Assembly (NCBI RefSeq): GCF_017569205.1
Contig: NZ_CP071870.1
Span: 992,001-1,056,000, forward strand
DNA length: 64,000 nt
Direction: 5' to 3'
Source: Propioniciclava sp. MC1595
Lineage (GTDB): Bacteria; Actinomycetota; Actinomycetes; Propionibacteriales; Propionibacteriaceae
This document shows positions 1-64,000 of the stretch, piece by piece. The translations under genes and the position numbers were made by a program. How positions within the stretch are numbered: position 1 is the first letter of the stretch; each line of letters starts with the position of its first letter. Under the pieces are notes generated by a model. That model did no database searches and was not told the DNA's origin. It was given only the letters and a program-made list of their open reading frames with translations.

Positions 1-1
1 G

Positions 2-655
2 AAGGAGGCTCGGATCCGCAAGGAGGCCAAGCCGAAGCTCGAGGCCATGCAGGCCGCCCTGGAGGTGCTGAACTCCGGCAAGACGGTGTTCGCGTCCGGG
101 ATGCTGTCCTCGCCGGAGACCGCCGAGCTGCTGCGCGACCTGTTCCTGCTGACCGCCAAGCCGTTCATCTACGTCTTCAACTGCGACCAGGACGAGCTGG
201 CCAACGACGCGCTCCGCGAGAGGATGAGCGCCCTCGTCGCCCCGGCGGAGGCCGTGTTCCTCGACGCCAAGTTCGAGTCCGAGCTGGTGGAGATGGAGGA
301 GGACGAGGCGCGGGACTTCCTCGCCGAGATGGGCGTGGAGGAGCCGGGCCTCGACAAGCTCGCGCGCGTGGGTTACGACACGCTCGGCCTGCAGAGCTAC
401 CTGACCGCCGGGCCCAAGGAGGCCCGCGCCTGGACGATCCGCAAGGGCGCCACCGCGCCCGAGGCCGCCGGGGTGATCCACACCGACTTCCAGAAGGGCT
501 TCATCAAGGCCCAGATCGTCTCCTACGACGACCTCGTCGCCGCGGGCTCCGAGGCCGCCGCCAAGGCCGCGGGCAAGATGCGCCTCGAGGGCAAGGACTA
601 CGTGATGGCTGACGGCGACGTGGTCGAGTTCCGTTTTAGTCCAACGTCTAAGTAG
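2..655 (+). CDS. ychF: YchF ATPase, C-terminal part, 3' end rewritten by an integrated element
   Basis: This is the last 217 codons of YchF/OLA1, a ribosome-associated P-loop ATPase of the OBG-HflX family; the G domain lies outside the window. The visible part holds the end of the helical insertion (IRKEAKPKLEAM) and the C-terminal TGS domain (WTIRKGATAPEAAGVIHTDF, then GFIKAQIVSYDDL). The family normally ends in DGDVVEFRFNV. Here the frame reads DGDVVEFRF and then SPTSK, because the sequence switches from chromosomal to element DNA at about base 633. The protein should be nearly full length with five foreign residues replacing the last two. The family assignment is secure; any effect of the new tail is unknown. 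Confidence 0.95.
   Translation, partial: KEARIRKEAKPKLEAMQAALEVLNSGKTVFASGMLSSPETAELLRDLFLLTAKPFIYVFNCDQDELANDALRERMSALVAPAEAVFLDAKFESELVEMEEDEARDFLAEMGVEEPGLDKLARVGYDTLGLQSYLTAGPKEARAWTIRKGATAPEAAGVIHTDFQKGFIKAQIVSYDDLVAAGSEAAAKAAGKMRLEGKDYVMADGDVVEFRFSPTSK
617..650 (+). other. Left attachment site (attL) of element A in ychF
   Basis: Bases 622-633 (GGTCGAGTTCCG) are repeated exactly at 9862-9873, and the inner 8 bases GAGTTCCG also at 11549-11556. To the left the sequence is ychF. To the right it becomes more AT-rich (TTTTAGTCC) and no longer encodes the family C-terminus. A short shared core with different arms is what a large serine integrase leaves. Confidence 0.75.
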
Positions 656-695
656 CAAGACGTGGGCGGAACTCCACCAGAGAGGACCGCCCACC

Positions 696-1286
696 ATGAC
701 CACCACCGCGAACCCCAACCTGTTCTGTGAGTGCCCCGACGATCGTTGCGCCGGCTTTCACCACGCCGTTGGCGACCCGTGCGGGTGTGCCCCGCTCCCC
801 CTGGCCTGCGCCGTGTGCGGTCACGAGACCGACGCGCACCCGCGGGCGGGTGCGTGCGAGCTGTGCCCCGGCGGCGTCTGCCAGCCCATCGACGCGCCGG
901 CCACCCTGCCGGGCGAGGATGATGAAGCGGACGCCGCCGCCACGATGAACGCGCTGATCCTGCCGGACGCCCTGGGCGACGGGGACGACGCGCCGGCCCC
1001 GTCGCCGGCCCCGTCGTGCCCCAGCTGGTGCACCGAACAGGCGGAGCACACCGAGGAGGCGGCCGAGCCGCGCGGGGAGGCGTACGTGCACCGCGCCCAC
1101 GTGAGCGCGGATGGGGCGCCGTTCGTCGTGGACGTGGTGGCCTGGCAGTGGTTCGACCGGGACGCCGTTGAGCCGGCGCGCGTGCTCACGTGGACCCAAA
1201 CCCGGGACGACATGACTCCGGCGGACGCCCGCGCCTACGCCGCGGCGCTCATGGCGGCGGCGGAGCTGGCCGGCGGTGCGGCATGA
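696..1286 (+). CDS. Hypothetical protein, Cys-rich N-terminus and a CPSWC...EH domain
   Basis: A 196-residue protein whose first 65 residues contain many cysteines in CxC, CxxC and CGC settings, suggestive of metal binding. After an acidic, Ala/Pro-rich linker comes a domain starting CPSWCTEQAEH. Its layout (CxxWC, EH, a hydrophobic strand, then ADARAYAAALMAAAEL helix) recalls a small domain found in actinobacterial phages and integrative elements (DUF6907-like, from memory). A purine-rich AGAGAGGA precedes the ATG. Its stop overlaps an upstream candidate ATG of the next gene (ATGA). It is one of only two rightward genes in element A. Function unknown. Confidence 0.7.
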   Translation: MTTTANPNLFCECPDDRCAGFHHAVGDPCGCAPLPLACAVCGHETDAHPRAGACELCPGGVCQPIDAPATLPGEDDEADAAATMNALILPDALGDGDDAPAPSPAPSCPSWCTEQAEHTEEAAEPRGEAYVHRAHVSADGAPFVVDVVAWQWFDRDAVEPARVLTWTQTRDDMTPADARAYAAALMAAAELAGGAA

Positions 1287-1327
1287 GTGCCGGCCAGTTG
1301 GGGGCGGGTCGGCACAGGTGGGGTACC

Positions 1328-1903
1328 GTGGCGCGCATGTACGCCGCCCGCTTCATTGCTGTCGCCCTGGCGATCGCAGTGCTGGCCGGATGCTCGGCGA
1401 CGCCGGAGCCGGTTGCGACGGAGCCGACGACGGCGCCCCAACCCTCAGCCTCGGCCTCGGCGGCCTGGCCGTCGCCGTCGCACCTCATCCCGGGGACCGA
1501 ACTCAAGGCCGGCCCCCGGGAGGGTGTGGTGGAGGGCCCCACGGGCGCCCTCCTGCGCTACGTGCCACCCGTCGCCGGCTGGGCGCCGGAGTGCCGGCCG
1601 GCCTCGGCGGACGAGCTGGCAGCGATGCGCCGACACGTGCAGGCGGTCGGGAACACGCCCAGCGCCGAGCGCGGCCCGGCCGTCGCCGTTGACTTGCCGG
1701 AACCCGGCTGGTCGGTCGTCGCCTACTGGAACACGTGGGCCAACGGCGAGGAGCATGACGCGGCGTTCGTGCGCGGTGCCAACGGCTACGCCTCGGGGAT
1801 CGGCTGGGCGTGGCCGGGGACGCACACCTACGGGGGCGCGGCATTCGCAGACGGCCCCGAAGCGCTTAGGGCCGCCCGTGAGTGCGTGGGCGCAACGCCC
1901 TAG
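1328..1903 (+). CDS. Predicted lipoprotein of unknown function
   Basis: A 191-residue protein with a lipoprotein signal: a hydrophobic stretch after ARFIAVALAIAV and the lipobox LAGC, so Cys is the expected acylated first residue, followed by a Thr/Pro/Ser/Ala-rich linker. The mature part is Trp-rich with no family I recognise. I chose the GTG at 1328 because AGGTGGGG lies at a good spacing before it; an ATG at 1337 or a coupled ATG at 1283 are alternatives. Its stop codon shares the bases CTAG with the stop of the convergent next gene. A membrane-anchored outer-surface protein on an element could act in superinfection exclusion, but nothing in the sequence shows that. Confidence 0.7.
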   Translation: MARMYAARFIAVALAIAVLAGCSATPEPVATEPTTAPQPSASASAAWPSPSHLIPGTELKAGPREGVVEGPTGALLRYVPPVAGWAPECRPASADELAAMRRHVQAVGNTPSAERGPAVAVDLPEPGWSVVAYWNTWANGEEHDAAFVRGANGYASGIGWAWPGTHTYGGAAFADGPEALRAARECVGATP

Positions 1904-2328
1904 ATGTAGACCGAGAGGCGCTCCCACGTCTTGCGACCCACAACGCCGTCAGCGTCGAGGCCGGCCCACGTCTGGTACTTGCGGATCGCGGCGTCGCTCT
2001 TGCTGCCGAGGATGCCGTCCACGACCAGCGGCGCGAAGCTGAGGCCGAAAGCCTCGCGCGCGATGTTCAGCTGGCGCTGAATCCGCGCGGTGACGCTGCC
2101 GGCGCCGTTCGCGCGATTGATGGAGCACCAGGTGGTCGAGTGCGCGCCGGTGTAGTTCTGGGAGGCGAACGGAGCGCAGCCGCCGCTGCCGTAGGCGTCG
2201 CGGTCGGCGTCGTTGTAGCCGGTGCGCTTCTTGCGCCAGCCGGGGGCGAGCTCCCCATAGCAGGCGTAATCCTTGCCGGTGTAGACCCGGCCGGGGCGGC
2301 AGGCCGCCCACGAGTTGCTGAAGGACAC
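1900..2328 (-). CDS. Peptidoglycan-binding domain protein
   Basis: A 142-residue protein. The C-terminal 75 residues form a PG_binding_1-type three-helix domain (VDGILGSKSDAAIRKYQ, then DADGVVGRKTWERL). The N-terminal half has several Cys and aromatic residues (CRPGRVYTGKDYACYGEL) and no recognised domain. No signal peptide is seen, as in phage endolysin-type proteins that rely on a holin. I chose the GTG at 2328 because AAGGAGGGG lies just upstream; the frame continues further but looks non-coding there. It may be a cell-wall binding or lysis-related protein of element A; no catalytic domain is visible. Confidence 0.75.
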   Translation of the reverse strand: MSFSNSWAACRPGRVYTGKDYACYGELAPGWRKKRTGYNDADRDAYGSGGCAPFASQNYTGAHSTTWCSINRANGAGSVTARIQRQLNIAREAFGLSFAPLVVDGILGSKSDAAIRKYQTWAGLDADGVVGRKTWERLSVYI

Positions 2329-2386
2329 GGGGGCCCCTCCTTTTCTGCCGCGCGTGGCGGCGGTTGGGCTGGCGCTCGCTATGGCG

Positions 2387-3079
2387 TCAGCTGAACAGGG
2401 CGCCTCGTGGGTCACTACCGGCCCTCGGGGCGTCGCTCGGTGGCGTCGCCTGGGCGTCGCCGAATGTCGCATCCTGAGCGGGGACAACCTCGCCGGCCAC
2501 GACGTGGGCGGAGCCGGCGGCCAGAGCGCGCTTGCGACGCTCCCGGCCACGCGCGGCCAGCTCGTCGGCGTTCTCGACCTCGATCCTCAGCCGGAGCATG
2601 GCGGCCGGGTTGATCCCGAGGCGGTCGGAGAGTTGGCGCGCCTCGCCGGCGGCGCGGAGGTCGCCCCGTTCGGCTTTGGTCATGAACCGGACGTACAGGG
2701 CGACCTCCCGGACGGTGGCCGGCGACTCGGCCCACAGGGTGGCCTGCGGCGACTTCCACAGGTCGGCCCAGTGGGCCAGCTCGGACGCCTCGGCGCCGTC
2801 CATCATGCCGTCCAGGGTGGCCAGCTCGACCTCAGCCTCGGCGACCCGCTTGCGCAGCCGGTAGCGCTTGCGGCGGTCGTCCTCGGCCTCGAGGTCGGCC
2901 TGCCAGCCGGCCAGGCGCTCGGCGACGCCCTCGCGCTCCCGCTGCAACCCGACGTCCGCCCCGGAGAGCGGCCAGGCGGGCGCCTTGGCGTCCGGGACCG
3001 CGGCCAGCTGGCGGAACCCCGACCCGCGGGCGCCGTGGCGCCTCTCGCGCGCTCCCCGCTTCGGCGGCGGCCCGGGCAT
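2387..3079 (-). CDS. Phage terminase small subunit
   Basis: A 230-residue protein. It starts MPGPPPKRG, the basic Gly/Pro-rich opening usual in actinophage small terminases, then a charged helical region. The core at about residues 98-170 is WADLWKSPQATLW, EVALYVRFMTKAERGDL and ARQLSDRLGINPAAMLRLR, the pattern of the P27/actinophage TerS group. Small terminases recognise phage DNA for packaging and pass it to a large ATPase/nuclease subunit. No large subunit exists in the element. A lone TerS is the hallmark of satellites that redirect a helper phage's packaging machine. Its ATG overlaps the stop of the upstream gene (ATGA). Confidence 0.8.
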   Translation of the reverse strand: MPGPPPKRGARERRHGARGSGFRQLAAVPDAKAPAWPLSGADVGLQREREGVAERLAGWQADLEAEDDRRKRYRLRKRVAEAEVELATLDGMMDGAEASELAHWADLWKSPQATLWAESPATVREVALYVRFMTKAERGDLRAAGEARQLSDRLGINPAAMLRLRIEVENADELAARGRERRKRALAAGSAHVVAGEVVPAQDATFGDAQATPPSDAPRAGSDPRGALFS

Positions 3080-3288
3080 CAGCCGGCCACCCTTCGGCGG
3101 TCCCGGGCGCGCTCACGGGCCCGCGCCCGGTCGCTCGCGCGACGCCGGCGGGCCCGGGCCTTGTGCGTCGGCCAGTCAGTCGGCGCCGGCGCAGACCTCA
3201 GAGCACCCCGGATACGGTCGTCCAGGGTGGGCACCGGCCGCGCCGGCTTGGCGTCCGGCCGGCCGGTGCGCTTCGTGGCCTGTCTCAT
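3079..3288 (-). CDS. Small Arg-rich protein upstream of terS
   Basis: A 69-residue, strongly basic protein: the last 25 residues are nearly all Arg, Ala and Asp (RARRRRASDRARARERARDRR). The ATG at 3288 is supported by AGGAGG seven bases upstream. The stop overlaps the terS start (ATGA), so the two are probably translationally coupled. It could bind nucleic acid or assist packaging, but no family is recognised. Confidence 0.55.
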   Translation of the reverse strand: MRQATKRTGRPDAKPARPVPTLDDRIRGALRSAPAPTDWPTHKARARRRRASDRARARERARDRRRVAG

Positions 3289-3324
3289 CGATCCTCCTGT
3301 GTCCGTCGCGTGCTTGTCGCCCAT

Positions 3325-3697
3325 GTCGCCCCGGCTGGGGAACCCTCCGGCGTCAAAGTCGGCAGCATCTCCCCGTGGAGGCTGGGAGGGGGTGGGGGGG
3401 GGGTCCCCACCCCCCTCGGCTTGGTCGAGGGCCGACGGCGTCCAGCTCGGCGAAAGGGGAACCAGTCCAAAGCTGAGCGGACGCCGTCGGCGGTCGGGCC
3501 GGCGGCCGGTGCGGTCGAGGGAAAGGAGACCTCGAGCGCGGTCCGGCCGCCGGGTTGCCGGCCGTGGGTCCGAGCACCAGGCGAGAGGGTGCGCCCGTGC
3601 GACTCCGCGCGCGTCCTGTCGTGTGCGTCGAGGACTCGGCCGGCGGCGCGCGCGGGCATGGAAGCGAACGGCACAACCAGGGCCAGCGCGCGCGGGT
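3325..3697. other. Gap between small genes; no convincing gene, contains a G10 tract
   Basis: I see no gene here that I trust. A minus-strand frame from 3701 to 3285 has ATGA overlaps at both ends, but its translation is low complexity and includes PPPPPP from the homopolymer, so I left it out. Bases 3385-3420 hold G-rich DNA with ten consecutive G (3394-3403) followed by TCCCCACCCCC, which can fold back. The run is a plausible slippage or sequencing-error site, so a real gene could be hidden by a frameshift. Confidence 0.4.
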
Positions 3698-3904
3698 TCA
3701 TCGGGGGCGGGGCTGGTAGTCGGTGCCTTCAGTCCAGCGGTGGCCCTTGGCCTTGGCGCGGAGCTTGTCGTCGAACGCGCGCGCCTGGGCGGTGCGGTCG
3801 TCGAGGATGACCGTCTCGGCGGGGGTGGGCCGGTTGGGTCGGCTGGCGTCGGCGATCATCGCGGCGAACTGCTTCGCGGCGTGGCTGTCGTCGGGGGTGC
3901 TCAT
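3698..3904 (-). CDS. Small hypothetical protein
   Basis: A 68-residue hydrophilic protein (starts MSTPDDSHAAKQFAAMIAD) with a helical N-terminal half and a basic C-terminus ending QPRPR. No family recognised. It sits in the minus-strand series between the terminase side and the regulator side of element A, 27 bases after the preceding gene. Confidence 0.5.
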   Translation of the reverse strand: MSTPDDSHAAKQFAAMIADASRPNRPTPAETVILDDRTAQARAFDDKLRAKAKGHRWTEGTDYQPRPR

Positions 3905-3931
3905 CGGTGGGGGCCTCTCGTGGGTGGGGGG

Positions 3932-4702
3932 TCAGTAGCCGCGGCGGCGGTCGTGGTGGCCGGCGGCCTCGGCGTCGGCGTCGCGCCGGCTGGCGACCAG
4001 GCGGGGTTGGGCGCCGCAGTGGGTGGCGAACGTGTAGACGTTGCCGCGGGGTTGGGCGCCGGGCATGCCCTCGTGGATGTAGCGGTCCCACGCCTGCGGC
4101 GTGAAGTGGAACCAGGCGTGAACCTCGGCGGACGGGTAGCGCAGCCCAGCGGGGCCGGTGAGGTTCCAGCACGTGGCCACGGCGCGGCCGAGGTGGGTTT
4201 CGAGGTGCTGGCGGCGGTCACGTTCGGCGCCGGTGATCGTCGGGTCGTCGGCCTGCCAGAAGTCGGCGGCCCGGTCGGCGTAGAGGTCGCCGAGGATGGC
4301 CAGCAGCTCGGGCGCGTGCCGGCGGATCGCCTGCCGGCGTGTGCCGTCGAGGACGGCCAGGACCTGGGCGGCGTACTTGGCGCCATGGGTGGCGACCAGG
4401 CCGGCCAGGGTCGAGCGGGTGAACCGTTCGGCGTGGTCGTCGGCGCGGAGGTCGTCGAGGGTGAACGCCGGCTCGGTGGCGGTGAGCGTGTCGAGTCGGA
4501 CGGCCAGGTCGCCCAGCTCGGCGAGCTCGTCGGCCAGGGTGGCAGGCATCGGCAGGTCGAGGGCGTCGAAGGCGGCGCACAGGTCGCCGAACCGGTTGGT
4601 GGGGTCGCCGAAGTTGTCGGCGGTGGACGACATGCGGATGCGCGCGTTGTCGGCTCTGACGGTGGCGGCCGGGACGCCGGCCGGCGTGGTGCGGGTGCTC
4701 AT
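3932..4702 (-). CDS. Hypothetical protein of element A
   Basis: A 256-residue soluble, mainly helical protein. Its middle (FTRSTLAGLVATHGAKYAA, RRQAIRRHAPELLAILGDL) looks like packed helices. The C-terminal part is rich in Trp, Tyr and His (HAWFHFTPQAWDRYIHEG). No signal peptide, membrane segment or known motif was found. Its ATG overlaps the stop of the upstream HTH gene (ATGA), so the two are probably co-translated. Function unknown. Confidence 0.65.
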   Translation of the reverse strand: MSTRTTPAGVPAATVRADNARIRMSSTADNFGDPTNRFGDLCAAFDALDLPMPATLADELAELGDLAVRLDTLTATEPAFTLDDLRADDHAERFTRSTLAGLVATHGAKYAAQVLAVLDGTRRQAIRRHAPELLAILGDLYADRAADFWQADDPTITGAERDRRQHLETHLGRAVATCWNLTGPAGLRYPSAEVHAWFHFTPQAWDRYIHEGMPGAQPRGNVYTFATHCGAQPRLVASRRDADAEAAGHHDRRRGY

Positions 4703-5115
4703 GGGGTCGATCCTTCGAGGTGGTCGTCGAGGGTGCGGGAGGGGATCAGCCAGCGGCCGCCGGTGAACCGGCCGTCGAGCTGAGGCGCCAGCCGGGTGGC
4801 TTGGCGGCGGCTCACCCCGAGGAGGGCGGCGGCCTCGCTGGTGCTCATCATGGGTTCAGGCTCGTCGATCGGCTCGGCGGGTATGTCCTCGTGTCCTCCC
4901 GGGGACAGGACGCCGGCCAGTCGATCGAGGGCGCGGGACGGTGGCAGGCCGTCGCGGCGGCGTTCGCGTTGGGCGACCCGGACGGCGTAAGCCACCGCAT
5001 CGACGGCAGGGCCGGCCAGGAGCACGACGGGGCCGACGCGGGTGCAGACCTCGGGGCCGGCGTCCTGGGCGATCCTGACCCCGCGTGGCGCGTGTGGCGT
5101 GGTGCTCTGGCTCAC
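4699..5115 (-). CDS. Helix-turn-helix protein, excisionase/MerR-like fold
   Basis: A 138-residue protein. The C-terminal 50 residues form a winged-helix HTH_17-type domain: MSTSEAAALLGVSRRQATRL is the helix-turn-helix and GGRWLIPSRTLDDHLEG is the wing and last helix. Such domains occur in excisionases and small regulators of integrative elements. The first 85 residues have no recognised fold. It overlaps both neighbours by four bases, between whiB and an unknown. It could be the recombination directionality factor or a regulator of element A; the sequence does not decide between them. Confidence 0.7.
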   Translation of the reverse strand: MSQSTTPHAPRGVRIAQDAGPEVCTRVGPVVLLAGPAVDAVAYAVRVAQRERRRDGLPPSRALDRLAGVLSPGGHEDIPAEPIDEPEPMMSTSEAAALLGVSRRQATRLAPQLDGRFTGGRWLIPSRTLDDHLEGSTP

Positions 5116-5369
5116 GCTGCCCCCTCGGCTGCCGCGTGGGCGGCTCGAGCGGCTTGGCGGCCGGCCGGCGTGCCCATGTCATGGCCGGCCCACACGCCCC
5201 ACGTCGCGCCGAGGTCGAGGGCGGCGGCCAGGCACGCGCCGGCCACCGGGCAGAACGGGCAGTAGCCGGCGGCCTCGGCCCGATCGGCGGCCTTCTCGGA
5301 CGTCCACAGGCCGCGCGGGAGCTTGGGCTCGGTGCAGGCCGTCCACGGGGCGGCGGTCGTCGTCGTCAT
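5112..5369 (-). CDS. WhiB-family Fe-S protein on element A
   Basis: An 85-residue WhiB-like protein. The four cluster cysteines are C12, C37, C40 and C46, in the family pattern CxxCxxxxxC for the last three (CPFCPVAGAC), followed by the turn GVWAG. WhiB proteins are actinobacterial [4Fe-4S] partners of the primary sigma factor and change promoter choice. Several actinophages carry WhiB homologues that interfere with the host WhiB. The gene is in the overlapping minus-strand series, between the AP2 and HTH genes, so it is a good candidate for control of the element, the helper phage or the host. Confidence 0.88.
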   Translation of the reverse strand: MTTTTAAPWTACTEPKLPRGLWTSEKAADRAEAAGYCPFCPVAGACLAAALDLGATWGVWAGHDMGTPAGRQAARAAHAAAEGAA

Positions 5370-5653
5370 GGCGTGGTCCTCTCGTCGGTGGTGCTGGCGT
5401 CCCGGACGCCGTCGGGGTCGAGCGTCAGGCCGGCCACATGCTGGGCGTTGGTCCAGGCGTTGGGCCCGTGAAGGTCGAGGGCGGCCAGGTCGTAGGCGTG
5501 GGCGGCGGCCTCAGGGGTGGAGTGCAGGCCGAGGTGGACGGGCCGGCCGTCGCGGCGGATGCTGGCCTGCCACTTGTCCCCGGCTCGGGTGACGCCCTTG
5601 AACCCGGTCGAGTTGTCCGAGCGGAGGGCGGCGCGTTGGCGGTCGTACCTCAT
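5366..5653 (-). CDS. AP2/ERF-type DNA-binding protein
   Basis: A 95-residue protein that is almost entirely an AP2-like domain: NSTGFKGVTRAGDKWQASI and then HLGLHSTPEAAAHAYDLAAL, giving a three-strand sheet and one helix. In phages this domain usually accompanies HNH homing endonucleases; here no nuclease part is present. The start at 5653 overlaps the stop of the upstream ATPase (ATGA). It may be a DNA-binding accessory protein or the remnant of a homing endonuclease. Confidence 0.75.
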   Translation of the reverse strand: MRYDRQRAALRSDNSTGFKGVTRAGDKWQASIRRDGRPVHLGLHSTPEAAAHAYDLAALDLHGPNAWTNAQHVAGLTLDPDGVRDASTTDERTTP

Positions 5654-7401
5654 GGCCGGCCACCCTCGGCCTGCGTCGTTTCCGCGTCGGCACCTTCGCT
5701 GCCGAACGTCCCCGAACCTGAACCTCCCCAAATACAGGGGAGGTTCGGTAGGTTCGGAAGGTCCCGGCCCGGTAGGTTCTCGGCATGTTCGGCACCTTCG
5801 GGACGTCCGAGCTTGTAGGTGATCCCTCCACCGCGGCCGGCCCGCTTCTCGACGGCGAGCGCCCCGGCCGCGGCCATGGCGTTCCGGACGTTGGTGAACG
5901 CGCCGTCCTTGCGGCCGACAGCGTCGGCCAACTCCTTGCCGCTCAGCCCCTCGGGATGGACGGACAGCACGGCCAGGATGGCGGCGGCGGTGTCAACGTC
6001 TCGCCGTTCCTCACCGGCGGCCTTGCGCGAGCCGGCGCCTGACAGGCTCAGCGTTCGCGTGTCCGGGTCGAAGTCGAGCGCGTCCTCCTCGAGGTCAACG
6101 TCTCGGCCGATGGCGCGCACGAACCGCCGGCCGCCCTTGTCGTCGTCCTCCTTGGTCAGGAGGACGATGCTGTCGGCCCAGTCCTCCAGGGCGGACGCCC
6201 CGCGGACGCGCTCCCCCTGCCACCCCGCGTGGGCGGTGAGGATGAGGTCGAGGGCGCCGACCTCGGCGCGGGCGAACCGGTCGAGGTCGGCAAGCCACGC
6301 CGTCACTTCGCCGATGTCGTTCTGCGACTGGCCGGAGTAGGCGCGGCCGAACGGGTCAACGATGAGCGACTCGACCCGCTGGGCGCGCAGCAGTTCGGCC
6401 AAGTCGGCGCGGTCCTCGGGATCGGCCAACGGGTTCCGCCGGCCGCGGAGGTTGACCAGGAACAGCCGATCAGCCGGCACCCCGACGTCGGCCGCCCACC
6501 GCGCCAGCTGGGCGGCGCTCACCTCGAAGTTGAGGAATGCGGCCCGGGCGTCGGGCGCGATCGGCCGAACGGCCAGCGACCCGAGGAACGGCGCGCCGGT
6601 GATGAGCGATCGCGCGAGGTTCAGGTTGAAGGTGGTCTTGCCGGTCTTGCGCTGTGCCACGACCAGAGTGGACGCCTCCCACGGGATCAGCTCGGCGACG
6701 CGGGCGTCCGGCTCGGTCGGCCGGGCGAGCACTTCGGCGAGCGTGCCAGCGTCGAACGGCGGGGCGTCCGGGCGCCTCTCGGCGGCCAGGATGGCGCGCG
6801 CGTCGCTGTCGACCCGTAGTGCGCGGACGCGCTCGGCGACCTCTCGGGCGTGCTGGGCGCGCCGCAGTGCGTCGGCGTCGACCTCGGCGGCGGTGGAGCC
6901 TGTGAACGTCTCCCACACCTGCCCCGACTCGTCCACGTGTTCGCCGATCGTGACCAGCTGGGCGGCGTCGACCTCGGTGACGTTGGGCGGTGCGAGCTCC
7001 CGGACGCCGGACAGGTCGCGCGGCTGCGCCTTGCGGAACGCGGACGCGATCGTGCGCAGCGACTCGACCCGGGACAGGCCGGCACTCATGGCGGCCTGCA
7101 GGAGGGTGTCCCGGACGGTTGGCGCGTCGAGGGCGCCGGACGGGAACAGGCCGGCCAGGCTGAACGCTGCCGCGTTGAGGGTGTCGTTTCGCTGCCCCTC
7201 GGGTGCGCCGGCCACGGCCTCGGCCTCGCGGGCGAGGGCTGTGGCGGCGTAGCGGGTCCGGCCGTCGAGGTCGGCGACCACCACGGGCGCGCCGGTGGGC
7301 TCGGGGCGCTGGCGCGGGCCCTTGAGCGCGTCCAGCCAGGACAGGCCGCCGGACGCCGTGGGCGCCTCGGTGGCGGCCTTGGCGGGCTCGGGGCCGGTCA
7401 C
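5650..7401 (-). CDS. AAA ATPase of RepA/DnaB type, probable replication protein
   Basis: A 583-residue protein. Residues 50-130 resemble the helical region between primase and helicase in actinobacterial primase-helicases (RNDTLNAAAFSLAGLFPSG). The ATPase core has Walker A AQRKTGKTT at about residues 249-257 and Walker B SLIVDPFGRAY at about 345-355, as in the AAA_25/RepA group. A winged-helix-like segment follows near residues 480-545 (HPEGLSGKELADAVGRKDGA). The GTG start overlaps the upstream stop (GTGA). It probably unwinds or loads helicase at the element's replication origin. No primase catalytic site was seen. Confidence 0.78.
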   Translation of the reverse strand: MTGPEPAKAATEAPTASGGLSWLDALKGPRQRPEPTGAPVVVADLDGRTRYAATALAREAEAVAGAPEGQRNDTLNAAAFSLAGLFPSGALDAPTVRDTLLQAAMSAGLSRVESLRTIASAFRKAQPRDLSGVRELAPPNVTEVDAAQLVTIGEHVDESGQVWETFTGSTAAEVDADALRRAQHAREVAERVRALRVDSDARAILAAERRPDAPPFDAGTLAEVLARPTEPDARVAELIPWEASTLVVAQRKTGKTTFNLNLARSLITGAPFLGSLAVRPIAPDARAAFLNFEVSAAQLARWAADVGVPADRLFLVNLRGRRNPLADPEDRADLAELLRAQRVESLIVDPFGRAYSGQSQNDIGEVTAWLADLDRFARAEVGALDLILTAHAGWQGERVRGASALEDWADSIVLLTKEDDDKGGRRFVRAIGRDVDLEEDALDFDPDTRTLSLSGAGSRKAAGEERRDVDTAAAILAVLSVHPEGLSGKELADAVGRKDGAFTNVRNAMAAAGALAVEKRAGRGGGITYKLGRPEGAEHAENLPGRDLPNLPNLPCIWGGSGSGTFGSEGADAETTQAEGGRP

Positions 7402-7958
7402 AGGGCACCCCCGGCGGAGTCGGAGCCGTAGACGACGCGCAGGGCGCCCTCGTAGCGCAGGAAGTCGACCAGGGCGTAGGCGGCGAACCGGCCCAGCCTG
7501 AGCGCCAGGGCGCGCGGGTCGGTCGAGTGTGCGGCGACCCACTCGGCGGCGTCCGGGTCACGCCGCAGGATGGCCAGCATCAGCGACCGGGCGTCCTCGG
7601 CGACCTCGGGGGACTCGTAGGACGGCCGGACGACGTCCGGCGCCTCGGCGACCTCGTCCGGAGCCTCGCCGGCGCCCACTGGCGGCGCCTCGGCGTCCGG
7701 CGGGGTCGGGGTCAGGTAGGCGACGTGCACGCTCCCGGAGGCGCCACGGGCGGCCATGCGCGCCAGCTGGCGGGCCGCGGCGTCGGCGGTGAGGAACACG
7801 CGCCGATGCACTCGGCCGCCGGCCAGGTGGCGGGCGACGATGTACGCCGGCCCGCTGGCGGGGTCGGGCGGAGCTATGCTTGCCGTGCGCGGGCGCGCAT
7901 CCTTTCGGACGCCGTCCCCCGGTCGAGGGGGGCGGCGTTCTGCGTTGGGCTGGGTCAT
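7398..7958 (-). CDS. Hypothetical protein of element A
   Basis: A 186-residue protein without a signal peptide. A basic N-terminus is followed by a strand-rich region (PAYIVARHLAGGRVHRRVFL) and a helical C-terminus (WVAAHSTDPRALALRLGRFA). It overlaps both neighbours by four bases (ATGA upstream, GTGA downstream), directly before the ATPase. The position suggests a replication accessory role, but no family is recognised. The coding region also spans a hairpin-like stretch at about 7905-7935. Confidence 0.6.
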   Translation of the reverse strand: MTQPNAERRPPRPGDGVRKDARPRTASIAPPDPASGPAYIVARHLAGGRVHRRVFLTADAAARQLARMAARGASGSVHVAYLTPTPPDAEAPPVGAGEAPDEVAEAPDVVRPSYESPEVAEDARSLMLAILRRDPDAAEWVAAHSTDPRALALRLGRFAAYALVDFLRYEGALRVVYGSDSAGGAL

Positions 7959-8206
7959 GCGGACGCGGCCCCCTTGGTGCCAGCCCGCAGGAGGGCGGCC
8001 AGGGCGGCGCGCTGCGCCTCGGTCAGGGGCGGAGCAGCGTCCACGACCTCGGTGATGTGTTCGGCCAGGCGGGCGGCCTTGAGGTCGCGGCGGGCGGCCA
8101 GCAGCTCGGGGTCGTCGGGGGTTCGGGAGCGGGTGAGGGCCGCGATACGTCCGCGCTCGACCCTCCAGTTGGGGGAGATGGTGGCGGCGTTGGCGGTGGT
8201 GGTCAT
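7955..8206 (-). CDS. Small conserved-looking protein, first gene of the leftward operon
   Basis: An 83-residue helical protein with a shape I recognise from actinobacterial integrative elements and phages: an N-terminal RVERGRIAALTRSRTPDDPEL, then LKAARLAEHITEVVDAAPPL and a C-terminal LTEAQRAALAALLR. Function unknown. GGAGGC lies close before the ATG. It heads the series of overlapping minus-strand genes, so its promoter should lie in 8207-8431. Confidence 0.65.
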   Translation of the reverse strand: MTTTANAATISPNWRVERGRIAALTRSRTPDDPELLAARRDLKAARLAEHITEVVDAAPPLTEAQRAALAALLRAGTKGAASA

Positions 8207-8431
8207 GGGAGCCTCCGGGCGTGAGTCAACGACTCGCGCGGCTCCTACGGCTCGGGGGAGTTCGGCCCCTTCGTAGTGATGCGCGGACGGTGCCCGAAGC
8301 GATCCACTCGATACCCCGTGCCCGCGTGTGAAGCTCGAACCGTGGCCGGGGGGCTAGCTGTTCCGTGCGCTGGCTCGTTCTCCAGCTATTCGACATAGTA
8401 GCTCGGCCGGTCGGCCGAGTTCCAGCAGGGG
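8207..8431. promoter_or_regulatory. Intergenic region before the element A operon, with two dyads
   Basis: There is no gene in these 225 bases. They contain a short palindrome GAGTCAACGACTC at 8223-8235, just upstream of the operon, which could be an operator. A 7-bp stem CTCGGCC/GGCCGAG lies at about 8402-8419, downstream of the integrase. No T-run follows the latter, so it is not a clear terminator. The operon promoter is expected here but I cannot pick a convincing one. Confidence 0.4.
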
Positions 8432-9820
8432 TCAGGCGTCCGGCGCGCCGGCCCTCCACTCGATGGCGACGGTGTCCGGGTCGAACACCTTCGAACCGTG
8501 CGCCCCACGGTGCAGGGTGACGGTCATAAGCGCGTCGATCACCTTCTGGCGGATCATCAGGGGGGCGGCGTCGAACGCATCGGCCGGGTTGGCGGCGGCC
8601 AGGACGGACGCCGGGCCGGCGCCCGACATGAGGCGCACCTGCTCGCGCTCGGCGGCCAGAATCTCGGCGCGCGCCTTGTCGGAGGCGACCGCGTAGCGGC
8701 GGCCGTCGATGTGTCCGGCGTCGTAGTCGGCCTCGATCTGGGCGAGCCGATGCCGCGCCCGGTTCGCAAGCTCGAGGGCCTCATGGACCAGCGTGTCGTC
8801 GGCCGCGTGGGGGATGAGCTGCGCCAGGTCCGGGCGTGACAGCCTCTCCCGAACCACTGCGACCACGTAGGCGTCAACCTGGGCGCCGGACCGCGCCAAG
8901 CAGCCGGCCTTGCAGCGGTACCGGTTCCCCGACCAGCTGTACACCTTCGCGCCGCACTCCCCGCACTCGTAGAGGGACGACCCGAGGTGCTTGGCGTCCG
9001 TCCCGCGCCGGTTCGTCTTGCGCCTGGGGTCGGCCAACAGCGCCCCGGCGGCGGCGAACTGCTGGGCGGAGACGATGGCCGGCCACGACCCTTCTCGCTG
9101 GGTGTCCTCGCCGCGGTAGGTGGAGCGGCCGGCGTAGCGGGCGTTGGTGAGAATCCCGGACACCGTGGAGGGGTTCCACCGTCCCCCCCGCCGGGTGGGT
9201 GTGCCGGAGTCCTCCAGCCAGCGCGCGAGGCTGCGCAGCGAGTCGCCGGCGGTGAACCGGTCGAACACCTGCCGCACGATGGCGGCCTCCTCGGGGACGA
9301 GTTCGCCGCGCAGCGTGTAGCCGGTCAGCCGGACGCCGGCGGGTGGCTTGCCAAGCTCGGCGCGCTGCCGTTGCGCCCGAGACTGGCGGGCGCTCTTGCG
9401 TTCCACTTCGCCCCGCGCGACGGCCGCCTTGATCCGGGCGAACAGCCGGCCACCGTCGGTGGTCAGGTCGGCCTCGCCGTTCGCGGTGACCAGCAGCAGG
9501 CCGCGCGCCTCGGCGGCCTCGATCCAGTCCTCCAGCTGCCTGGGCTGGCGGGTGAGCCGGTCCAGGTCCCAACAGATCAGCGCCCGGAACCGGCCGCGCT
9601 CGAAGTCCTCCACGAGCCGGTTGTAGCCGGGCCGGTTCTTCCGCGCGTCGCTCGCGCTGATCGAGTTGTCGACGTACTCCTCGACGACGTCCCAGCCGCG
9701 TTGCTTGGCGATCGCGCGGCAGTCCTCGCGCTGGCGATCGACGGCGAGCTGTTCGCCGGTCCGGTCGAGGGACACGCGCAGGTAGATCGCCGCGGGGATG
9801 GTGGGCGCCGTCTTCGTCAT
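8432..9820 (-). CDS. Large serine recombinase (integrase) of element A
   Basis: A 462-residue large serine integrase. The N-terminal resolvase domain has the catalytic Ser17 in YLRVSLDRTGEQ, a downstream SISASDARKNRPGYNRL region, and ALICWDLDRLTRQPRQLED. A Recombinase domain follows (LVPEEAAIVRQVFDRFTAG, ARWLEDSGTPTRRGG, STVSGILTNARYAG), then a zinc ribbon (YECGECGAKV, RYRCKAGC) and a coiled coil near residues 345-400. It recombines attP with attB, here the ychF 3' end. The start codon lies about 45 bases from the mid att site, the usual arrangement. No strong ribosome site precedes the ATG. Confidence 0.95.
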   Translation of the reverse strand: MTKTAPTIPAAIYLRVSLDRTGEQLAVDRQREDCRAIAKQRGWDVVEEYVDNSISASDARKNRPGYNRLVEDFERGRFRALICWDLDRLTRQPRQLEDWIEAAEARGLLLVTANGEADLTTDGGRLFARIKAAVARGEVERKSARQSRAQRQRAELGKPPAGVRLTGYTLRGELVPEEAAIVRQVFDRFTAGDSLRSLARWLEDSGTPTRRGGRWNPSTVSGILTNARYAGRSTYRGEDTQREGSWPAIVSAQQFAAAGALLADPRRKTNRRGTDAKHLGSSLYECGECGAKVYSWSGNRYRCKAGCLARSGAQVDAYVVAVVRERLSRPDLAQLIPHAADDTLVHEALELANRARHRLAQIEADYDAGHIDGRRYAVASDKARAEILAAEREQVRLMSGAGPASVLAAANPADAFDAAPLMIRQKVIDALMTVTLHRGAHGSKVFDPDTVAIEWRAGAPDA

Positions 9821-9861
9821 GGATCTAGCGTATCACTTGACGTTGGTATATGGTGCGTATA

Positions 9862-9886
9862 GGTCGAGTTCCGGTTTAATGTCTAG
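9862..9886 (+). other. Middle attachment site: second copy of the ychF C-terminal codons
   Basis: In one frame these bases read V-E-F-R-F-N-V-stop, the normal end of YchF, with AT-rich codons unlike the host (TTT, AAT). Bases 9862-9873 match 622-633 exactly. It is the right end of element A and the left end of element B. Confidence 0.75.
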
Positions 9887-9919
9887 CGTTAATGACGCGC
9901 TGCGTTATATGATGGTCGG

Positions 9920-10201
9920 GTGATCGTCTCCTTTGCCGACCGCGATGCCGAACGCCTGTTCCTGCGACAGCGCGTCAAGCGTCTCGACTCTCGTCTGCAC
10001 AAGAAGGCGCTCACAAAGCTGTTGCTACTCGATGCTGCCCACGAGCTTGATGAACTCCGCGTTCCACCGGGGAACCGGCTGGAAGCACTCAAGGGCGACC
10101 GGATCGGTCAGCACAGCATCCGAATCAACGACCAGTGGCGGATCTGCTTCGTCTGGACTCCTGCGGGCCCCAGCGAGGTTGAGATTGTCGACTATCACTA
10201 G
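9920..10201 (+). CDS. higB: HigB/RelE-type toxin
   Basis: A 93-residue protein of the plasmid-maintenance killer family, RelE fold. It has the typical opening IVSFADRDAERLF, the helical middle KRLDSRLHKKALTKLLLLDAA and the C-terminal QHSIRINDQWRICFVW, whose Arg and Trp residues are family hallmarks. Members cut mRNA at the ribosome. A TTATAT hexamer sits about ten bases before the GTG start, so the transcript may have almost no leader. The antitoxin follows 10 bases later, the toxin-first order usual for higBA. Confidence 0.88.
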   Translation: MIVSFADRDAERLFLRQRVKRLDSRLHKKALTKLLLLDAAHELDELRVPPGNRLEALKGDRIGQHSIRINDQWRICFVWTPAGPSEVEIVDYH

Positions 10202-10211
10202 GAGGTGCGAC

Positions 10212-10508
10212 ATGGATGACAAGATTCCCCCGATCCATCCGGGCGAGATCCTCATGGAGGAGTTCCTCGTTCCAATGGGCGTAACTCAGAACCGGCTGGC
10301 AGTATCCATCGGCGTTCCGCCGCGTCGGATCAACGAGATCGTGCACGGCAAGCGTCGGATCACGGCGGATACGGCTCTGCGTCTGGGGCGCTTCTACAGC
10401 ATGAGTGCGCAGTTCTGGATCAACCTGCAGGTGCGCTATGACCTTGAGGTCGAGATGGACGCCCTCGGGGACGCGCTGGACAGCATTCAGCCGCTACGGA
10501 CTGCATGA
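10212..10508 (+). CDS. higA: HigA-type antitoxin, XRE family
   Basis: A 98-residue antitoxin with the family opening IPPIHPGEILMEEFL, an XRE helix-turn-helix (VTQNRLAVSIGVPPRRINEI) and the HigA signature ITADTALRLGRFY, then FWINLQVRYDLE. It binds and neutralises the toxin and represses the operon. GGAGG lies eight bases before the ATG. Its stop overlaps the start of the next gene (ATGA), so antitoxin and dehydrogenase are probably co-translated, which is unusual. Confidence 0.9.
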   Translation: MDDKIPPIHPGEILMEEFLVPMGVTQNRLAVSIGVPPRRINEIVHGKRRITADTALRLGRFYSMSAQFWINLQVRYDLEVEMDALGDALDSIQPLRTA

Positions 10509-11329
10509 GCGCCCGGTCACTTCGAGGACGAGCGGCACTCGTGACGGGGGTCAGTCGTCGGCAGGGGATTGGGTTCGCGATTGCGTCGAGGCTGGTCCGA
10601 AGCGGGGCTGACGTGCTCGTGACGCACCATCGGCCGCATGACCTGGACCAACCGTGGGGTGGGGACGACCTGGAGGCAGTGATGCAGGAGCTCGACGCGA
10701 ATCGTGCTGACTCCAGCCAGCGCGTCGTCGACCTTGCGGTTGATCTGGCTCAGGACGGTGCTCCCGAGGCTGCCGTGCATAGAGCTGTGACGGAGCTCGG
10801 CCATCTGGACATCCTCGTCTGCAACCACGCCCGATCGGGCGGCGATGGGGCCCTCGGCGACCTGACCGCCGAGATGCTCGACGCCCACTGGACCGTCAAC
10901 GCCCGCTCGTCCCTCCTGCTGGTGCAGGCGTTCGCCGCGCAGCACGATGGACGCCCGGGTGGTCGCGTCGTCCTGATGACCTCGGGCCAGGGCCTCGGAC
11001 CTATGCCGGGCGAGGTGGCCTATGCGGCGTCTAAGGCAGCACTCGCGGGTGTCACGGTGACCTTGGCCGACCAGCTTGCCGATGTCGGCATCACCGTCAA
11101 CACGGTCAATCCAGGGCCAGTCGACACGGGATACATGACCCCCGAGATCATGGCTCGGGTCGCGCCGATGTTCCCATTCGGGCGGATGGGCGAACCGGAT
11201 GATCCCGCTCGCTTGGTGGAGTGGCTGGTCAGCGATGAGGGCCGTTGGGTGACGGGGCAGGTGCTCAACACCGAAGGTGGGTTCGCGCGCTGGCGTCCTC
11301 CTGCTGACGGTCGGCCGCCGGAAGCCTGA
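10505..11329 (+). CDS. Short-chain dehydrogenase/reductase
   Basis: A 274-residue classical SDR. The nucleotide-binding motif is TGVSRRQGIG at residues 14-23. The NNAG equivalent is CNHARSG, and the catalytic residues are Ser in LMTSGQG and Tyr/Lys in YAASK, with VNPGPVDTGYM after them. The acceptor substrate cannot be predicted. The third glycine-motif position is followed by a long variable insertion (HHRPHDLDQPWGGDDLEAV). It overlaps the antitoxin gene and seems to be cargo of element B. Related enzymes act on antibiotics, sugars or xenobiotics. Confidence 0.88.
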   Translation: MSARSLRGRAALVTGVSRRQGIGFAIASRLVRSGADVLVTHHRPHDLDQPWGGDDLEAVMQELDANRADSSQRVVDLAVDLAQDGAPEAAVHRAVTELGHLDILVCNHARSGGDGALGDLTAEMLDAHWTVNARSSLLLVQAFAAQHDGRPGGRVVLMTSGQGLGPMPGEVAYAASKAALAGVTVTLADQLADVGITVNTVNPGPVDTGYMTPEIMARVAPMFPFGRMGEPDDPARLVEWLVSDEGRWVTGQVLNTEGGFARWRPPADGRPPEA

Positions 11330-11545
11330 GACGTACCTCCGTGCTGCTCCGCAGTGAACCGAAGCGCCTACGTGCTGATTGACTGGTACAGGTGCTGCTC
11401 GTTGTCTGATTCGGATGCTGCTGGTGTGATCCCCCTCGCGCTGTTGGCGCCCTGGCGGCCGTTCAAAGACGTGTTTCCTACTCTGAAGGCCCCGACGGAC
11501 CGGTGTGCACCGATGTGCCGTGATGGTTACAAGTGGCGGAACGTG
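11330..11545. other. Right arm of element B, no gene seen
   Basis: About 215 bases between the dehydrogenase stop and the native ychF end. A short open frame crosses the region and runs into the ychF end codons, but its translation looks random and there is no ribosome site. It is probably the attachment-site arm of element B, less GC-rich than its surroundings. Confidence 0.45.
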
Positions 11546-11569
11546 GTGGAGTTCCGCTTCAACGTGTGA
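11546..11569 (+). other. Native 3' end of ychF, right end of the island array
   Basis: In frame these bases read V-E-F-R-F-N-V-stop with host-like GC-rich codons (GTG, CGC, TTC, AAC). This is the displaced original end of ychF, now about 10.9 kb from the rest of the gene. Core GAGTTCCG at 11549-11556. Confidence 0.8.
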
Positions 11570-11610
11570 GCTGGTCGGGCGGTGACGCCCGATCAATCGA
11601 CCGGCGCCTC

Positions 11611-11680
11611 ACAGATGCACCTCGAAGGTGAATCTGCACCCGATTGAGCAGGAGCAGATTCACTTTCGAGGTGCGTCTGT
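11611..11680. repeat. Long imperfect hairpin, solo palindrome
   Basis: Arms of 27 bases (11611-11637 and 11654-11680) pair with two mismatches around a 16-base loop. The arms begin ACAGATGCACCTCGAA and end TTCGAGGTGCGTCTGT. The kernel GCACYTCGA also occurs in the palindromes that flank the DUF559 gene at 26238-27483, so this may be a solo relative. Position between convergent ends would also allow a terminator role. Confidence 0.8.
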
Positions 11681-11709
11681 TCGGGCCACCTGGCGCGCGG
11701 GGCGCTGCG

Positions 11710-12417
11710 TCAGCCCGGACGCCGGGACACCAGCAGCGCGTCGGCCACGAGGTCGTGGGGGAGGGCGTCCCAGTCGATGGGGACGATGGTGACCGGGCCG
11801 AGGTGCTCCTCCAGCACGCGGGCGCAGTCGTCGATGAGGTGCGTGGTGTGGCCCCGGTGGTGGATGTCGGCGACGTTCCAGACGACGTGCCCGCCAGGCC
11901 TCACCACCCGGGCGCACTGGGCGGCCACGAGCCCCAGCTCGCGCAGGTAACGGGCGTAGTCGCCCCCGTCCAGCTCGTAGGCGGTGAGGGGGTCGGCGTC
12001 GTGGTCGGTGGCGGTCATGTACGGCGGCGAGGTGAGCACGAGGTCGACCGCAGCCCGCGGCGTCCGGGGCACGCCCTCGGCGAGCACGGCCAGCAGGGCA
12101 CGGGCGTCGCCCTCGACCACCAGCGCGCTTGGCGTGCGGGCCCGTGCGTAGGCCACCCGTTCGGGGAGCAGCTCGACGCCCCAGGCCTGCCGGCCGAGCG
12201 CCACGGCGCGGGCCAGGGTGGTCCCGAACCCGGCGAAGGGGTCGAGCACCACGTCGCCGGGTTGGGTGAGGCGCTCGATCACGTGGTCCACCACGGCCGG
12301 GACCATGTGCACGTCCTCGTCGGCACCGGGCGGGTGGGCGGCCACGAATGCGGCGAGCGTCGTGGTGAGGCGCGCGTCCAGCACGGACCGGTCGTCGTGC
12401 AGGGCGGGCCGGGTCAT
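11710..12417 (-). CDS. Orphan DNA methyltransferase, N6/N4 amino type
   Basis: A 235-residue SAM-dependent methyltransferase with motif I DPFAGFGTT at about residue 58 and catalytic motif IV TSPPY at about residue 130. DPFAG-first order and SPPY fit the N6-adenine/N4-cytosine class. No target-recognition domain of normal size and no restriction gene are next to it, so it is an orphan modification enzyme or could modify RNA. The ATG at 12417 has TAGCCT six bases upstream, which suggests a leaderless mRNA. It lies just outside the island boundary. Confidence 0.8.
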   Translation of the reverse strand: MTRPALHDDRSVLDARLTTTLAAFVAAHPPGADEDVHMVPAVVDHVIERLTQPGDVVLDPFAGFGTTLARAVALGRQAWGVELLPERVAYARARTPSALVVEGDARALLAVLAEGVPRTPRAAVDLVLTSPPYMTATDHDADPLTAYELDGGDYARYLRELGLVAAQCARVVRPGGHVVWNVADIHHRGHTTHLIDDCARVLEEHLGPVTIVPIDWDALPHDLVADALLVSRRPG

Positions 12418-12450
12418 GGCCGCAGGCTAGCCGGTCGCGCCCTCACCGGA

Positions 12451-12711
12451 TCAGCGGCCGGCGTACTCCGCCTCGACGGAGGCCAGCGCCCGGTAGGTGG
12501 CCTCGACGGTCTCGCACGTGTCGGCCGGCGCCTTGTAGTCGTTGGTGAGCGTGCGGAGTTCGGCGAAGAGCGGGGCGAGGTCGACGTCCGGTTCGGCCGT
12601 GGCCACGGCCTCGGTCAGGTCGCGGATGCGCGCCAGCTCGGGGTGGTGGCTGTGCACGCGGGCGATGATCGGGGCGTACTCGAGGGCGGTGGCGAGGGCT
12701 GAGGTGCTCAT
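12451..12711 (-). CDS. Shortened RIC/ScdA hemerythrin-like protein without visible iron ligands
   Basis: An 86-residue helical protein. IIARVHSHHPELARIRDL resembles the VHGxxHPEL segment of RIC (YtfE/ScdA) di-iron proteins, and LRTLTNDYKAPADTCETVEA resembles their LTxDYxxPxDAC segment. Full RIC proteins (about 220 residues) have HMxKEE and HxHLENxxLFP ligand motifs, and those are missing. The family's role is repair of Fe-S clusters after nitrosative damage; this version may only bind or sense. AAGGA precedes the ATG. An FNR-type box lies upstream (12771-12784), which supports an NO or oxygen link. Family assignment is from remembered motifs. Confidence 0.6.
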   Translation of the reverse strand: MSTSALATALEYAPIIARVHSHHPELARIRDLTEAVATAEPDVDLAPLFAELRTLTNDYKAPADTCETVEATYRALASVEAEYAGR

Positions 12712-12742
12712 CGTGGCTTCCTTGGGTCGGTGTGTTGGTTCG

Positions 12743-12784
12743 ACCGTAGGACGCCCGCGCCCGGCGTTCCTTGACGGGCGTCAA
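12743..12784 (-). promoter_or_regulatory. FNR/CRP-type box and -10 hexamer before the RIC-like gene
   Basis: TTGACGGGCGTCAA at 12771-12784 is a perfect TTGAC-N4-GTCAA dyad, the form bound by FNR/DNR-type regulators. On the minus strand a TACGGT hexamer lies at 12748-12743. Taking the usual start seven bases on, the dyad is centred at -41.5, the standard class II activator position. Confidence 0.55.
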
Positions 12785-12833
12785 GTGTCCGGGTCCGCCC
12801 CCGAGCGGGTCCCGCCGGGCGTAGGCTCGCGGC

Positions 12834-13488
12834 ATGACCAGCGACCCCACCGGGACGCCCCGGGCTCGCCACGCCGTTTCCCCCAGCTCTCGCGGCGGAC
12901 CGTGCTCGCCGGGCTGGCCGCAGCGCCCCTCGTCGGGTTCGCGGCCCCGCGCGCACGTGCCGCCACCTTCGTCGACGTCCCCAGCGGTGCACCCTTCCAC
13001 GACGACATCGAGTGGGCGGCCGCGCAGGGCATCACCACGGGCTGGTCGGACCGGACGTACCGGCCGACCCTGCCGATCGAGCGCGGGGCGATGGCCGCCT
13101 TCCTCTACCGCTTCGTCGGCTCGCCGGCCTTCACGCCCAGCCGCCAGTCGAGCTCGGCTTCGACTGCTCGGGGCTGGTGCTCCAGGCCATCTACGCCGCC
13201 GGGCGGGACCCGCAGCCGATCGACGTCATCAAGCACGCCGAGCCCACGTACCGCACCAGCGCGCAGTTGTACGCCCACACCGGGCTGCAGTCGGTGCCGG
13301 TGGCCCAACGCCGGCGCGGGGACCTGATCTTCTACACCAACTCCGCGGGCCGAGTGCACCACGTCACCATCGACCTGGGCGACGGGACCATGATGGAGGC
13401 GTACGGCCGCTACGCCGGCATCCGCACGGTGATCCCGCAGTACGGCATCAGCTACATCGCGCCGTACGTGAAGCGGGTCTTCCCGTAG
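12834..13488 (+). pseudogene. Broken secreted NlpC/P60 hydrolase with an SLH-like domain
   Basis: Three frames must be joined. An ATG at 12834 (after TAGGCT) opens in one frame. A Tat-like signal (LSRRTVLAGLAAAPLVG) and an SLH-like domain (FVDVPSGAPFHDDIEWAAAQ, GITTGWSDRTYRPTLPIERG) are in the next. From about 13145 an NlpC/P60 core runs in the third frame, with catalytic Cys in LGFDCSGLV and His in VHHVTIDLGDGTM. The shifts fall near a CCCCC run (about 12885) and near 13140. Sequence between the two domains also looks deleted. Intact family members cleave cell-wall peptides; this copy should be inactive unless the shifts are sequencing errors. Confidence 0.7.
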
Positions 13489-13507
13489 CCACCGGACGCC
13501 GCGCGGT

Positions 13508-14158
13508 TCAGTCGTCGTCGAGGTCGCCGGCCATCGCCTGGGCGGCGAGGTTCTCGTTCTCGGCGGCCTCCCAGACCTCCTTGGCCGCGGACACGTTGAG
13601 CACGATGATGATCGCGCCCAGCACGATGTCGGGCCAGCCGCTGAGGGTGGCGGCCGTGATCAGCCCCATCACGATGATCGCGACGTTGACCAGCACGTCG
13701 TTGCGGGCGGCCAGGAACGCCGCGGTCGTCATCGAGCCGCCGTGCTCGCGGAACCGGGCCAGAATGAGCGCGCAGGCGAGGTTCACCAGCACGGCGCCGC
13801 CGGCGGTCACCGTCAGCGACAGCGGGTCGGGCGGCTCGGGGTTGCCGGCCTTGAGGATGAGCGAGACCGCCGCGGCCACCGCCGGGACGCAGATGATGAC
13901 GGCCATCACCTTGCCCATGACCGAGCGCCAGCGCAGGGTGAAGCCCAGCGCGACGAAGATCAGCAGGTTGACCGCGGTGTCCTCGAGGAAGTCGACCGAG
14001 TCGGCGAACAGCGACACCGACCCGATGCCGACGGCGACGCCGATCTCGACGAAGAAGTAGGCGAGGTTCAGCAGGGCGACGGCCAGGACCGCCGTCCGCA
14101 GCCGGCGGCGCAGTGTCGGGTCGGCGTCCGGGTCGAGGTGCACGTCGTTGTCGCACAC
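13508..14158 (-). CDS. Cation diffusion facilitator family transporter
   Basis: A 216-residue membrane protein with about six hydrophobic segments, starting LRTAVLAVALLNLAYFFVE. The two short motifs SLFADSVDFLEDTAVN and FLAARNDVLVNVAI stand at the positions of the family's metal-site motifs in helices 2 and 5; the usual HxxxD pairs are changed to DxxxD- and N/D-type residues. Metal specificity is unclear. There is a GTG start with GAGGAG upstream. It follows the amidohydrolase gene by nine bases, so the two form a small operon. Confidence 0.8.
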   Translation of the reverse strand: MCDNDVHLDPDADPTLRRRLRTAVLAVALLNLAYFFVEIGVAVGIGSVSLFADSVDFLEDTAVNLLIFVALGFTLRWRSVMGKVMAVIICVPAVAAAVSLILKAGNPEPPDPLSLTVTAGGAVLVNLACALILARFREHGGSMTTAAFLAARNDVLVNVAIIVMGLITAATLSGWPDIVLGAIIIVLNVSAAKEVWEAAENENLAAQAMAGDLDDD

Positions 14159-14167
14159 GGCAGCTCC

Positions 14168-15337
14168 TCAGTACCGCTTGGCCCACGTCGCGGTGCGCGA
14201 GGTGGCGTCCCAGGAGTAGACCTCGCGCCCGGAGACCCACGTCCGCAGCACGCGGCTGGCCAGCGCGAGCGGGTCGCCGGTCCAGAGCACGACGTCGGCG
14301 TCCTTGCCGACCTCGAGGGATCCGATGCGGTCGGCCACGCCCATGACGGTCGCCGGGTTGATGGTGATCGCGCGCAGGGCGGCGTCGACGTCCATGCCCT
14401 CGCGGACGGCGAGGGCCGCCTGCGTGACGAGGTACTCGATCGGGACGACCGGGTGGTCGGTGATCAGCGACACCGGTGAGCCGGCGCGGTCGAGGATGCC
14501 GGGGGCGGCCAGCGACCGGTCGCGTACCTCGACCTTGGAGCGGGTGACGATGAGGGGGCCGTACAGCACCGGGATGCCGCGCCCTCCGACGAGGTCGGCG
14601 ATCTTCCAGGCCTCGGTGCCGTGGTCGAGGACGAGCTCGTAGCCGAACTCGTCGGCCATGCGCAGGGCGGTGGCGATGTCGTCGGCGCGGTGGCAGTGCT
14701 GGCGCCAGGGGATCTCGCGGTTCAGCACCGCGAGCAGGGCCTCGTTGACGAGGTGGCCCTCGGCGTCGTCCTTGGCGGCGTGGTTGCGCGCCTCGGTGAA
14801 CGCCTTGCGGATCACCAGGGCCGTGCCGAGCCGGGTCGAGGGCGTCCGCTTCTGGTCGCCGTAGACGCGCTTGGGGTTCTCGCCCAGGGCCGCCTTGAGG
14901 CCGGAGGGGGAGCGCAGCACCATCTCGTCGACCACGCGGCCCCAGGTCTTGATCGCGACCGTCAGCCCGCCGATCGGGTTGCCCGAGCCCGGGTTCACGT
15001 TCACCGACGTGACGCCACCCATCAGGGCGTCGTCGAAGCCCTGGTCGAGGGGGTTGATCGCGTCCAGCGCGCGGGCGCCGGCCATGACGGGATCGGTCAT
15101 CTCGTTGGTGTCCTGGCCGGCCCAGCCCTCGCCCTCCTCCCACACGCCGAGGTGCACGTGGGCGTCCACGAAGCCGGGCAGCACCCACGCACCCGCGGCG
15201 TCCACGACCTCGTGCCCCGCGGGGACCTCGACGTCGGGGCCGAGCGCTGCGATCCGCCCGTCGGTGAGGACCACCTTGCCGTCGAACGGCTCGGCGGTGA
15301 CGGGGACGACGCGGGCCCCGGTGATGGCGACGTTCAT
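14168..15337 (-). CDS. Imidazolonepropionase-like amidohydrolase
   Basis: A 389-residue metal-dependent amidohydrolase. It opens with a small beta-sandwich (ITGARVVPVTAEPFDGKVVL) and the metal motif GFVDAHVHLG. Further metal or substrate residues include QHCHRADDI, LDHGTEAWK and the Asp in LITDHPVV. The C-terminal GSLEVGKDADVVLWTGDPL rejoins the sandwich. The family hydrolyses cyclic amides, ureas or lactams; the substrate is not predictable. I chose the ATG at 15337 because TAGGCT lies seven bases before it (leaderless pattern). Confidence 0.88.
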   Translation of the reverse strand: MNVAITGARVVPVTAEPFDGKVVLTDGRIAALGPDVEVPAGHEVVDAAGAWVLPGFVDAHVHLGVWEEGEGWAGQDTNEMTDPVMAGARALDAINPLDQGFDDALMGGVTSVNVNPGSGNPIGGLTVAIKTWGRVVDEMVLRSPSGLKAALGENPKRVYGDQKRTPSTRLGTALVIRKAFTEARNHAAKDDAEGHLVNEALLAVLNREIPWRQHCHRADDIATALRMADEFGYELVLDHGTEAWKIADLVGGRGIPVLYGPLIVTRSKVEVRDRSLAAPGILDRAGSPVSLITDHPVVPIEYLVTQAALAVREGMDVDAALRAITINPATVMGVADRIGSLEVGKDADVVLWTGDPLALASRVLRTWVSGREVYSWDATSRTATWAKRY

Positions 15338-15347
15338 GCGCCCGAGC

Positions 15348-16238
15348 CTAGGCCTGCAGGAACTCCCGCAGGGCGGGCATCTCACGGGCCATCTGGGCCA
15401 GCCCCTGCGCGTGGGCGGCCTCCAGCTTGGCGACGTTGCGCTCGCCGTTGGAGACGGTCATGGCGTCAGGGGCGAACAGGTAGGCGTCCCCCTGGCGTTC
15501 GAGCTGGAACAACTCGTCGCGGGTGGCGTTGTAGCGCGACCAGCGCGTCAGCAGGGCGTCGGCGACGGACGGGTACCGGCGGAAGTGCCGCCGGTAGAAC
15601 CACGGGTTCGACATCGGGCCCTTGGCGTAGCCGCGCTCCTGGGTGAGCACGACGAGGAACTTGCTGAAGCCGGCCTCGCGGGCGGCGTCGATCGCGATGC
15701 CGCCGGTGGCGCCGAGGGCGCCGTCGACGTAGACCTCGCCGTCGATCTCGACCGGCGGCATCACCACGGGCATCGTCGAGGACGCCTGTACGCGCGCCAT
15801 CAGGTCCTGGTGCTCGCGGATGTCGGCCCGCCCCCAGCGGACCGTCGCGCCGTCGCGGGCGCGGAACGCCTCAATGGCGAACTCGGCCGGGTGGGCCAGG
15901 AAGGCGGGGTAGTTGAACGGCAGCGCCTCGCCCGGCCCCGACGTGCGCCGGTAGATGTAGTCGGAGTTGAACAGGCCCTGCCCGCGCACGAACGTCCGCC
16001 AGTTGCCGAACTGCGGGTCGGCGGCGAAGGTCGTGAACGAGGCGCGCGCCCGCCAGGCGTCGCCGGTCAGGTAGTTGACGGTGTTGGACGCCCCGGCCGA
16101 GATCCCGGCCACGAACGGGAACACCAGCCCGGCCTCGACGAGCGCAACCACCACGGCGGAGGTGTAGGCGGCCCGCATGCCGCCACCCTCGAAGACCAGG
16201 GCGACATCGGGCACGTTCACGACGGGGGCGGTGGGCAC
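15348..16238 (-). CDS. Patatin-like phospholipase
   Basis: A 296-residue protein with the complete patatin signature: oxyanion loop GGGMR near residue 18, nucleophile elbow GISAG near residue 45, and the dyad Asp in DGALG near residue 170. These serine hydrolases cleave acyl chains from lipids. No signal peptide, so it is probably cytoplasmic as in YjjU-like bacterial members. The GTG start at 16238 has TAACCT seven bases upstream. It ends 11 bases before the amidohydrolase start, in the same direction. Confidence 0.9.
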   Translation of the reverse strand: MPTAPVVNVPDVALVFEGGGMRAAYTSAVVVALVEAGLVFPFVAGISAGASNTVNYLTGDAWRARASFTTFAADPQFGNWRTFVRGQGLFNSDYIYRRTSGPGEALPFNYPAFLAHPAEFAIEAFRARDGATVRWGRADIREHQDLMARVQASSTMPVVMPPVEIDGEVYVDGALGATGGIAIDAAREAGFSKFLVVLTQERGYAKGPMSNPWFYRRHFRRYPSVADALLTRWSRYNATRDELFQLERQGDAYLFAPDAMTVSNGERNVAKLEAAHAQGLAQMAREMPALREFLQA

Positions 16239-16307
16239 GCCCTTCAGGTTACCGACCCGGCAGCTGGTCCCGGAGGGTGCGCGGGCCGTCCGCGACTAGG
16301 ACGCGCA

Positions 16308-17045
16308 TCAGGCGTCCGGGTCGTCGGGGTCGACATCGGCGGCCTCGCGCCGGGCGATGCGGTCGCGGAGGCGCTGGACGGAACGCTTGGGGGAGAGCGG
16401 CCGCAGCCTGAGGTTGCTGAGCCGGAAGTCGATGGGCTCGGGCAGCATCCAGCCGAGCCGGCGGGCCAGCAGGCCGAGGACGGCGCACGTGATGATGGAC
16501 GCCGCCATGCCGGCCTGCGGGTGGCCCAGGTGGAACAGCGCGAGCGCCTCGATGCTGCCCAGCACGCCGATCGAGGCGTACAGCGTGTTGCCGCCGAAGA
16601 CGGCCGGGGTCTTGCCGACCAGCACGTCGCGCAGCATGCCGCCGCCGACGGCGGTGATGACGCCGAGCATGATCGAGGGGATCGGCTCCAGGCCCAGGGC
16701 GGCCGCCTTGATCGTGCCGGTGGCCGACCAGCAGCCCAGCGCGAGCATGTCGCACAGGGACAGCGCCCGGCGGGCGAGCGCGCCTTCGAGGTGGACGACG
16801 TAGGCGATCACGGCCGCGATGAGGGCGCCGGTCAGGTAGGCGGGGTCGACCAGGGCGACGGGGTAGCCCGACCCCAGCAGGACGTCGCGGATCATGCCGC
16901 CGCCCAGGCCCGAGATGATCGCCAGCGTGGCGAACCCGACGATGTCGAAGCGCCGCGAGCGGGCCACGGCACCCCCGAGGAGCCCGTTGGCGACCACCCC
17001 GGTGACATCCACGATCCTGAAGATCGTCTCGGCGTCCCAGATCAC
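16308..17045 (-). CDS. TRIC-type channel, YadS/YicG family
   Basis: A 245-residue membrane protein with two repeats of three helices. Each repeat has the family's glycine-rich motif: SGLGGGMIRDVLLG and TAVGGGMLRDVLVG. Prokaryotic members form trimeric cation channels. The C-terminal 45 residues are charged and cytoplasmic. The GTG start at 17045 gives the usual length; GAGAAT lies seven bases before it. About 70 bases separate it from the patatin gene. Confidence 0.9.
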   Translation of the reverse strand: MIWDAETIFRIVDVTGVVANGLLGGAVARSRRFDIVGFATLAIISGLGGGMIRDVLLGSGYPVALVDPAYLTGALIAAVIAYVVHLEGALARRALSLCDMLALGCWSATGTIKAAALGLEPIPSIMLGVITAVGGGMLRDVLVGKTPAVFGGNTLYASIGVLGSIEALALFHLGHPQAGMAASIITCAVLGLLARRLGWMLPEPIDFRLSNLRLRPLSPKRSVQRLRDRIARREAADVDPDDPDA

Positions 17046-17075
17046 GTCGCCGATTCTCGCACGCGGCCGGAACGG

Positions 17076-17106
17076 CGACAGCCCGCGCCAACGGCGCGGG
17101 CTGTCG
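17076..17106 (-). terminator. Terminator after icd
   Basis: A perfect 14-bp stem (17076-17089 with 17093-17106) with a three-base loop AAC, and GCCCGCGCC/GGCGCGGGC inside. It lies 17 bases after the icd stop, between icd and the channel gene. No long T-run. Confidence 0.85.
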
Positions 17107-17122
17107 TGGTCGTCCGTCGGGG

Positions 17123-21126
<4,004 letters not shown>

Positions 21127-21138
21127 CCCGCGGTCGGG

Positions 21139-22545
<1,407 letters not shown>

Positions 22546-22743
22546 CGGACCATTGTCCACGCCGCTGGGGTGCGGGCCGAATCGGGCGCCGTCCGCAGGG
22601 GGCTGTGGCAAGGGGCGGGACGGTCGCCACGCCCGCGTGCGGCCAGACATCGGACGACAACAGTGCAACCGGCTGAACGGGGCGCCAGGAGCGTTTACCA
22701 TCGTGTCACCGCCCCGCAGGGGCGACACCGGAAAGGTCAGGCC

Positions 22744-23481
22744 GTGCATGTGAAGGCAAGCTCGGACAGACGCGCACCGCGACCACCTGCCCACCTCGTG
22801 GCGCGGCTGCGCATGATGGTCGTGGACGGGAGCATCCCCACCGACGAGCCGATCGAGATCGACCGGATCGCCGACCTGCTCCGCGCCGACGCCTCCGTGA
22901 CCCTGCTGGTGCTCATGGAACTCGGTCGCGACGGCTTCCTCGAGCGGGTGGGGGAGGACGCCATCCGCGTCCGCGACCGGGCCGAGGCGCCGGGGGACGG
23001 GATCGTCCAGATCCGGCGGATGCTCGAGCCCGTGGCGCTGCGGACGGCCGCCGAGCACGCGCGGCCGGTCGACCTGATCACCCTGCGACACCTGGCCGAG
23101 GGAGTGGAGGCGGCCGTCGCTGCCCGCGACTACCTGGCGTTCCGTCGGGCCGACGACGCGTTCGTGGCGACCCTGCTGTCCCTGCACCCGAACGCCGAAC
23201 TCGCCCGGCTGTGCACCGAACTGCGGCTGCGCACGGCCTACGACGGATTGCGGGTGCCCGTCGAGCAGGGCGTCCTGAGCGACTCCCTGCGCCCCGACGC
23301 CCGCATCGTCGACCTGATCGCGGCCGGTGACTTCGCCGGGGTCGAGTCGCTCGCGGAGACCCTGATCGACCGGCTGCGCCTCGTCGGTGCCCCCCGGATG
23401 GACTCACCCCACCTGGTCGGTGCCCCGATCCCCCTGGACGTCGAGGTCGACGTGGAGTTTCTGGAGGTCCCGGTCAGCTGA
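22744..23481 (+). CDS. GntR-family regulator with FCD domain
   Basis: A 245-residue protein. The C-terminal FCD ligand-binding domain is clear: IVQIRRMLEPVALRTAAEHA, then AAVAARDYLAFRRADDAFVATL and a final helix AGDFAGVESLAETLIDRL. The N-terminal winged helix is degenerate (IDRIADLLRADASVTLLVLM), with fewer basic residues than usual. FadR/FCD regulators respond to small organic acids. GGAAAGGTCAGG precedes the GTG. No obvious partner operon is adjacent, since downstream DNA is gene debris. Confidence 0.75.
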   Translation: MHVKASSDRRAPRPPAHLVARLRMMVVDGSIPTDEPIEIDRIADLLRADASVTLLVLMELGRDGFLERVGEDAIRVRDRAEAPGDGIVQIRRMLEPVALRTAAEHARPVDLITLRHLAEGVEAAVAARDYLAFRRADDAFVATLLSLHPNAELARLCTELRLRTAYDGLRVPVEQGVLSDSLRPDARIVDLIAAGDFAGVESLAETLIDRLRLVGAPRMDSPHLVGAPIPLDVEVDVEFLEVPVS

Positions 23482-23595
23482 CCAAGCCGTCGTTCACCAT
23501 GCCGAGCGTGCGAGACCGCTGGCTCGTCCAGTGCAGGGTGAGGTCGCCCAGGTCGACCGAATCGCCGTCCTTGATGGTGCGCACCGTCTGACCGC

Positions 23596-23789
23596 CGGGT
23601 CGAGTCGGGCCTCGGCTTAGACGCCACCATCCAGGTCGAGGAATACGGCATCCCGCTGGCCGACGTGCTGCACACCCAAGCCCGCGAGGTGCGGTGTCAT
23701 TCCCCTTGGTGCTTACGCTGCTGCCCGCGCTGATGATCGTCATCATCGGGCCTGCGATCATCTCCATCATGGAGGCACCCAGCGGGTGA
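23596..23789 (+). pseudogene. Remnant of a TadC/GspF-like secretion membrane protein
   Basis: One frame reads LGLDATIQVEEYGIPLADVL followed by HTQAREVR, the conserved segment before the last helices of TadC-type pilus assembly proteins. The next frame reads FPLVLTLLPALMIVIIGPAI, the C-terminal membrane helix of the same family. The roughly 20 residues normally between them are missing and the frame shifts. Nothing upstream restores a start. Confidence 0.6.
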
Positions 23790-23810
23790 CTCCGGTGTGG
23801 GCAGCGGTCC

Positions 23811-23946
23811 TGGCGGCGGCATGGGTTCGCGTCCCTGCTCGTCCTCGCGCGCACGCGCGACCTGAAGGCCGACGTCCCGATGGGTCCAGCCCTGATCGTG
23901 GGTGCAGCGGTTGGGGTGGCGTCCGCCACCGTCGGGCTGCCCTGGT
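23811..23946 (+). pseudogene. Remnant of an A24 prepilin peptidase C-terminus
   Basis: One frame reads FASLLVLARTRDLKADVPMG followed by PALIVGAAVGV, which looks like the last two helices of a type IV prepilin peptidase with its loop. There is no start and no catalytic Asp, and the frame runs into the citrate synthase terminator without a clean stop. It lies next to the TadC-like remnant, so both probably come from one lost pilus or secretion cluster. Confidence 0.5.
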
Positions 23947-23960
23947 AGCAGCCCGACGGC
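23929..23960 (-). terminator. Terminator after gltA
   Basis: A perfect 12-bp stem CCGTCGGGCTGC/GCAGCCCGACGG with an 8-base loop, five bases beyond the citrate synthase stop. Confidence 0.8.
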
Positions 23961-23965
23961 ACGGG

Positions 23966-25237
<1,272 letters not shown>

Positions 25238-25322
25238 GGCGTCACCGTATTGGTGCCTGCGACTCATCGGGGGGTGGCTCAGTCGGTGGTCACCCGGTCG
25301 CTCAGAGTCCGGACGTGCCCTC

Positions 25323-26210
25323 TCAGCGGACCGTCGGCGTCTGCTGCTCGAACCGGAGCCGCCACGTGTCGTCGTGCTTGACCCAGATCGAACTCCGCAG
25401 ACTGACCGCGCTGCGCGAGCGCGCCCGCCAGCGCAGCTGCACCACCCACGGGGCCAGCTCGTCGATGCCCTCGACCTCGACGGTGATCTGGTCCTCGTGG
25501 GGCTTGAGCGTGGCTAGCGTGCGGCCCTTCCCGGACGCCCTGCCGTTGACGTCGTGCTCCATGAACCGCGGGTGGAGGAGCGCCTCGGCGGCGGACCGGT
25601 CGGAGCGCACGGCGTCCGAGAGCCAGCTGCGCTGCAGCGCGACGACGGGGTGCTCGTCCTCGTCGGGGGCGGGGTCCGGGGCGGCGTCGAAGAGATCCGG
25701 CTCGCGGACCGGGCCGGGGGAGACATCGGGGGTCGGCGTCCGGACGACGTCGGGGGAGAAGCCGGGGCCCTCGTCGACGGGCAGGCCCTTCTGGAAGGCC
25801 ACCGCGGCGGCCCGCGCTCGGGCGTCAGCGGCCTCGTTGAGCTCGTGGCCGGCGTGCCCCTTCACCCACTCGAAGGTGATGCGGCGGCCGACGAGTTCGG
25901 TGTCGAGCTCCTTGAGCAGGTCGACGTTGAGCACCGGCTTGCCGTCGGCCTTCTTCCAGCCACGGCGCTTCCAGTTGGGCATCCACTTGGTGAGGGAGTT
26001 GATCACGTACTGGGAGTCGCAGAAGACCAGCAGGTCATCCTCGGCGCCCTTCGTCTGGCGCAGGAGGTCGAGCACCGCCATGAGCTCGCCCATGTTGTTG
26101 GTGCCGTGCTTCCAGCCGCCGGCGGCCCAGCGGTCGCCGTCGATGAACCACGCCCACCCGGCGGGACCGGGGTTGGACAGCGACGACCCGTCGGCGGCAG
26201 CAATGATCAC
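25323..26210 (-). CDS. rnhA: RNase HI fused to an NTF2-like (DUF4440-type) domain
   Basis: A 295-residue protein. Residues 1-145 are RNase HI with the four carboxylates in AAADGSSL, NNMGELMAV, FCDSQYV and the AADARAR region, plus WVKGHAGHELNEAADA with its catalytic His. It cuts RNA in RNA-DNA hybrids. After a Pro/Asp-rich linker, residues 190-295 form an NTF2-like domain (LQRSWLSDAVRSDRSAAEAL, then WRARSRSAVSLRSSIWVKHD). The GTG start at 26210 has CAGAAT six bases upstream. One of the flanking palindromes of the neighbouring DUF559 gene begins 28 bases upstream of this start. Confidence 0.9.
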   Translation of the reverse strand: MIIAAADGSSLSNPGPAGWAWFIDGDRWAAGGWKHGTNNMGELMAVLDLLRQTKGAEDDLLVFCDSQYVINSLTKWMPNWKRRGWKKADGKPVLNVDLLKELDTELVGRRITFEWVKGHAGHELNEAADARARAAAVAFQKGLPVDEGPGFSPDVVRTPTPDVSPGPVREPDLFDAAPDPAPDEDEHPVVALQRSWLSDAVRSDRSAAEALLHPRFMEHDVNGRASGKGRTLATLKPHEDQITVEVEGIDELAPWVVQLRWRARSRSAVSLRSSIWVKHDDTWRLRFEQQTPTVR

Positions 26211-26237
26211 CCGGCCATTCTGCCCCACCCCCCAGGG

Positions 26238-26297
26238 GTGCACTTCGAGGCGGCGTTTCTATCGCTGGGGCGATAGTTCTGTGAGCGCGAAGTGCAC
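26238..26297. repeat. 60-bp palindromic repeat, copy 1 (left end of DUF559 unit 1)
   Basis: It is identical, in inverted orientation, to 27424-27483 over all 60 bases; the match stops exactly at the ends. Each copy is itself a two-stem hairpin: outer stem GTGCACTTCG/CGAAGTGCAC, inner stem CTATCGC/GCGATAG around TGGG, with unpaired segments between. Confidence 0.97.
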
Positions 26298-26366
26298 ACC
26301 CCCCCCGGGCGCGGGGGCACCCCGTGCCGCCTGTGCCGCCTGTGCTGTCCGAGCCTTCCCGGGATC

Positions 26367-27314
26367 TCAGGCGATCAGGACGTCATCCGATTGCCATCCG
26401 AGCCGCGGGAGAACGACTGAGGCGAGCTTCCCGATGAAGGTCCCGGGTGTGTCGCGAAGCGTTGTGGGCGCAACCGGGACGACCACGATCCCGAAGGTCT
26501 GGTAGTCGAGGTCCTTCTCCATGGTGGAGGCGAACTTGTCCCCTCCCGTGTCGGTGAATCCGTCGTGGTACTTCCGCGAGTGCACCTGCACCACGACCCC
26601 GGCGTCGGGGAAGTAGCCGTCGGGGGTACCGATCCTCTTGCCGCAGGCTGTCACCAGCCTCGGGTTCTGCACCATGCGGGGCAGGTCCGGGTGCTCGCGG
26701 ACGAGGACCGCCAACTCAGCCTCGGCGACGGACCACGACCCCCGACGGAAGTCCACCACCGCCTCGACCATGCCACCCGTGGCGTTGGGGCGTCCGTACT
26801 CGATCTCGCTGGCGAGCCGATCCGCACTGGTGCGCCGGTTCTGCAGGATGGCCATGGCCACGCCTCTGAGGTGCCGGTCGGAGAGCTGACGCAGGCGGTT
26901 GGCGTCCGCCAGCGCCCGTTCGACGGGGGCTATGCGGAGGTCGTCGCGCAGGACCGGCGCGGGTAGACGCTTGGTCCGGACTGTCTCGAACCCGCCCGCT
27001 CGGACGCGGGCGCGTGCGGTGTTCGGGACCAGGAATGACGTGATGGGGAACTCGTGGTCGTACGCGAATCCGTGCACCTGTAGTGCATGGAGCCCGGTCA
27101 GAACCGAGCGCGGGCCGGCCCACAGGGACGCCGCCACGAGGAGGTCGCCTCCCGTGAGGGGACCTGGGCGCGGGGAGTACACGGTGCGCAGGATGCGACG
27201 GCCGCTGCGCACGAGGTGCTGCAGCTGGGAGAGGGACGCCCCGGCCTCGAGCAGTTGCTGTGTGGTGGCCAGACCTCGCTGACCGAAGATGACAGGGAAC
27301 GTGAACTTCGACAT
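26367..27314 (-). CDS. AbiEi-like N-terminus plus DUF559 (Vsr-fold) endonuclease domain, copy 1
   Basis: A 315-residue protein. Residues 1-75 resemble the winged helix of AbiEi-type antitoxin proteins (FGQRGLATTQQLLEAGASLS, LVRSGRRILRTVY). The middle is variable. The last 120 residues match the DUF559/Vsr PD-(D/E)xK fold: SVAEAELAVLVREH, GTPDGYFPDAGVVVQVHSRK, then KDLDYQTFGIVVVPV. At the central strand the usual VEVD reads VQVH, so the metal site may be altered. The ATG at 27314 was chosen because the frame upstream runs through the palindrome. GACATT-CCGGGC-ATG suggests a leaderless mRNA. Confidence 0.75.
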   Translation of the reverse strand: MSKFTFPVIFGQRGLATTQQLLEAGASLSQLQHLVRSGRRILRTVYSPRPGPLTGGDLLVAASLWAGPRSVLTGLHALQVHGFAYDHEFPITSFLVPNTARARVRAGGFETVRTKRLPAPVLRDDLRIAPVERALADANRLRQLSDRHLRGVAMAILQNRRTSADRLASEIEYGRPNATGGMVEAVVDFRRGSWSVAEAELAVLVREHPDLPRMVQNPRLVTACGKRIGTPDGYFPDAGVVVQVHSRKYHDGFTDTGGDKFASTMEKDLDYQTFGIVVVPVAPTTLRDTPGTFIGKLASVVLPRLGWQSDDVLIA

Positions 27315-27423
27315 GCCCGGAATGTCGGCAGGAGGCGGCCATTTCGTGCAGCGAGTTCGTGGCTTGTGGACAACCTGCGTCGGGTCCGGGAATCCGTCCA
27401 CAGGTTGATCGCCGCCACCGGGA

Positions 27424-27483
27424 GTGCACTTCGCGCTCACAGAACTATCGCCCCAGCGATAGAAACGCCGCCTCGAAGTGCAC
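27424..27483. repeat. 60-bp palindromic repeat, copy 2 (right end of DUF559 unit 1)
   Basis: Exact reverse complement of 26238-26297. It lies 110 bases upstream of the DUF559 start. Between repeat and gene there is a dyad, CAACCTG at about 27370 and CAGGTTG at about 27396, each next to a GTGGAC/GTCCAC motif. Confidence 0.97.
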
Positions 27484-27538
27484 TCCGGAGGAGGACGAGG
27501 ACGAGGAGCCCGGCGACGAGCGGGCCCCACGGGACGCC

Positions 27539-28225
27539 TTACGGCTGGGGCCGAACCAGGCCGGTGTCGTAGGCGAACACCACCATGCCGACGCGGTCGC
27601 GCAGGGCGAGCTTGGCCAGGATGTGGCCGATGTGGGTCTTGACGGTCGCCTCGGCGAGGAACAGCGTCTGGGCGATCTCCGAGTTCGTCAGGCCGGTGCC
27701 GACGAGCGTCAGCACCTCGCGCTCGCGCTCGGTGAGCACGCCGAGGCGCTCCTCGGGCGACTTCCCGGTCGAGGCGTCGCCGGGCATCATCGGCACGAAG
27801 CGCTCCAGCAGGCGGCGGGTCGCGGAAGGCGCCACGACGGCCTCACCCGAGTGCACGGCACGGATGCCGGCCAGCAGCTCGGCCGGACCGGCGTCCTTGA
27901 GCAGGAACCCTGAGGCGCCCGCCTGCAGCGCCGAGTAGACGTACTCGTCGAGGTCGAACGTCGTGAGCACGAGCACCTTCGCGGCGGCGCCCGAGGCGAC
28001 GATGCGGCGGGTGGCCTCGACGCCGTCCATGATCGGCATGCGGATGTCCATCAGCACGACGTCGCAGCCGGCAGGCGCGGAGACCGCGCGCACGGCGTCC
28101 TGCCCGTTGCCGACCTCGGCGACGACCGTCATGTCGGCCTGCGCGTCGAGCACCATGCGGAACCCGAGGCGGACCAGTTCCTGGTCGTCGGCCAGCACGA
28201 GGCGGATCGGTTGCGGTTCGGTCAT
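27539..28225 (-). CDS. NarL/LuxR-type response regulator
   Basis: A 228-residue two-component regulator. The receiver domain has the acidic pair in LADDQELVR, the phospho-acceptor Asp in VLMDIRMP at about residue 58, and the Lys in FLLKDAG. The C-terminal LuxR helix-turn-helix is LTEREREVLTLVGTGLTNSE then ATVKTHIGHILAKL. Its ATG overlaps the kinase stop (ATGA), so the pair is co-translated. The target genes are unknown. Confidence 0.95.
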   Translation of the reverse strand: MTEPQPIRLVLADDQELVRLGFRMVLDAQADMTVVAEVGNGQDAVRAVSAPAGCDVVLMDIRMPIMDGVEATRRIVASGAAAKVLVLTTFDLDEYVYSALQAGASGFLLKDAGPAELLAGIRAVHSGEAVVAPSATRRLLERFVPMMPGDASTGKSPEERLGVLTEREREVLTLVGTGLTNSEIAQTLFLAEATVKTHIGHILAKLALRDRVGMVVFAYDTGLVRPQP

Positions 28226-29478
28226 GACATCGCTCCTTGCGGGGTCGGGATTCGGGCGGTGACGACGAAGCCGCCGTCAGGGTGGTCGACGGCGGAGAGG
28301 GTTCCGCCGAAGGCCGACACGCGCTCGCGCATGCCGACCAGGCCGTGGCCGAGGCCGTCGGTGGGTCCGGCGCCGACGCCGGTGTCGCGCACCTGGACGA
28401 TCAGCTCGGCCTGGGCGTGGTGGAGGTGCACGAGCACGGAGGCGTCCTCGCCGGCGTGCTTGACCGCGTTGGTCAGCGCCTCCTGCACGATGCGGAACAC
28501 GGCCAGCTCGAGGCCGGGGGAGAGGTGGCGGCGCAGGGCCGGGTCGCCGGTCACCTGCATGCGCACGTCGCGGCCGGCGTCGGCCAGCCCCTGCACGAGG
28601 CCGAAGATGTCGCCGAGGCCGGACGCCGGGGCGAGCTCGGTGCCCTGGTCCGAGCGGAGCACACCCACGAGACGCCGGGTCTCGGTCAGGGCGTCGGAAG
28701 CGGTCGAGCGGATTGTGGCGAGTGCCTTCTCGGCGGTCGCGAGGCGCATGGCCGGGTCGCCGTCCATCGACGCCGCATAGGCGCCGCCGTCGGCCTGCAC
28801 GACGATCACCGCAAGCGAGTGGGCCACGACGTCGTGCATCTCGCGGGCGAGGCGCTGGCGCTCCTGGGTGGCGGCCAGGAGGATCGCCTGCTGGTGCTGG
28901 AGGGTCTGGGCCGTCACGGCGTCCTGGGAGGCCGCGCGGGCCTCGTTGCGCGCCCGGACGAACGCACCGAGCGCCCAGCTCGCGGCGACCACCGAAGCGA
29001 GGCCGAGGAAGGTGACGACCGACACCGCGATCAGGGACGCGACCGGCTCGCCCCCCGTGCCCATGGTGTTGCGCTCCCAGGCGGAGCCGAACGTCCAGTC
29101 GGCGGCGGCGACGAGCGAGGTGAACCCGCCGAACGCGAGCCACCACAGGCGGTACCTCAGGCGTCCGTGCGCGGCTACCGTGAACATCATCAGGGGCACG
29201 GTGATGTTGCCGGCGTTGGGGGCGTTCACCACGGCGAGCTGGACCAGGTGGGCCGGGAGCAGCGCCAGCGTGGCGAGGTCGGGGTCGGCGCGGCGCCACA
29301 GGAGCGGCAGCACGTACAGCAGGCCCCACCCGAACATCGCCCAGGTCGAGACGGTCGACCCCGCCCCGTCGATGTACAGGGTGCCGGGCGCCAGCAGCAC
29401 CAGGAACCCCAGCAGGGCCGCCCACACGTAGTCGAGCGGCCGCGGCCGGGGCAGCCGGAAGCTCGGTCGGGCGGTCAC
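28222..29478 (-). CDS. Sensor histidine kinase, HisKA_3 type
   Basis: A 418-residue kinase. The N-terminal 170 residues hold about five or six membrane helices. The phospho-acceptor His is in RLAREMHDVVAHSLAVIVVQ. The ATPase has VFRIVQEALTNAVKHAG (N box), DTGVGAGP and GHGLVGMRERV. It is of the kind that pairs with NarL-type regulators, here the adjacent gene. The GTG at 29478 has TAGTCT six bases upstream, inside the end of the preceding ctaA gene, so it probably has its own promoter. Confidence 0.95.
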   Translation of the reverse strand: MTARPSFRLPRPRPLDYVWAALLGFLVLLAPGTLYIDGAGSTVSTWAMFGWGLLYVLPLLWRRADPDLATLALLPAHLVQLAVVNAPNAGNITVPLMMFTVAAHGRLRYRLWWLAFGGFTSLVAAADWTFGSAWERNTMGTGGEPVASLIAVSVVTFLGLASVVAASWALGAFVRARNEARAASQDAVTAQTLQHQQAILLAATQERQRLAREMHDVVAHSLAVIVVQADGGAYAASMDGDPAMRLATAEKALATIRSTASDALTETRRLVGVLRSDQGTELAPASGLGDIFGLVQGLADAGRDVRMQVTGDPALRRHLSPGLELAVFRIVQEALTNAVKHAGEDASVLVHLHHAQAELIVQVRDTGVGAGPTDGLGHGLVGMRERVSAFGGTLSAVDHPDGGFVVTARIPTPQGAMS

Positions 29479-29487
29479 CCGGCCAGA

Positions 29488-30432
29488 CTAGGGGCGGACG
29501 CCACCCCTTGCCTCAGACGCCGGGGTGGTGGCGCTCATCCCGCGGGAGGGGGCGGTGGCCAGCACCGAGGAGCGGGCGGCGATCAGGACTATGGTGAAGA
29601 ACACGCCCACTGCGCACATGGCGAGCGGGACGCCGAGGGTGTCGGTCCCGGTGAAGCCGATGATCGCGCCGAAGAGCAGGCAGGCGGCGGCGAAGGCCAG
29701 GGCGACGTAACCCTCGACCACGACGCCGAGCGCGCGGGCCTCGCGGACCGCCAGGACGATCAGCACGACGGCGAGCACCAGCATCGGGAAGCGCGCGATC
29801 TGGGCGGCGAAGGAGCCGTGGGCGTCGGCGTGGACGATGTTCCACACCGGCCAGCTGACGACACGGGTGTAGGAGCCGGGGCCGGCGGCCCACAGGCTGG
29901 TGAGGTGCATGACGAGAAGGGTGCCGACGGCGCCCCAGGCGAACAGGCCGGCGCGCGAGGAGAACCACTGCGCGGGCGTCCGCTCGACGAGGATCGCCGC
30001 GGTCGTCATCGCCACGAGCGCGACCAGTGCCGCACCGAGGTCGAGGGCCCCAACCCACGTCGGGTAGACCTCGCCCAGCACGATGCCGCGGCCGACGAAG
30101 CCGGCGATGAACGCGCCGACGACCGTCACCCAGGGCAGCACCTTGGCCAGCGGGTGGATGTTGCGCATCCGGAGTGCCACGATGCCGGCGATGAGCGCGA
30201 GCGGCCCGGAGAGGATCGCCGAGACGCGGTGGGTCATCTCGATCCAGGGGTTGCGGTACAGGATCTCGTTGACCACGCCGCCCGGCAGGATCGCGTCGAC
30301 GTCACAGCCCGGCCAGTTGCCGCACTCGAAGCCGGACTCGGTGGCCGCGACGAGAGACCCCCCGATGACGGCGAACAGCGTGAACAGGCCAGCGGCACGG
30401 AACAGGTGGGTGACCCAGCGGGGGACCGTCAT
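29488..30432 (-). CDS. ctaA: Heme A synthase, CtaA/COX15 family
   Basis: A 314-residue membrane protein with eight hydrophobic segments in two similar halves. Conserved heme ligands appear in WIEMTHRVSAI and IVHADAHGSFA, and the extracellular Cys pair in CGNWPGCDVDAI. It oxidises heme O to heme A for aa3-type oxidases. No ctaB or oxidase genes are in the window. It ends nine bases before the kinase start. Confidence 0.92.
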   Translation of the reverse strand: MTVPRWVTHLFRAAGLFTLFAVIGGSLVAATESGFECGNWPGCDVDAILPGGVVNEILYRNPWIEMTHRVSAILSGPLALIAGIVALRMRNIHPLAKVLPWVTVVGAFIAGFVGRGIVLGEVYPTWVGALDLGAALVALVAMTTAAILVERTPAQWFSSRAGLFAWGAVGTLLVMHLTSLWAAGPGSYTRVVSWPVWNIVHADAHGSFAAQIARFPMLVLAVVLIVLAVREARALGVVVEGYVALAFAAACLLFGAIIGFTGTDTLGVPLAMCAVGVFFTIVLIAARSSVLATAPSRGMSATTPASEARGGVRP

Positions 30433-30477
30433 GGCAAAGCACTCCGACTCGTTGTAGTAGGCAGGCCCTACCCTAAC

Positions 30478-31284
30478 TCAGTGCGGGTGCTGGTGCCTTC
30501 CGTGTTCGTGCCCGTGCTCGATGTCCAGGTGCGGGTCGTCGATGAAGGCGCTCTCGGCTGCGTGCAGCGAGCCCAGCCCGTAGGCGGTCTCGAGATTGTG
30601 GCGCGTAAGTACCTCGGCTGGCGGCCCGTACGCAACCACGTGCCCGCTCATCAGGATCACCCAGTCGGCCGCGCGTGCCTCGTCGAGGTCGTGCGTGGTC
30701 AGCACCACCGCGTGGCCGCGGTCGCGTTCGGTGTGGATGATCTCGTCGATCGTGCGCGCCGACAGGATGTCGAGGCCCGTCAGCGGCTCGTCCAGCAGCA
30801 GGGCCTCGTGCGGCTGGGTCATGCCCTGCGCGACGTAGACCCGCTGCCGCTGACCGCCGGACAGCTCGTCCAGGTGTCGGTCGGCGAGGTCGGTGACCTT
30901 GAGGCGCTCCATGGCGCGGGCCACGCGGGAGCGGTCCTCGGCGCTGGGGCGTCCGAACCAGCCCAGCTTGGGGTACAGGCCCATGCCGACGGCCTCGCGG
31001 ACCGTGATCGGCGTCCCCTCGGGGAACGCCAGCGACTGCATCACGTACGACACCTGACTGCCGCGGCCGCCGGGCTTGCGCCCGAACACGCTGATCGTGC
31101 CGGCCAGCGGCTCGATGACGCCCGCGATCGCGTTCAGGATCGTCGACTTGCCCGACCCGTTGGGGCCGATGATCGCCGTCACCTTCTGGTGCGGGACCGT
31201 GAAGCTCGAGTGCTTGACCGCGATGTTGCGCTCGTACCCCAGCACGAGGTCGGACGCCTCGACCATGATCCCGTTGGTGGTCAC
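30478..31284 (-). CDS. znuC: Zinc-type ABC transporter ATPase
   Basis: A 268-residue ATPase with Walker A GPNGSGKST, Q loop YVMQSLAF, signature LSGGQRQRV, Walker B ALLLDEP and the H-loop His in TTHDLDEA. The C-terminus is His-rich (DIEHGHEHGRHQHPH), which suits a zinc importer. The GTG at 31284 overlaps the permease stop (GTGA). It forms an operon with the permease and binding protein upstream. Manganese import cannot be excluded. Confidence 0.9.
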   Translation of the reverse strand: MTTNGIMVEASDLVLGYERNIAVKHSSFTVPHQKVTAIIGPNGSGKSTILNAIAGVIEPLAGTISVFGRKPGGRGSQVSYVMQSLAFPEGTPITVREAVGMGLYPKLGWFGRPSAEDRSRVARAMERLKVTDLADRHLDELSGGQRQRVYVAQGMTQPHEALLLDEPLTGLDILSARTIDEIIHTERDRGHAVVLTTHDLDEARAADWVILMSGHVVAYGPPAEVLTRHNLETAYGLGSLHAAESAFIDDPHLDIEHGHEHGRHQHPH

Positions 31285-32132
31285 CTCGTCGCCCCCGGTC
31301 CCTGAGCTTGTCGAAGGGTGCTCCGGAACAGCGGCCTGACCGTGAGGACCAGGAAGAACAGGGCGATGGCGACGAGCGCGATGGTGGCCGCGCCGGCGGT
31401 GCCCCAGTGGTAGCTGAGGACCAGCCCGAGCCAGACGGTGAACGACGCGAGAACGACCGAGGTGACGAACATCTGCGGGATGGTGCGCGTGACCAGCGCG
31501 GCCGTGGCCGGCGGGCCGACGAGCAGGGCGAACACCAGTAGGGTGCCGACGGCCTGGAAGCTCGCGATCACGGCCGTGGCGATCAGCACCAGGAGGGCCG
31601 CGTGGGTGAAGCGCGGGCTCATTCCGAGCGTCTTGGCCTTGGTGGGGGAGAAGCTCAGGGCGAGGAGCGGGCGGTAGAGCAGCAGCGAGCCGAGGAGCAC
31701 TGGCGTGCCGAGCACGGCCATCGCGGTGAGCGTCTCGGCGTTCACGCCGAAGATGTCGCCGAACAGGATGTTGGTCAGCGACCCCGTGTACGAACTCGAC
31801 TTGCTGATGATCGCGACACCCAGCGCCATCATGCCGACGAACAGCAGGCCGATGGCGGTGTCCTCCTTCAGCGCCGTCTGGCGGTGGATCAGCTCGATGC
31901 CGCCGACCATCACGATCGCGGCGACGGCCGCGCCGAGGTAGGGGTTGAAGCCGAAGATCGTCGCCGCCGCGATGCCGGGCAGGACGCCGTGCACGAAGGC
32001 GTCGCCGAAGAAGCTCATGCCGCGCAGGACGAGCCAGACGCCGACGACCGAGCTCATCACCCCGGCGGCGAGACCGCCGATGAGGGCGCGTTGCTGGAAG
32101 CCCAGGAGAAAGGGCTCGAGGAACCAATCCAC
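31281..32132 (-). CDS. znuB: Zinc-type ABC transporter permease, ZnuB/ABC-3 family
   Basis: A 283-residue membrane protein with about eight helices and family segments LRGMSFFGDAFVHGVLPGIA and SFSPTKAKTLGM. It carries the metal across the membrane for the ATPase and binding protein. The last residues (STLRQAQGPGATR) are encoded by a REP-like repeat at 31300-31318, so the native C-terminus was probably replaced by the insertion. A GTG start at 32132 lies 11 bases after the binding-protein stop. Confidence 0.9.
   Translation of the reverse strand: MDWFLEPFLLGFQQRALIGGLAAGVMSSVVGVWLVLRGMSFFGDAFVHGVLPGIAAATIFGFNPYLGAAVAAIVMVGGIELIHRQTALKEDTAIGLLFVGMMALGVAIISKSSSYTGSLTNILFGDIFGVNAETLTAMAVLGTPVLLGSLLLYRPLLALSFSPTKAKTLGMSPRFTHAALLVLIATAVIASFQAVGTLLVFALLVGPPATAALVTRTIPQMFVTSVVLASFTVWLGLVLSYHWGTAGAATIALVAIALFFLVLTVRPLFRSTLRQAQGPGATR
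31300..31318. repeat. REP-like repeat inside the znuB 3' end
   Basis: CCCTGAGCTTGTCGAAGGG. This motif is very common as an interspersed repeat in actinobacteria (from memory). A second copy with a different outer stem lies at 32702-32720. Confidence 0.75.
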
Positions 32133-32143
32133 GAGGTCACAAC

Positions 32144-33157
32144 CTACTTCAGGGCGTCCGCGATGCGCTGCGCGTTGGTCAGCATCATCGTGGCGTAGGT
32201 CTCGGCGCCCGAGCCCTCGGGGCCGACGGAGCCCTCGAACAGCTGGACCACCTTCAGGTCGGTGCCGGCCTCGTTGGCGACGGCCTCGACCAGGCGCGGG
32301 TTGACGGTGTTGTTGGAGAAGATCGCCGAGACCTTGTCCTCGCGGACGACAGCGACGAGGTCGGCCAGCTCTTGGCTGCTGGGTTCGGCGTCGGTGCTGC
32401 CGCCCGGGATGACGACGCCGGCCACCTCGAAGTCGTACGCCTCGGCGAAGTAGTTGTAAGCCTCGTGGTCGGTGACCAGCACGCGCTTGTCGGCGGGGAT
32501 CTCGGCGAGGATCTCGCGGACCTGCTTGTCGGTCTCCTGGAGCTTCTGCTCGACCTTGGTGCCGCAGGTGGCGTACTTGTCGTCGCCGGTGGTCTTGGCT
32601 AGCTGGGCGCCGATGACGGTGGCAGCCTTGGCCATGCGCTGGACGTCCATGTGGACGTGCGGGTCGAACTCGCCGTGGCTGTGGGATTCGTCGTGCCCGG
32701 TGGCTGAGCTTGTCGAAGCCGCATGGTCGTGGCCGGCGTGCTGCTCGGCCTGGTGCTCCTCGATGGACGCATAGCTGAGCGGGTCGAGCAGGGGAGCGAC
32801 CTCGAAGATCGTCGCGCCGTCGGCCTTGGCGCCGTCGAGGGCGACCTTCAGGCCGGGCTCGAGGCCCAGGCCGTTGGTGATGACGAGCTTGGCCTTGGTG
32901 AGGTCGGCCACGTCGCGGGAGCTCACCGAGAAGTCGTGGGGGTCGTCGCCGGGGCCCATCAGCGTGCGTGAAGTGGTGCCGACGCACTGCGTGATGTCGC
33001 CCAGGATCGACCCGAGCTGGGTGGTGGTCGCGATCGCGACCGGGGCCTGGTCAGTCGCTGGGGTCGAGGTGTTGGACGCCGGCGCCGCAGTGGGACTGCA
33101 CGCGGCCATGGTCAGCAGGAGCGGGACAGCGAGAATGGTTGAACGCACACAGAGCAC
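32144..33157 (-). CDS. znuA: Zinc-binding lipoprotein of the ABC importer
   Basis: A 337-residue cluster 9 solute-binding protein. The lipobox is LTMAACSP. A His-rich loop at about residues 140-175 (HQAEQHAGHDHAAS, then GHDESHSHGEFDPHVHMD) indicates zinc. Metal-site residues are in DDPHDFSVSSRD, DPHVHMD and VTDHEAYNYF. Part of the loop (ASTSSAT) is encoded by a REP-like repeat. Two GTG starts are possible (33157 and 33148). It is the first gene of the operon, behind a Zur-like box. Confidence 0.93.
   Translation of the reverse strand: MLCVRSTILAVPLLLTMAACSPTAAPASNTSTPATDQAPVAIATTTQLGSILGDITQCVGTTSRTLMGPGDDPHDFSVSSRDVADLTKAKLVITNGLGLEPGLKVALDGAKADGATIFEVAPLLDPLSYASIEEHQAEQHAGHDHAASTSSATGHDESHSHGEFDPHVHMDVQRMAKAATVIGAQLAKTTGDDKYATCGTKVEQKLQETDKQVREILAEIPADKRVLVTDHEAYNYFAEAYDFEVAGVVIPGGSTDAEPSSQELADLVAVVREDKVSAIFSNNTVNPRLVEAVANEAGTDLKVVQLFEGSVGPEGSGAETYATMMLTNAQRIADALK
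32702..32720. repeat. REP-like repeat inside the znuA His-rich loop
   Basis: GGCTGAGCTTGTCGAAGCC. The inner 11 bases equal those at 31300-31318, and the outer stem (GGCT/AGCC instead of CCCT/AGGG) still pairs. Confidence 0.7.
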
Positions 33158-33184
33158 TCTAGAGCATAGTGAGAACCATTCTCA
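33158..33184 (-). promoter_or_regulatory. Zur-like operator and -10 element of the zinc importer operon
   Basis: TGAGAACCATTCTCA at 33170-33184 is a perfect dyad with three central bases, close to Fur/Zur boxes. Downstream on the minus strand TATGCT lies five bases before the first GTG of znuA, so the operator would sit over the -35 region. The zinc-importer context favours Zur; Fur or MntR remain possible. Confidence 0.65.
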
Positions 33185-33207
33185 AATGAGTTGCCGGGGC
33201 AACGCAA

Positions 33208-33237
33208 GAGCCCGCGGGGACGAATCCTCGCGGGCTC
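33208..33237 (-). terminator. Terminator hairpin after the acidic-protein gene
   Basis: A 13-bp stem GAGCCCGCGGGGA with one wobble and a CGAA loop. It lies between the 33312-33623 gene and the zinc operon promoter. The 70 bases between hairpin and gene contain a minus-strand Tat-like start (SGISRRTFW), discussed in the findings. Confidence 0.7.
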
Positions 33238-33311
33238 ACTGTCGTTGGCGTTCCAGAACGTGCGGCGTGAGATGCCGGACGTGGTCTGGTCGTTCATTGC
33301 CCAGCCAAGAC

Positions 33312-33623
33312 TCACATCCGCGCGGAGACCGAGTAGGTCACCTCGTCCGGGTGCTCAGCGTCGGGAGAGGTATCCTCGGATTCGGGGGAGTGGGTGTGGG
33401 ACTCCACCGCGGGTTCCCCGTCTGCAGACTCCTGAGGGGCCTCCGCCGCAGACTTCTCTGGGGCATTGCCCACGGGATCCTCAGAAGCCTTGGTCGTGGG
33501 CTCTGTGTCGCGTCCAGGCGGGTCCTGCGGAGTGGCAACCGCTGGGGTGGGCGCCTCCTGACCGCTGGGCTGGTCCTTCGGGGCGGTGGTGGTCTCGTCA
33601 ACCTCGGGCGTGGTGTCACTCAT
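33312..33623 (-). CDS. Small acidic low-complexity protein
   Basis: A 103-residue protein made mostly of Pro, Glu, Thr, Ala and Asp (MSDTTPEVDETTTAPKDQ), with no signal peptide or fold. The gene follows the Tat-exported protein gene by 15 bases in the same direction, so the two are probably co-transcribed. It may be intrinsically disordered. Function unknown. Confidence 0.5.
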   Translation of the reverse strand: MSDTTPEVDETTTAPKDQPSGQEAPTPAVATPQDPPGRDTEPTTKASEDPVGNAPEKSAAEAPQESADGEPAVESHTHSPESEDTSPDAEHPDEVTYSVSARM

Positions 33624-33638
33624 GGGGCGTCTCGATTC

Positions 33639-34283
33639 TCACAGCTGGATGGTGCGGGTGAAACAGATGGTTTCGACGGGCAGTTCGCCGGTGCGCGGCG
33701 TGGGGCGCGTGATGGTCACGCACCGGCGCAGGTGCAGCGTCTTGGCATTACCGCAATTGTCGAAGTTGCCGGATGCCGTCAGGCGTAGGCGCCCGTCCAC
33801 CTTGGTGTAGGCGACCGGGTAGGTCTCGGGATCGCCGTCAGGGTCGCTGTGATGGGTCCACGTGCCGGTGTATTGGGTGGTGTAGGCGTTGAAGCCCGAC
33901 CAAGGGGAGGTCACGGATGTAGGGGAGGACCAGCCGTTGCCTCCTCCTGTCACCGCCCCCGAGACGGGGATTCCTATGGTGATGGTCACGTCGCTGAACT
34001 GCCAGTTCGGCTGGGAGTGGTACACCCAGAGCCCCCAAGTCTCCGGCACGAAGGGATCGTTAGGCCCCTGCAGGCCGGGTTGCGAGTCCCACGTAAGGGT
34101 GTCGTTGATAAGCCGGTAGCAGTTCTTCTGGACATTCACCCAGCCTTGGAGGCCGGCTTCCGGGACGGGCTCGCTGGCGGCAACGGAAGGGGCGGCTGCG
34201 GCTACGGCCACAGCGGGGAGGCTCCAAGCGGCGCCCTTGGCCAGGGTGCGTCGAGAGACGCCAGACTTGGCGAGTTCAGACAT
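33639..34283 (-). CDS. Tat-exported protein of unknown function
   Basis: A 214-residue protein with a twin-arginine signal: SGVSRRTLAKGAAWSLPAVA, then AAAAPSVAAS as the cleavage region. The mature part is beta-rich, with Trp, Tyr and Thr (WDSQPGLQG, NGWSSPTSVTSPWSGFNAYT) and four Cys that could form disulfides. It resembles a class of actinobacterial secreted proteins of unknown role. TTATAA lies about 75 bases upstream on the same strand. Confidence 0.7.
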   Translation of the reverse strand: MSELAKSGVSRRTLAKGAAWSLPAVAVAAAAPSVAASEPVPEAGLQGWVNVQKNCYRLINDTLTWDSQPGLQGPNDPFVPETWGLWVYHSQPNWQFSDVTITIGIPVSGAVTGGGNGWSSPTSVTSPWSGFNAYTTQYTGTWTHHSDPDGDPETYPVAYTKVDGRLRLTASGNFDNCGNAKTLHLRRCVTITRPTPRTGELPVETICFTRTIQL

Positions 34284-34411
34284 GGTGTTCGGGTCTCCTC
34301 GGGGAACTTCTCGTCTTCGTCGACGTTTGGAATGGTCCTCCGACCCATATCGACGTTATAAGCCACTCTAGCAGGATGGATGCTCCCTGCCGCAAGCCGG
34401 CCAGTCTGGGC

Positions 34412-34834
34412 TCAGAACGTGGGATCAACGGCCTCGCTGAGCGCGGCCACGACCGTCGCCCGGTCAGTGTCGGGGATGGCGCCCAAAGTGGAGCTGGCGG
34501 CCCGGGACCGGGCGTCCTGTACTTGTTCGGCCAATCGGCGTCCGGCATCCGTCAGGGACAGGAGCCGCACCCGCCGGTCGCCAGGGTCGGGGGAGCGCTC
34601 GACCCAGCCGCCCGCGGCGAGGAACTCGACGACGTCGGTCGCCGAGCGAGCGACCACGTGCAGGCGCTCGGCCAAGTCGGCCATCCGGACTGGCTCGAGC
34701 CGCGCGATCACGCGCAGCGCGCGCGCCTGGTGCGGGTTGACCGGCAACCCCGTCAACTCCGATGCGTTCGCGCGCCGCAGTCGCCGCGCCGCGCGCAGGA
34801 TCAGGTCAGCCAACTCGGTGTCGGGAATATCCAC
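34412..34834 (-). CDS. MarR-family regulator
   Basis: A 140-residue winged-helix protein: VRMADLAERLHVVARSATDV is the recognition region and RSPDPGDRRVRLLSLTDAGR the wing. The GTG start at 34834 has GGAGGG upstream. It is divergent from an ABC exporter with 52 bases between starts, and a palindrome lies in the gap. The likely role is ligand-responsive repression of both genes. Confidence 0.9.
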   Translation of the reverse strand: MDIPDTELADLILRAARRLRRANASELTGLPVNPHQARALRVIARLEPVRMADLAERLHVVARSATDVVEFLAAGGWVERSPDPGDRRVRLLSLTDAGRRLAEQVQDARSRAASSTLGAIPDTDRATVVAALSEAVDPTF

Positions 34835-34852
34835 GGGACCCTCCGGTGTTGA

Positions 34853-34865
34853 TGAGGTAACCTCA
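34853..34865. promoter_or_regulatory. Probable MarR operator
   Basis: TGAGGTAACCTCA is a perfect odd palindrome midway between the divergent marR-type and exporter starts, next to TATATC. Confidence 0.6.
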
Positions 34866-34886
34866 GTATATCGAAAGGAGGCGCCC

Positions 34887-36689
<1,803 letters not shown>

Positions 36690-36699
36690 GCTGGACGCC

Positions 36700-39372
<2,673 letters not shown>

Positions 39373-39385
39373 TCGGCGACCTTGC

Positions 39386-39438
39386 GCTTTCGACCGACGC
39401 CATGCGAGTCAGGACGCCGCGGCTGTCGGTCGAAATCG
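39386..39438. repeat. 53-bp palindromic repeat, left copy of DUF559 unit 2
   Basis: Hairpin with an 11-bp perfect stem TTTCGACCGAC/GTCGGTCGAAA. In inverted orientation it matches 40572-40624: the outer 13 and 14 bases are identical, while the 26 central bases agree at only about 12 positions. Confidence 0.92.
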
Positions 39439-39550
39439 GCAGTCGCTGCGCGTCAGCGGACGGTGTGGATACCCCGCGTGCGCAGGCTCAAGCCTGTGGA
39501 CGCCGCCGCTTGGGTGACCGAACTCCCGCTCGTCCGCCCAACCTCCGGGC

Positions 39551-40567
39551 ATGGACCAACCGCCCACGTTCCCCGAGGCCGGCGAAAGCCGATCCCCTCG
39601 GGCCCTCCGCGACGAAGCGCGCCGGGTCGAGCGGGAGAGACGCGAGCTCCTGGCCGAGGAGCTCGCAGCCCCCTACGACGGAGTGGTCACCCTCGCGATC
39701 CTGCTGGCGGCCGGTCTCACCCGCGGCCAGATCGAGGCCCAGGTCGCGCGAGGCGCCTGGCATCGGCTCGGCCGACACACCGTCGCGGTGCGCGGTCAGG
39801 CACTCGCCGGCCGCGCGCGCTGGTGGCACGCGCTGTGGGAGTCCGGGAGGCACGCCGCCCTCGACGGTGCGACCGCGCTGCTGGCGGCAGGTCTCAAGGG
39901 GTGGAGTGGGCGAGACATCGACGTGACGGTGCCCAACAACGCCCGGGTGCGACCGATTCCCGGGGTCCGGCACCACCGCCTCCGGGAGCAGGCGCCGACG
40001 GTGGGGGCGCTGCGACGGACGCGCCCCGAAGTGGCTGCGATCCGGGCGGCCCAGTGGGCCGTGTCCGATGCGGAGGCGGCCACCGTCCTCGCCATGGCGG
40101 TGCAGCAACGACTCGTGTCCCCGGGGGCCTTGCTCGAACGCTGGCGGCGGGTGGGTTACTCGGGGCGACGCGAGTTCCTGGACGTCGTCATCGAGGACAT
40201 CTGCAACGGCGCCGAGTCGTTGGGGGAACTGGACTTCGCCCGCATGTGCCGCGCACGTGGTCTGCCCGAGCCCAGTCGCCAGGTGCTCAGGACGGGGCCC
40301 CGGGGGCGCGCCTACCTCGACGTGTTCTGGGACGACGAGGGTGTCCACGTGGAGATCCACGGCGCGCACCACTACGCCGGCCTGACGCCGGTCGAGGACG
40401 CGCTGCGGGCCAACGACCTCGCCATCAGCGGTGGCGACGAGATCCATCTCCAGGTGCCCGTCCTGGGTCTGCGGCTGTCCGGACGCCGGTCGGTCCTCCT
40501 GGATCAGGTCGAGCGGGCCCTCGTTGAAGGGCGCCGCCGGGCCGCCCGGCGCTCCAGCACCCAGTGA
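39551..40567 (+). CDS. AbiEi-like N-terminus plus DUF559 (Vsr-fold) endonuclease domain, copy 2
   Basis: A 338-residue protein. A basic N-terminus leads into an AbiEi-type winged helix (YDGVVTLAILLAAGLTRGQI, RGAWHRLGRHTVAV). The C-terminal 120 residues keep all expected PD-(D/E)xK residues: Glu in SLGELDF, Asp in AYLDVFWDD, Glu in VHVEIHGAHHY with two His, and Asp in RANDLAI. It should therefore be a competent nuclease fold, unlike copy 1 with VQVH. CAACCT-CCGGGC-ATG gives a leaderless-type start, sharing TCCGGGCATG with copy 1. There is no antitoxin or toxin partner next to it. Confidence 0.78.
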   Translation: MDQPPTFPEAGESRSPRALRDEARRVERERRELLAEELAAPYDGVVTLAILLAAGLTRGQIEAQVARGAWHRLGRHTVAVRGQALAGRARWWHALWESGRHAALDGATALLAAGLKGWSGRDIDVTVPNNARVRPIPGVRHHRLREQAPTVGALRRTRPEVAAIRAAQWAVSDAEAATVLAMAVQQRLVSPGALLERWRRVGYSGRREFLDVVIEDICNGAESLGELDFARMCRARGLPEPSRQVLRTGPRGRAYLDVFWDDEGVHVEIHGAHHYAGLTPVEDALRANDLAISGGDEIHLQVPVLGLRLSGRRSVLLDQVERALVEGRRRAARRSSTQ

Positions 40568-40571
40568 CCGA

Positions 40572-40624
40572 CGATTTCGACCGACGCCGGTTGTGTCGGG
40601 ACTCCGCCAGTGTCGGTCGAAAGC
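40572..40624. repeat. 53-bp palindromic repeat, right copy of DUF559 unit 2
   Basis: Inverted partner of 39386-39438, starting four bases after the DUF559 stop. Outer stem CGATTTCGACCGAC and GTCGGTCGAAAGC. Confidence 0.92.
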
Positions 40625-40663
40625 CGCGGTCAGGGCGCGCCGGCACTCGATGGTCTCGATTTT

Positions 40664-40743
40664 GTACTGAGTACTAGAACAAGGTGGTGCCGGGCGGCCG
40701 GTAGCCCTACTCTGAGCGGGAATCCCTTCACCGGTGAGGGGAT
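40664..40743 (+). promoter_or_regulatory. Promoter and leader of the MFS gene with two dyads
   Basis: GTACTGAGTAC at 40664-40674 is a short perfect palindrome that could be an operator. TACTCT at 40708-40713 is a plausible -10. In the leader, ATCCCTTCACC at 40722-40732 pairs with GGTGAGGGGAT at 40733-40743 with one wobble and no loop, as a double-strand palindrome or weak RNA hairpin. Confidence 0.4.
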
Positions 40744-40765
40744 CGAGCTCAGAGGGGGCCCTTCC

Positions 40766-42112
40766 ATGGCTGAGACGATGACCCGCGCGCAGCGGCTGGA
40801 CCGGCTGCCGTTCACCCGCAAGCACGGCAAGTTGCTGGTCGGGTCCGGCGTCGGCTGGGCCCTGGACGCCATGGACGTCGGCCTCATCTCGTTCGTCATG
40901 GCCGCGCTCGGCGCCCAGTGGGGCCTCGCCCCCGACATGCTCGGCTACATCGCCATGATCGGCTTTGTCGGCATGGCCGTCGGCGCCTCGCTCGGCGGCT
41001 GGCTCGCCGATCGGTTCGGCCGCCGCAACGTGTTCGCGCTGACGCTGGTCGTGTACGGCATCGCAACCGGGGCATCCGCCCTCGTGCCGGGACCCGAGGG
41101 CATCGGCATCATGGCGGCGGTCGCGATCCTCGCCACGCTGCGCTTCTTCGTCGGCCTCGGCCTGGGTGCCGAGCTGCCCGTGGCGTCCACGCTCGTCAGC
41201 GAGTACGCGCCCAAGGCGATCCGCGGACGCGTCATCGTCGGCCTGGAGGCCTTCTGGGCCGTCGGCTGGATCATGGCGGCACTGCTCGGCTACTTCCTCA
41301 TCCCCGTGAGCGAGGACGGCTGGCGTTGGGCCCTCGGCGTGGGCATCGTGCCGACCCTGTACGCGCTGTACGTCCGCTTCGGGCTGCCGGAGTCGGTCCG
41401 CTACCTCGAGAAGCAGGGCCGCGTCGAGGAGGCCGAGGCCGCCGTCCGCATCTACGAGGAGGCCGCGAACGTCCCCGCCGTGCCCAGCCCGGACCAGGGG
41501 GCGTCCGCCAACACCGCGACCGAGTCCATCTGGTCGCCGCAGTACCGCGTCCGCACCGCAGCCCTGTGGATCGTGTGGTTCTGCATCAACCTGTCCTACT
41601 ACGGCGCCTTCATCTGGATCCCGAGCATCCTCGTCGGGCGGGGCTTCCCGCTGGTGCGCAGCTTCGGCTTCACGCTGATCATCACGCTGGCCCAGCTGCC
41701 CGGCTACGCGGTCGCCGCCTGGCTCATCGAGGTGTGGGGACGCCGCATCACCCTGTCGGTGTTCCTGCTCGGCTCGGCGATCTCCGCGGGCCTGTTCGGC
41801 TTCGCGCCCACCGAGACCCTCATCATCGTCTTCGGCTGCATGCTGTCCTTCTTCAATCTCGGCGCCTGGGGTGCGCTGTACGCGGTGGGCCCGGAGCTCT
41901 ACCCGACCGGCGTCCGGGGCACCGGCACCGGCGCGGCCGCCGGGTTCGGGCGTATCGCGTCCATCATCACGACCTCGCCGTGGTTCGTGCCGGTCCTCCT
42001 CGCCGTGGGCGGCGTGGCGCTGCCGTTCAGCGTGTTCGGCGTCGCGTTCCTCATCGCCGCGGGTGCGGCGCTGCTGCTGCCCGAACAGCGGGGAACGGCG
42101 CTGGCCGCCTGA
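40766..42112 (+). CDS. MFS transporter, metabolite:H+ symporter type
   Basis: A 448-residue protein with twelve hydrophobic segments. The loop 2-3 motif is GGWLADRFGRRNVF, and family marks include GLGLGAELPVASTLVSEYAP and LPESVRYLEKQGR, as in aromatic-acid or sugar symporters. The substrate is not predictable. AGAGGGGG lies before the ATG. A strong transketolase gene follows with its own promoter. Confidence 0.88.
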   Translation: MAETMTRAQRLDRLPFTRKHGKLLVGSGVGWALDAMDVGLISFVMAALGAQWGLAPDMLGYIAMIGFVGMAVGASLGGWLADRFGRRNVFALTLVVYGIATGASALVPGPEGIGIMAAVAILATLRFFVGLGLGAELPVASTLVSEYAPKAIRGRVIVGLEAFWAVGWIMAALLGYFLIPVSEDGWRWALGVGIVPTLYALYVRFGLPESVRYLEKQGRVEEAEAAVRIYEEAANVPAVPSPDQGASANTATESIWSPQYRVRTAALWIVWFCINLSYYGAFIWIPSILVGRGFPLVRSFGFTLIITLAQLPGYAVAAWLIEVWGRRITLSVFLLGSAISAGLFGFAPTETLIIVFGCMLSFFNLGAWGALYAVGPELYPTGVRGTGTGAAAGFGRIASIITTSPWFVPVLLAVGGVALPFSVFGVAFLIAAGAALLLPEQRGTALAA

Positions 42113-42245
42113 CCCCTTCCGCCGAGCCCTCGGCGAACGGGTTTGGCAACTACAGCCGCATCGGGCACGCGCCCGGCCACGGTGCCCTAGGCTCCGAACG
42201 AAGCAGTTTGCTTGCCTGATCGCCGACCGGAGGAATACTTCGACC

Positions 42246-44315
42246 ATGTCTGAACTCACCTGGACCGAACTCGACCGCAAGGCGGTCGACACCGCGCGTG
42301 TGCTGGCCGCGGATGCCGTCGAGAAGGTCGGCAACGGCCACCCAGGCACCGCGATCTCTCTGGCCCCGCTGGCCTACCTGCTCTACCAGAAGGTCATGAA
42401 GGGCGACCCCGCCGACGACCGCTGGCTCGGCCGCGACCGCTTCGTCCTGTCCGCGGGCCACAGCTCGATCACGCAGTACTCCCAGCTGTTCCTGGCCGGC
42501 TACGGCCTCGAGATGGCCGACCTGCAGGCGCTGCGCACGTGGAACTCCAAGACCCCCGGCCACCCCGAGTTCGGCTGGACCAAGGGCGTCGAGTGCACCA
42601 CCGGCCCGCTGGGCGCCGGCGTCGCCAACGCGGTCGGCTTCGCGATGAGCGCCCGCCGCGTCCGCGAGATGCTCGACCCGAGCGCCGTCCCGGGCGAGTC
42701 GGTCTTCGATCACGACGTCTACTGCATCGCCGGTGACGGCTGCATGCAGGAGGGCGTGGCGTCCGAGGCGTCCTCGCTGGCCGCCACCCAGAACCTGGGC
42801 AACCTGTTCCTGTTCTACGACGACAACCGGATCTCGATCGAGGGCGACACCAAGATCGCGTTCTCCGAGGACGTCCAGGCGCGCTACGCCGCGTACGGCT
42901 GGGACACGTACCACGTCGACTTCACCAACGGCTTCACCACGTACGAGGAGAAGGTCGCCGAGCTCTACGACGTCATCGAGAAGGCGCGCGCGGTCAAGGA
43001 CAAGCCGCACTTCATCAAGGTCACCACGATCATCGGCTGGCCGCTGCCCAACAAGGCCGGTGACCACAGTGTCCACGGCTCCAAGCTGGGCGGCGACGAG
43101 ATCGGCGCGATGAAGGAGCTGCTCGGCTTCGAGAACACCCCGTTCGCGATCGACGACGCCGTCGTGGCCTACACCCGCCAGAACGCCGCCGACCGGGCCG
43201 CCGAGGCCAAGGCCGAGTGGGAGCCCCGCTACCAGGCGTGGCGCGAGGCCAACGCCGACGGCGCCAAGCTGCTCGACCGCATCCTGGCCAAAGAGGCCCC
43301 CGAGGGCCTCGACGAGGCGCTCCCGGTCTTCGAGCCCGGCTCGCTGGCCACGCGCGCGGCGTCCGGACAGGTGCTCAACGCGCTGGCGTCCGCGGTGCCC
43401 GAGCTGTGGGGTGGCTCGGCCGACCTCGCCGGCTCGAACAACACCACGATGAAGGGCGTCGACTCCTTCATCCCCGAGGAGCGCAGCAGCCACGACTTCA
43501 CCGGACGCCCCGGCGGCCGGACGCTGCACTTCGGCATCCGCGAGCACGCCATGGGCAACATCATCAATGCGATGGCCATGGACGGGCTGACCCGGCCCTA
43601 CGGCGCCACGTTCCTGGTGTTCTCCGACTACATGCGGACGCCGCCGCGCCTGGCCGCGCTGAGCCACGTCAACCCGGTGTACGTGTGGACGCACGACTCC
43701 GTCGGCGTCGGCGAGGACGGCCCCACCCACCAGCCGGTGGAGCACGTGATGAGCCTGCGGCTCATGCCGGGCCTCAACGTCGTCCGCCCGGGCGACGCCA
43801 ACGAGACCGCCCAGGCGTGGGCGCAGATCCTGCGAACCAAGGACCACCCGTCTGCGCTGATCCTCTCCCGTCAGAACATGACCACCTTCGACCGCTCCGA
43901 GGGCTCCGGCTTCGCCGCGGCGTCCGGCGTGGCCAAGGGTGGCTACGTCCTGAAGGAGGCCTCGGCCGAGCCCAAGGTCATCCTCGTCGGCACGGGCTCG
44001 GAGCTGGAGCTCGCCGTCGCCGCGGCCGAGAAGCTCGAGGGCGAGGGCGTCCCCGCCCGCGTCGTCTCGCTGCCCTGCGTCGAGTGGTTCAAGGAGCAGG
44101 ACGAGGCCTACCAGGCCGAGGTGCTGCCCACCGATGTCCCGAAGGTCGTCATCGAGGCCGGCACCCCGGTCGGCTGGAAGGACCTGCTGGGCGCCAACAC
44201 CGAGGCCGTCGGGATCGACCACTACGGCGCCTCGGCCGACGCCAAGACGCTGTTCAAGGAGTTCGGCATCACCGCCGACGCCGCGGTGGAGAAGGCGAAG
44301 GCCCTGATCGGCTGA
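42246..44315 (+). CDS. tkt: Transketolase
   Basis: A 689-residue full-length transketolase. The thiamine diphosphate motif is GDGCMQEGVASEASSLA through LFYDDNRISIEG, with HPGTAISLAPLAY near the N-terminus and GPTHQPVEH, DYMRTPPRLAAL in the Pyr domain. It interconverts pentose, tetrose, hexose and triose phosphates. GGAGG precedes the ATG. TAGGCT at 42188-42193 is a likely -10, giving a leader of about 50 bases. Confidence 0.97.
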   Translation: MSELTWTELDRKAVDTARVLAADAVEKVGNGHPGTAISLAPLAYLLYQKVMKGDPADDRWLGRDRFVLSAGHSSITQYSQLFLAGYGLEMADLQALRTWNSKTPGHPEFGWTKGVECTTGPLGAGVANAVGFAMSARRVREMLDPSAVPGESVFDHDVYCIAGDGCMQEGVASEASSLAATQNLGNLFLFYDDNRISIEGDTKIAFSEDVQARYAAYGWDTYHVDFTNGFTTYEEKVAELYDVIEKARAVKDKPHFIKVTTIIGWPLPNKAGDHSVHGSKLGGDEIGAMKELLGFENTPFAIDDAVVAYTRQNAADRAAEAKAEWEPRYQAWREANADGAKLLDRILAKEAPEGLDEALPVFEPGSLATRAASGQVLNALASAVPELWGGSADLAGSNNTTMKGVDSFIPEERSSHDFTGRPGGRTLHFGIREHAMGNIINAMAMDGLTRPYGATFLVFSDYMRTPPRLAALSHVNPVYVWTHDSVGVGEDGPTHQPVEHVMSLRLMPGLNVVRPGDANETAQAWAQILRTKDHPSALILSRQNMTTFDRSEGSGFAAASGVAKGGYVLKEASAEPKVILVGTGSELELAVAAAEKLEGEGVPARVVSLPCVEWFKEQDEAYQAEVLPTDVPKVVIEAGTPVGWKDLLGANTEAVGIDHYGASADAKTLFKEFGITADAAVEKAKALIG

Positions 44316-44331
44316 TCGTCGACCGACTGCA

Positions 44332-44365
44332 CGAGGGGCGCCACCCGCTGGGGTGGCGCCCCTCG
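44332..44365 (+). terminator. Terminator after tkt
   Basis: A perfect 15-bp stem CGAGGGGCGCCACCC with a four-base loop GCTG, 17 bases after the stop. Confidence 0.85.
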
Positions 44366-44460
44366 CGCGTGGCGGCGTTGCCAACCTGTGACCCGACCGA
44401 TTCGGAACTGTCAGCCCGCTGAATTACGATGTCGCGGAGGAAGCCAGCACCAGGAGCCGC

Positions 44461-46227
44461 ATGACCGACCACCCCACCCAGCCCTTGCCCACCGTCGAAC
44501 CGCGCAGGCGGGGCGGCGGGCGCCTGGCCGCGATCATCGCCGGCGGGGTCGTGCTGCTGGCCGGCGGCGCCTACGGTGCCGGCTACGCGATGGCGGGCGA
44601 GACCCTGCCGCCGAAGACCGTCATCGAGGGCGTCCCCGTGGGCGGGCTGGCACCGGCCGACGCTGAGGCGAAGCTGGTCCAGGAGCTGGCGGCCAAGGCC
44701 GACGCCCCCATGACGCTCACCTCCGGCGAGCACGCGATCAGCAAGGCCCCCGCCGACCTCGGGCTGGGGGTGGACGCCGCGGGCTCGGTCCGTCAGGCGG
44801 CCACCGGGAAGTCGTTCGACCCGCGCGTGATCTGGGATAACCTCACCGGCGGCACCGACCACCCGGCCGTGGTGGCGCGTGACGACGAGAAGCTGGCGGC
44901 CGCGGCGTCCGAGCTGGCGCAGCTGGTCAACGCCGAGCCGGTCAACGCCGAGCTCGCGATGGTCGAGGGCACCCCCACGCTCACCGAGGGCGCCAACGGG
45001 CGCACGCTCGACGCGGCGGCGACGCAGGAAGCGCTGGCCGAGGCCTACCTCCACCAGACCGACGTCACCGCGGTCGTGGAGGAGAACGAGCCCGACATCA
45101 CCACCGCCGAGGCGCAGGAGACGCTCGACACCGTCGCCACCCCGGCCCTGTCGGCCCCCATCACCGTCGCGGCGGGTGACAAGACCTTCGAGGTCACGCC
45201 CGAGATGATCGCCCCGGCGCTCACCTTCGAGCCGGCCGACGGCTCGATCAAGGTCAACGTCGACCAGGACGTGCTGCTGGAGCAGGCGACCAAGTCGATC
45301 GCCGGCCTGGGCCTCGACGAGCCGAAGGACGCGAGCTTCACCTTCGAGGGCGGCAAGCCCAAGATCATCCCGTCCGTCGACGGCATGGGCGTCGACAAGG
45401 AGGAGTTCGCGAAGGTCGTCCAGGAGGCGATGGTCAAGCCGTCCGAGCGCACCGCCACGGTGACCGTCGCCCAGCAGAAGGCGAAGTTCACCACCGAGAT
45501 GGCCGAGAAGCTCGGCGTCAAGGAGATCACCGGCGAGTTCACCACCTACTACCCCGCCACCGCCTACCGCATCACCAACATCGGCAAGTCGGCGCGCCTG
45601 ATCAACGGGGTGTTGCTCAAGCCCGGTGAGGTCTTCGACATGAACAAGGTGCTCGGCCCCCGCACGCTCGCGCGCGGCTGGGCGGCCGGCGGTGCCATCG
45701 ACGGCGGCCGCGTCGTCGAGCGCATGGGCGGCGGCATCTCGCAGACCACCACGACGACCTTCAACGCCATGTTCTTCGCCGGGCTGGAGGACATCTACCA
45801 CAAGCCCCACTCGCTGTACTTCAGCCGCTACCCGATGGGGCGTGAGGCGACGCTCGACTACAACTCGGTCGACATGAAGTTCAGGAACGACACCGAGTAC
45901 GGCGTCCTGATGCAGGCCTTCACCAACAACCCCAAGCAGGGTGCGCAGGGTTCGATCACCGTGCGCGTGTGGTCGACCAAGAAGTACGACGTCAAGGCGA
46001 CGAACCCGGTCCAGAGCAACTTCAAGGACCCGGGCCCCGCCATCAAGGACGACTCCGCGATCTGCAGCCCCCAGAGCGCCATGCGGGGCTTCACCGTGAC
46101 CTACAACCGCCAGTTCTTCCAGAACGGCAAGCTGGTCCGCACCGAGCCCTTCAAGTGGACGTACAACACGCTCACCCCGGTGGAGTGCACCAACCCGAAC
46201 GCCAAGCGCGACCGCATCGAGCGCTGA
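44461..46227 (+). CDS. VanW-family protein with PG-binding-4 domains
   Basis: A 588-residue protein. One N-terminal membrane anchor (LAAIIAGGVVLLAGGAYGAG) is followed by two repeats of a PG_binding_4-like domain and a C-terminal VanW domain (GKSARLINGVLLKPGEVFDM, ERMGGGISQTTTTTFNAMFF, YFSRYPMGREATLDY). The family is common in Gram-positives and linked to the cell envelope. The exact function is unknown. GGAG lies before the ATG; TACGAT at about 44426 is a possible -10. Confidence 0.9.
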   Translation: MTDHPTQPLPTVEPRRRGGGRLAAIIAGGVVLLAGGAYGAGYAMAGETLPPKTVIEGVPVGGLAPADAEAKLVQELAAKADAPMTLTSGEHAISKAPADLGLGVDAAGSVRQAATGKSFDPRVIWDNLTGGTDHPAVVARDDEKLAAAASELAQLVNAEPVNAELAMVEGTPTLTEGANGRTLDAAATQEALAEAYLHQTDVTAVVEENEPDITTAEAQETLDTVATPALSAPITVAAGDKTFEVTPEMIAPALTFEPADGSIKVNVDQDVLLEQATKSIAGLGLDEPKDASFTFEGGKPKIIPSVDGMGVDKEEFAKVVQEAMVKPSERTATVTVAQQKAKFTTEMAEKLGVKEITGEFTTYYPATAYRITNIGKSARLINGVLLKPGEVFDMNKVLGPRTLARGWAAGGAIDGGRVVERMGGGISQTTTTTFNAMFFAGLEDIYHKPHSLYFSRYPMGREATLDYNSVDMKFRNDTEYGVLMQAFTNNPKQGAQGSITVRVWSTKKYDVKATNPVQSNFKDPGPAIKDDSAICSPQSAMRGFTVTYNRQFFQNGKLVRTEPFKWTYNTLTPVECTNPNAKRDRIER

Positions 46228-46239
46228 CGCGGGCGCGGG

Positions 46240-46770
46240 TCACACCCGCGTGAACCCCTCCGGCGCGGAGTCGCCGCGCACCTGGACCGAGCGCGCCCCC
46301 ATGCGGGTGGCCCACCAGGCCGCGGCGACGACGACGTCCTCCGGTGCCGACGGCAGCGTCACCCACTCGCCCTCGAAGCGCGCCCGGGCGTCCCCGAAGG
46401 TGGCCCACTCGCCCCACGGTGGAACCGAAACCGGCGGCGTCCGGCCCTTGAGGAGGGTCGAGATCCGCCCCACCCAGCAGTCACCGGACGCCCCGGCCCG
46501 GTCGGCGAGGTCGTCCAGCAGGTCGCGGGGCGCGGACTCGGGACGGCGTCCCAGGGCTACCGCCACGCGGCGGATCGCCCGCACCCGCTCCCGCGGCACG
46601 ACGTGCTCGAGACCCCGGCGGTCAATGACCCCGACGGCGGCGGCGTCCAGCGAAGTCACGAAGCCCAACACCTCGGCCGGACCCTGCTCGCCGGCCACCA
46701 GCAGGCTCACCCGTTCACCCAGCGCAAGGGCGGGGGAGAGGGCGGCGACGACATCGTCGGACGGCTGCAT
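46240..46770 (-). CDS. Hypothetical protein, SH3-like N-terminus
   Basis: A 176-residue protein. The first 65 residues look like a small beta-barrel ([39 protein letters not shown]). The C-terminal half is mixed. It resembles the N-terminal part of GNAT acetyltransferase-neighbour proteins beside fdxA in other actinobacteria (from memory). AGGAGG lies before the ATG. It is divergent from fdxA. Confidence 0.6.
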
Positions 46771-46839
46771 CGAACCTCCTGCGAGCGGTTGTACAGTGGG
46801 CGCATCCCATTGTCGGGGACGAGCAAGGAGACATCTGCA

Positions 46840-47160
46840 ATGACCTATGTGATCACCCAGCCGTGCGTCGACCTGAAGGACCTCGCGTGCGTCGAGGAGT
46901 GCCCGGTCGACTGCATCTACGAGGGCAATCGCATGCTCTACATCCACCCCGACGAGTGCGTCGACTGCGGCGCCTGCGAGCCGGTCTGCCCGGTCGAGGC
47001 CATCTACTACGAGGACGACGTCCCCGCCGACCAGGCCCAGTTCTACGACGCCAACGTGAAGTTCTTCGACACGATCGGCAGCCCCGGCGGCGCCGCCAAG
47101 ATGGGCAAGATCGACGCCGACCACCCGATCGTCGAGGCGCTCCCGCCCCAGGGCGAGTGA
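46840..47160 (+). CDS. fdxA: Seven-iron ferredoxin, FdxA type
   Basis: A 106-residue actinobacterial 7Fe ferredoxin. Cys9, Cys17, Cys21 and Cys25 lie in the first half ([19 protein letters not shown]) and [12 protein letters not shown] supplies the second cluster set at residues 40-50. The C-terminal extension after residue 60 is typical of the mycobacterial/streptomycete form. TACAGT near 46794 and AAGGAG before the ATG mark its expression signals. The GTG of dapC overlaps its stop. Confidence 0.95.
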
Positions 47161-48257
47161 GCGCCGGGCTGTCGGGCCGCCTGCCCGACTTCCCCTGGGA
47201 CACCATCGCGGCCGCCCGGGCCACCGCCCGGGCGCACCCCGACGGCATCTGCGACCTGTCGGTCGGCACGCCCGTCGACCCGGTGCCCGAGGCCGCGATC
47301 CGCGCCCTGTCCGACGCTGCGGCCGACTGGGCCGGCTACCCCACGGTGTGGGGGACGCCCGCGCTGCGCCAGGCGATCCGCGAGTACATGGAGCGCCGGT
47401 GGTCCTCGGTGCCGCTGCGCGACGAGAACGTCCTGCCGGTCATCGGCACCAAGGAGCTCGTCGCCCACCTCCCGCTCCAGCTCGGCGTGGGCCCCGGCGA
47501 CACGGTCGTGATCCCCACGACCGCCTACCCGACCTACGAGGTCGGCGCGCGCATCGCGGGCGCCGAGGTGCTGGCCACCGACGACCCCGACGAGGCGGCG
47601 GCCGCGCGCCCCGCGCTCATCTGGATCAACTCCCCGGCCAACCCGCACGGCGCGACGCTCGACCCGGCGCAGCTCAGGCGCTGGGTGGACGCCGCCCGCT
47701 CGGTCGGTGCCCCCCTGGCCTCCGACGAGTGCTACGGCGAGTTCGGCTGGGACGCCGAGCCCGTCAGCGTGCTGCACCCTGACGTGTGCGGCGGGACGCC
47801 GCAGGGCCTGATCGCCGCCCACTCGCTCAGCAAGCGCAGCAACATGGCCGGCTACCGGGCGGGCTTCCTCGCCGGGTGCGCGGGCCTGCTGGGCGAGCTG
47901 CTCGAGGTGCGCAAGCACTCCGGCCTGATGGTCCCCGGCCCGGTGCAGGACGCCATGATGACCCTGCTGGGCGACCACGACCACGTCGAGGAGCAGCGCC
48001 GCCGCTACCTCGACCGGCGCGCGGTGCTGAGGCCGGCGCTCGAGGCGGCCGGGTTCAGGATCGACCACTCCGAGGGGTCGCTGTACCTGTGGGCCACCCG
48101 GGGCGAGGACTGCCGCGCCACCGTCGACTGGCTGGCCGAGCGCGGCATCCTCGCCGCGCCGGGAGACTTCTACGGCGCGGCCGGGCGGCAGCACGTGCGG
48201 ATCGCGCTCACGGCGTCCGACGAGCGGATCGCGGCAGCGGCAGCCCGCTTGGCCTGA
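47157..48257 (+). CDS. dapC: Succinyldiaminopimelate transaminase
   Basis: A 366-residue class I/II aminotransferase. The PLP lysine is in [12 protein letters not shown], the Asn in NSPANPHGA and the phosphate-binding Arg in MAGYRAGF. It makes N-succinyl-LL-2,6-diaminopimelate for lysine and peptidoglycan. The call rests on the conserved actinobacterial fdxA-dapC order and on dapD, dapE and dapA nearby. The GTG start overlaps the fdxA stop (GTGA). Confidence 0.93.
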
Positions 48258-48299
48258 CCGCCGCGGCGAAGCGGGAGGCACGACCAGGGCTTGGGTTCT

Positions 48300-49166
48300 T
48301 CAGCGTTTCGCCGTGGGGGTCGGCGCGTTGTCGAAGGTGATGGTGACGGTGGTGGCGTCGGTGGTCTCGCCGAGCCACGGTGCGAACGAGGTGGTGCTGG
48401 CCGTCCAGTGGCGCCCGCCGACCTCGACGCTCCCCAGCCCGTAACGGGCGTGGTTGGCGACGGCGAGGTGGGCGGCCGACCACGCGAGCTCGGAGTCGGC
48501 GGCCTTGACCGTCACCGTGGTGCCGGTGCGCGACACCTTGCTCGACTCGGGCAGCGTCTTCTCCAGGAACTCCGCGAGCCCCGCCGGGTCGCCGGGCGGG
48601 GGAGCCTTCACCAGGCAGGTGAACGACGCGGGCGTCTCGCCCGTCAGCGCCGACGCCAGCCGGCGCGCGTTCTCGACGTGGCGGACGTAGCCCTTCGGGT
48701 GCCCCGACCGCTGGACCGCCTGCGCGACGTCGTTGACGTCGCCGCTGCGCCAGTTCGGCACCTTGACCAGGGCGTCGTAGAACTTGCCCGAGGCGTAGTA
48801 GGGCTCCTGCACCTGCTCCTCGGTGCCCCAGCCCTGCGACGGCCGCTGCTGGAACAGCCCCAGGGAGTCGCGGTCGCCGTAGTCGATGTTGAGCATCCCC
48901 GACTCCTGGTACACCGTCGCCAGCGCGATCGTGGACGCCCTCGGCGCCAGCCCGCGCTGCGTGGCGACGCCCACGATGATCGAGGCGTAGTGCGCCTGCT
49001 CGGGCGAGATCGGCACGGTGAGGTCGGCGACGTGCGCCGTGCACTGGTCGGCCAGCGGCAGCGGCTTCTTCTGGTAGGCGTACAGCACCGCCAGCCCCGC
49101 CACGACCGCCACCGCGAACAGCGCCGTCACCAGCAGGGCGACGACCACGCGCCGGATGGCCCCCAA
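48300..49166 (-). CDS. Membrane-anchored lysozyme-fold (SLT-like) protein
   Basis: A 288-residue protein. One N-terminal membrane helix (VVVALLVTALFAVAVVAGLA) precedes a lysozyme-like domain, with a likely catalytic Glu in ALATVYQESGMLNIDYGDRD and SLGLFQQRPSQGWG. The C-terminal 90 residues are unassigned. It probably cleaves or binds peptidoglycan. The start is uncertain: a TTG at 49166 with GAGG upstream, or a GTG at 49148. It follows dapD by nine bases on the same strand. Confidence 0.72.
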   Translation of the reverse strand: MGAIRRVVVALLVTALFAVAVVAGLAVLYAYQKKPLPLADQCTAHVADLTVPISPEQAHYASIIVGVATQRGLAPRASTIALATVYQESGMLNIDYGDRDSLGLFQQRPSQGWGTEEQVQEPYYASGKFYDALVKVPNWRSGDVNDVAQAVQRSGHPKGYVRHVENARRLASALTGETPASFTCLVKAPPPGDPAGLAEFLEKTLPESSKVSRTGTTVTVKAADSELAWSAAHLAVANHARYGLGSVEVGGRHWTASTTSFAPWLGETTDATTVTITFDNAPTPTAKR

Positions 49167-49174
49167 CGCGCGCC

Positions 49175-50107
49175 TCAGTTCGCGTGCAGGGCGGCGTTGA
49201 GCTCCACGACCTGCCCCTGGCGCGGCTTGACGGCCACGGCGCCGGTGACGGAGTCGCGGTAGAACAGCAGCCCGTTCGTGCCGGACAGTTCGGCGGCCTT
49301 GGCCACCGCGCCGTCGGGGAGGGTGACCTTGGTGCCCGCCGTCACGTACAGGCCGGCCTCGACGACGCAGTCGTCGCCCAGCGAGATGCCGATTCCGGCG
49401 TTGGCGCCGAGCAGGCACCGCTCGCCGACCGAGACCTGCTCCTTGCCGCCGCCGGACAGCGTGCCCATGATCGAGGCGCCGCCGCCCACGTCGGAACCGT
49501 CCCCGACCACGACGCCGGCCGAGATGCGGCCCTCGACCATCGAGGCGCCGAGCGTGCCGGCGTTGAAGTTCACGAAGCCCTCGTGCATGACCGTGGTGCC
49601 CTCGGCCAGATGGGCGCCAAGCCGGACGCGGTCGGCGTCGGCCACCCGCACGCCCGACGGCACGACGTAATCGACCATGCGCGGGAACTTGTCCACGCCG
49701 AACACCGTCAAGTGACCGTGCGTGGCGCGCAGCGCGGCCCGCTTCTCCTCGAAGCCCTCGACCGCGCAGGGGCCGGCCGAGGTCCACACCACGTTGGGCA
49801 GGACGCCGAAGATACCGTTCAGGTTGATCGTGCGCGGCGCGCACAGGCGGGCCGAGAGCAGGTGCAGGCGCAGGTAGGCATCAGCCACGGACGCCGGTGC
49901 GGCGTCCAGGTCGACCTCGGTGCGCACGACCTCGAGCCGGACGCCGCGGGTCTCGTCGGTGCCCTCCGCGGCCTTCAGGGTGGCCGGGGCGTCCTCGCCG
50001 GTCGCGGCACCCAGCGCGGGCGAGGGGTACCAGACGTCGAGCACGTCACCGGAGGTCGTCGTCGTGGCCAGGCCCCAGCCCCAGGCGGGGCGCACGGAAG
50101 TCGTCAT
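49175..50107 (-). CDS. dapD: Tetrahydrodipicolinate N-succinyltransferase, actinobacterial type
   Basis: A 310-residue enzyme of the actinobacterial DapD group with a hexapeptide left-handed beta-helix ([40 protein letters not shown] in outline, [20 protein letters not shown]). It transfers succinyl from succinyl-CoA in the lysine pathway. The ATG at 50107 has TAGGCT seven bases upstream. Together with dapC and dapE it shows use of the succinylase branch. Confidence 0.95.
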
Positions 50108-50130
50108 GACGACCAGCCTACCGACCGGGG

Positions 50131-51171
50131 TCAGGACCAGGTCACCGTGGCCGGCTGCTTGGTCAGGTCCACGGTGTAGGTGCGCTCGCCCTTCATCGGG
50201 GCGGTCGCCTCGGTGGTGAGGCCGTCGCGGCTGACCGTCGCGGTCGCGTTCACCTCGAAGGGGAAGGTGCCGGTGGCCAGCATGGTCTCTGGGTCCAGGG
50301 TCGGGGCGAAGCCGGCCCACGGGTCGTTGACCTGCGCGAACTTCACCGAACCCTCGGCCACCTCGACGCCGGTGGTGTCGACGCCGAACGGGCAGTTCGC
50401 GGGGCGCGACTCGGTGGCGGCGAGGCACTCGTCGAAGCGGCCCTTGACCGCGCCGAACACGGTGTCGGTGCCCAGCTGGGACAGTCCCACGGTCAGGTCG
50501 AGGACCGACTCGAGCTGGGCGGGGGTGGACACGACGGCGGTCGGCTCGCCGGTCAGGGCCACCAGGTCGGAGACCGGGGCGGCGGTGTAGGTGCCCGGGA
50601 ACACGGGGTTGACCTCCTCGGTCAGCTCCACGCCGTTGACGGTGAGCGCCCGGCGCTCGGGGACGGTGAGGTCGGCGGTGCCGTCGGCCACCTTCCAGGA
50701 CCCGCCCTGCTCGGTGAGGGTGATGGTCGTGCTGACCGGCTCGCCACCGAGCAGGTAGCTGACGCCCACCGTGGGCGCGGTCTCGGTGCCGCCCAGCTCG
50801 CCGGCCTGGACGTCGGTGATCGGCGTCGCCTCGTGGGCCTTGGCCAGCACCTCGTCCGTCAGCAGGGTCGTGGACGCCGGCTGCTCGGCCAGCTGCGCGA
50901 GCGCGCCCGCGGCGTCCCCGTCGGCGACGGCCTGCAGGTAGCCGACCGCGGCCCCCCGCATGGCGTTCTCGCGGTTCTGCCGACTGGTGGTGACCGCGAA
51001 CCAGGCGACGCCGGCCATCAGGGCCAGGACCAGCACGGCCGAGGCGATCCACACCAGCGGGCTGGGGCCGGGGGCGGGCTGCTCCACCGCCAGGACGGCG
51101 GTGGCCTCGTCCGACGGCTCGTCCGCGAACGGGGTCGGCAGGGCCTGGGTGGGCTCGTCGGGGTGGTTCAT
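50131..51171 (-). CDS. Hypothetical membrane-anchored protein
   Basis: A 346-residue protein. A Pro/Glu-rich N-terminal cytoplasmic stretch is followed by one membrane helix ([20 protein letters not shown]) and a large outside domain with tandem beta-rich sections ([36 protein letters not shown]). This architecture is common beside actinobacterial cell-wall genes. GAGGAG precedes the ATG. It is divergent from dapE. Function unknown. Confidence 0.7.
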
Positions 51172-51238
51172 TGCTGACTCCTCGTGAGGTCGGGGACCAC
51201 CGAACATCTTGCCACGCCCCCGCGGCTAGGCTGCGCCC

Positions 51239-52294
51239 ATGCGCCTCGACCTCACCGCGGACCTGCCCGACCTGCTCATGGCGATCACCGACATCGAGTC
51301 GGTCAGCGGCAACGAGGGGCCGCTCGCGGACGCCGTGGCCACAGCCCTGTCCGCCCACCCGCACCTGGTCGTGGAGCGGGACGGTGACGCGGTCGTCGCC
51401 CGCACCGACCTCGGCCGCGGGACGCGGGTCGTGGTGGCCGGCCACCTGGACACCGTGCCCGTGGCGGCCAACCTGCCCTCGTGGCGGGAGGGCGACCTCA
51501 TCTACGGCCGGGGCACGTGCGACATGAAGGGGGGCGTCGCGGTGATGCTCGCGGCCGCCGCCGAACTGTCCGCGCCGCGCCACGACGTGACCTGGATCTT
51601 CTACGACAGCGAGGAGGTCGAGGCGGTCAAGAACGGCCTCGGACGCCTGGCCCGGACCCGCCCCGACCTGTTGGCCGGCGACTTCGCCGTGCTGATGGAG
51701 CCCACCGGCGCCCGCATCGAGGGGGGCTGCCAGGGGACGCTGCGCTTCGAGGTGACCACCACCGGAACCGCCGCGCACTCGGCGCGGAGCTGGCTGGGGC
51801 ACAACGCCATCCACGACGCGGGCGCCCTGCTGCGCACGCTGTCCGACTACACGCCGCGCACGGTGGAGGTCGAGGGGCTGGAGTATCGCGAGGGGCTGAA
51901 CGCCGTGGGGATCACCGGGGGGATCGCGGGCAACGTCATCCCCGACCGGTGCGCGATCACGGTCAACTTCCGGTTCGCGCCCGACCGCAGCATCGAGGAC
52001 GCCAAGGCCCACTGCGTCGAGGTCTTCGCGGGCCACGAACTGGTCTTCACCGACGAGTCGCCCGCCGCGCGGCCGGGGCTCGATCGCCCGGCGGCCGCCG
52101 AGTTCCTGGCGGCGGTCGGCGGTGAGCCTCGGGCCAAGTACGGGTGGACCGACGTGGCGCGCTTCTCGGCCCTGGGCGTCCCCGCGGTCAACTTCGGCCC
52201 CGCCGACCCGGGCAAGGCGCACACCGACGACGAGTTCTGCCCGGTCGCCGACCTCCACACCTGCCACGACGCCCTGCTGCGCTGGCTGTCCTGA
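51239..52294 (+). CDS. dapE: Succinyl-diaminopimelate desuccinylase
   Basis: A 351-residue M20 metallohydrolase. Zinc ligands are in [22 protein letters not shown], the Glu pair in [12 protein letters not shown], and the His in [10 protein letters not shown]. It releases LL-diaminopimelate. TAGGCT six bases before the ATG suggests a leaderless mRNA. It leads a rightward set with the LOG protein, a DivIVA-like protein and DUF3117. Confidence 0.94.
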
Positions 52295-52310
52295 CGGCTA
52301 GGCTGCCGAC

Positions 52311-53087
52311 GTGGCCAAGAACAAGGGCAAGCGGCGCGGCACGCGCCACCAGGGGCCGGTGATCCGTCGGCACGACCAGGTGCAGTCGACCACCACCGAC
52401 CAACGGCTGCTCGAGAGCCGCGGGGACACCGACTGGGTGCACTCCGACCCTTGGCGCGTCATGCGGATCCAGTCCGAGTTCGTCGAGGGCTTCGGCACCC
52501 TGGCCAAGGTCGGCCCCGGGATCAGCGTGTTCGGCTCGGCGCGCACGCCGAAGGACCACCCGATGTACGCCGCGGCCGTCGAGCTCGGCGCGCGGCTGGC
52601 CCAGGCCGACTACGCCACCATCACCGGCGGCGGCCCCGGGATCATGGAGGCCGCCAACAAGGGCGCCCTCGAGGCCGGGGGCGTCTCGGTCGGCCTCGGC
52701 ATCGAGCTCCCCTTCGAGGACCAGCTCAACCAGTACGTCTCCCTCGGCATCAACTTCCGCTACTTCTTCGTGCGCAAGGTGATGTTCCTGAAGTACTCCG
52801 AGGGGTTCATCGTGATGCCGGGCGGGTTTGGCACGTTCGACGAGCTGTTCGAGGCACTCACCCTGGTGCAGACCCGCAAGATCACCCGGTTCCCGATCGT
52901 GCTGTTCGGCACGAGCTACTGGGCGGGCCTGGTCGACTGGCTGCGGCAGGAGGTCGAGGGCTCGGCCTACATCAGCCCCGGCGACCTCGACATGCTGCAC
53001 CTCACCGACGACATCGACGAGGCCGTTGCGATCGTCACCAGCTACCGCGAGAACGGCGCGCTGCCCGAGCCGCCCGTGGAGGGCTGA
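52311..53087 (+). CDS. LOG-family protein (TIGR00730)
   Basis: A 258-residue Rossmann-fold protein with the family motif PGGFGTFDE and ITGGGPGIMEAANKGA. Members cleave cytokinin nucleotides or other nucleoside monophosphates; the bacterial role is unsettled. The N-terminus is basic (KNKGKRRGTRHQG). The GTG start has TAGGCT six bases upstream. It is next to dapE, as in other actinobacteria. Confidence 0.92.
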   Translation: MAKNKGKRRGTRHQGPVIRRHDQVQSTTTDQRLLESRGDTDWVHSDPWRVMRIQSEFVEGFGTLAKVGPGISVFGSARTPKDHPMYAAAVELGARLAQADYATITGGGPGIMEAANKGALEAGGVSVGLGIELPFEDQLNQYVSLGINFRYFFVRKVMFLKYSEGFIVMPGGFGTFDELFEALTLVQTRKITRFPIVLFGTSYWAGLVDWLRQEVEGSAYISPGDLDMLHLTDDIDEAVAIVTSYRENGALPEPPVEG

Positions 53088-53092
53088 GCGCG

Positions 53093-53458
53093 GTGGAGTG
53101 GTTCGTGGGCGGCCTGGTCGTCGTCGTGCTGGGGCTGGCCGCCGTCGCCGGGAGCGGACGCTTCGGGTCGATGCCGCCGCCCGTCCACGACAGCCCGGTG
53201 ATCGAGCTGCCCGACGGCGACCTCACGGGAACCGACCTGCGGGGCGTCCAGTTCGCCGTGGTGCCCCGTGGCTACTCGATGGCGCAGGTCGACGACCTGC
53301 TGGCCCGCCTGTCGCGCCAGCTCGACGGCCCGCCGCCGGAGGCCATCGGGGAGGCGCCGCACGCTCCTTTGGGCACGTCTGCGATAATGGAACCCAGTGA
53401 GTTCTCGCAGTCTGGCAGAGAGGGAGAACATGGCAGCAATGAAGCCCCGCACGGGTGA
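53093..53458 (+). CDS. Small DivIVA-domain membrane protein
   Basis: A 121-residue protein. It opens with a membrane helix (FVGGLVVVVLGLAAVAG), then the DivIVA-type motif RGYSMAQVDDLLARLSRQL. Such short proteins sit between the LOG gene and DUF3117 in related genomes. Its last 29 bases overlap the DUF3117 gene in another frame, so its C-terminus may be shorter or the overlap real. Possible polar-growth or division role. Confidence 0.72.
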   Translation: MEWFVGGLVVVVLGLAAVAGSGRFGSMPPPVHDSPVIELPDGDLTGTDLRGVQFAVVPRGYSMAQVDDLLARLSRQLDGPPPEAIGEAPHAPLGTSAIMEPSEFSQSGREGEHGSNEAPHG

Positions 53459-53597
53459 GGGCCCCATCGAGGTCGCGAAGGAGTCCCGCGTCATCGCGAT
53501 GCGGATCCCGGCCGATGGCGGTGGCCGCCTCGTGATCGAGATGAACGCGACTGAGGCAGCCGAGCTGCTCGAGGCCCTCAAGAGCGTCGTCGGCTGA
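53430..53597 (+). CDS. DUF3117 protein
   Basis: A 55-residue protein, nearly identical in layout to the actinobacterial DUF3117 family: MAAMKPRTGEGPIEVAKE, then VIAMRIPADGGGRLV and a C-terminal helix. Function unknown. AGGGAG precedes the ATG. A GATAAT hexamer at about 53380 may be its own promoter. Confidence 0.93.
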   Translation: MAAMKPRTGEGPIEVAKESRVIAMRIPADGGGRLVIEMNATEAAELLEALKSVVG

Positions 53598-53610
53598 GCG
53601 GCGGTCCCAC

Positions 53611-53665
53611 GCACGAACGAGCGCGTCCCCCGGGTGAACCACCCGGGGGACGCGCTCGTTCGTGC
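53611..53665. terminator. Bidirectional terminator, 26-bp perfect stem
   Basis: Arms 53611-53636 and 53640-53665 pair perfectly, loop AAC, with a CCCCCGGGTG core. It lies between convergent DUF3117 and glgA and ends five bases before the glgA stop. Confidence 0.9.
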
Positions 53666-53670
53666 TCGGC

Positions 53671-54864
53671 TCAGGCCTTCGCCGCGCGGTGCGCGATCGC
53701 GGCCTTGTAGACCTCGACGGTCTCCTGGGCGATCTTCTCCCAGCTGAACTCGTCGATGCAGCGCTGGCGGCCGGCCAGCCCCATGGCGCGGGCGCGCTCG
53801 CGGTCGCGGGTCAACTCGTTGACCTTGGCCGCGAAGGTGGCCTCGAACGTGGCGATGTAGTCGGCGTCACCGGCCTGCTTCGGGTCGTAGGGGACCAGCA
53901 GGCCCGTCTCTCCGTCGACGACGACCTCGGGGATGCCGCCCACGGCCGAGGCCACGACCGGGATCTCGCAGGCCATGGCCTCGAGGTTCACGATGCCCAG
54001 CGGCTCGTAGATGGACGGGCACGCGAAGACCGTCGAGTGGGTGAGCACCTGACGGACGGCCGCGCGCGGGAGCATCTCCTGCACCCACTTCACCCCGCTG
54101 CCGCGCAGCTCGTCGAGCTCGGCGAAGGCGCCGTTGAACTCGGCGGCGATCTCGGGGGTGTCGGGCGCGCCCGCCAGCAGCAGCACCTGCGTGTCGGAGT
54201 CGAACGCCCGGGCCGCGCGGACCAGGTGGATGAGGCCCTTCTGGCGGGTGATGCGGCCGACGAAGGTCACGATCGGCTTGGACAGGTCCACGCCGAGGCC
54301 CTCGATCACGTCGGTGGCGGGGTCGGGCTTGAACTCCTCGGGGTCGATGCCGTTCTTCACGACGTGGATGCGCTCACGCTCGACGAAGGGGTAGGCGTCC
54401 TGGATGTTCTTGATCATGGCCGCCGACACGGCGATGACGGCGTCCGCGTTCTCGTAGGCGGTCTTCTCGATCCAGCTGGAGACGCGGTAGCCGCCGCCGA
54501 GCTGCTCCACCTTCCAGGGGCGGTCGGGCTCGAGGCTGTGCGCGGTCACGACCAGCGGGATGTCCTGGAACTCGGACGCGATGATGCCAGCGAACTGGGC
54601 GTACCAGGTGTGGGCGTGCACGACGTCGACCTCGGGGATCGCGGCGGCCATCGCCACGTCGGCGCCGAGCGTGCGGATGGCGCCGTTCGCCCCGGCGGGG
54701 TAGTCCTCGGCGTGAGCGGTCGCGCCTTCGCGGGGCTCGCCCATGCACTGGACGTCGACCAGGTCGGTGAACTTCTCCAACTGGGGGACGAGCTGCCCGA
54801 CGTGGACGCCGGCGCCGCCATAGATGAACGGGGGGTACTCACGTGTGAGGATCGAAACGCGCAT
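53671..54864 (-). CDS. glgA: Glycogen synthase/GlgM-type glycosyltransferase
   Basis: A 397-residue GT4-type GT-B enzyme of the actinobacterial GlgA/GlgM group (TIGR02149 size). It starts RVSILTREYPPFIYGGAGVH. The ADP-glucose site includes VGRITRQKGLIHLVRA and the EX7E motif in CPSIYEPLGIVNLEAMACE. In mycobacteria this enzyme can make maltose-1-phosphate; glycogen elongation is the alternative. It is divergent from glgC, with about 140 bases between starts. Confidence 0.93.
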   Translation of the reverse strand: MRVSILTREYPPFIYGGAGVHVGQLVPQLEKFTDLVDVQCMGEPREGATAHAEDYPAGANGAIRTLGADVAMAAAIPEVDVVHAHTWYAQFAGIIASEFQDIPLVVTAHSLEPDRPWKVEQLGGGYRVSSWIEKTAYENADAVIAVSAAMIKNIQDAYPFVERERIHVVKNGIDPEEFKPDPATDVIEGLGVDLSKPIVTFVGRITRQKGLIHLVRAARAFDSDTQVLLLAGAPDTPEIAAEFNGAFAELDELRGSGVKWVQEMLPRAAVRQVLTHSTVFACPSIYEPLGIVNLEAMACEIPVVASAVGGIPEVVVDGETGLLVPYDPKQAGDADYIATFEATFAAKVNELTRDRERARAMGLAGRQRCIDEFSWEKIAQETVEVYKAAIAHRAAKA

Positions 54865-55003
54865 GGCCCGATCGTGTCACACCGTGCACCCCGGCGAGGG
54901 GAAACGGGCGAGACGGCACGCGGGGGCGAGCGCCGGGTGACGATGGGGTGATCATTCTCCGATTTCAGCGCCGTTCGCCCTCGGGGTGGCCTAGGTTGGG
55001 TTC

Positions 55004-56227
55004 ATGCGCAATCGACCGAATGTCCTGTCGATTGTCCTGGCCGGTGGCGAGGGCAAGAGGCTGATGCCCCTCACCGCCGACCGGGCCAAGCCGGCGGTTC
55101 CCTTTGGCGGCACGTACCGCCTCATCGACTTCGTCCTGTCCAACCTGGCGAATTCCGGCCTGACGAAGATGGCCGTCCTCACCCAGTACAAGTCCCACTC
55201 CCTCGACCGGCACATCGCCCAGACGTGGCGCATGTCGACGTTGCTGGGCAGCTTCGTGGCCTCGGTGCCCGCGCAGCAGCGCACGGGCAAGCAGTGGTAC
55301 ATGGGCAGTGCCGATGCCATCTACCAGTCCCTGAACCTCATCACGGACGAGGATCCGGACTACATCGTGGTCTTCGGAGCCGACAACATCTACCGCATGG
55401 ACGTCAGCGCCATGCTGGAGGCGCACATCGACTCCGGTCTGGAGTGCACCGTGGCCGGCATCCGCGTGCCGCGCTCCGAGGCGTCCGCCTTCGGCATCAT
55501 CGACGCCGCGGACGACGCCAAGATCCTCCAGTTCCTCGAGAAGCCGGCCGACCCGCCGGGGCTGCCGGACAGCCCGGACGAGTCGTTCGCGTCCATGGGC
55601 AACTACATCTTCACCCGCAAGGCGTTCGTGGAGATGCTCAAGGCGGACGCCGAGGACCCGGACTCCAAGCACGACATGGGCGGCAACGTCGTCCCGTTCT
55701 TCGTGAACAAGGGCCAGGCCCAGGTGTACGACTTCACCAAGAACGACGTCCCCGGCTCGACCGACAAGGACCGCAACTACTGGCGGGACGTCGGCACCAT
55801 CGACGCCTACCACGCGGCCCACATGGACCTCGTCAGCGTCGACCCCGAGTTCAACCTCTACAACCGGCACTGGCCGATCTTCACGCAGCAGTACCAGGCC
55901 CCGGGCGCGAAGTTCACCCTCCGCGGTACCGCCGAGGACTCGATCGTCTCGGCCGGCTGCATCATCTCCGGCGGCGACGTCGACCGCTCCGTCCTCAGCC
56001 CGAACGTCGTCGTCGACAAGTGGGCGAAGGTGGAGGAGTCGGTGGTCTTCTCCGGTGCCCGCGTCGGTCGCAACGCCGTCGTCCGCCGCGCGATCCTCGA
56101 CAAGGGCGTGCACGTGGAGGACGGCGCCGAGATCGGCGTCAACCGGGACGCCGACCTGGCGCGTGGCTTCCATGTGTCCGACTCCGGCATCACGGTCGTC
56201 AGCAAGGGCGGCAGCGTCCTCGCCTGA
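55004..56227 (+). CDS. glgC: ADP-glucose pyrophosphorylase
   Basis: A 407-residue nucleotidyltransferase. The catalytic loop is [20 protein letters not shown], the sugar site includes [10 protein letters not shown], and the C-terminus is a left-handed beta-helix. It makes ADP-glucose for the neighbouring GlgA/GlgM. TAGGTT six bases before the ATG gives a leaderless-type start. Confidence 0.96.
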
Positions 56228-56236
56228 CCAGCACGG

Positions 56237-56274
56237 CGGACGGCCCCGCGGGATCACTCCCGCGGGGCCGTCCG
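56237..56274. terminator. Terminator between glgC and the O-methyltransferase
   Basis: A perfect 17-bp stem CGGACGGCCCCGCGGGA with a four-base loop, between convergent genes, so it can serve both. Confidence 0.88.
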
Positions 56275-56295
56275 GCGTCGTGGGCCAGGTGCCGC

Positions 56296-56949
56296 TCAGG
56301 CGCGGCGGGCCACCAGCAGGCCGTCGCCGACCGGCAGCAGGACGGGGGCGAGCTCGTCGGAGTCGGACACCGCGGTCAGGGCCTCCCGGATGATGACGAC
56401 CTCGTCGTCCTCGTTGCGCTCGTCGGCGACGCGGCCGTCGGCCAGCGCGTGGTTGAGCACCAGCAGGCCGCCGGGGCGCAGGAGGCGCAGGCCCTGCTCG
56501 ACGTACTCGACGTACTCCAGCGGGTCGCCGTCGACGAGCACGAGGTCGTAGGCGCCGTCGCTCAGCTTGGGCAGCACCTGCAGGGCCGCGCCGGCGATCA
56601 GGCGGGCGCGGCGGGTCGGGTAGCCGGCGGCGTTGAAGGCCTCGCGGGCCGCGGCCTGGTGCTCGGGCTCGGTGTCGATCGAGGTGAGGATGCCCTCGGG
56701 GGCCATGCCGCGCAGCAGGGCCAGGCCGGACACGCCCGTGCCCGTGCCCACCTCGGCCACGGCGCGCGCCTGCAGCACGGAGGTGAGGAAGGTGAGCACG
56801 GACGCCGCACCCTGCGACACCGGCACGACGCCCATGCGCTCGGCGGCGGCGCGGGCCGCCGCGGCACCCTCGGCCTCGGGGACGAAGGCCTCGGCCCAGA
56901 CGGCGGAGGCGGACGGGCGGGCGGCGGGTGTCTTCGCGGCGGCGTTCAC
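56296..56949 (-). CDS. O-methyltransferase family 3
   Basis: A 217-residue SAM enzyme with motif I AEVGTGTGVSGLALL, SIDTEPEHQAAAREAF and the metal-site Asp in DLVLVDGDPLEYVEYV. The family methylates catechol-type hydroxyls; the substrate is unknown. The GTG at 56949 has TAGGCT seven bases upstream. It is divergent from dapA. Confidence 0.88.
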   Translation of the reverse strand: MNAAAKTPAARPSASAVWAEAFVPEAEGAAAARAAAERMGVVPVSQGAASVLTFLTSVLQARAVAEVGTGTGVSGLALLRGMAPEGILTSIDTEPEHQAAAREAFNAAGYPTRRARLIAGAALQVLPKLSDGAYDLVLVDGDPLEYVEYVEQGLRLLRPGGLLVLNHALADGRVADERNEDDEVVIIREALTAVSDSDELAPVLLPVGDGLLVARRA

Positions 56950-57001
56950 GGGGCCCAGCCTAGCCGCAGGCACCCTCGGGCGGTGTCCTACACTGTCGCG
57001 C

Positions 57002-57883
57002 ATGGCCAATCCTCCATTCGGGCGCCTCATCACGGCCATGGTGACGCCCTTCACCGACGACGGCTCCCTCGACCTCGACGAGGCGCGCAGGCTCGCCGCG
57101 CACCTGGTCGACGAGATGGGCAATGACGCGCTGGTCATCAACGGCACGACCGGCGAGTCCCCGACCACGAACGACGACGAGAAGCTCGAGCTGCTCAAGG
57201 CCGTGGTGAGCGAGGTCGGTGACCGCGCCAAGGTGATCGCCGGCGTCGGCACGAACGAGACGGCCGCCACGATCAAGCGGTGCCGCGACGCGGCCGAGGC
57301 CGAGTGCGACGGCCTCCTCGTCGTGACGCCCTACTACAGCAAGCCCCCGGCCGACGCGCTCCTGGAGCACTTCGTCCTGGTGGCCGACGCGAGCGAGCTG
57401 CCGGTCATGCTCTACGACATCCCCTCCCGCTCGGGCATCCCGATCCCGGAGGAGACGATCATCGAGCTGGCCCGCCACCCGCGCATCGTCGCGGTGAAGG
57501 ACGCCAAGGGCGACCTCGTCAGCTCGGCCAAGGTGATGTCGGTCACCGACCTGGCCTACTACTCCGGCGACGACGCCATGACCCTGCCGCTCATGTCGGT
57601 GGGCGGCGTCGGCGTCGTGGGCACCTCGACGCACTTCAGCGGGGCGCTCACCAAGGAGTGGATGGACCTGTTGGCCGACGGCGACCACGAGAGCGCGCTG
57701 GAGGTCTACCGCCGCCTGCTCCCGGTCTACACGGGGGTCTTCGCGACCCAGGGCTGCATGCTGGTCAAGGCCGGCCTCGCCGCGCGCGGGTTCAACGCCG
57801 CCGTGCTGCGCCGCCCGCTCAAGCCCGCCAGCCCGTCGCAGGCGCGCACCTTCGTCCAGCTCCTGGAAGCGGCCGGCCTGTAG
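57002..57883 (+). CDS. dapA: 4-hydroxy-tetrahydrodipicolinate synthase
   Basis: A 293-residue Schiff-base aldolase. Family motifs are INGTTGESPTTNDDEKLEL, the Tyr in VTPYYSKP and VMLYDIPSRSG, and the Lys in IVAVKDAKGDL. It condenses pyruvate with aspartate semialdehyde, the first committed step to lysine. TACACT seven bases before the ATG suggests a leaderless mRNA. Confidence 0.96.
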   Translation: MANPPFGRLITAMVTPFTDDGSLDLDEARRLAAHLVDEMGNDALVINGTTGESPTTNDDEKLELLKAVVSEVGDRAKVIAGVGTNETAATIKRCRDAAEAECDGLLVVTPYYSKPPADALLEHFVLVADASELPVMLYDIPSRSGIPIPEETIIELARHPRIVAVKDAKGDLVSSAKVMSVTDLAYYSGDDAMTLPLMSVGGVGVVGTSTHFSGALTKEWMDLLADGDHESALEVYRRLLPVYTGVFATQGCMLVKAGLAARGFNAAVLRRPLKPASPSQARTFVQLLEAAGL

Positions 57884-57914
57884 GGTCGGCCGTCCGGGCG
57901 AAGGGCAGGCCAGC

Positions 57915-58379
57915 ATGGACTTCAACTTGTGGGAGATCACCGCACTGGTGGTCCTCGCGATCATCGTGTTCGGTCCTGAGAAGCTGCCCGAGCTCGCCCG
58001 CAAGGCCGCCCGCGTCCTGAACTACCTGCGCCGCATCGGCAACGACGCGCGCGGGCAGCTGCGCAAGGAGCTGGGCGACGAGTTCGCCGACATCTCCCTG
58101 GCCGACCTCAACCCCAAGACCTTCGTCGCCAAGCACCTGCTGTCGGGCGACGAGGTCGAGGACCTGCGCCAGATCCGCGAGGAGGCACTCGCCAGCGGCC
58201 AGATCGTCCGCGACACGATGGACGAGGCCCGGGGCAAGGAGCGCAAGCCCGAGGAGGACCCCTCCGAGGCGGCGGACGCCACGCCCGGCGACCCGGGGGT
58301 GGACCCGGCCGGGCCCGCGGCGTCCGAGCCCGTCGACCACGTTCTGGCGACCGTGCCGTACGACCCCGAGGCGACCTGA
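57915..58379 (+). CDS. tatB: Twin-arginine translocase subunit TatB
   Basis: A 154-residue protein with the TatB layout: one short membrane helix (EITALVVLAIIVFG), the hinge PEKLPELARKAARVLNY, an amphipathic helix and a charged Pro/Glu-rich tail. It acts with TatA and TatC to export folded proteins such as the SRR-signal protein at 33639-34283. It follows dapA by 31 bases. Confidence 0.93.
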   Translation: MDFNLWEITALVVLAIIVFGPEKLPELARKAARVLNYLRRIGNDARGQLRKELGDEFADISLADLNPKTFVAKHLLSGDEVEDLRQIREEALASGQIVRDTMDEARGKERKPEEDPSEAADATPGDPGVDPAGPAASEPVDHVLATVPYDPEAT

Positions 58380-58400
58380 CCGTTGCGCTAACCTTCGCTC

Positions 58401-59657
58401 GTGAGCGGATCCCCTTCCTCGATCTTCGTCTCGCGGATCAAGGGCCTGCCCGTGCTGGACGCCAGCGGCGACCAGGTCGGCAAGGTGCGTGACGTCGTCG
58501 TACAGAACAGGACCAACGCCAGGTCGCCCCGGGTCAAGGGCCTGGTGGTGGAGCTGCTGCGCCTGCGCAAGGTGTTCCTGCCGATGGAGCGCGTGCACGC
58601 GATCGACGCCCAGCAGGTGATCATCCAGGGCGTGGTCAACACCGTCGCCTTCCAGCGCCGCGAGGCCGAGGCGCTCGTCTACGAGGACCTGTTCGACAAG
58701 AAGATCGACAGACCCGGGGAGCGGCCGGCGTCCATCTTCGACCTGTCGATCGTGCAGACCCGCACCCGTGCGTGGGAGGTGGACGAGGTGGCCCTGAAGG
58801 AGGTCACCAGCCGGTCGGTGTTCTCGCGCGGGCACGTCGTGGTCGTCGACTGGGACGAGGTGCCCGACTTCTTCGTCGAGTCCGGGCAGGGGACCGAGCA
58901 GGTGCTGGCCCAGCTGGCCGAGATGAAGCCCGCCGACGTCGCCCGTGAGCTGCACGAGATGAGCCCCGAGCGCCGCGCCGAGGTCGTCGAGGCGCTGGAG
59001 GACGAGGTCCTCGCCGAGGCGCTGGAGGAGCTGCCCGAGTCCGAGCAGGTGCGCGTCATCCAGACCCTGGACACCGAGCGCGCCGCCGACATCCTCGAGG
59101 AGATGGACCCCGACGACGCGGCCGACCTGATCGCCGAGCTGAACCCCGAGCTCGCCGAGGCGCTGCTGCAGCGGATGGAGCCCGAGGACGCCGAGGACGT
59201 CCGCCTGCTGCTGAACTACGACCGCGCCACCGCCGGTGGCCTGATGACCCCCGAGCCGGTGGTGCTGGGCCCCGACGCCACGGTCGCCGACTGCCTCGCG
59301 CTGCTGCGCAACGAGGAGGTGACGCCCGCGTTGGCGGCGTTGGCGTTCCTCTGCCGCCCGCCGCTGGACACCCCGACCGGCCGCTACCTGGGCGCCGTGC
59401 ACATCCAGCGCTTGTTGCGCGAGCCGCCGTCCATGCTGGCCGCCGGCCTGGTCGACAGCTCGATCACGCCGCTGGCGCCGAGCGCCGACGTCGCGCACGT
59501 CAGCCGCTACTTCGCGACCTACGACCTCGTGTGCGCCCCCGTCGTCAACGACAAGGGGATGCTCGTGGGTGCGGTCACGGTCGACGATGTGCTCGACCAC
59601 ATCCTCCCGGCCGACTGGCGCCGCATCCAGCTCGCGCAGGGCGTGAGCGATGGCTGA
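58401..59657 (+). CDS. PRC-barrel/MgtE-N/CBS protein lacking the channel domain
   Basis: A 418-residue soluble protein. Residues 1-90 look like a PRC-barrel domain (VSRIKGLPVLDASGDQVGKV), residues 170-280 are MgtE-N superhelix repeats (MDPDDAADLIAELNPELAEA), and residues 285-410 are two CBS motifs (LMTPEPVVLGPDATVADCLA and CAPVVNDKGMLVGAVTVDDV). The membrane channel of MgtE is absent. It may be a magnesium or nucleotide sensor for the DUF1003 neighbour or another transporter. TAACCT six bases before the GTG. Confidence 0.85.
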   Translation: MSGSPSSIFVSRIKGLPVLDASGDQVGKVRDVVVQNRTNARSPRVKGLVVELLRLRKVFLPMERVHAIDAQQVIIQGVVNTVAFQRREAEALVYEDLFDKKIDRPGERPASIFDLSIVQTRTRAWEVDEVALKEVTSRSVFSRGHVVVVDWDEVPDFFVESGQGTEQVLAQLAEMKPADVARELHEMSPERRAEVVEALEDEVLAEALEELPESEQVRVIQTLDTERAADILEEMDPDDAADLIAELNPELAEALLQRMEPEDAEDVRLLLNYDRATAGGLMTPEPVVLGPDATVADCLALLRNEEVTPALAALAFLCRPPLDTPTGRYLGAVHIQRLLREPPSMLAAGLVDSSITPLAPSADVAHVSRYFATYDLVCAPVVNDKGMLVGAVTVDDVLDHILPADWRRIQLAQGVSDG

Positions 59658-60159
59658 GCAGCCCGAACGGCTCAACACGCCCGGACGCCAGCGCACCTGG
59701 CTGCCCAAGGTGAAGTTCTCCGAGGACGCGTTCGGCGCGTTCGCCGAGGCGTTCGCCCGTTTCATGGGCACCGCGCGCTTCCTGATCTGGATGTCGATCT
59801 TCGTCGCCGGCTGGATCATCATGAACACGTTCTTCCCCCACGTGCTCAACGACGGCTTCCCGTTCATGCTGCTCACGTTGATCCTGTCGATCCAGGCCTC
59901 GTACGCCGCACCGCTGATCCTGCTGGCGCAGAACCGCCAGGAGGCCCGCGACCGCGTGACCGCCGAGAACGACCGCCGGGTGGCCGCCCAGTCCCGCGCC
60001 GACATGGACTTCCTCGCCCGCGAGATCGCCTCGCTGCGCATGCGCATCAACGACATGCCCACCCGCGACTTCATCCGCAGTGAGCTGCGCGACCTGCTCG
60101 AGGAGCTGAACCGCGGCGATGCCGACGACGAGGGCAACGACAAGGCCGGACGCCGCTGA
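59650..60159 (+). CDS. DUF1003 membrane protein
   Basis: A 169-residue protein with two membrane helices (FLIWMSIFVAGWIIMNTFF and MLLTLILSIQASYAAPLIL) and a coiled-coil-like C-terminus, typical DUF1003. It overlaps the CBS protein by eight bases, so the two are co-translated and probably work together. Function unknown. Confidence 0.9.
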   Translation: MAEQPERLNTPGRQRTWLPKVKFSEDAFGAFAEAFARFMGTARFLIWMSIFVAGWIIMNTFFPHVLNDGFPFMLLTLILSIQASYAAPLILLAQNRQEARDRVTAENDRRVAAQSRADMDFLAREIASLRMRINDMPTRDFIRSELRDLLEELNRGDADDEGNDKAGRR

Positions 60160-60184
60160 CGCGTCCCTGCCCAGCTTTCATGAG

Positions 60185-60201
60185 ATACCCCCTGGGGGTA
60201 T
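60185..60201. promoter_or_regulatory. CsoR-type copper operator before copB
   Basis: ATACCCCCTGGGGGTAT is a 17-base palindrome of the CsoR form. The TATGGT hexamer at 60199-60204 overlaps it and lies seven bases before the ATG at 60212, so bound repressor would cover the -10. Confidence 0.75.
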
Positions 60202-60211
60202 GGTGGAGCGC

Positions 60212-62323
60212 ATGGCTGACGAGCACGACCGCCACCAGCACCACGCCCACGCCGTGGAGGAACGCGAGGGGCACGGGGGCCACGACCAGCACGCGGCGCA
60301 CGACGAACACGCGGGCCACGACGAACACGCGGGCCACGGTGGCCACGACCACTCCGACCACGTGGCGCAGTACCGGCGGCTGTTCTGGGTCATGTTGGTG
60401 CTCGCGATCCCGGTGGTGGCGCTGTCGCCGATGTTCGCCGGGCTCGTCGGCTACGAGCTCCCGGACGTCGGGTGGCTGGCCTGGATCCCGCCCGTGCTCG
60501 GCACCGTGGTCTACGCGTGGGGCGGGCGGCCCTTCCTGACCGGGGCCGTCGACGAGATCCGTGCCCGCAAGCCCGGGATGATGCTGCTGATCGGCATGGC
60601 GATCACGGTCGCGTTCCTGGCGTCGTGGGGGGCGACCCTCGGCTTGCTGCACCACGAGCTCGACTTCTGGTGGGAGCTCGCGCTGCTGGTCGTGATCATG
60701 TTGCTGGGCCACTGGCTCGAGATGCGGTCGCTGGCGCAGACGACGTCGGCGCTCGACTCCTTGGCCGCCCTGCTGCCCGACGAGGCGGAGCGGGTCGTCG
60801 GTGATTCGGTCGAGACGGTCGCCCCGGCCGACCTCGAACGCGGTGACGTGGTCGTCGTGCGCCCGGGCGGGCGGGTGCCGGCCGATGGTCGGATCGTGTC
60901 CGGCTCGGCCAGCATGGACGAGTCGATGATCACCGGTGAGTCGAAGGCCGTCCGCCGCGAGGAGGGCGACCCGGTGGTCGCCGGCACCGTCGCCACCGAC
61001 TCGGGGCTGCGCGTCGAGGTGACCGCGGTGGGGGAGGACACGGCGCTGGCCGGCATCCGACGCCTGGTCGCCGACGCCCAGGCCAGCTCGTCGCGCGCCC
61101 AGCGGCTGGCCGACACCGCCGCCGGCTGGCTGTTCTGGTTCGCCCTGGGTGCCGCCGTCCTCACCGCGATCGTCTGGGGAGCGCTCGGCCTGCCCGACCA
61201 GGCCGTCATGCGCGCGATCACGGTGCTCGTCATCGCCTGCCCCCACGCCCTGGGGCTGGCGATCCCGCTGGTGGTCTCGATCGCGACCGAGCGGGCCGCC
61301 CGCGCCGGCGTCCTGGTCAAGGACCGCCTCGCGCTGGAGTCCATGCGCACCGTCGACGTCGTCCTGTTCGACAAGACCGGCACCCTGACGCAGGGACGCC
61401 CCGCCGTCACCGAGGTCGCCCCCGACGGCGACCTGGCCGAGGACGCGCTGGTGCGGCTGGCGGCCGCGGCCGAGGCCGACTCCGAGCATCCGCTCGCGCG
61501 CGCCATCGTGGCGGACGCCGAGCAGCGCGGCCTGTCCCTCCCGTCGGCGTCGGAGTTCACGTCGGCGCCCGCGATCGGGGTGTCGGCGCTGGTCGAGGGG
61601 CGCCGCGTCCAGGTGGGCGGGCCCAACCTGCTGCAGCAGGAGGGTGCGGAGGAACTGCCCGTGGCCGATGGGTGGCGCGACGAGGGGGCGATCATCCTGC
61701 ACGTGCTCGTCGACGGAGCGGTGGCGGGTGCGCTGCGGCTGGCCGACGAGATCCGGCCCGAGTCGAAGGAGGCGGTCGACGCGCTCCACGCCCGGGGCGT
61801 CCGGGTCGTGATGATCACCGGAGATGCCGAGGCCGTCGCCGCCGATGTGGCGGGCAAGCTGGGCATCGAGCGCTGGTTCGCGGGCGTGCGGCCCGAGGAC
61901 AAGGCGTCCACGGTCGCCGGGCTGCAGGACGAGGGCCACACGGTCGCGATGGTGGGCGACGGCGTCAACGACGCGCCCGCCCTCGCGCAGGCCGACGTCG
62001 GCATCGCGATCGGGGCGGGCACCGACGTGGCCATCGCGTCGGCGGGGGTCATCCTGGCCAGCGACGACCCCCGCTCGGTCGTGTCGGTCATCGAGCTGTC
62101 GCGGGCGAGCTACGCCAAGATGAAGCAGAACCTGTGGTGGGCGGCCGGTTACAACCTGCTCGCCGTCCCGTTCGCGGCCGGGGTGCTGGCCCCGATCGGG
62201 TTCGTGCTGCCGATGTCGGTGGGGGCCGTGCTGATGTCGCTGTCCACGATCGTGGTGGCGCTGAACGCCCAGCTGCTCCGCAGGCTGGACCTCCGCCCCG
62301 AGGCCGTTGTCACCCGCCGGTAA
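60212..62323 (+). CDS. copB: CopB-type copper/silver P-type ATPase
   Basis: A 703-residue P1B ATPase. The His-rich N-terminus (ADEHDRHQHHAHAVEE and following HDEH repeats) and the CPH membrane motif (IACPHALGLA) mark the CopB group. Phosphorylation Asp in FDKTGTLT, TGES and VGDGVNDAPA complete the ATPase. It exports copper or silver. I chose the ATG at 60212, because a start at 60200 would lie inside the operator. No CsoR gene is in the window. Confidence 0.94.
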   Translation: MADEHDRHQHHAHAVEEREGHGGHDQHAAHDEHAGHDEHAGHGGHDHSDHVAQYRRLFWVMLVLAIPVVALSPMFAGLVGYELPDVGWLAWIPPVLGTVVYAWGGRPFLTGAVDEIRARKPGMMLLIGMAITVAFLASWGATLGLLHHELDFWWELALLVVIMLLGHWLEMRSLAQTTSALDSLAALLPDEAERVVGDSVETVAPADLERGDVVVVRPGGRVPADGRIVSGSASMDESMITGESKAVRREEGDPVVAGTVATDSGLRVEVTAVGEDTALAGIRRLVADAQASSSRAQRLADTAAGWLFWFALGAAVLTAIVWGALGLPDQAVMRAITVLVIACPHALGLAIPLVVSIATERAARAGVLVKDRLALESMRTVDVVLFDKTGTLTQGRPAVTEVAPDGDLAEDALVRLAAAAEADSEHPLARAIVADAEQRGLSLPSASEFTSAPAIGVSALVEGRRVQVGGPNLLQQEGAEELPVADGWRDEGAIILHVLVDGAVAGALRLADEIRPESKEAVDALHARGVRVVMITGDAEAVAADVAGKLGIERWFAGVRPEDKASTVAGLQDEGHTVAMVGDGVNDAPALAQADVGIAIGAGTDVAIASAGVILASDDPRSVVSVIELSRASYAKMKQNLWWAAGYNLLAVPFAAGVLAPIGFVLPMSVGAVLMSLSTIVVALNAQLLRRLDLRPEAVVTRR

Positions 62324-62333
62324 GGTGGGGCGC

Positions 62334-63485
62334 ATGTCTGTCGAAAGCCTGAACGCCGCTGTCTGGGACGTGCTGTCCCGCGTCAACGACCCCGAGATCC
62401 ACAAGCCCATCACCGAGCTGGGCATGGTCGAGCAGGTGGAGGTCGACGACACCGGGCACGCGAGCGTGAAGGTGCTGCTGACGATCTCGGGGTGCCCCAT
62501 GAAGGGCACCATCGAGCACGACGTGCACGCGGCCCTGCAGCAGGTCGAGGGCATCACGTCGCTCGACCTCGAGTTCGGGGTGATGACCGACGAGCAGCGC
62601 GCCGAGTTGAAGACCAAGCTGCGCGGCGGCGTCGAGGAGCGGTCGATCCCCTTCGCGCGGGCCGACAACCTGACCCAGGTGATCCTCGTGGCGTCCGGCA
62701 AGGGCGGGGTGGGCAAGTCGTCGGTCACCGTGAACCTGGCCCAGGCGCTCGCCCAGCTGGGCAAGAAGGTCGGCGTGATGGACGCCGACATCTACGGCCA
62801 CTCCATCCCGCCGATGCTGGGCATCGCCGACGAGGACGTGACCGGCATCGACGACATGATCCTGCCCGTGACCGTGAACGGCCTGCAGGTGATCTCGATC
62901 GGCATGCTCAAGCAGTCCCGCGACCAGGTGATCGCGTGGCGCGGCCCGATCCTGGACCGCGCGATCCAGCAGTTCCTGGCCGACGTGTACTGGGGCGACC
63001 TCGACTTCCTGCTCGTCGACCTGCCCCCCGGCACCGGCGATGTCGCCATGAGCCTGGGCACCAAGCTGCCCAACGCCGAGGTGCTCGTCGTCACCACGCC
63101 GCAGCAGGCCGCCGCCGAGGTGGCCGAGCGGGCCGGGACCATGGCGTCCATGGTCGAGCAGAAGGTGCTCGGCGTGGTCGAGAACATGGCCTACCTCGAA
63201 ACCGTGTGCCCGCACTGCTCCGAGAGCCACCGGGTCGACCTGTTCGGCTCCGGCGGCGGCGCGCGCGTCGCCGAGGCGCTCACCCTGCGCCTGGGCTACG
63301 ACGTGCCGCTCCTGGCCGAGGTGCCGATCGACCAGGCGATGAGCGCCGCGGGTGACTCCGGCGTCCCGCTGGTGGGGTCGGACGCCTCGCGCCCGGCCGC
63401 GCAGGCCCTCACCGGCCTGGCCGAGCGCCTCGCCACCCGCAAGCGCGGCCTGGCGGGCCGCAAGCTGAACCTGCTGGTGAACTAG
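62334..63485 (+). CDS. mrp: Mrp/NBP35 Fe-S cluster carrier
   Basis: A 383-residue P-loop ATPase. The N-terminal 90 residues are a DUF59/MIP18 domain (VNDPEIHKPITELGMVEQ, ISGCPMKGTIEHDV). The nucleotide site is SGKGGVGKSSVTVNLAQAL and the cluster-binding CPHC lies near residue 292. It transfers Fe-S clusters to apoproteins. TAAGGT seven bases before the ATG. Its stop shares CTAG with the convergent next gene. Confidence 0.95.
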   Translation: MSVESLNAAVWDVLSRVNDPEIHKPITELGMVEQVEVDDTGHASVKVLLTISGCPMKGTIEHDVHAALQQVEGITSLDLEFGVMTDEQRAELKTKLRGGVEERSIPFARADNLTQVILVASGKGGVGKSSVTVNLAQALAQLGKKVGVMDADIYGHSIPPMLGIADEDVTGIDDMILPVTVNGLQVISIGMLKQSRDQVIAWRGPILDRAIQQFLADVYWGDLDFLLVDLPPGTGDVAMSLGTKLPNAEVLVVTTPQQAAAEVAERAGTMASMVEQKVLGVVENMAYLETVCPHCSESHRVDLFGSGGGARVAEALTLRLGYDVPLLAEVPIDQAMSAAGDSGVPLVGSDASRPAAQALTGLAERLATRKRGLAGRKLNLLVN

Positions 63486-64000
63486 GAGCCGTTGACCCGG
63501 TCGCCGGCGATCGACAGGTCGTCGCCGGGCTCGACCGGCCACGCCTCCAGGCGGGGGTCGGCCAGGATCGCGTCGATGACCTCGGCCGACGCCCCGACGA
63601 GCGTGGAGTCGAAGTCGACCTCGGTCGCCAGGCACCAGCTGTGGTCGTCGGGCCACAACAGCGAGGGCGAGGGATCGTGGACCTCGCGGGTCCCCAGCGG
63701 GCCGAGGTCGGCGTCCAGCGGCCCGCGGAACAGCACGTACTCGCGCGCGGGGAGCCTGAACAGCGGGAAGGCGGGGTCGACGAACTCCGGCACCGCCGGG
63801 ACCTCCTCCGACCACGTGCTGCCGTCCTCGTTCCACCCGAAGCGGATCGACCCGCCGTTGAAGTCGCCCCAGCCGATCCAGTACGCGTGCGTGACGCCAC
63901 CCGTCCTCGGCAGGTGCTCAGCCAGGAAGCCCAACGTGGCCGGGGCGATGCTGCCCTGGCCCGGGGACGACCGGTTCACCAGCCGCTGCGGTGTGATCGC
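63482..64000 (-). CDS. Hypothetical protein, runs off the window
   Basis: At least 173 codons with the frame open to the window edge, so the start lies outside or at a GTG at 63979. It is Trp- and Asp-rich (HAYWIGWGDFNGGSIRFGW, LLWPDDHSWCLATEVDFDS). The composition recalls small actinobacterial proteins of unknown function. No motif recognised. Confidence 0.65.
   Translation of the reverse strand, partial: AITPQRLVNRSSPGQGSIAPATLGFLAEHLPRTGGVTHAYWIGWGDFNGGSIRFGWNEDGSTWSEEVPAVPEFVDPAFPLFRLPAREYVLFRGPLDADLGPLGTREVHDPSPSLLWPDDHSWCLATEVDFDSTLVGASAEVIDAILADPRLEAWPVEPGDDLSIAGDRVNGS

Follow-up and report, generated by a model that had tools for sequence, protein, structure and literature searches.

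Sequence comparison points, with somewhat better than even probability, to a two-part system resembling REP/RAYT in many actinobacteria, in which a nuclease built from AbiEi-like and Vsr-like domains would nick and spread palindromes specific to its own gene. The evidence is comparative, and consists of the flanking of the genes by repeats, the gene-specific sequence of those repeats, their dispersal, their co-occurrence with the gene, covariation in their stems, and empty sites. The tie between each gene and its cognate palindrome is well supported by these comparisons. That the protein binds, nicks and spreads its cognate hairpin is what we infer from its predicted fold, its conserved residues and the likeness to REP/RAYT. 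The system was recognized in a stretch of 64,000 nucleotides of Propioniciclava sp. MC1595, referred to here as the window.

The gene, its product and its flanks

The first-pass annotation of the window had described an exact 60-base inverted pair around a single gene, each repeat being a two-stem hairpin, and sequence comparison and folding bear out both descriptions. The two blocks (Table 1) are reverse complements at 60 of 60 bases, lie in inverted orientation and are each an imperfect palindrome; a longer, weaker match extends beyond the pair (72 nt, 94%). Each block folds into an outer stem of 10 bp, an internal loop, an inner stem of 7 bp and a loop of 4 nt, with a z score of -4.4 on one strand and -6.0 on the other (200 shuffles each). 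A third copy of the palindrome (G000, C1:523945-524004, identity 90%) lies between convergent genes and is shared with the equivalent site of genome G009. The window genome was assembled as one contig, and the same palindrome pair surrounds the same gene, with a protein 99% identical, in a different species of the genus whose genome (G012) was assembled separately, which removes the assembly artefact that the annotation had allowed for. A known RNA family was considered and rejected, as Rfam gave two matches over 25800-28000, both far under their gathering scores.

Table 1. Features of the two units in the window
Feature	Position	Strand	Basis
AbiEi-like winged helix + predicted Vsr-like nuclease gene, 315 aa	26367..27314	-	profiles, predicted fold, alignment
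60-bp palindrome, 3' of gene (gene/rnhA gap)	26238..26297		sequence comparison, folding
60-bp palindrome, 5' of gene (gene/response-regulator gap), exact inverted copy	27424..27483		sequence comparison, folding
TTGTCCACA, DnaA-box-like 9-mer, 59 bp 5' of start codon	27365..27373	-	motif count, alignment
Second gene of AbiEi-Vsr family	39551..40567	+	homologue search
Second-unit palindrome, upstream copy	39388..39435		sequence comparison
Second-unit palindrome, downstream copy, 8 bp past stop codon	40575..40622		sequence comparison

The one gene inside the pair encodes a protein with an AbiEi-like N-terminus and a C-terminus predicted to be a Vsr-like nuclease. PADLOC AbiEi profiles match residues 11-172 (E 5e-13), and the AlphaFold2 model, built from a 16-row alignment with a mean pLDDT of 89.9, found in Foldseek a sole match at E <= 0.001, the AbiEi antitoxin 6y8q (E 1.2e-5). 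The next match was Rv2827c (1zel, E 2e-3), followed by weak matches to Vsr (1vsr; E 0.26, prob 0.87) and to an endonuclease-like structure (3hrl; E 0.35, prob 0.94). With the window protein, Pfam AbiEi_4 stayed under its cut-off (E 0.084), the NCBIfam cut-offs were unreached and Pfam DUF559 (PF04480) gave no match; the relative L093 scored 13.7 bits with DUF559 against a cut-off of 20.6. A sequence-profile search against solved structures returned nothing useful. The earlier name of the gene, AbiEi/DUF559, is therefore right in kind, since the PADLOC profiles and the AbiEi/Vsr-like predicted fold carry it, whereas the Pfam and NCBIfam scores fall short.

The Vsr-type active-site set E, D, H, H, D is present in the window protein: E198, D232 and D268 are found in 16 of 16 alignment rows, and H245 and H250 in 15. 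The residues of Vsr are E25, D51, H64, H69 and D97, as given in a section of PMC12907096. The spacing D232-H245-H250 (13 and 5; D-x12-H-x4-H) equals that of D51-H64-H69 in E. coli Vsr (K-12 sequence). Where a catalytic E is usual, 15 of the 16 rows have Q (Q243), so that the predicted nuclease activity is not assured. The neighbouring genes encode RNase H, a response regulator and a histidine kinase; an AbiEii-type toxin gene is absent from these neighbours, and an AbiE operon was rejected on that ground.

Palindromes of homologous genes

Homologues were drawn from 9 of 13 genomes of the genus, 76 of 147 of the family and 64 of 296 of the phylum, plus named records. The 93 gene-bearing loci came down to 72 once near-identical proteins were removed, representing the better-scoring part of the matches, and to 71 on leaving out one with a short flank. 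Among these listed matches, the palindrome pairs sought around other homologues were found: flank repeats (score at least 15, inverted or direct, 450 bp upstream against 450 bp downstream) surround 33 of 71 homologues, 13 of 18 close and 20 of 53 distant ones, versus 4 of 130 control genes. Two of those four controls are themselves homologues (L073:14965, which is unit L044, and window 39551, the second unit). Because the control genes came from 13 long loci, mostly of this genus, comparison across loci is the fairer control for distant homologues; in 852 upstream/downstream comparisons between different loci, limited to inverted repeats, the maximum was 14, against an inverted flank match of 61 for the window unit. 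The threshold was unmet in 38 of 71 homologues, including all eight of genus g38 (L112-L117, L120, L125). Hairpins scoring at least 11, about the 99% level of 141 shuffles, lie upstream of 38, downstream of 34 and on both sides of 20 of the 72 listed homologues.

By sequence comparison, the palindrome is common to close homologues and different between distant ones. Flank similarity (score at least 16, DnaA-like box masked) was seen in 20 of 26 pairs at 60-90% protein identity, 18 of 51 at 53-60%, 2 of 47 at 47-53% and 13 of 1370 below 47%, with two g18 genes double-counted in the lower bands; two pairs above 90% are the same loci fetched twice and are uninformative. In the top identity bands, part of the similarity may come from conserved gene order rather than from the palindromes. 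At the window's own site, the gene of genome G007 is 58% identical and its downstream palindrome is a different one, the upstream side being lost at a contig end; G006 has yet another palindrome beside rnhA, also at a contig end. At three contig ends of G012 (L027, L029 and L032), a perfect palindrome is followed by the reverse complement of its own flank, which marks a fold-back assembly error; these were left out of the argument on palindrome symmetry.

Dispersed cognate copies were found for the window type, the L048 type and the palindrome of genus g18, and dispersal is clear for three repeat families. Of 146 genomes searched, three (G000, G009 and G012) contain the window-type palindrome, and these are the three of 13 genus genomes whose gene is at least 64% identical. 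BLAST with one G012 copy gave three places in G000, seven in G009 and 15 in G012, with flank matches only in G006 and G007. In G002 the L048-type palindrome is present 15 times, with four copies next to the gene; the 12 other genomes of the genus lack it.

Dispersal is most extensive in g18, where forward matches of the GACTTGTCAG palindrome number 125 in G505, 43 in G186, 25 in G501 and 17 in G198; G029 has four places, G163 two, G051 one and 13 others none, and the reversed control pattern gave 0 in every g18 genome. Homologues of at least 53% identity are encoded in G505 (two genes), G186, G501, G198, G029 and G163, and the remaining 14 of the 20 g18 genomes have none. All six genomes with a close homologue thus have at least two repeat places, as against 13 of 14 others with none and one, G051, with a single copy and no close homologue. 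Fisher tests gave 2.6e-5 for at least two places in g18 and 0.0035 for the window type in its genus, neither value being corrected for shared descent, from which the co-occurrence may partly arise. The repeat stands on both sides of all seven close g18 genes if the half-sites of G501 and G163 are included, the downstream copy of G186 overlapping the end of the reading frame. For ten g18 homologues of lower similarity, the fetched loci contain no repeat. Dispersal is weaker in genus g44, where G409 has a pair around its gene and one further copy, and single copies, with no homologue in the 3-kb locus, occur in 4 of 40 other genomes.

Two further observations concern g18. In G163, a genome with just two repeat places, the homologue is split over two frames (L167, G163:C1:3608852-3609686). 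At L163 and L166, the two gene-flanking copies have a common inner stem, unlike most dispersed copies, as if kept alike.

The inner stems of the dispersed copies covary. Among 43 equal-length copies from g18, Watson-Crick pairs make up 77% of cells at inner-stem positions 11-24; with partners shuffled (2000 shuffles), the mean is 43% and the maximum 55%. Three or four pair types are seen at 13 of 14 positions; the outer ten pairs are uninformative because they are fixed by the search pattern. At position 3, where the pattern allows C or G, 20 of the 43 copies have a C-C or G-G mismatch. Conserved stem mismatches are required for cutting of E. coli REPs, according to part of PMC8266576, and the parallel is only suggestive. 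As judged with a crude gene caller, 16 of 19 sampled copies in G186 have a gene 3' end no more than 30 bp away, six of them on both sides, whereas this held for 3 of 2972 random positions in the same loci. REPs are likewise found near gene ends (a section of PMC3733652).

A proposed two-part system and its alternatives

The first part of the proposed system would be a protein joining an AbiEi-type winged helix to a Vsr-like PD-(D/E)xK nuclease, encoded by a gene that usually keeps to one locus. The second part would be the imperfect palindromes, which lie on either side of the gene and, in several genomes, are dispersed as well, chiefly just past gene 3' ends. The protein may recognize its cognate hairpin in a cruciform or in the single-stranded DNA of a replication fork, and would nick it as Vsr does mismatched DNA, which for Vsr means T:G mismatches. 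Once nicked, the hairpin could be repaired or re-inserted, which would keep the flanking copies alike and occasionally place a new hairpin elsewhere. It counts against this explanation that the window genome has just three palindrome copies, as do the homologues under the flank-repeat threshold, the Q in place of the catalytic E, the single copies that G051 and g44 genomes have with no close homologue, and the one comparison of a filled with an empty site, which shows no clear target duplication.

The annotation's analogy with REP elements and RAYT enzymes fits the palindrome-flanked genes and the dispersed cognate palindromes. So far as REPtrons (REP/BIME with RAYT, TnpA_REP) are described in parts of PMC3733652 and PMC8266576, they too have a gene between cognate palindromes, dispersed palindromes that co-occur with the gene and lie near gene 3' ends, genes that are usually few in number and without visible mobility, and stem mismatches. 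Unlike the HUH Y1 transposase of REPtrons, the enzyme here is, by profiles and predicted fold, an AbiEi + PD-(D/E)xK protein; moreover, no GTAG/CGTC tag is seen at the repeat ends, and one protein family goes with many different repeat sequences. REP-type repeats have been linked to HUH transposases or, as with CGTC REPs, have had no enzyme assigned to them (PMC3733652, in part). Because that defining HUH enzyme is absent, the AbiEi-Vsr genes and their palindromes stand outside REP/RAYT.

The two domains of the protein also have separate relatives. The predicted C-terminal fold and the D-x12-H-x4-H spacing resemble Vsr, and the winged-helix fusion, the palindromic flanks and the lack of an adjoining cytosine methyltransferase set the protein apart from it. 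The N-terminal half is AbiEi-like in profile and fold, although the antitoxin of the type IV toxin-antitoxin system differs in its AbiEii partner, missing beside this gene, and in having no added nuclease domain of the kind predicted here. VsrA of Caulobacter is likewise a Vsr-like DUF559 protein, and palindromes are not mentioned in the portion of PMC12907096 that describes it. In titles and abstract beginnings of the open-licence papers listed, no DUF559, AbiEi or Vsr-like gene is tied to palindromic repeats; earlier reports may exist, for instance in subscription papers or preprints.

We put at a little under even the chance that this is a convergent, independent actinobacterial counterpart of REP/RAYT, in which AbiEi-Vsr nucleases, possibly under DnaA control, nick their own hairpins, keep the pair identical and seed copies past gene ends, with several such nuclease-hairpin pairs of differing specificity possible in one genome, as the window would illustrate. 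If so, a second, unrelated class of enzyme would live with dispersed hairpins, and such a life style would have arisen more than once; a large group of actinobacterial genes that are still unassigned would gain a suggested role, and many natural enzyme-hairpin pairs with distinct specificities would be at hand for testing how repeats spread.

The palindromes could instead be operators, insulators or transcription ends, which the winged helix binds or which stop transcription, the nuclease domain being unused there. AbiEi binds its own promoter, and this reading draws on the AbiEi matches, the position of sampled dispersed copies at gene 3' ends, the covarying stems and the replacement of the catalytic E by Q in the window's clade. 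We nevertheless consider it unlikely, as no intrinsic terminator (short GC-rich stem, then a T run) occurs in 26100-27700, co-occurrence with one gene would not be expected of plain terminators, and the Vsr-type residues are kept in 15 or 16 of 16 rows.

A mobile element of the classical type, in which palindrome, gene and palindrome move as a whole, with the palindromes as ends and solo palindromes as remnants, would account for the empty sites. Such sites were found where the annotation had suggested looking, in G004 and G010, whose response-regulator and rnhA genes adjoin with gaps of about 60 and 40 bp and the unit absent; a unit had been thought unlikely if other DUF559 genes had no such pair and no empty site existed, and both have now been found. 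In G009 the unit is present and the kinase and regulator genes are not next to it (L024, G009:C22, against window 27539-29478). The g18 genes occupy at least three loci, four at one, two at another and one elsewhere. Movement of whole units is still improbable, since most close genes lie where their relatives do, the repeats of G505, G186, G501 and G198 are far more numerous than the genes, and a transposase family match is absent. A relative of the AbiEi-Vsr protein, at 32% identity, appears in 1 of 72,556 plasmid records, and none in 50,697 phage records, figures which likewise tell against a mobile element and on which plasmid or phage cargo was rejected. One dispersed G012 copy is absent at the matching place in G000 and G007; in this single comparison, the filled and empty sites differ by ~150 bp, with GC-rich repeats and no clear target duplication. 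The earlier idea of a selfish unit is partly borne out: most genes keep one conserved locus in the clades examined, so it is the hairpins that disperse and the gene that rarely moves.

It is very improbable that the gene serves in defence or as a toxin-antitoxin component, with palindromes that mark self DNA or regulate it: the AbiEi profiles do belong to a defence-system library, but the gene adjoins those for RNase H and a response regulator, with no AbiEii-type toxin, and the dispersed copies at gene ends would be left unexplained. Chance or assembly error, to which the fold-back errors in G012 might lend colour, has next to no probability and was rejected, given the one-contig genome, the second assembly and the cross-locus control.

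A second unit and an upstream element

The window contains a second unit (39388-40622), bounded by TTTCGACCGAC...GTCGGTCGAAA palindromes that are unrelated to those of the first; they were not found elsewhere in 217 fetched loci.

A DnaA-box-like 9-mer lies upstream of 28 of the 72 family genes. It may couple expression to replication, or may instead be part of the promoter. The form in the window, TTGTCCACA, is a high-affinity DnaA box in the M. tuberculosis and S. coelicolor lists in part of PMC4285127. Downstream of the homologues, TTNTCCACA does not occur within 450 bp. The 150 bp upstream contain it, on either strand, in 14 of the 19 close homologues and 14 of the 53 distant ones, the background rate being 0.009 per 150 bp; in 10 of those 14 close homologues it stands 58-61 bp before the chosen start.
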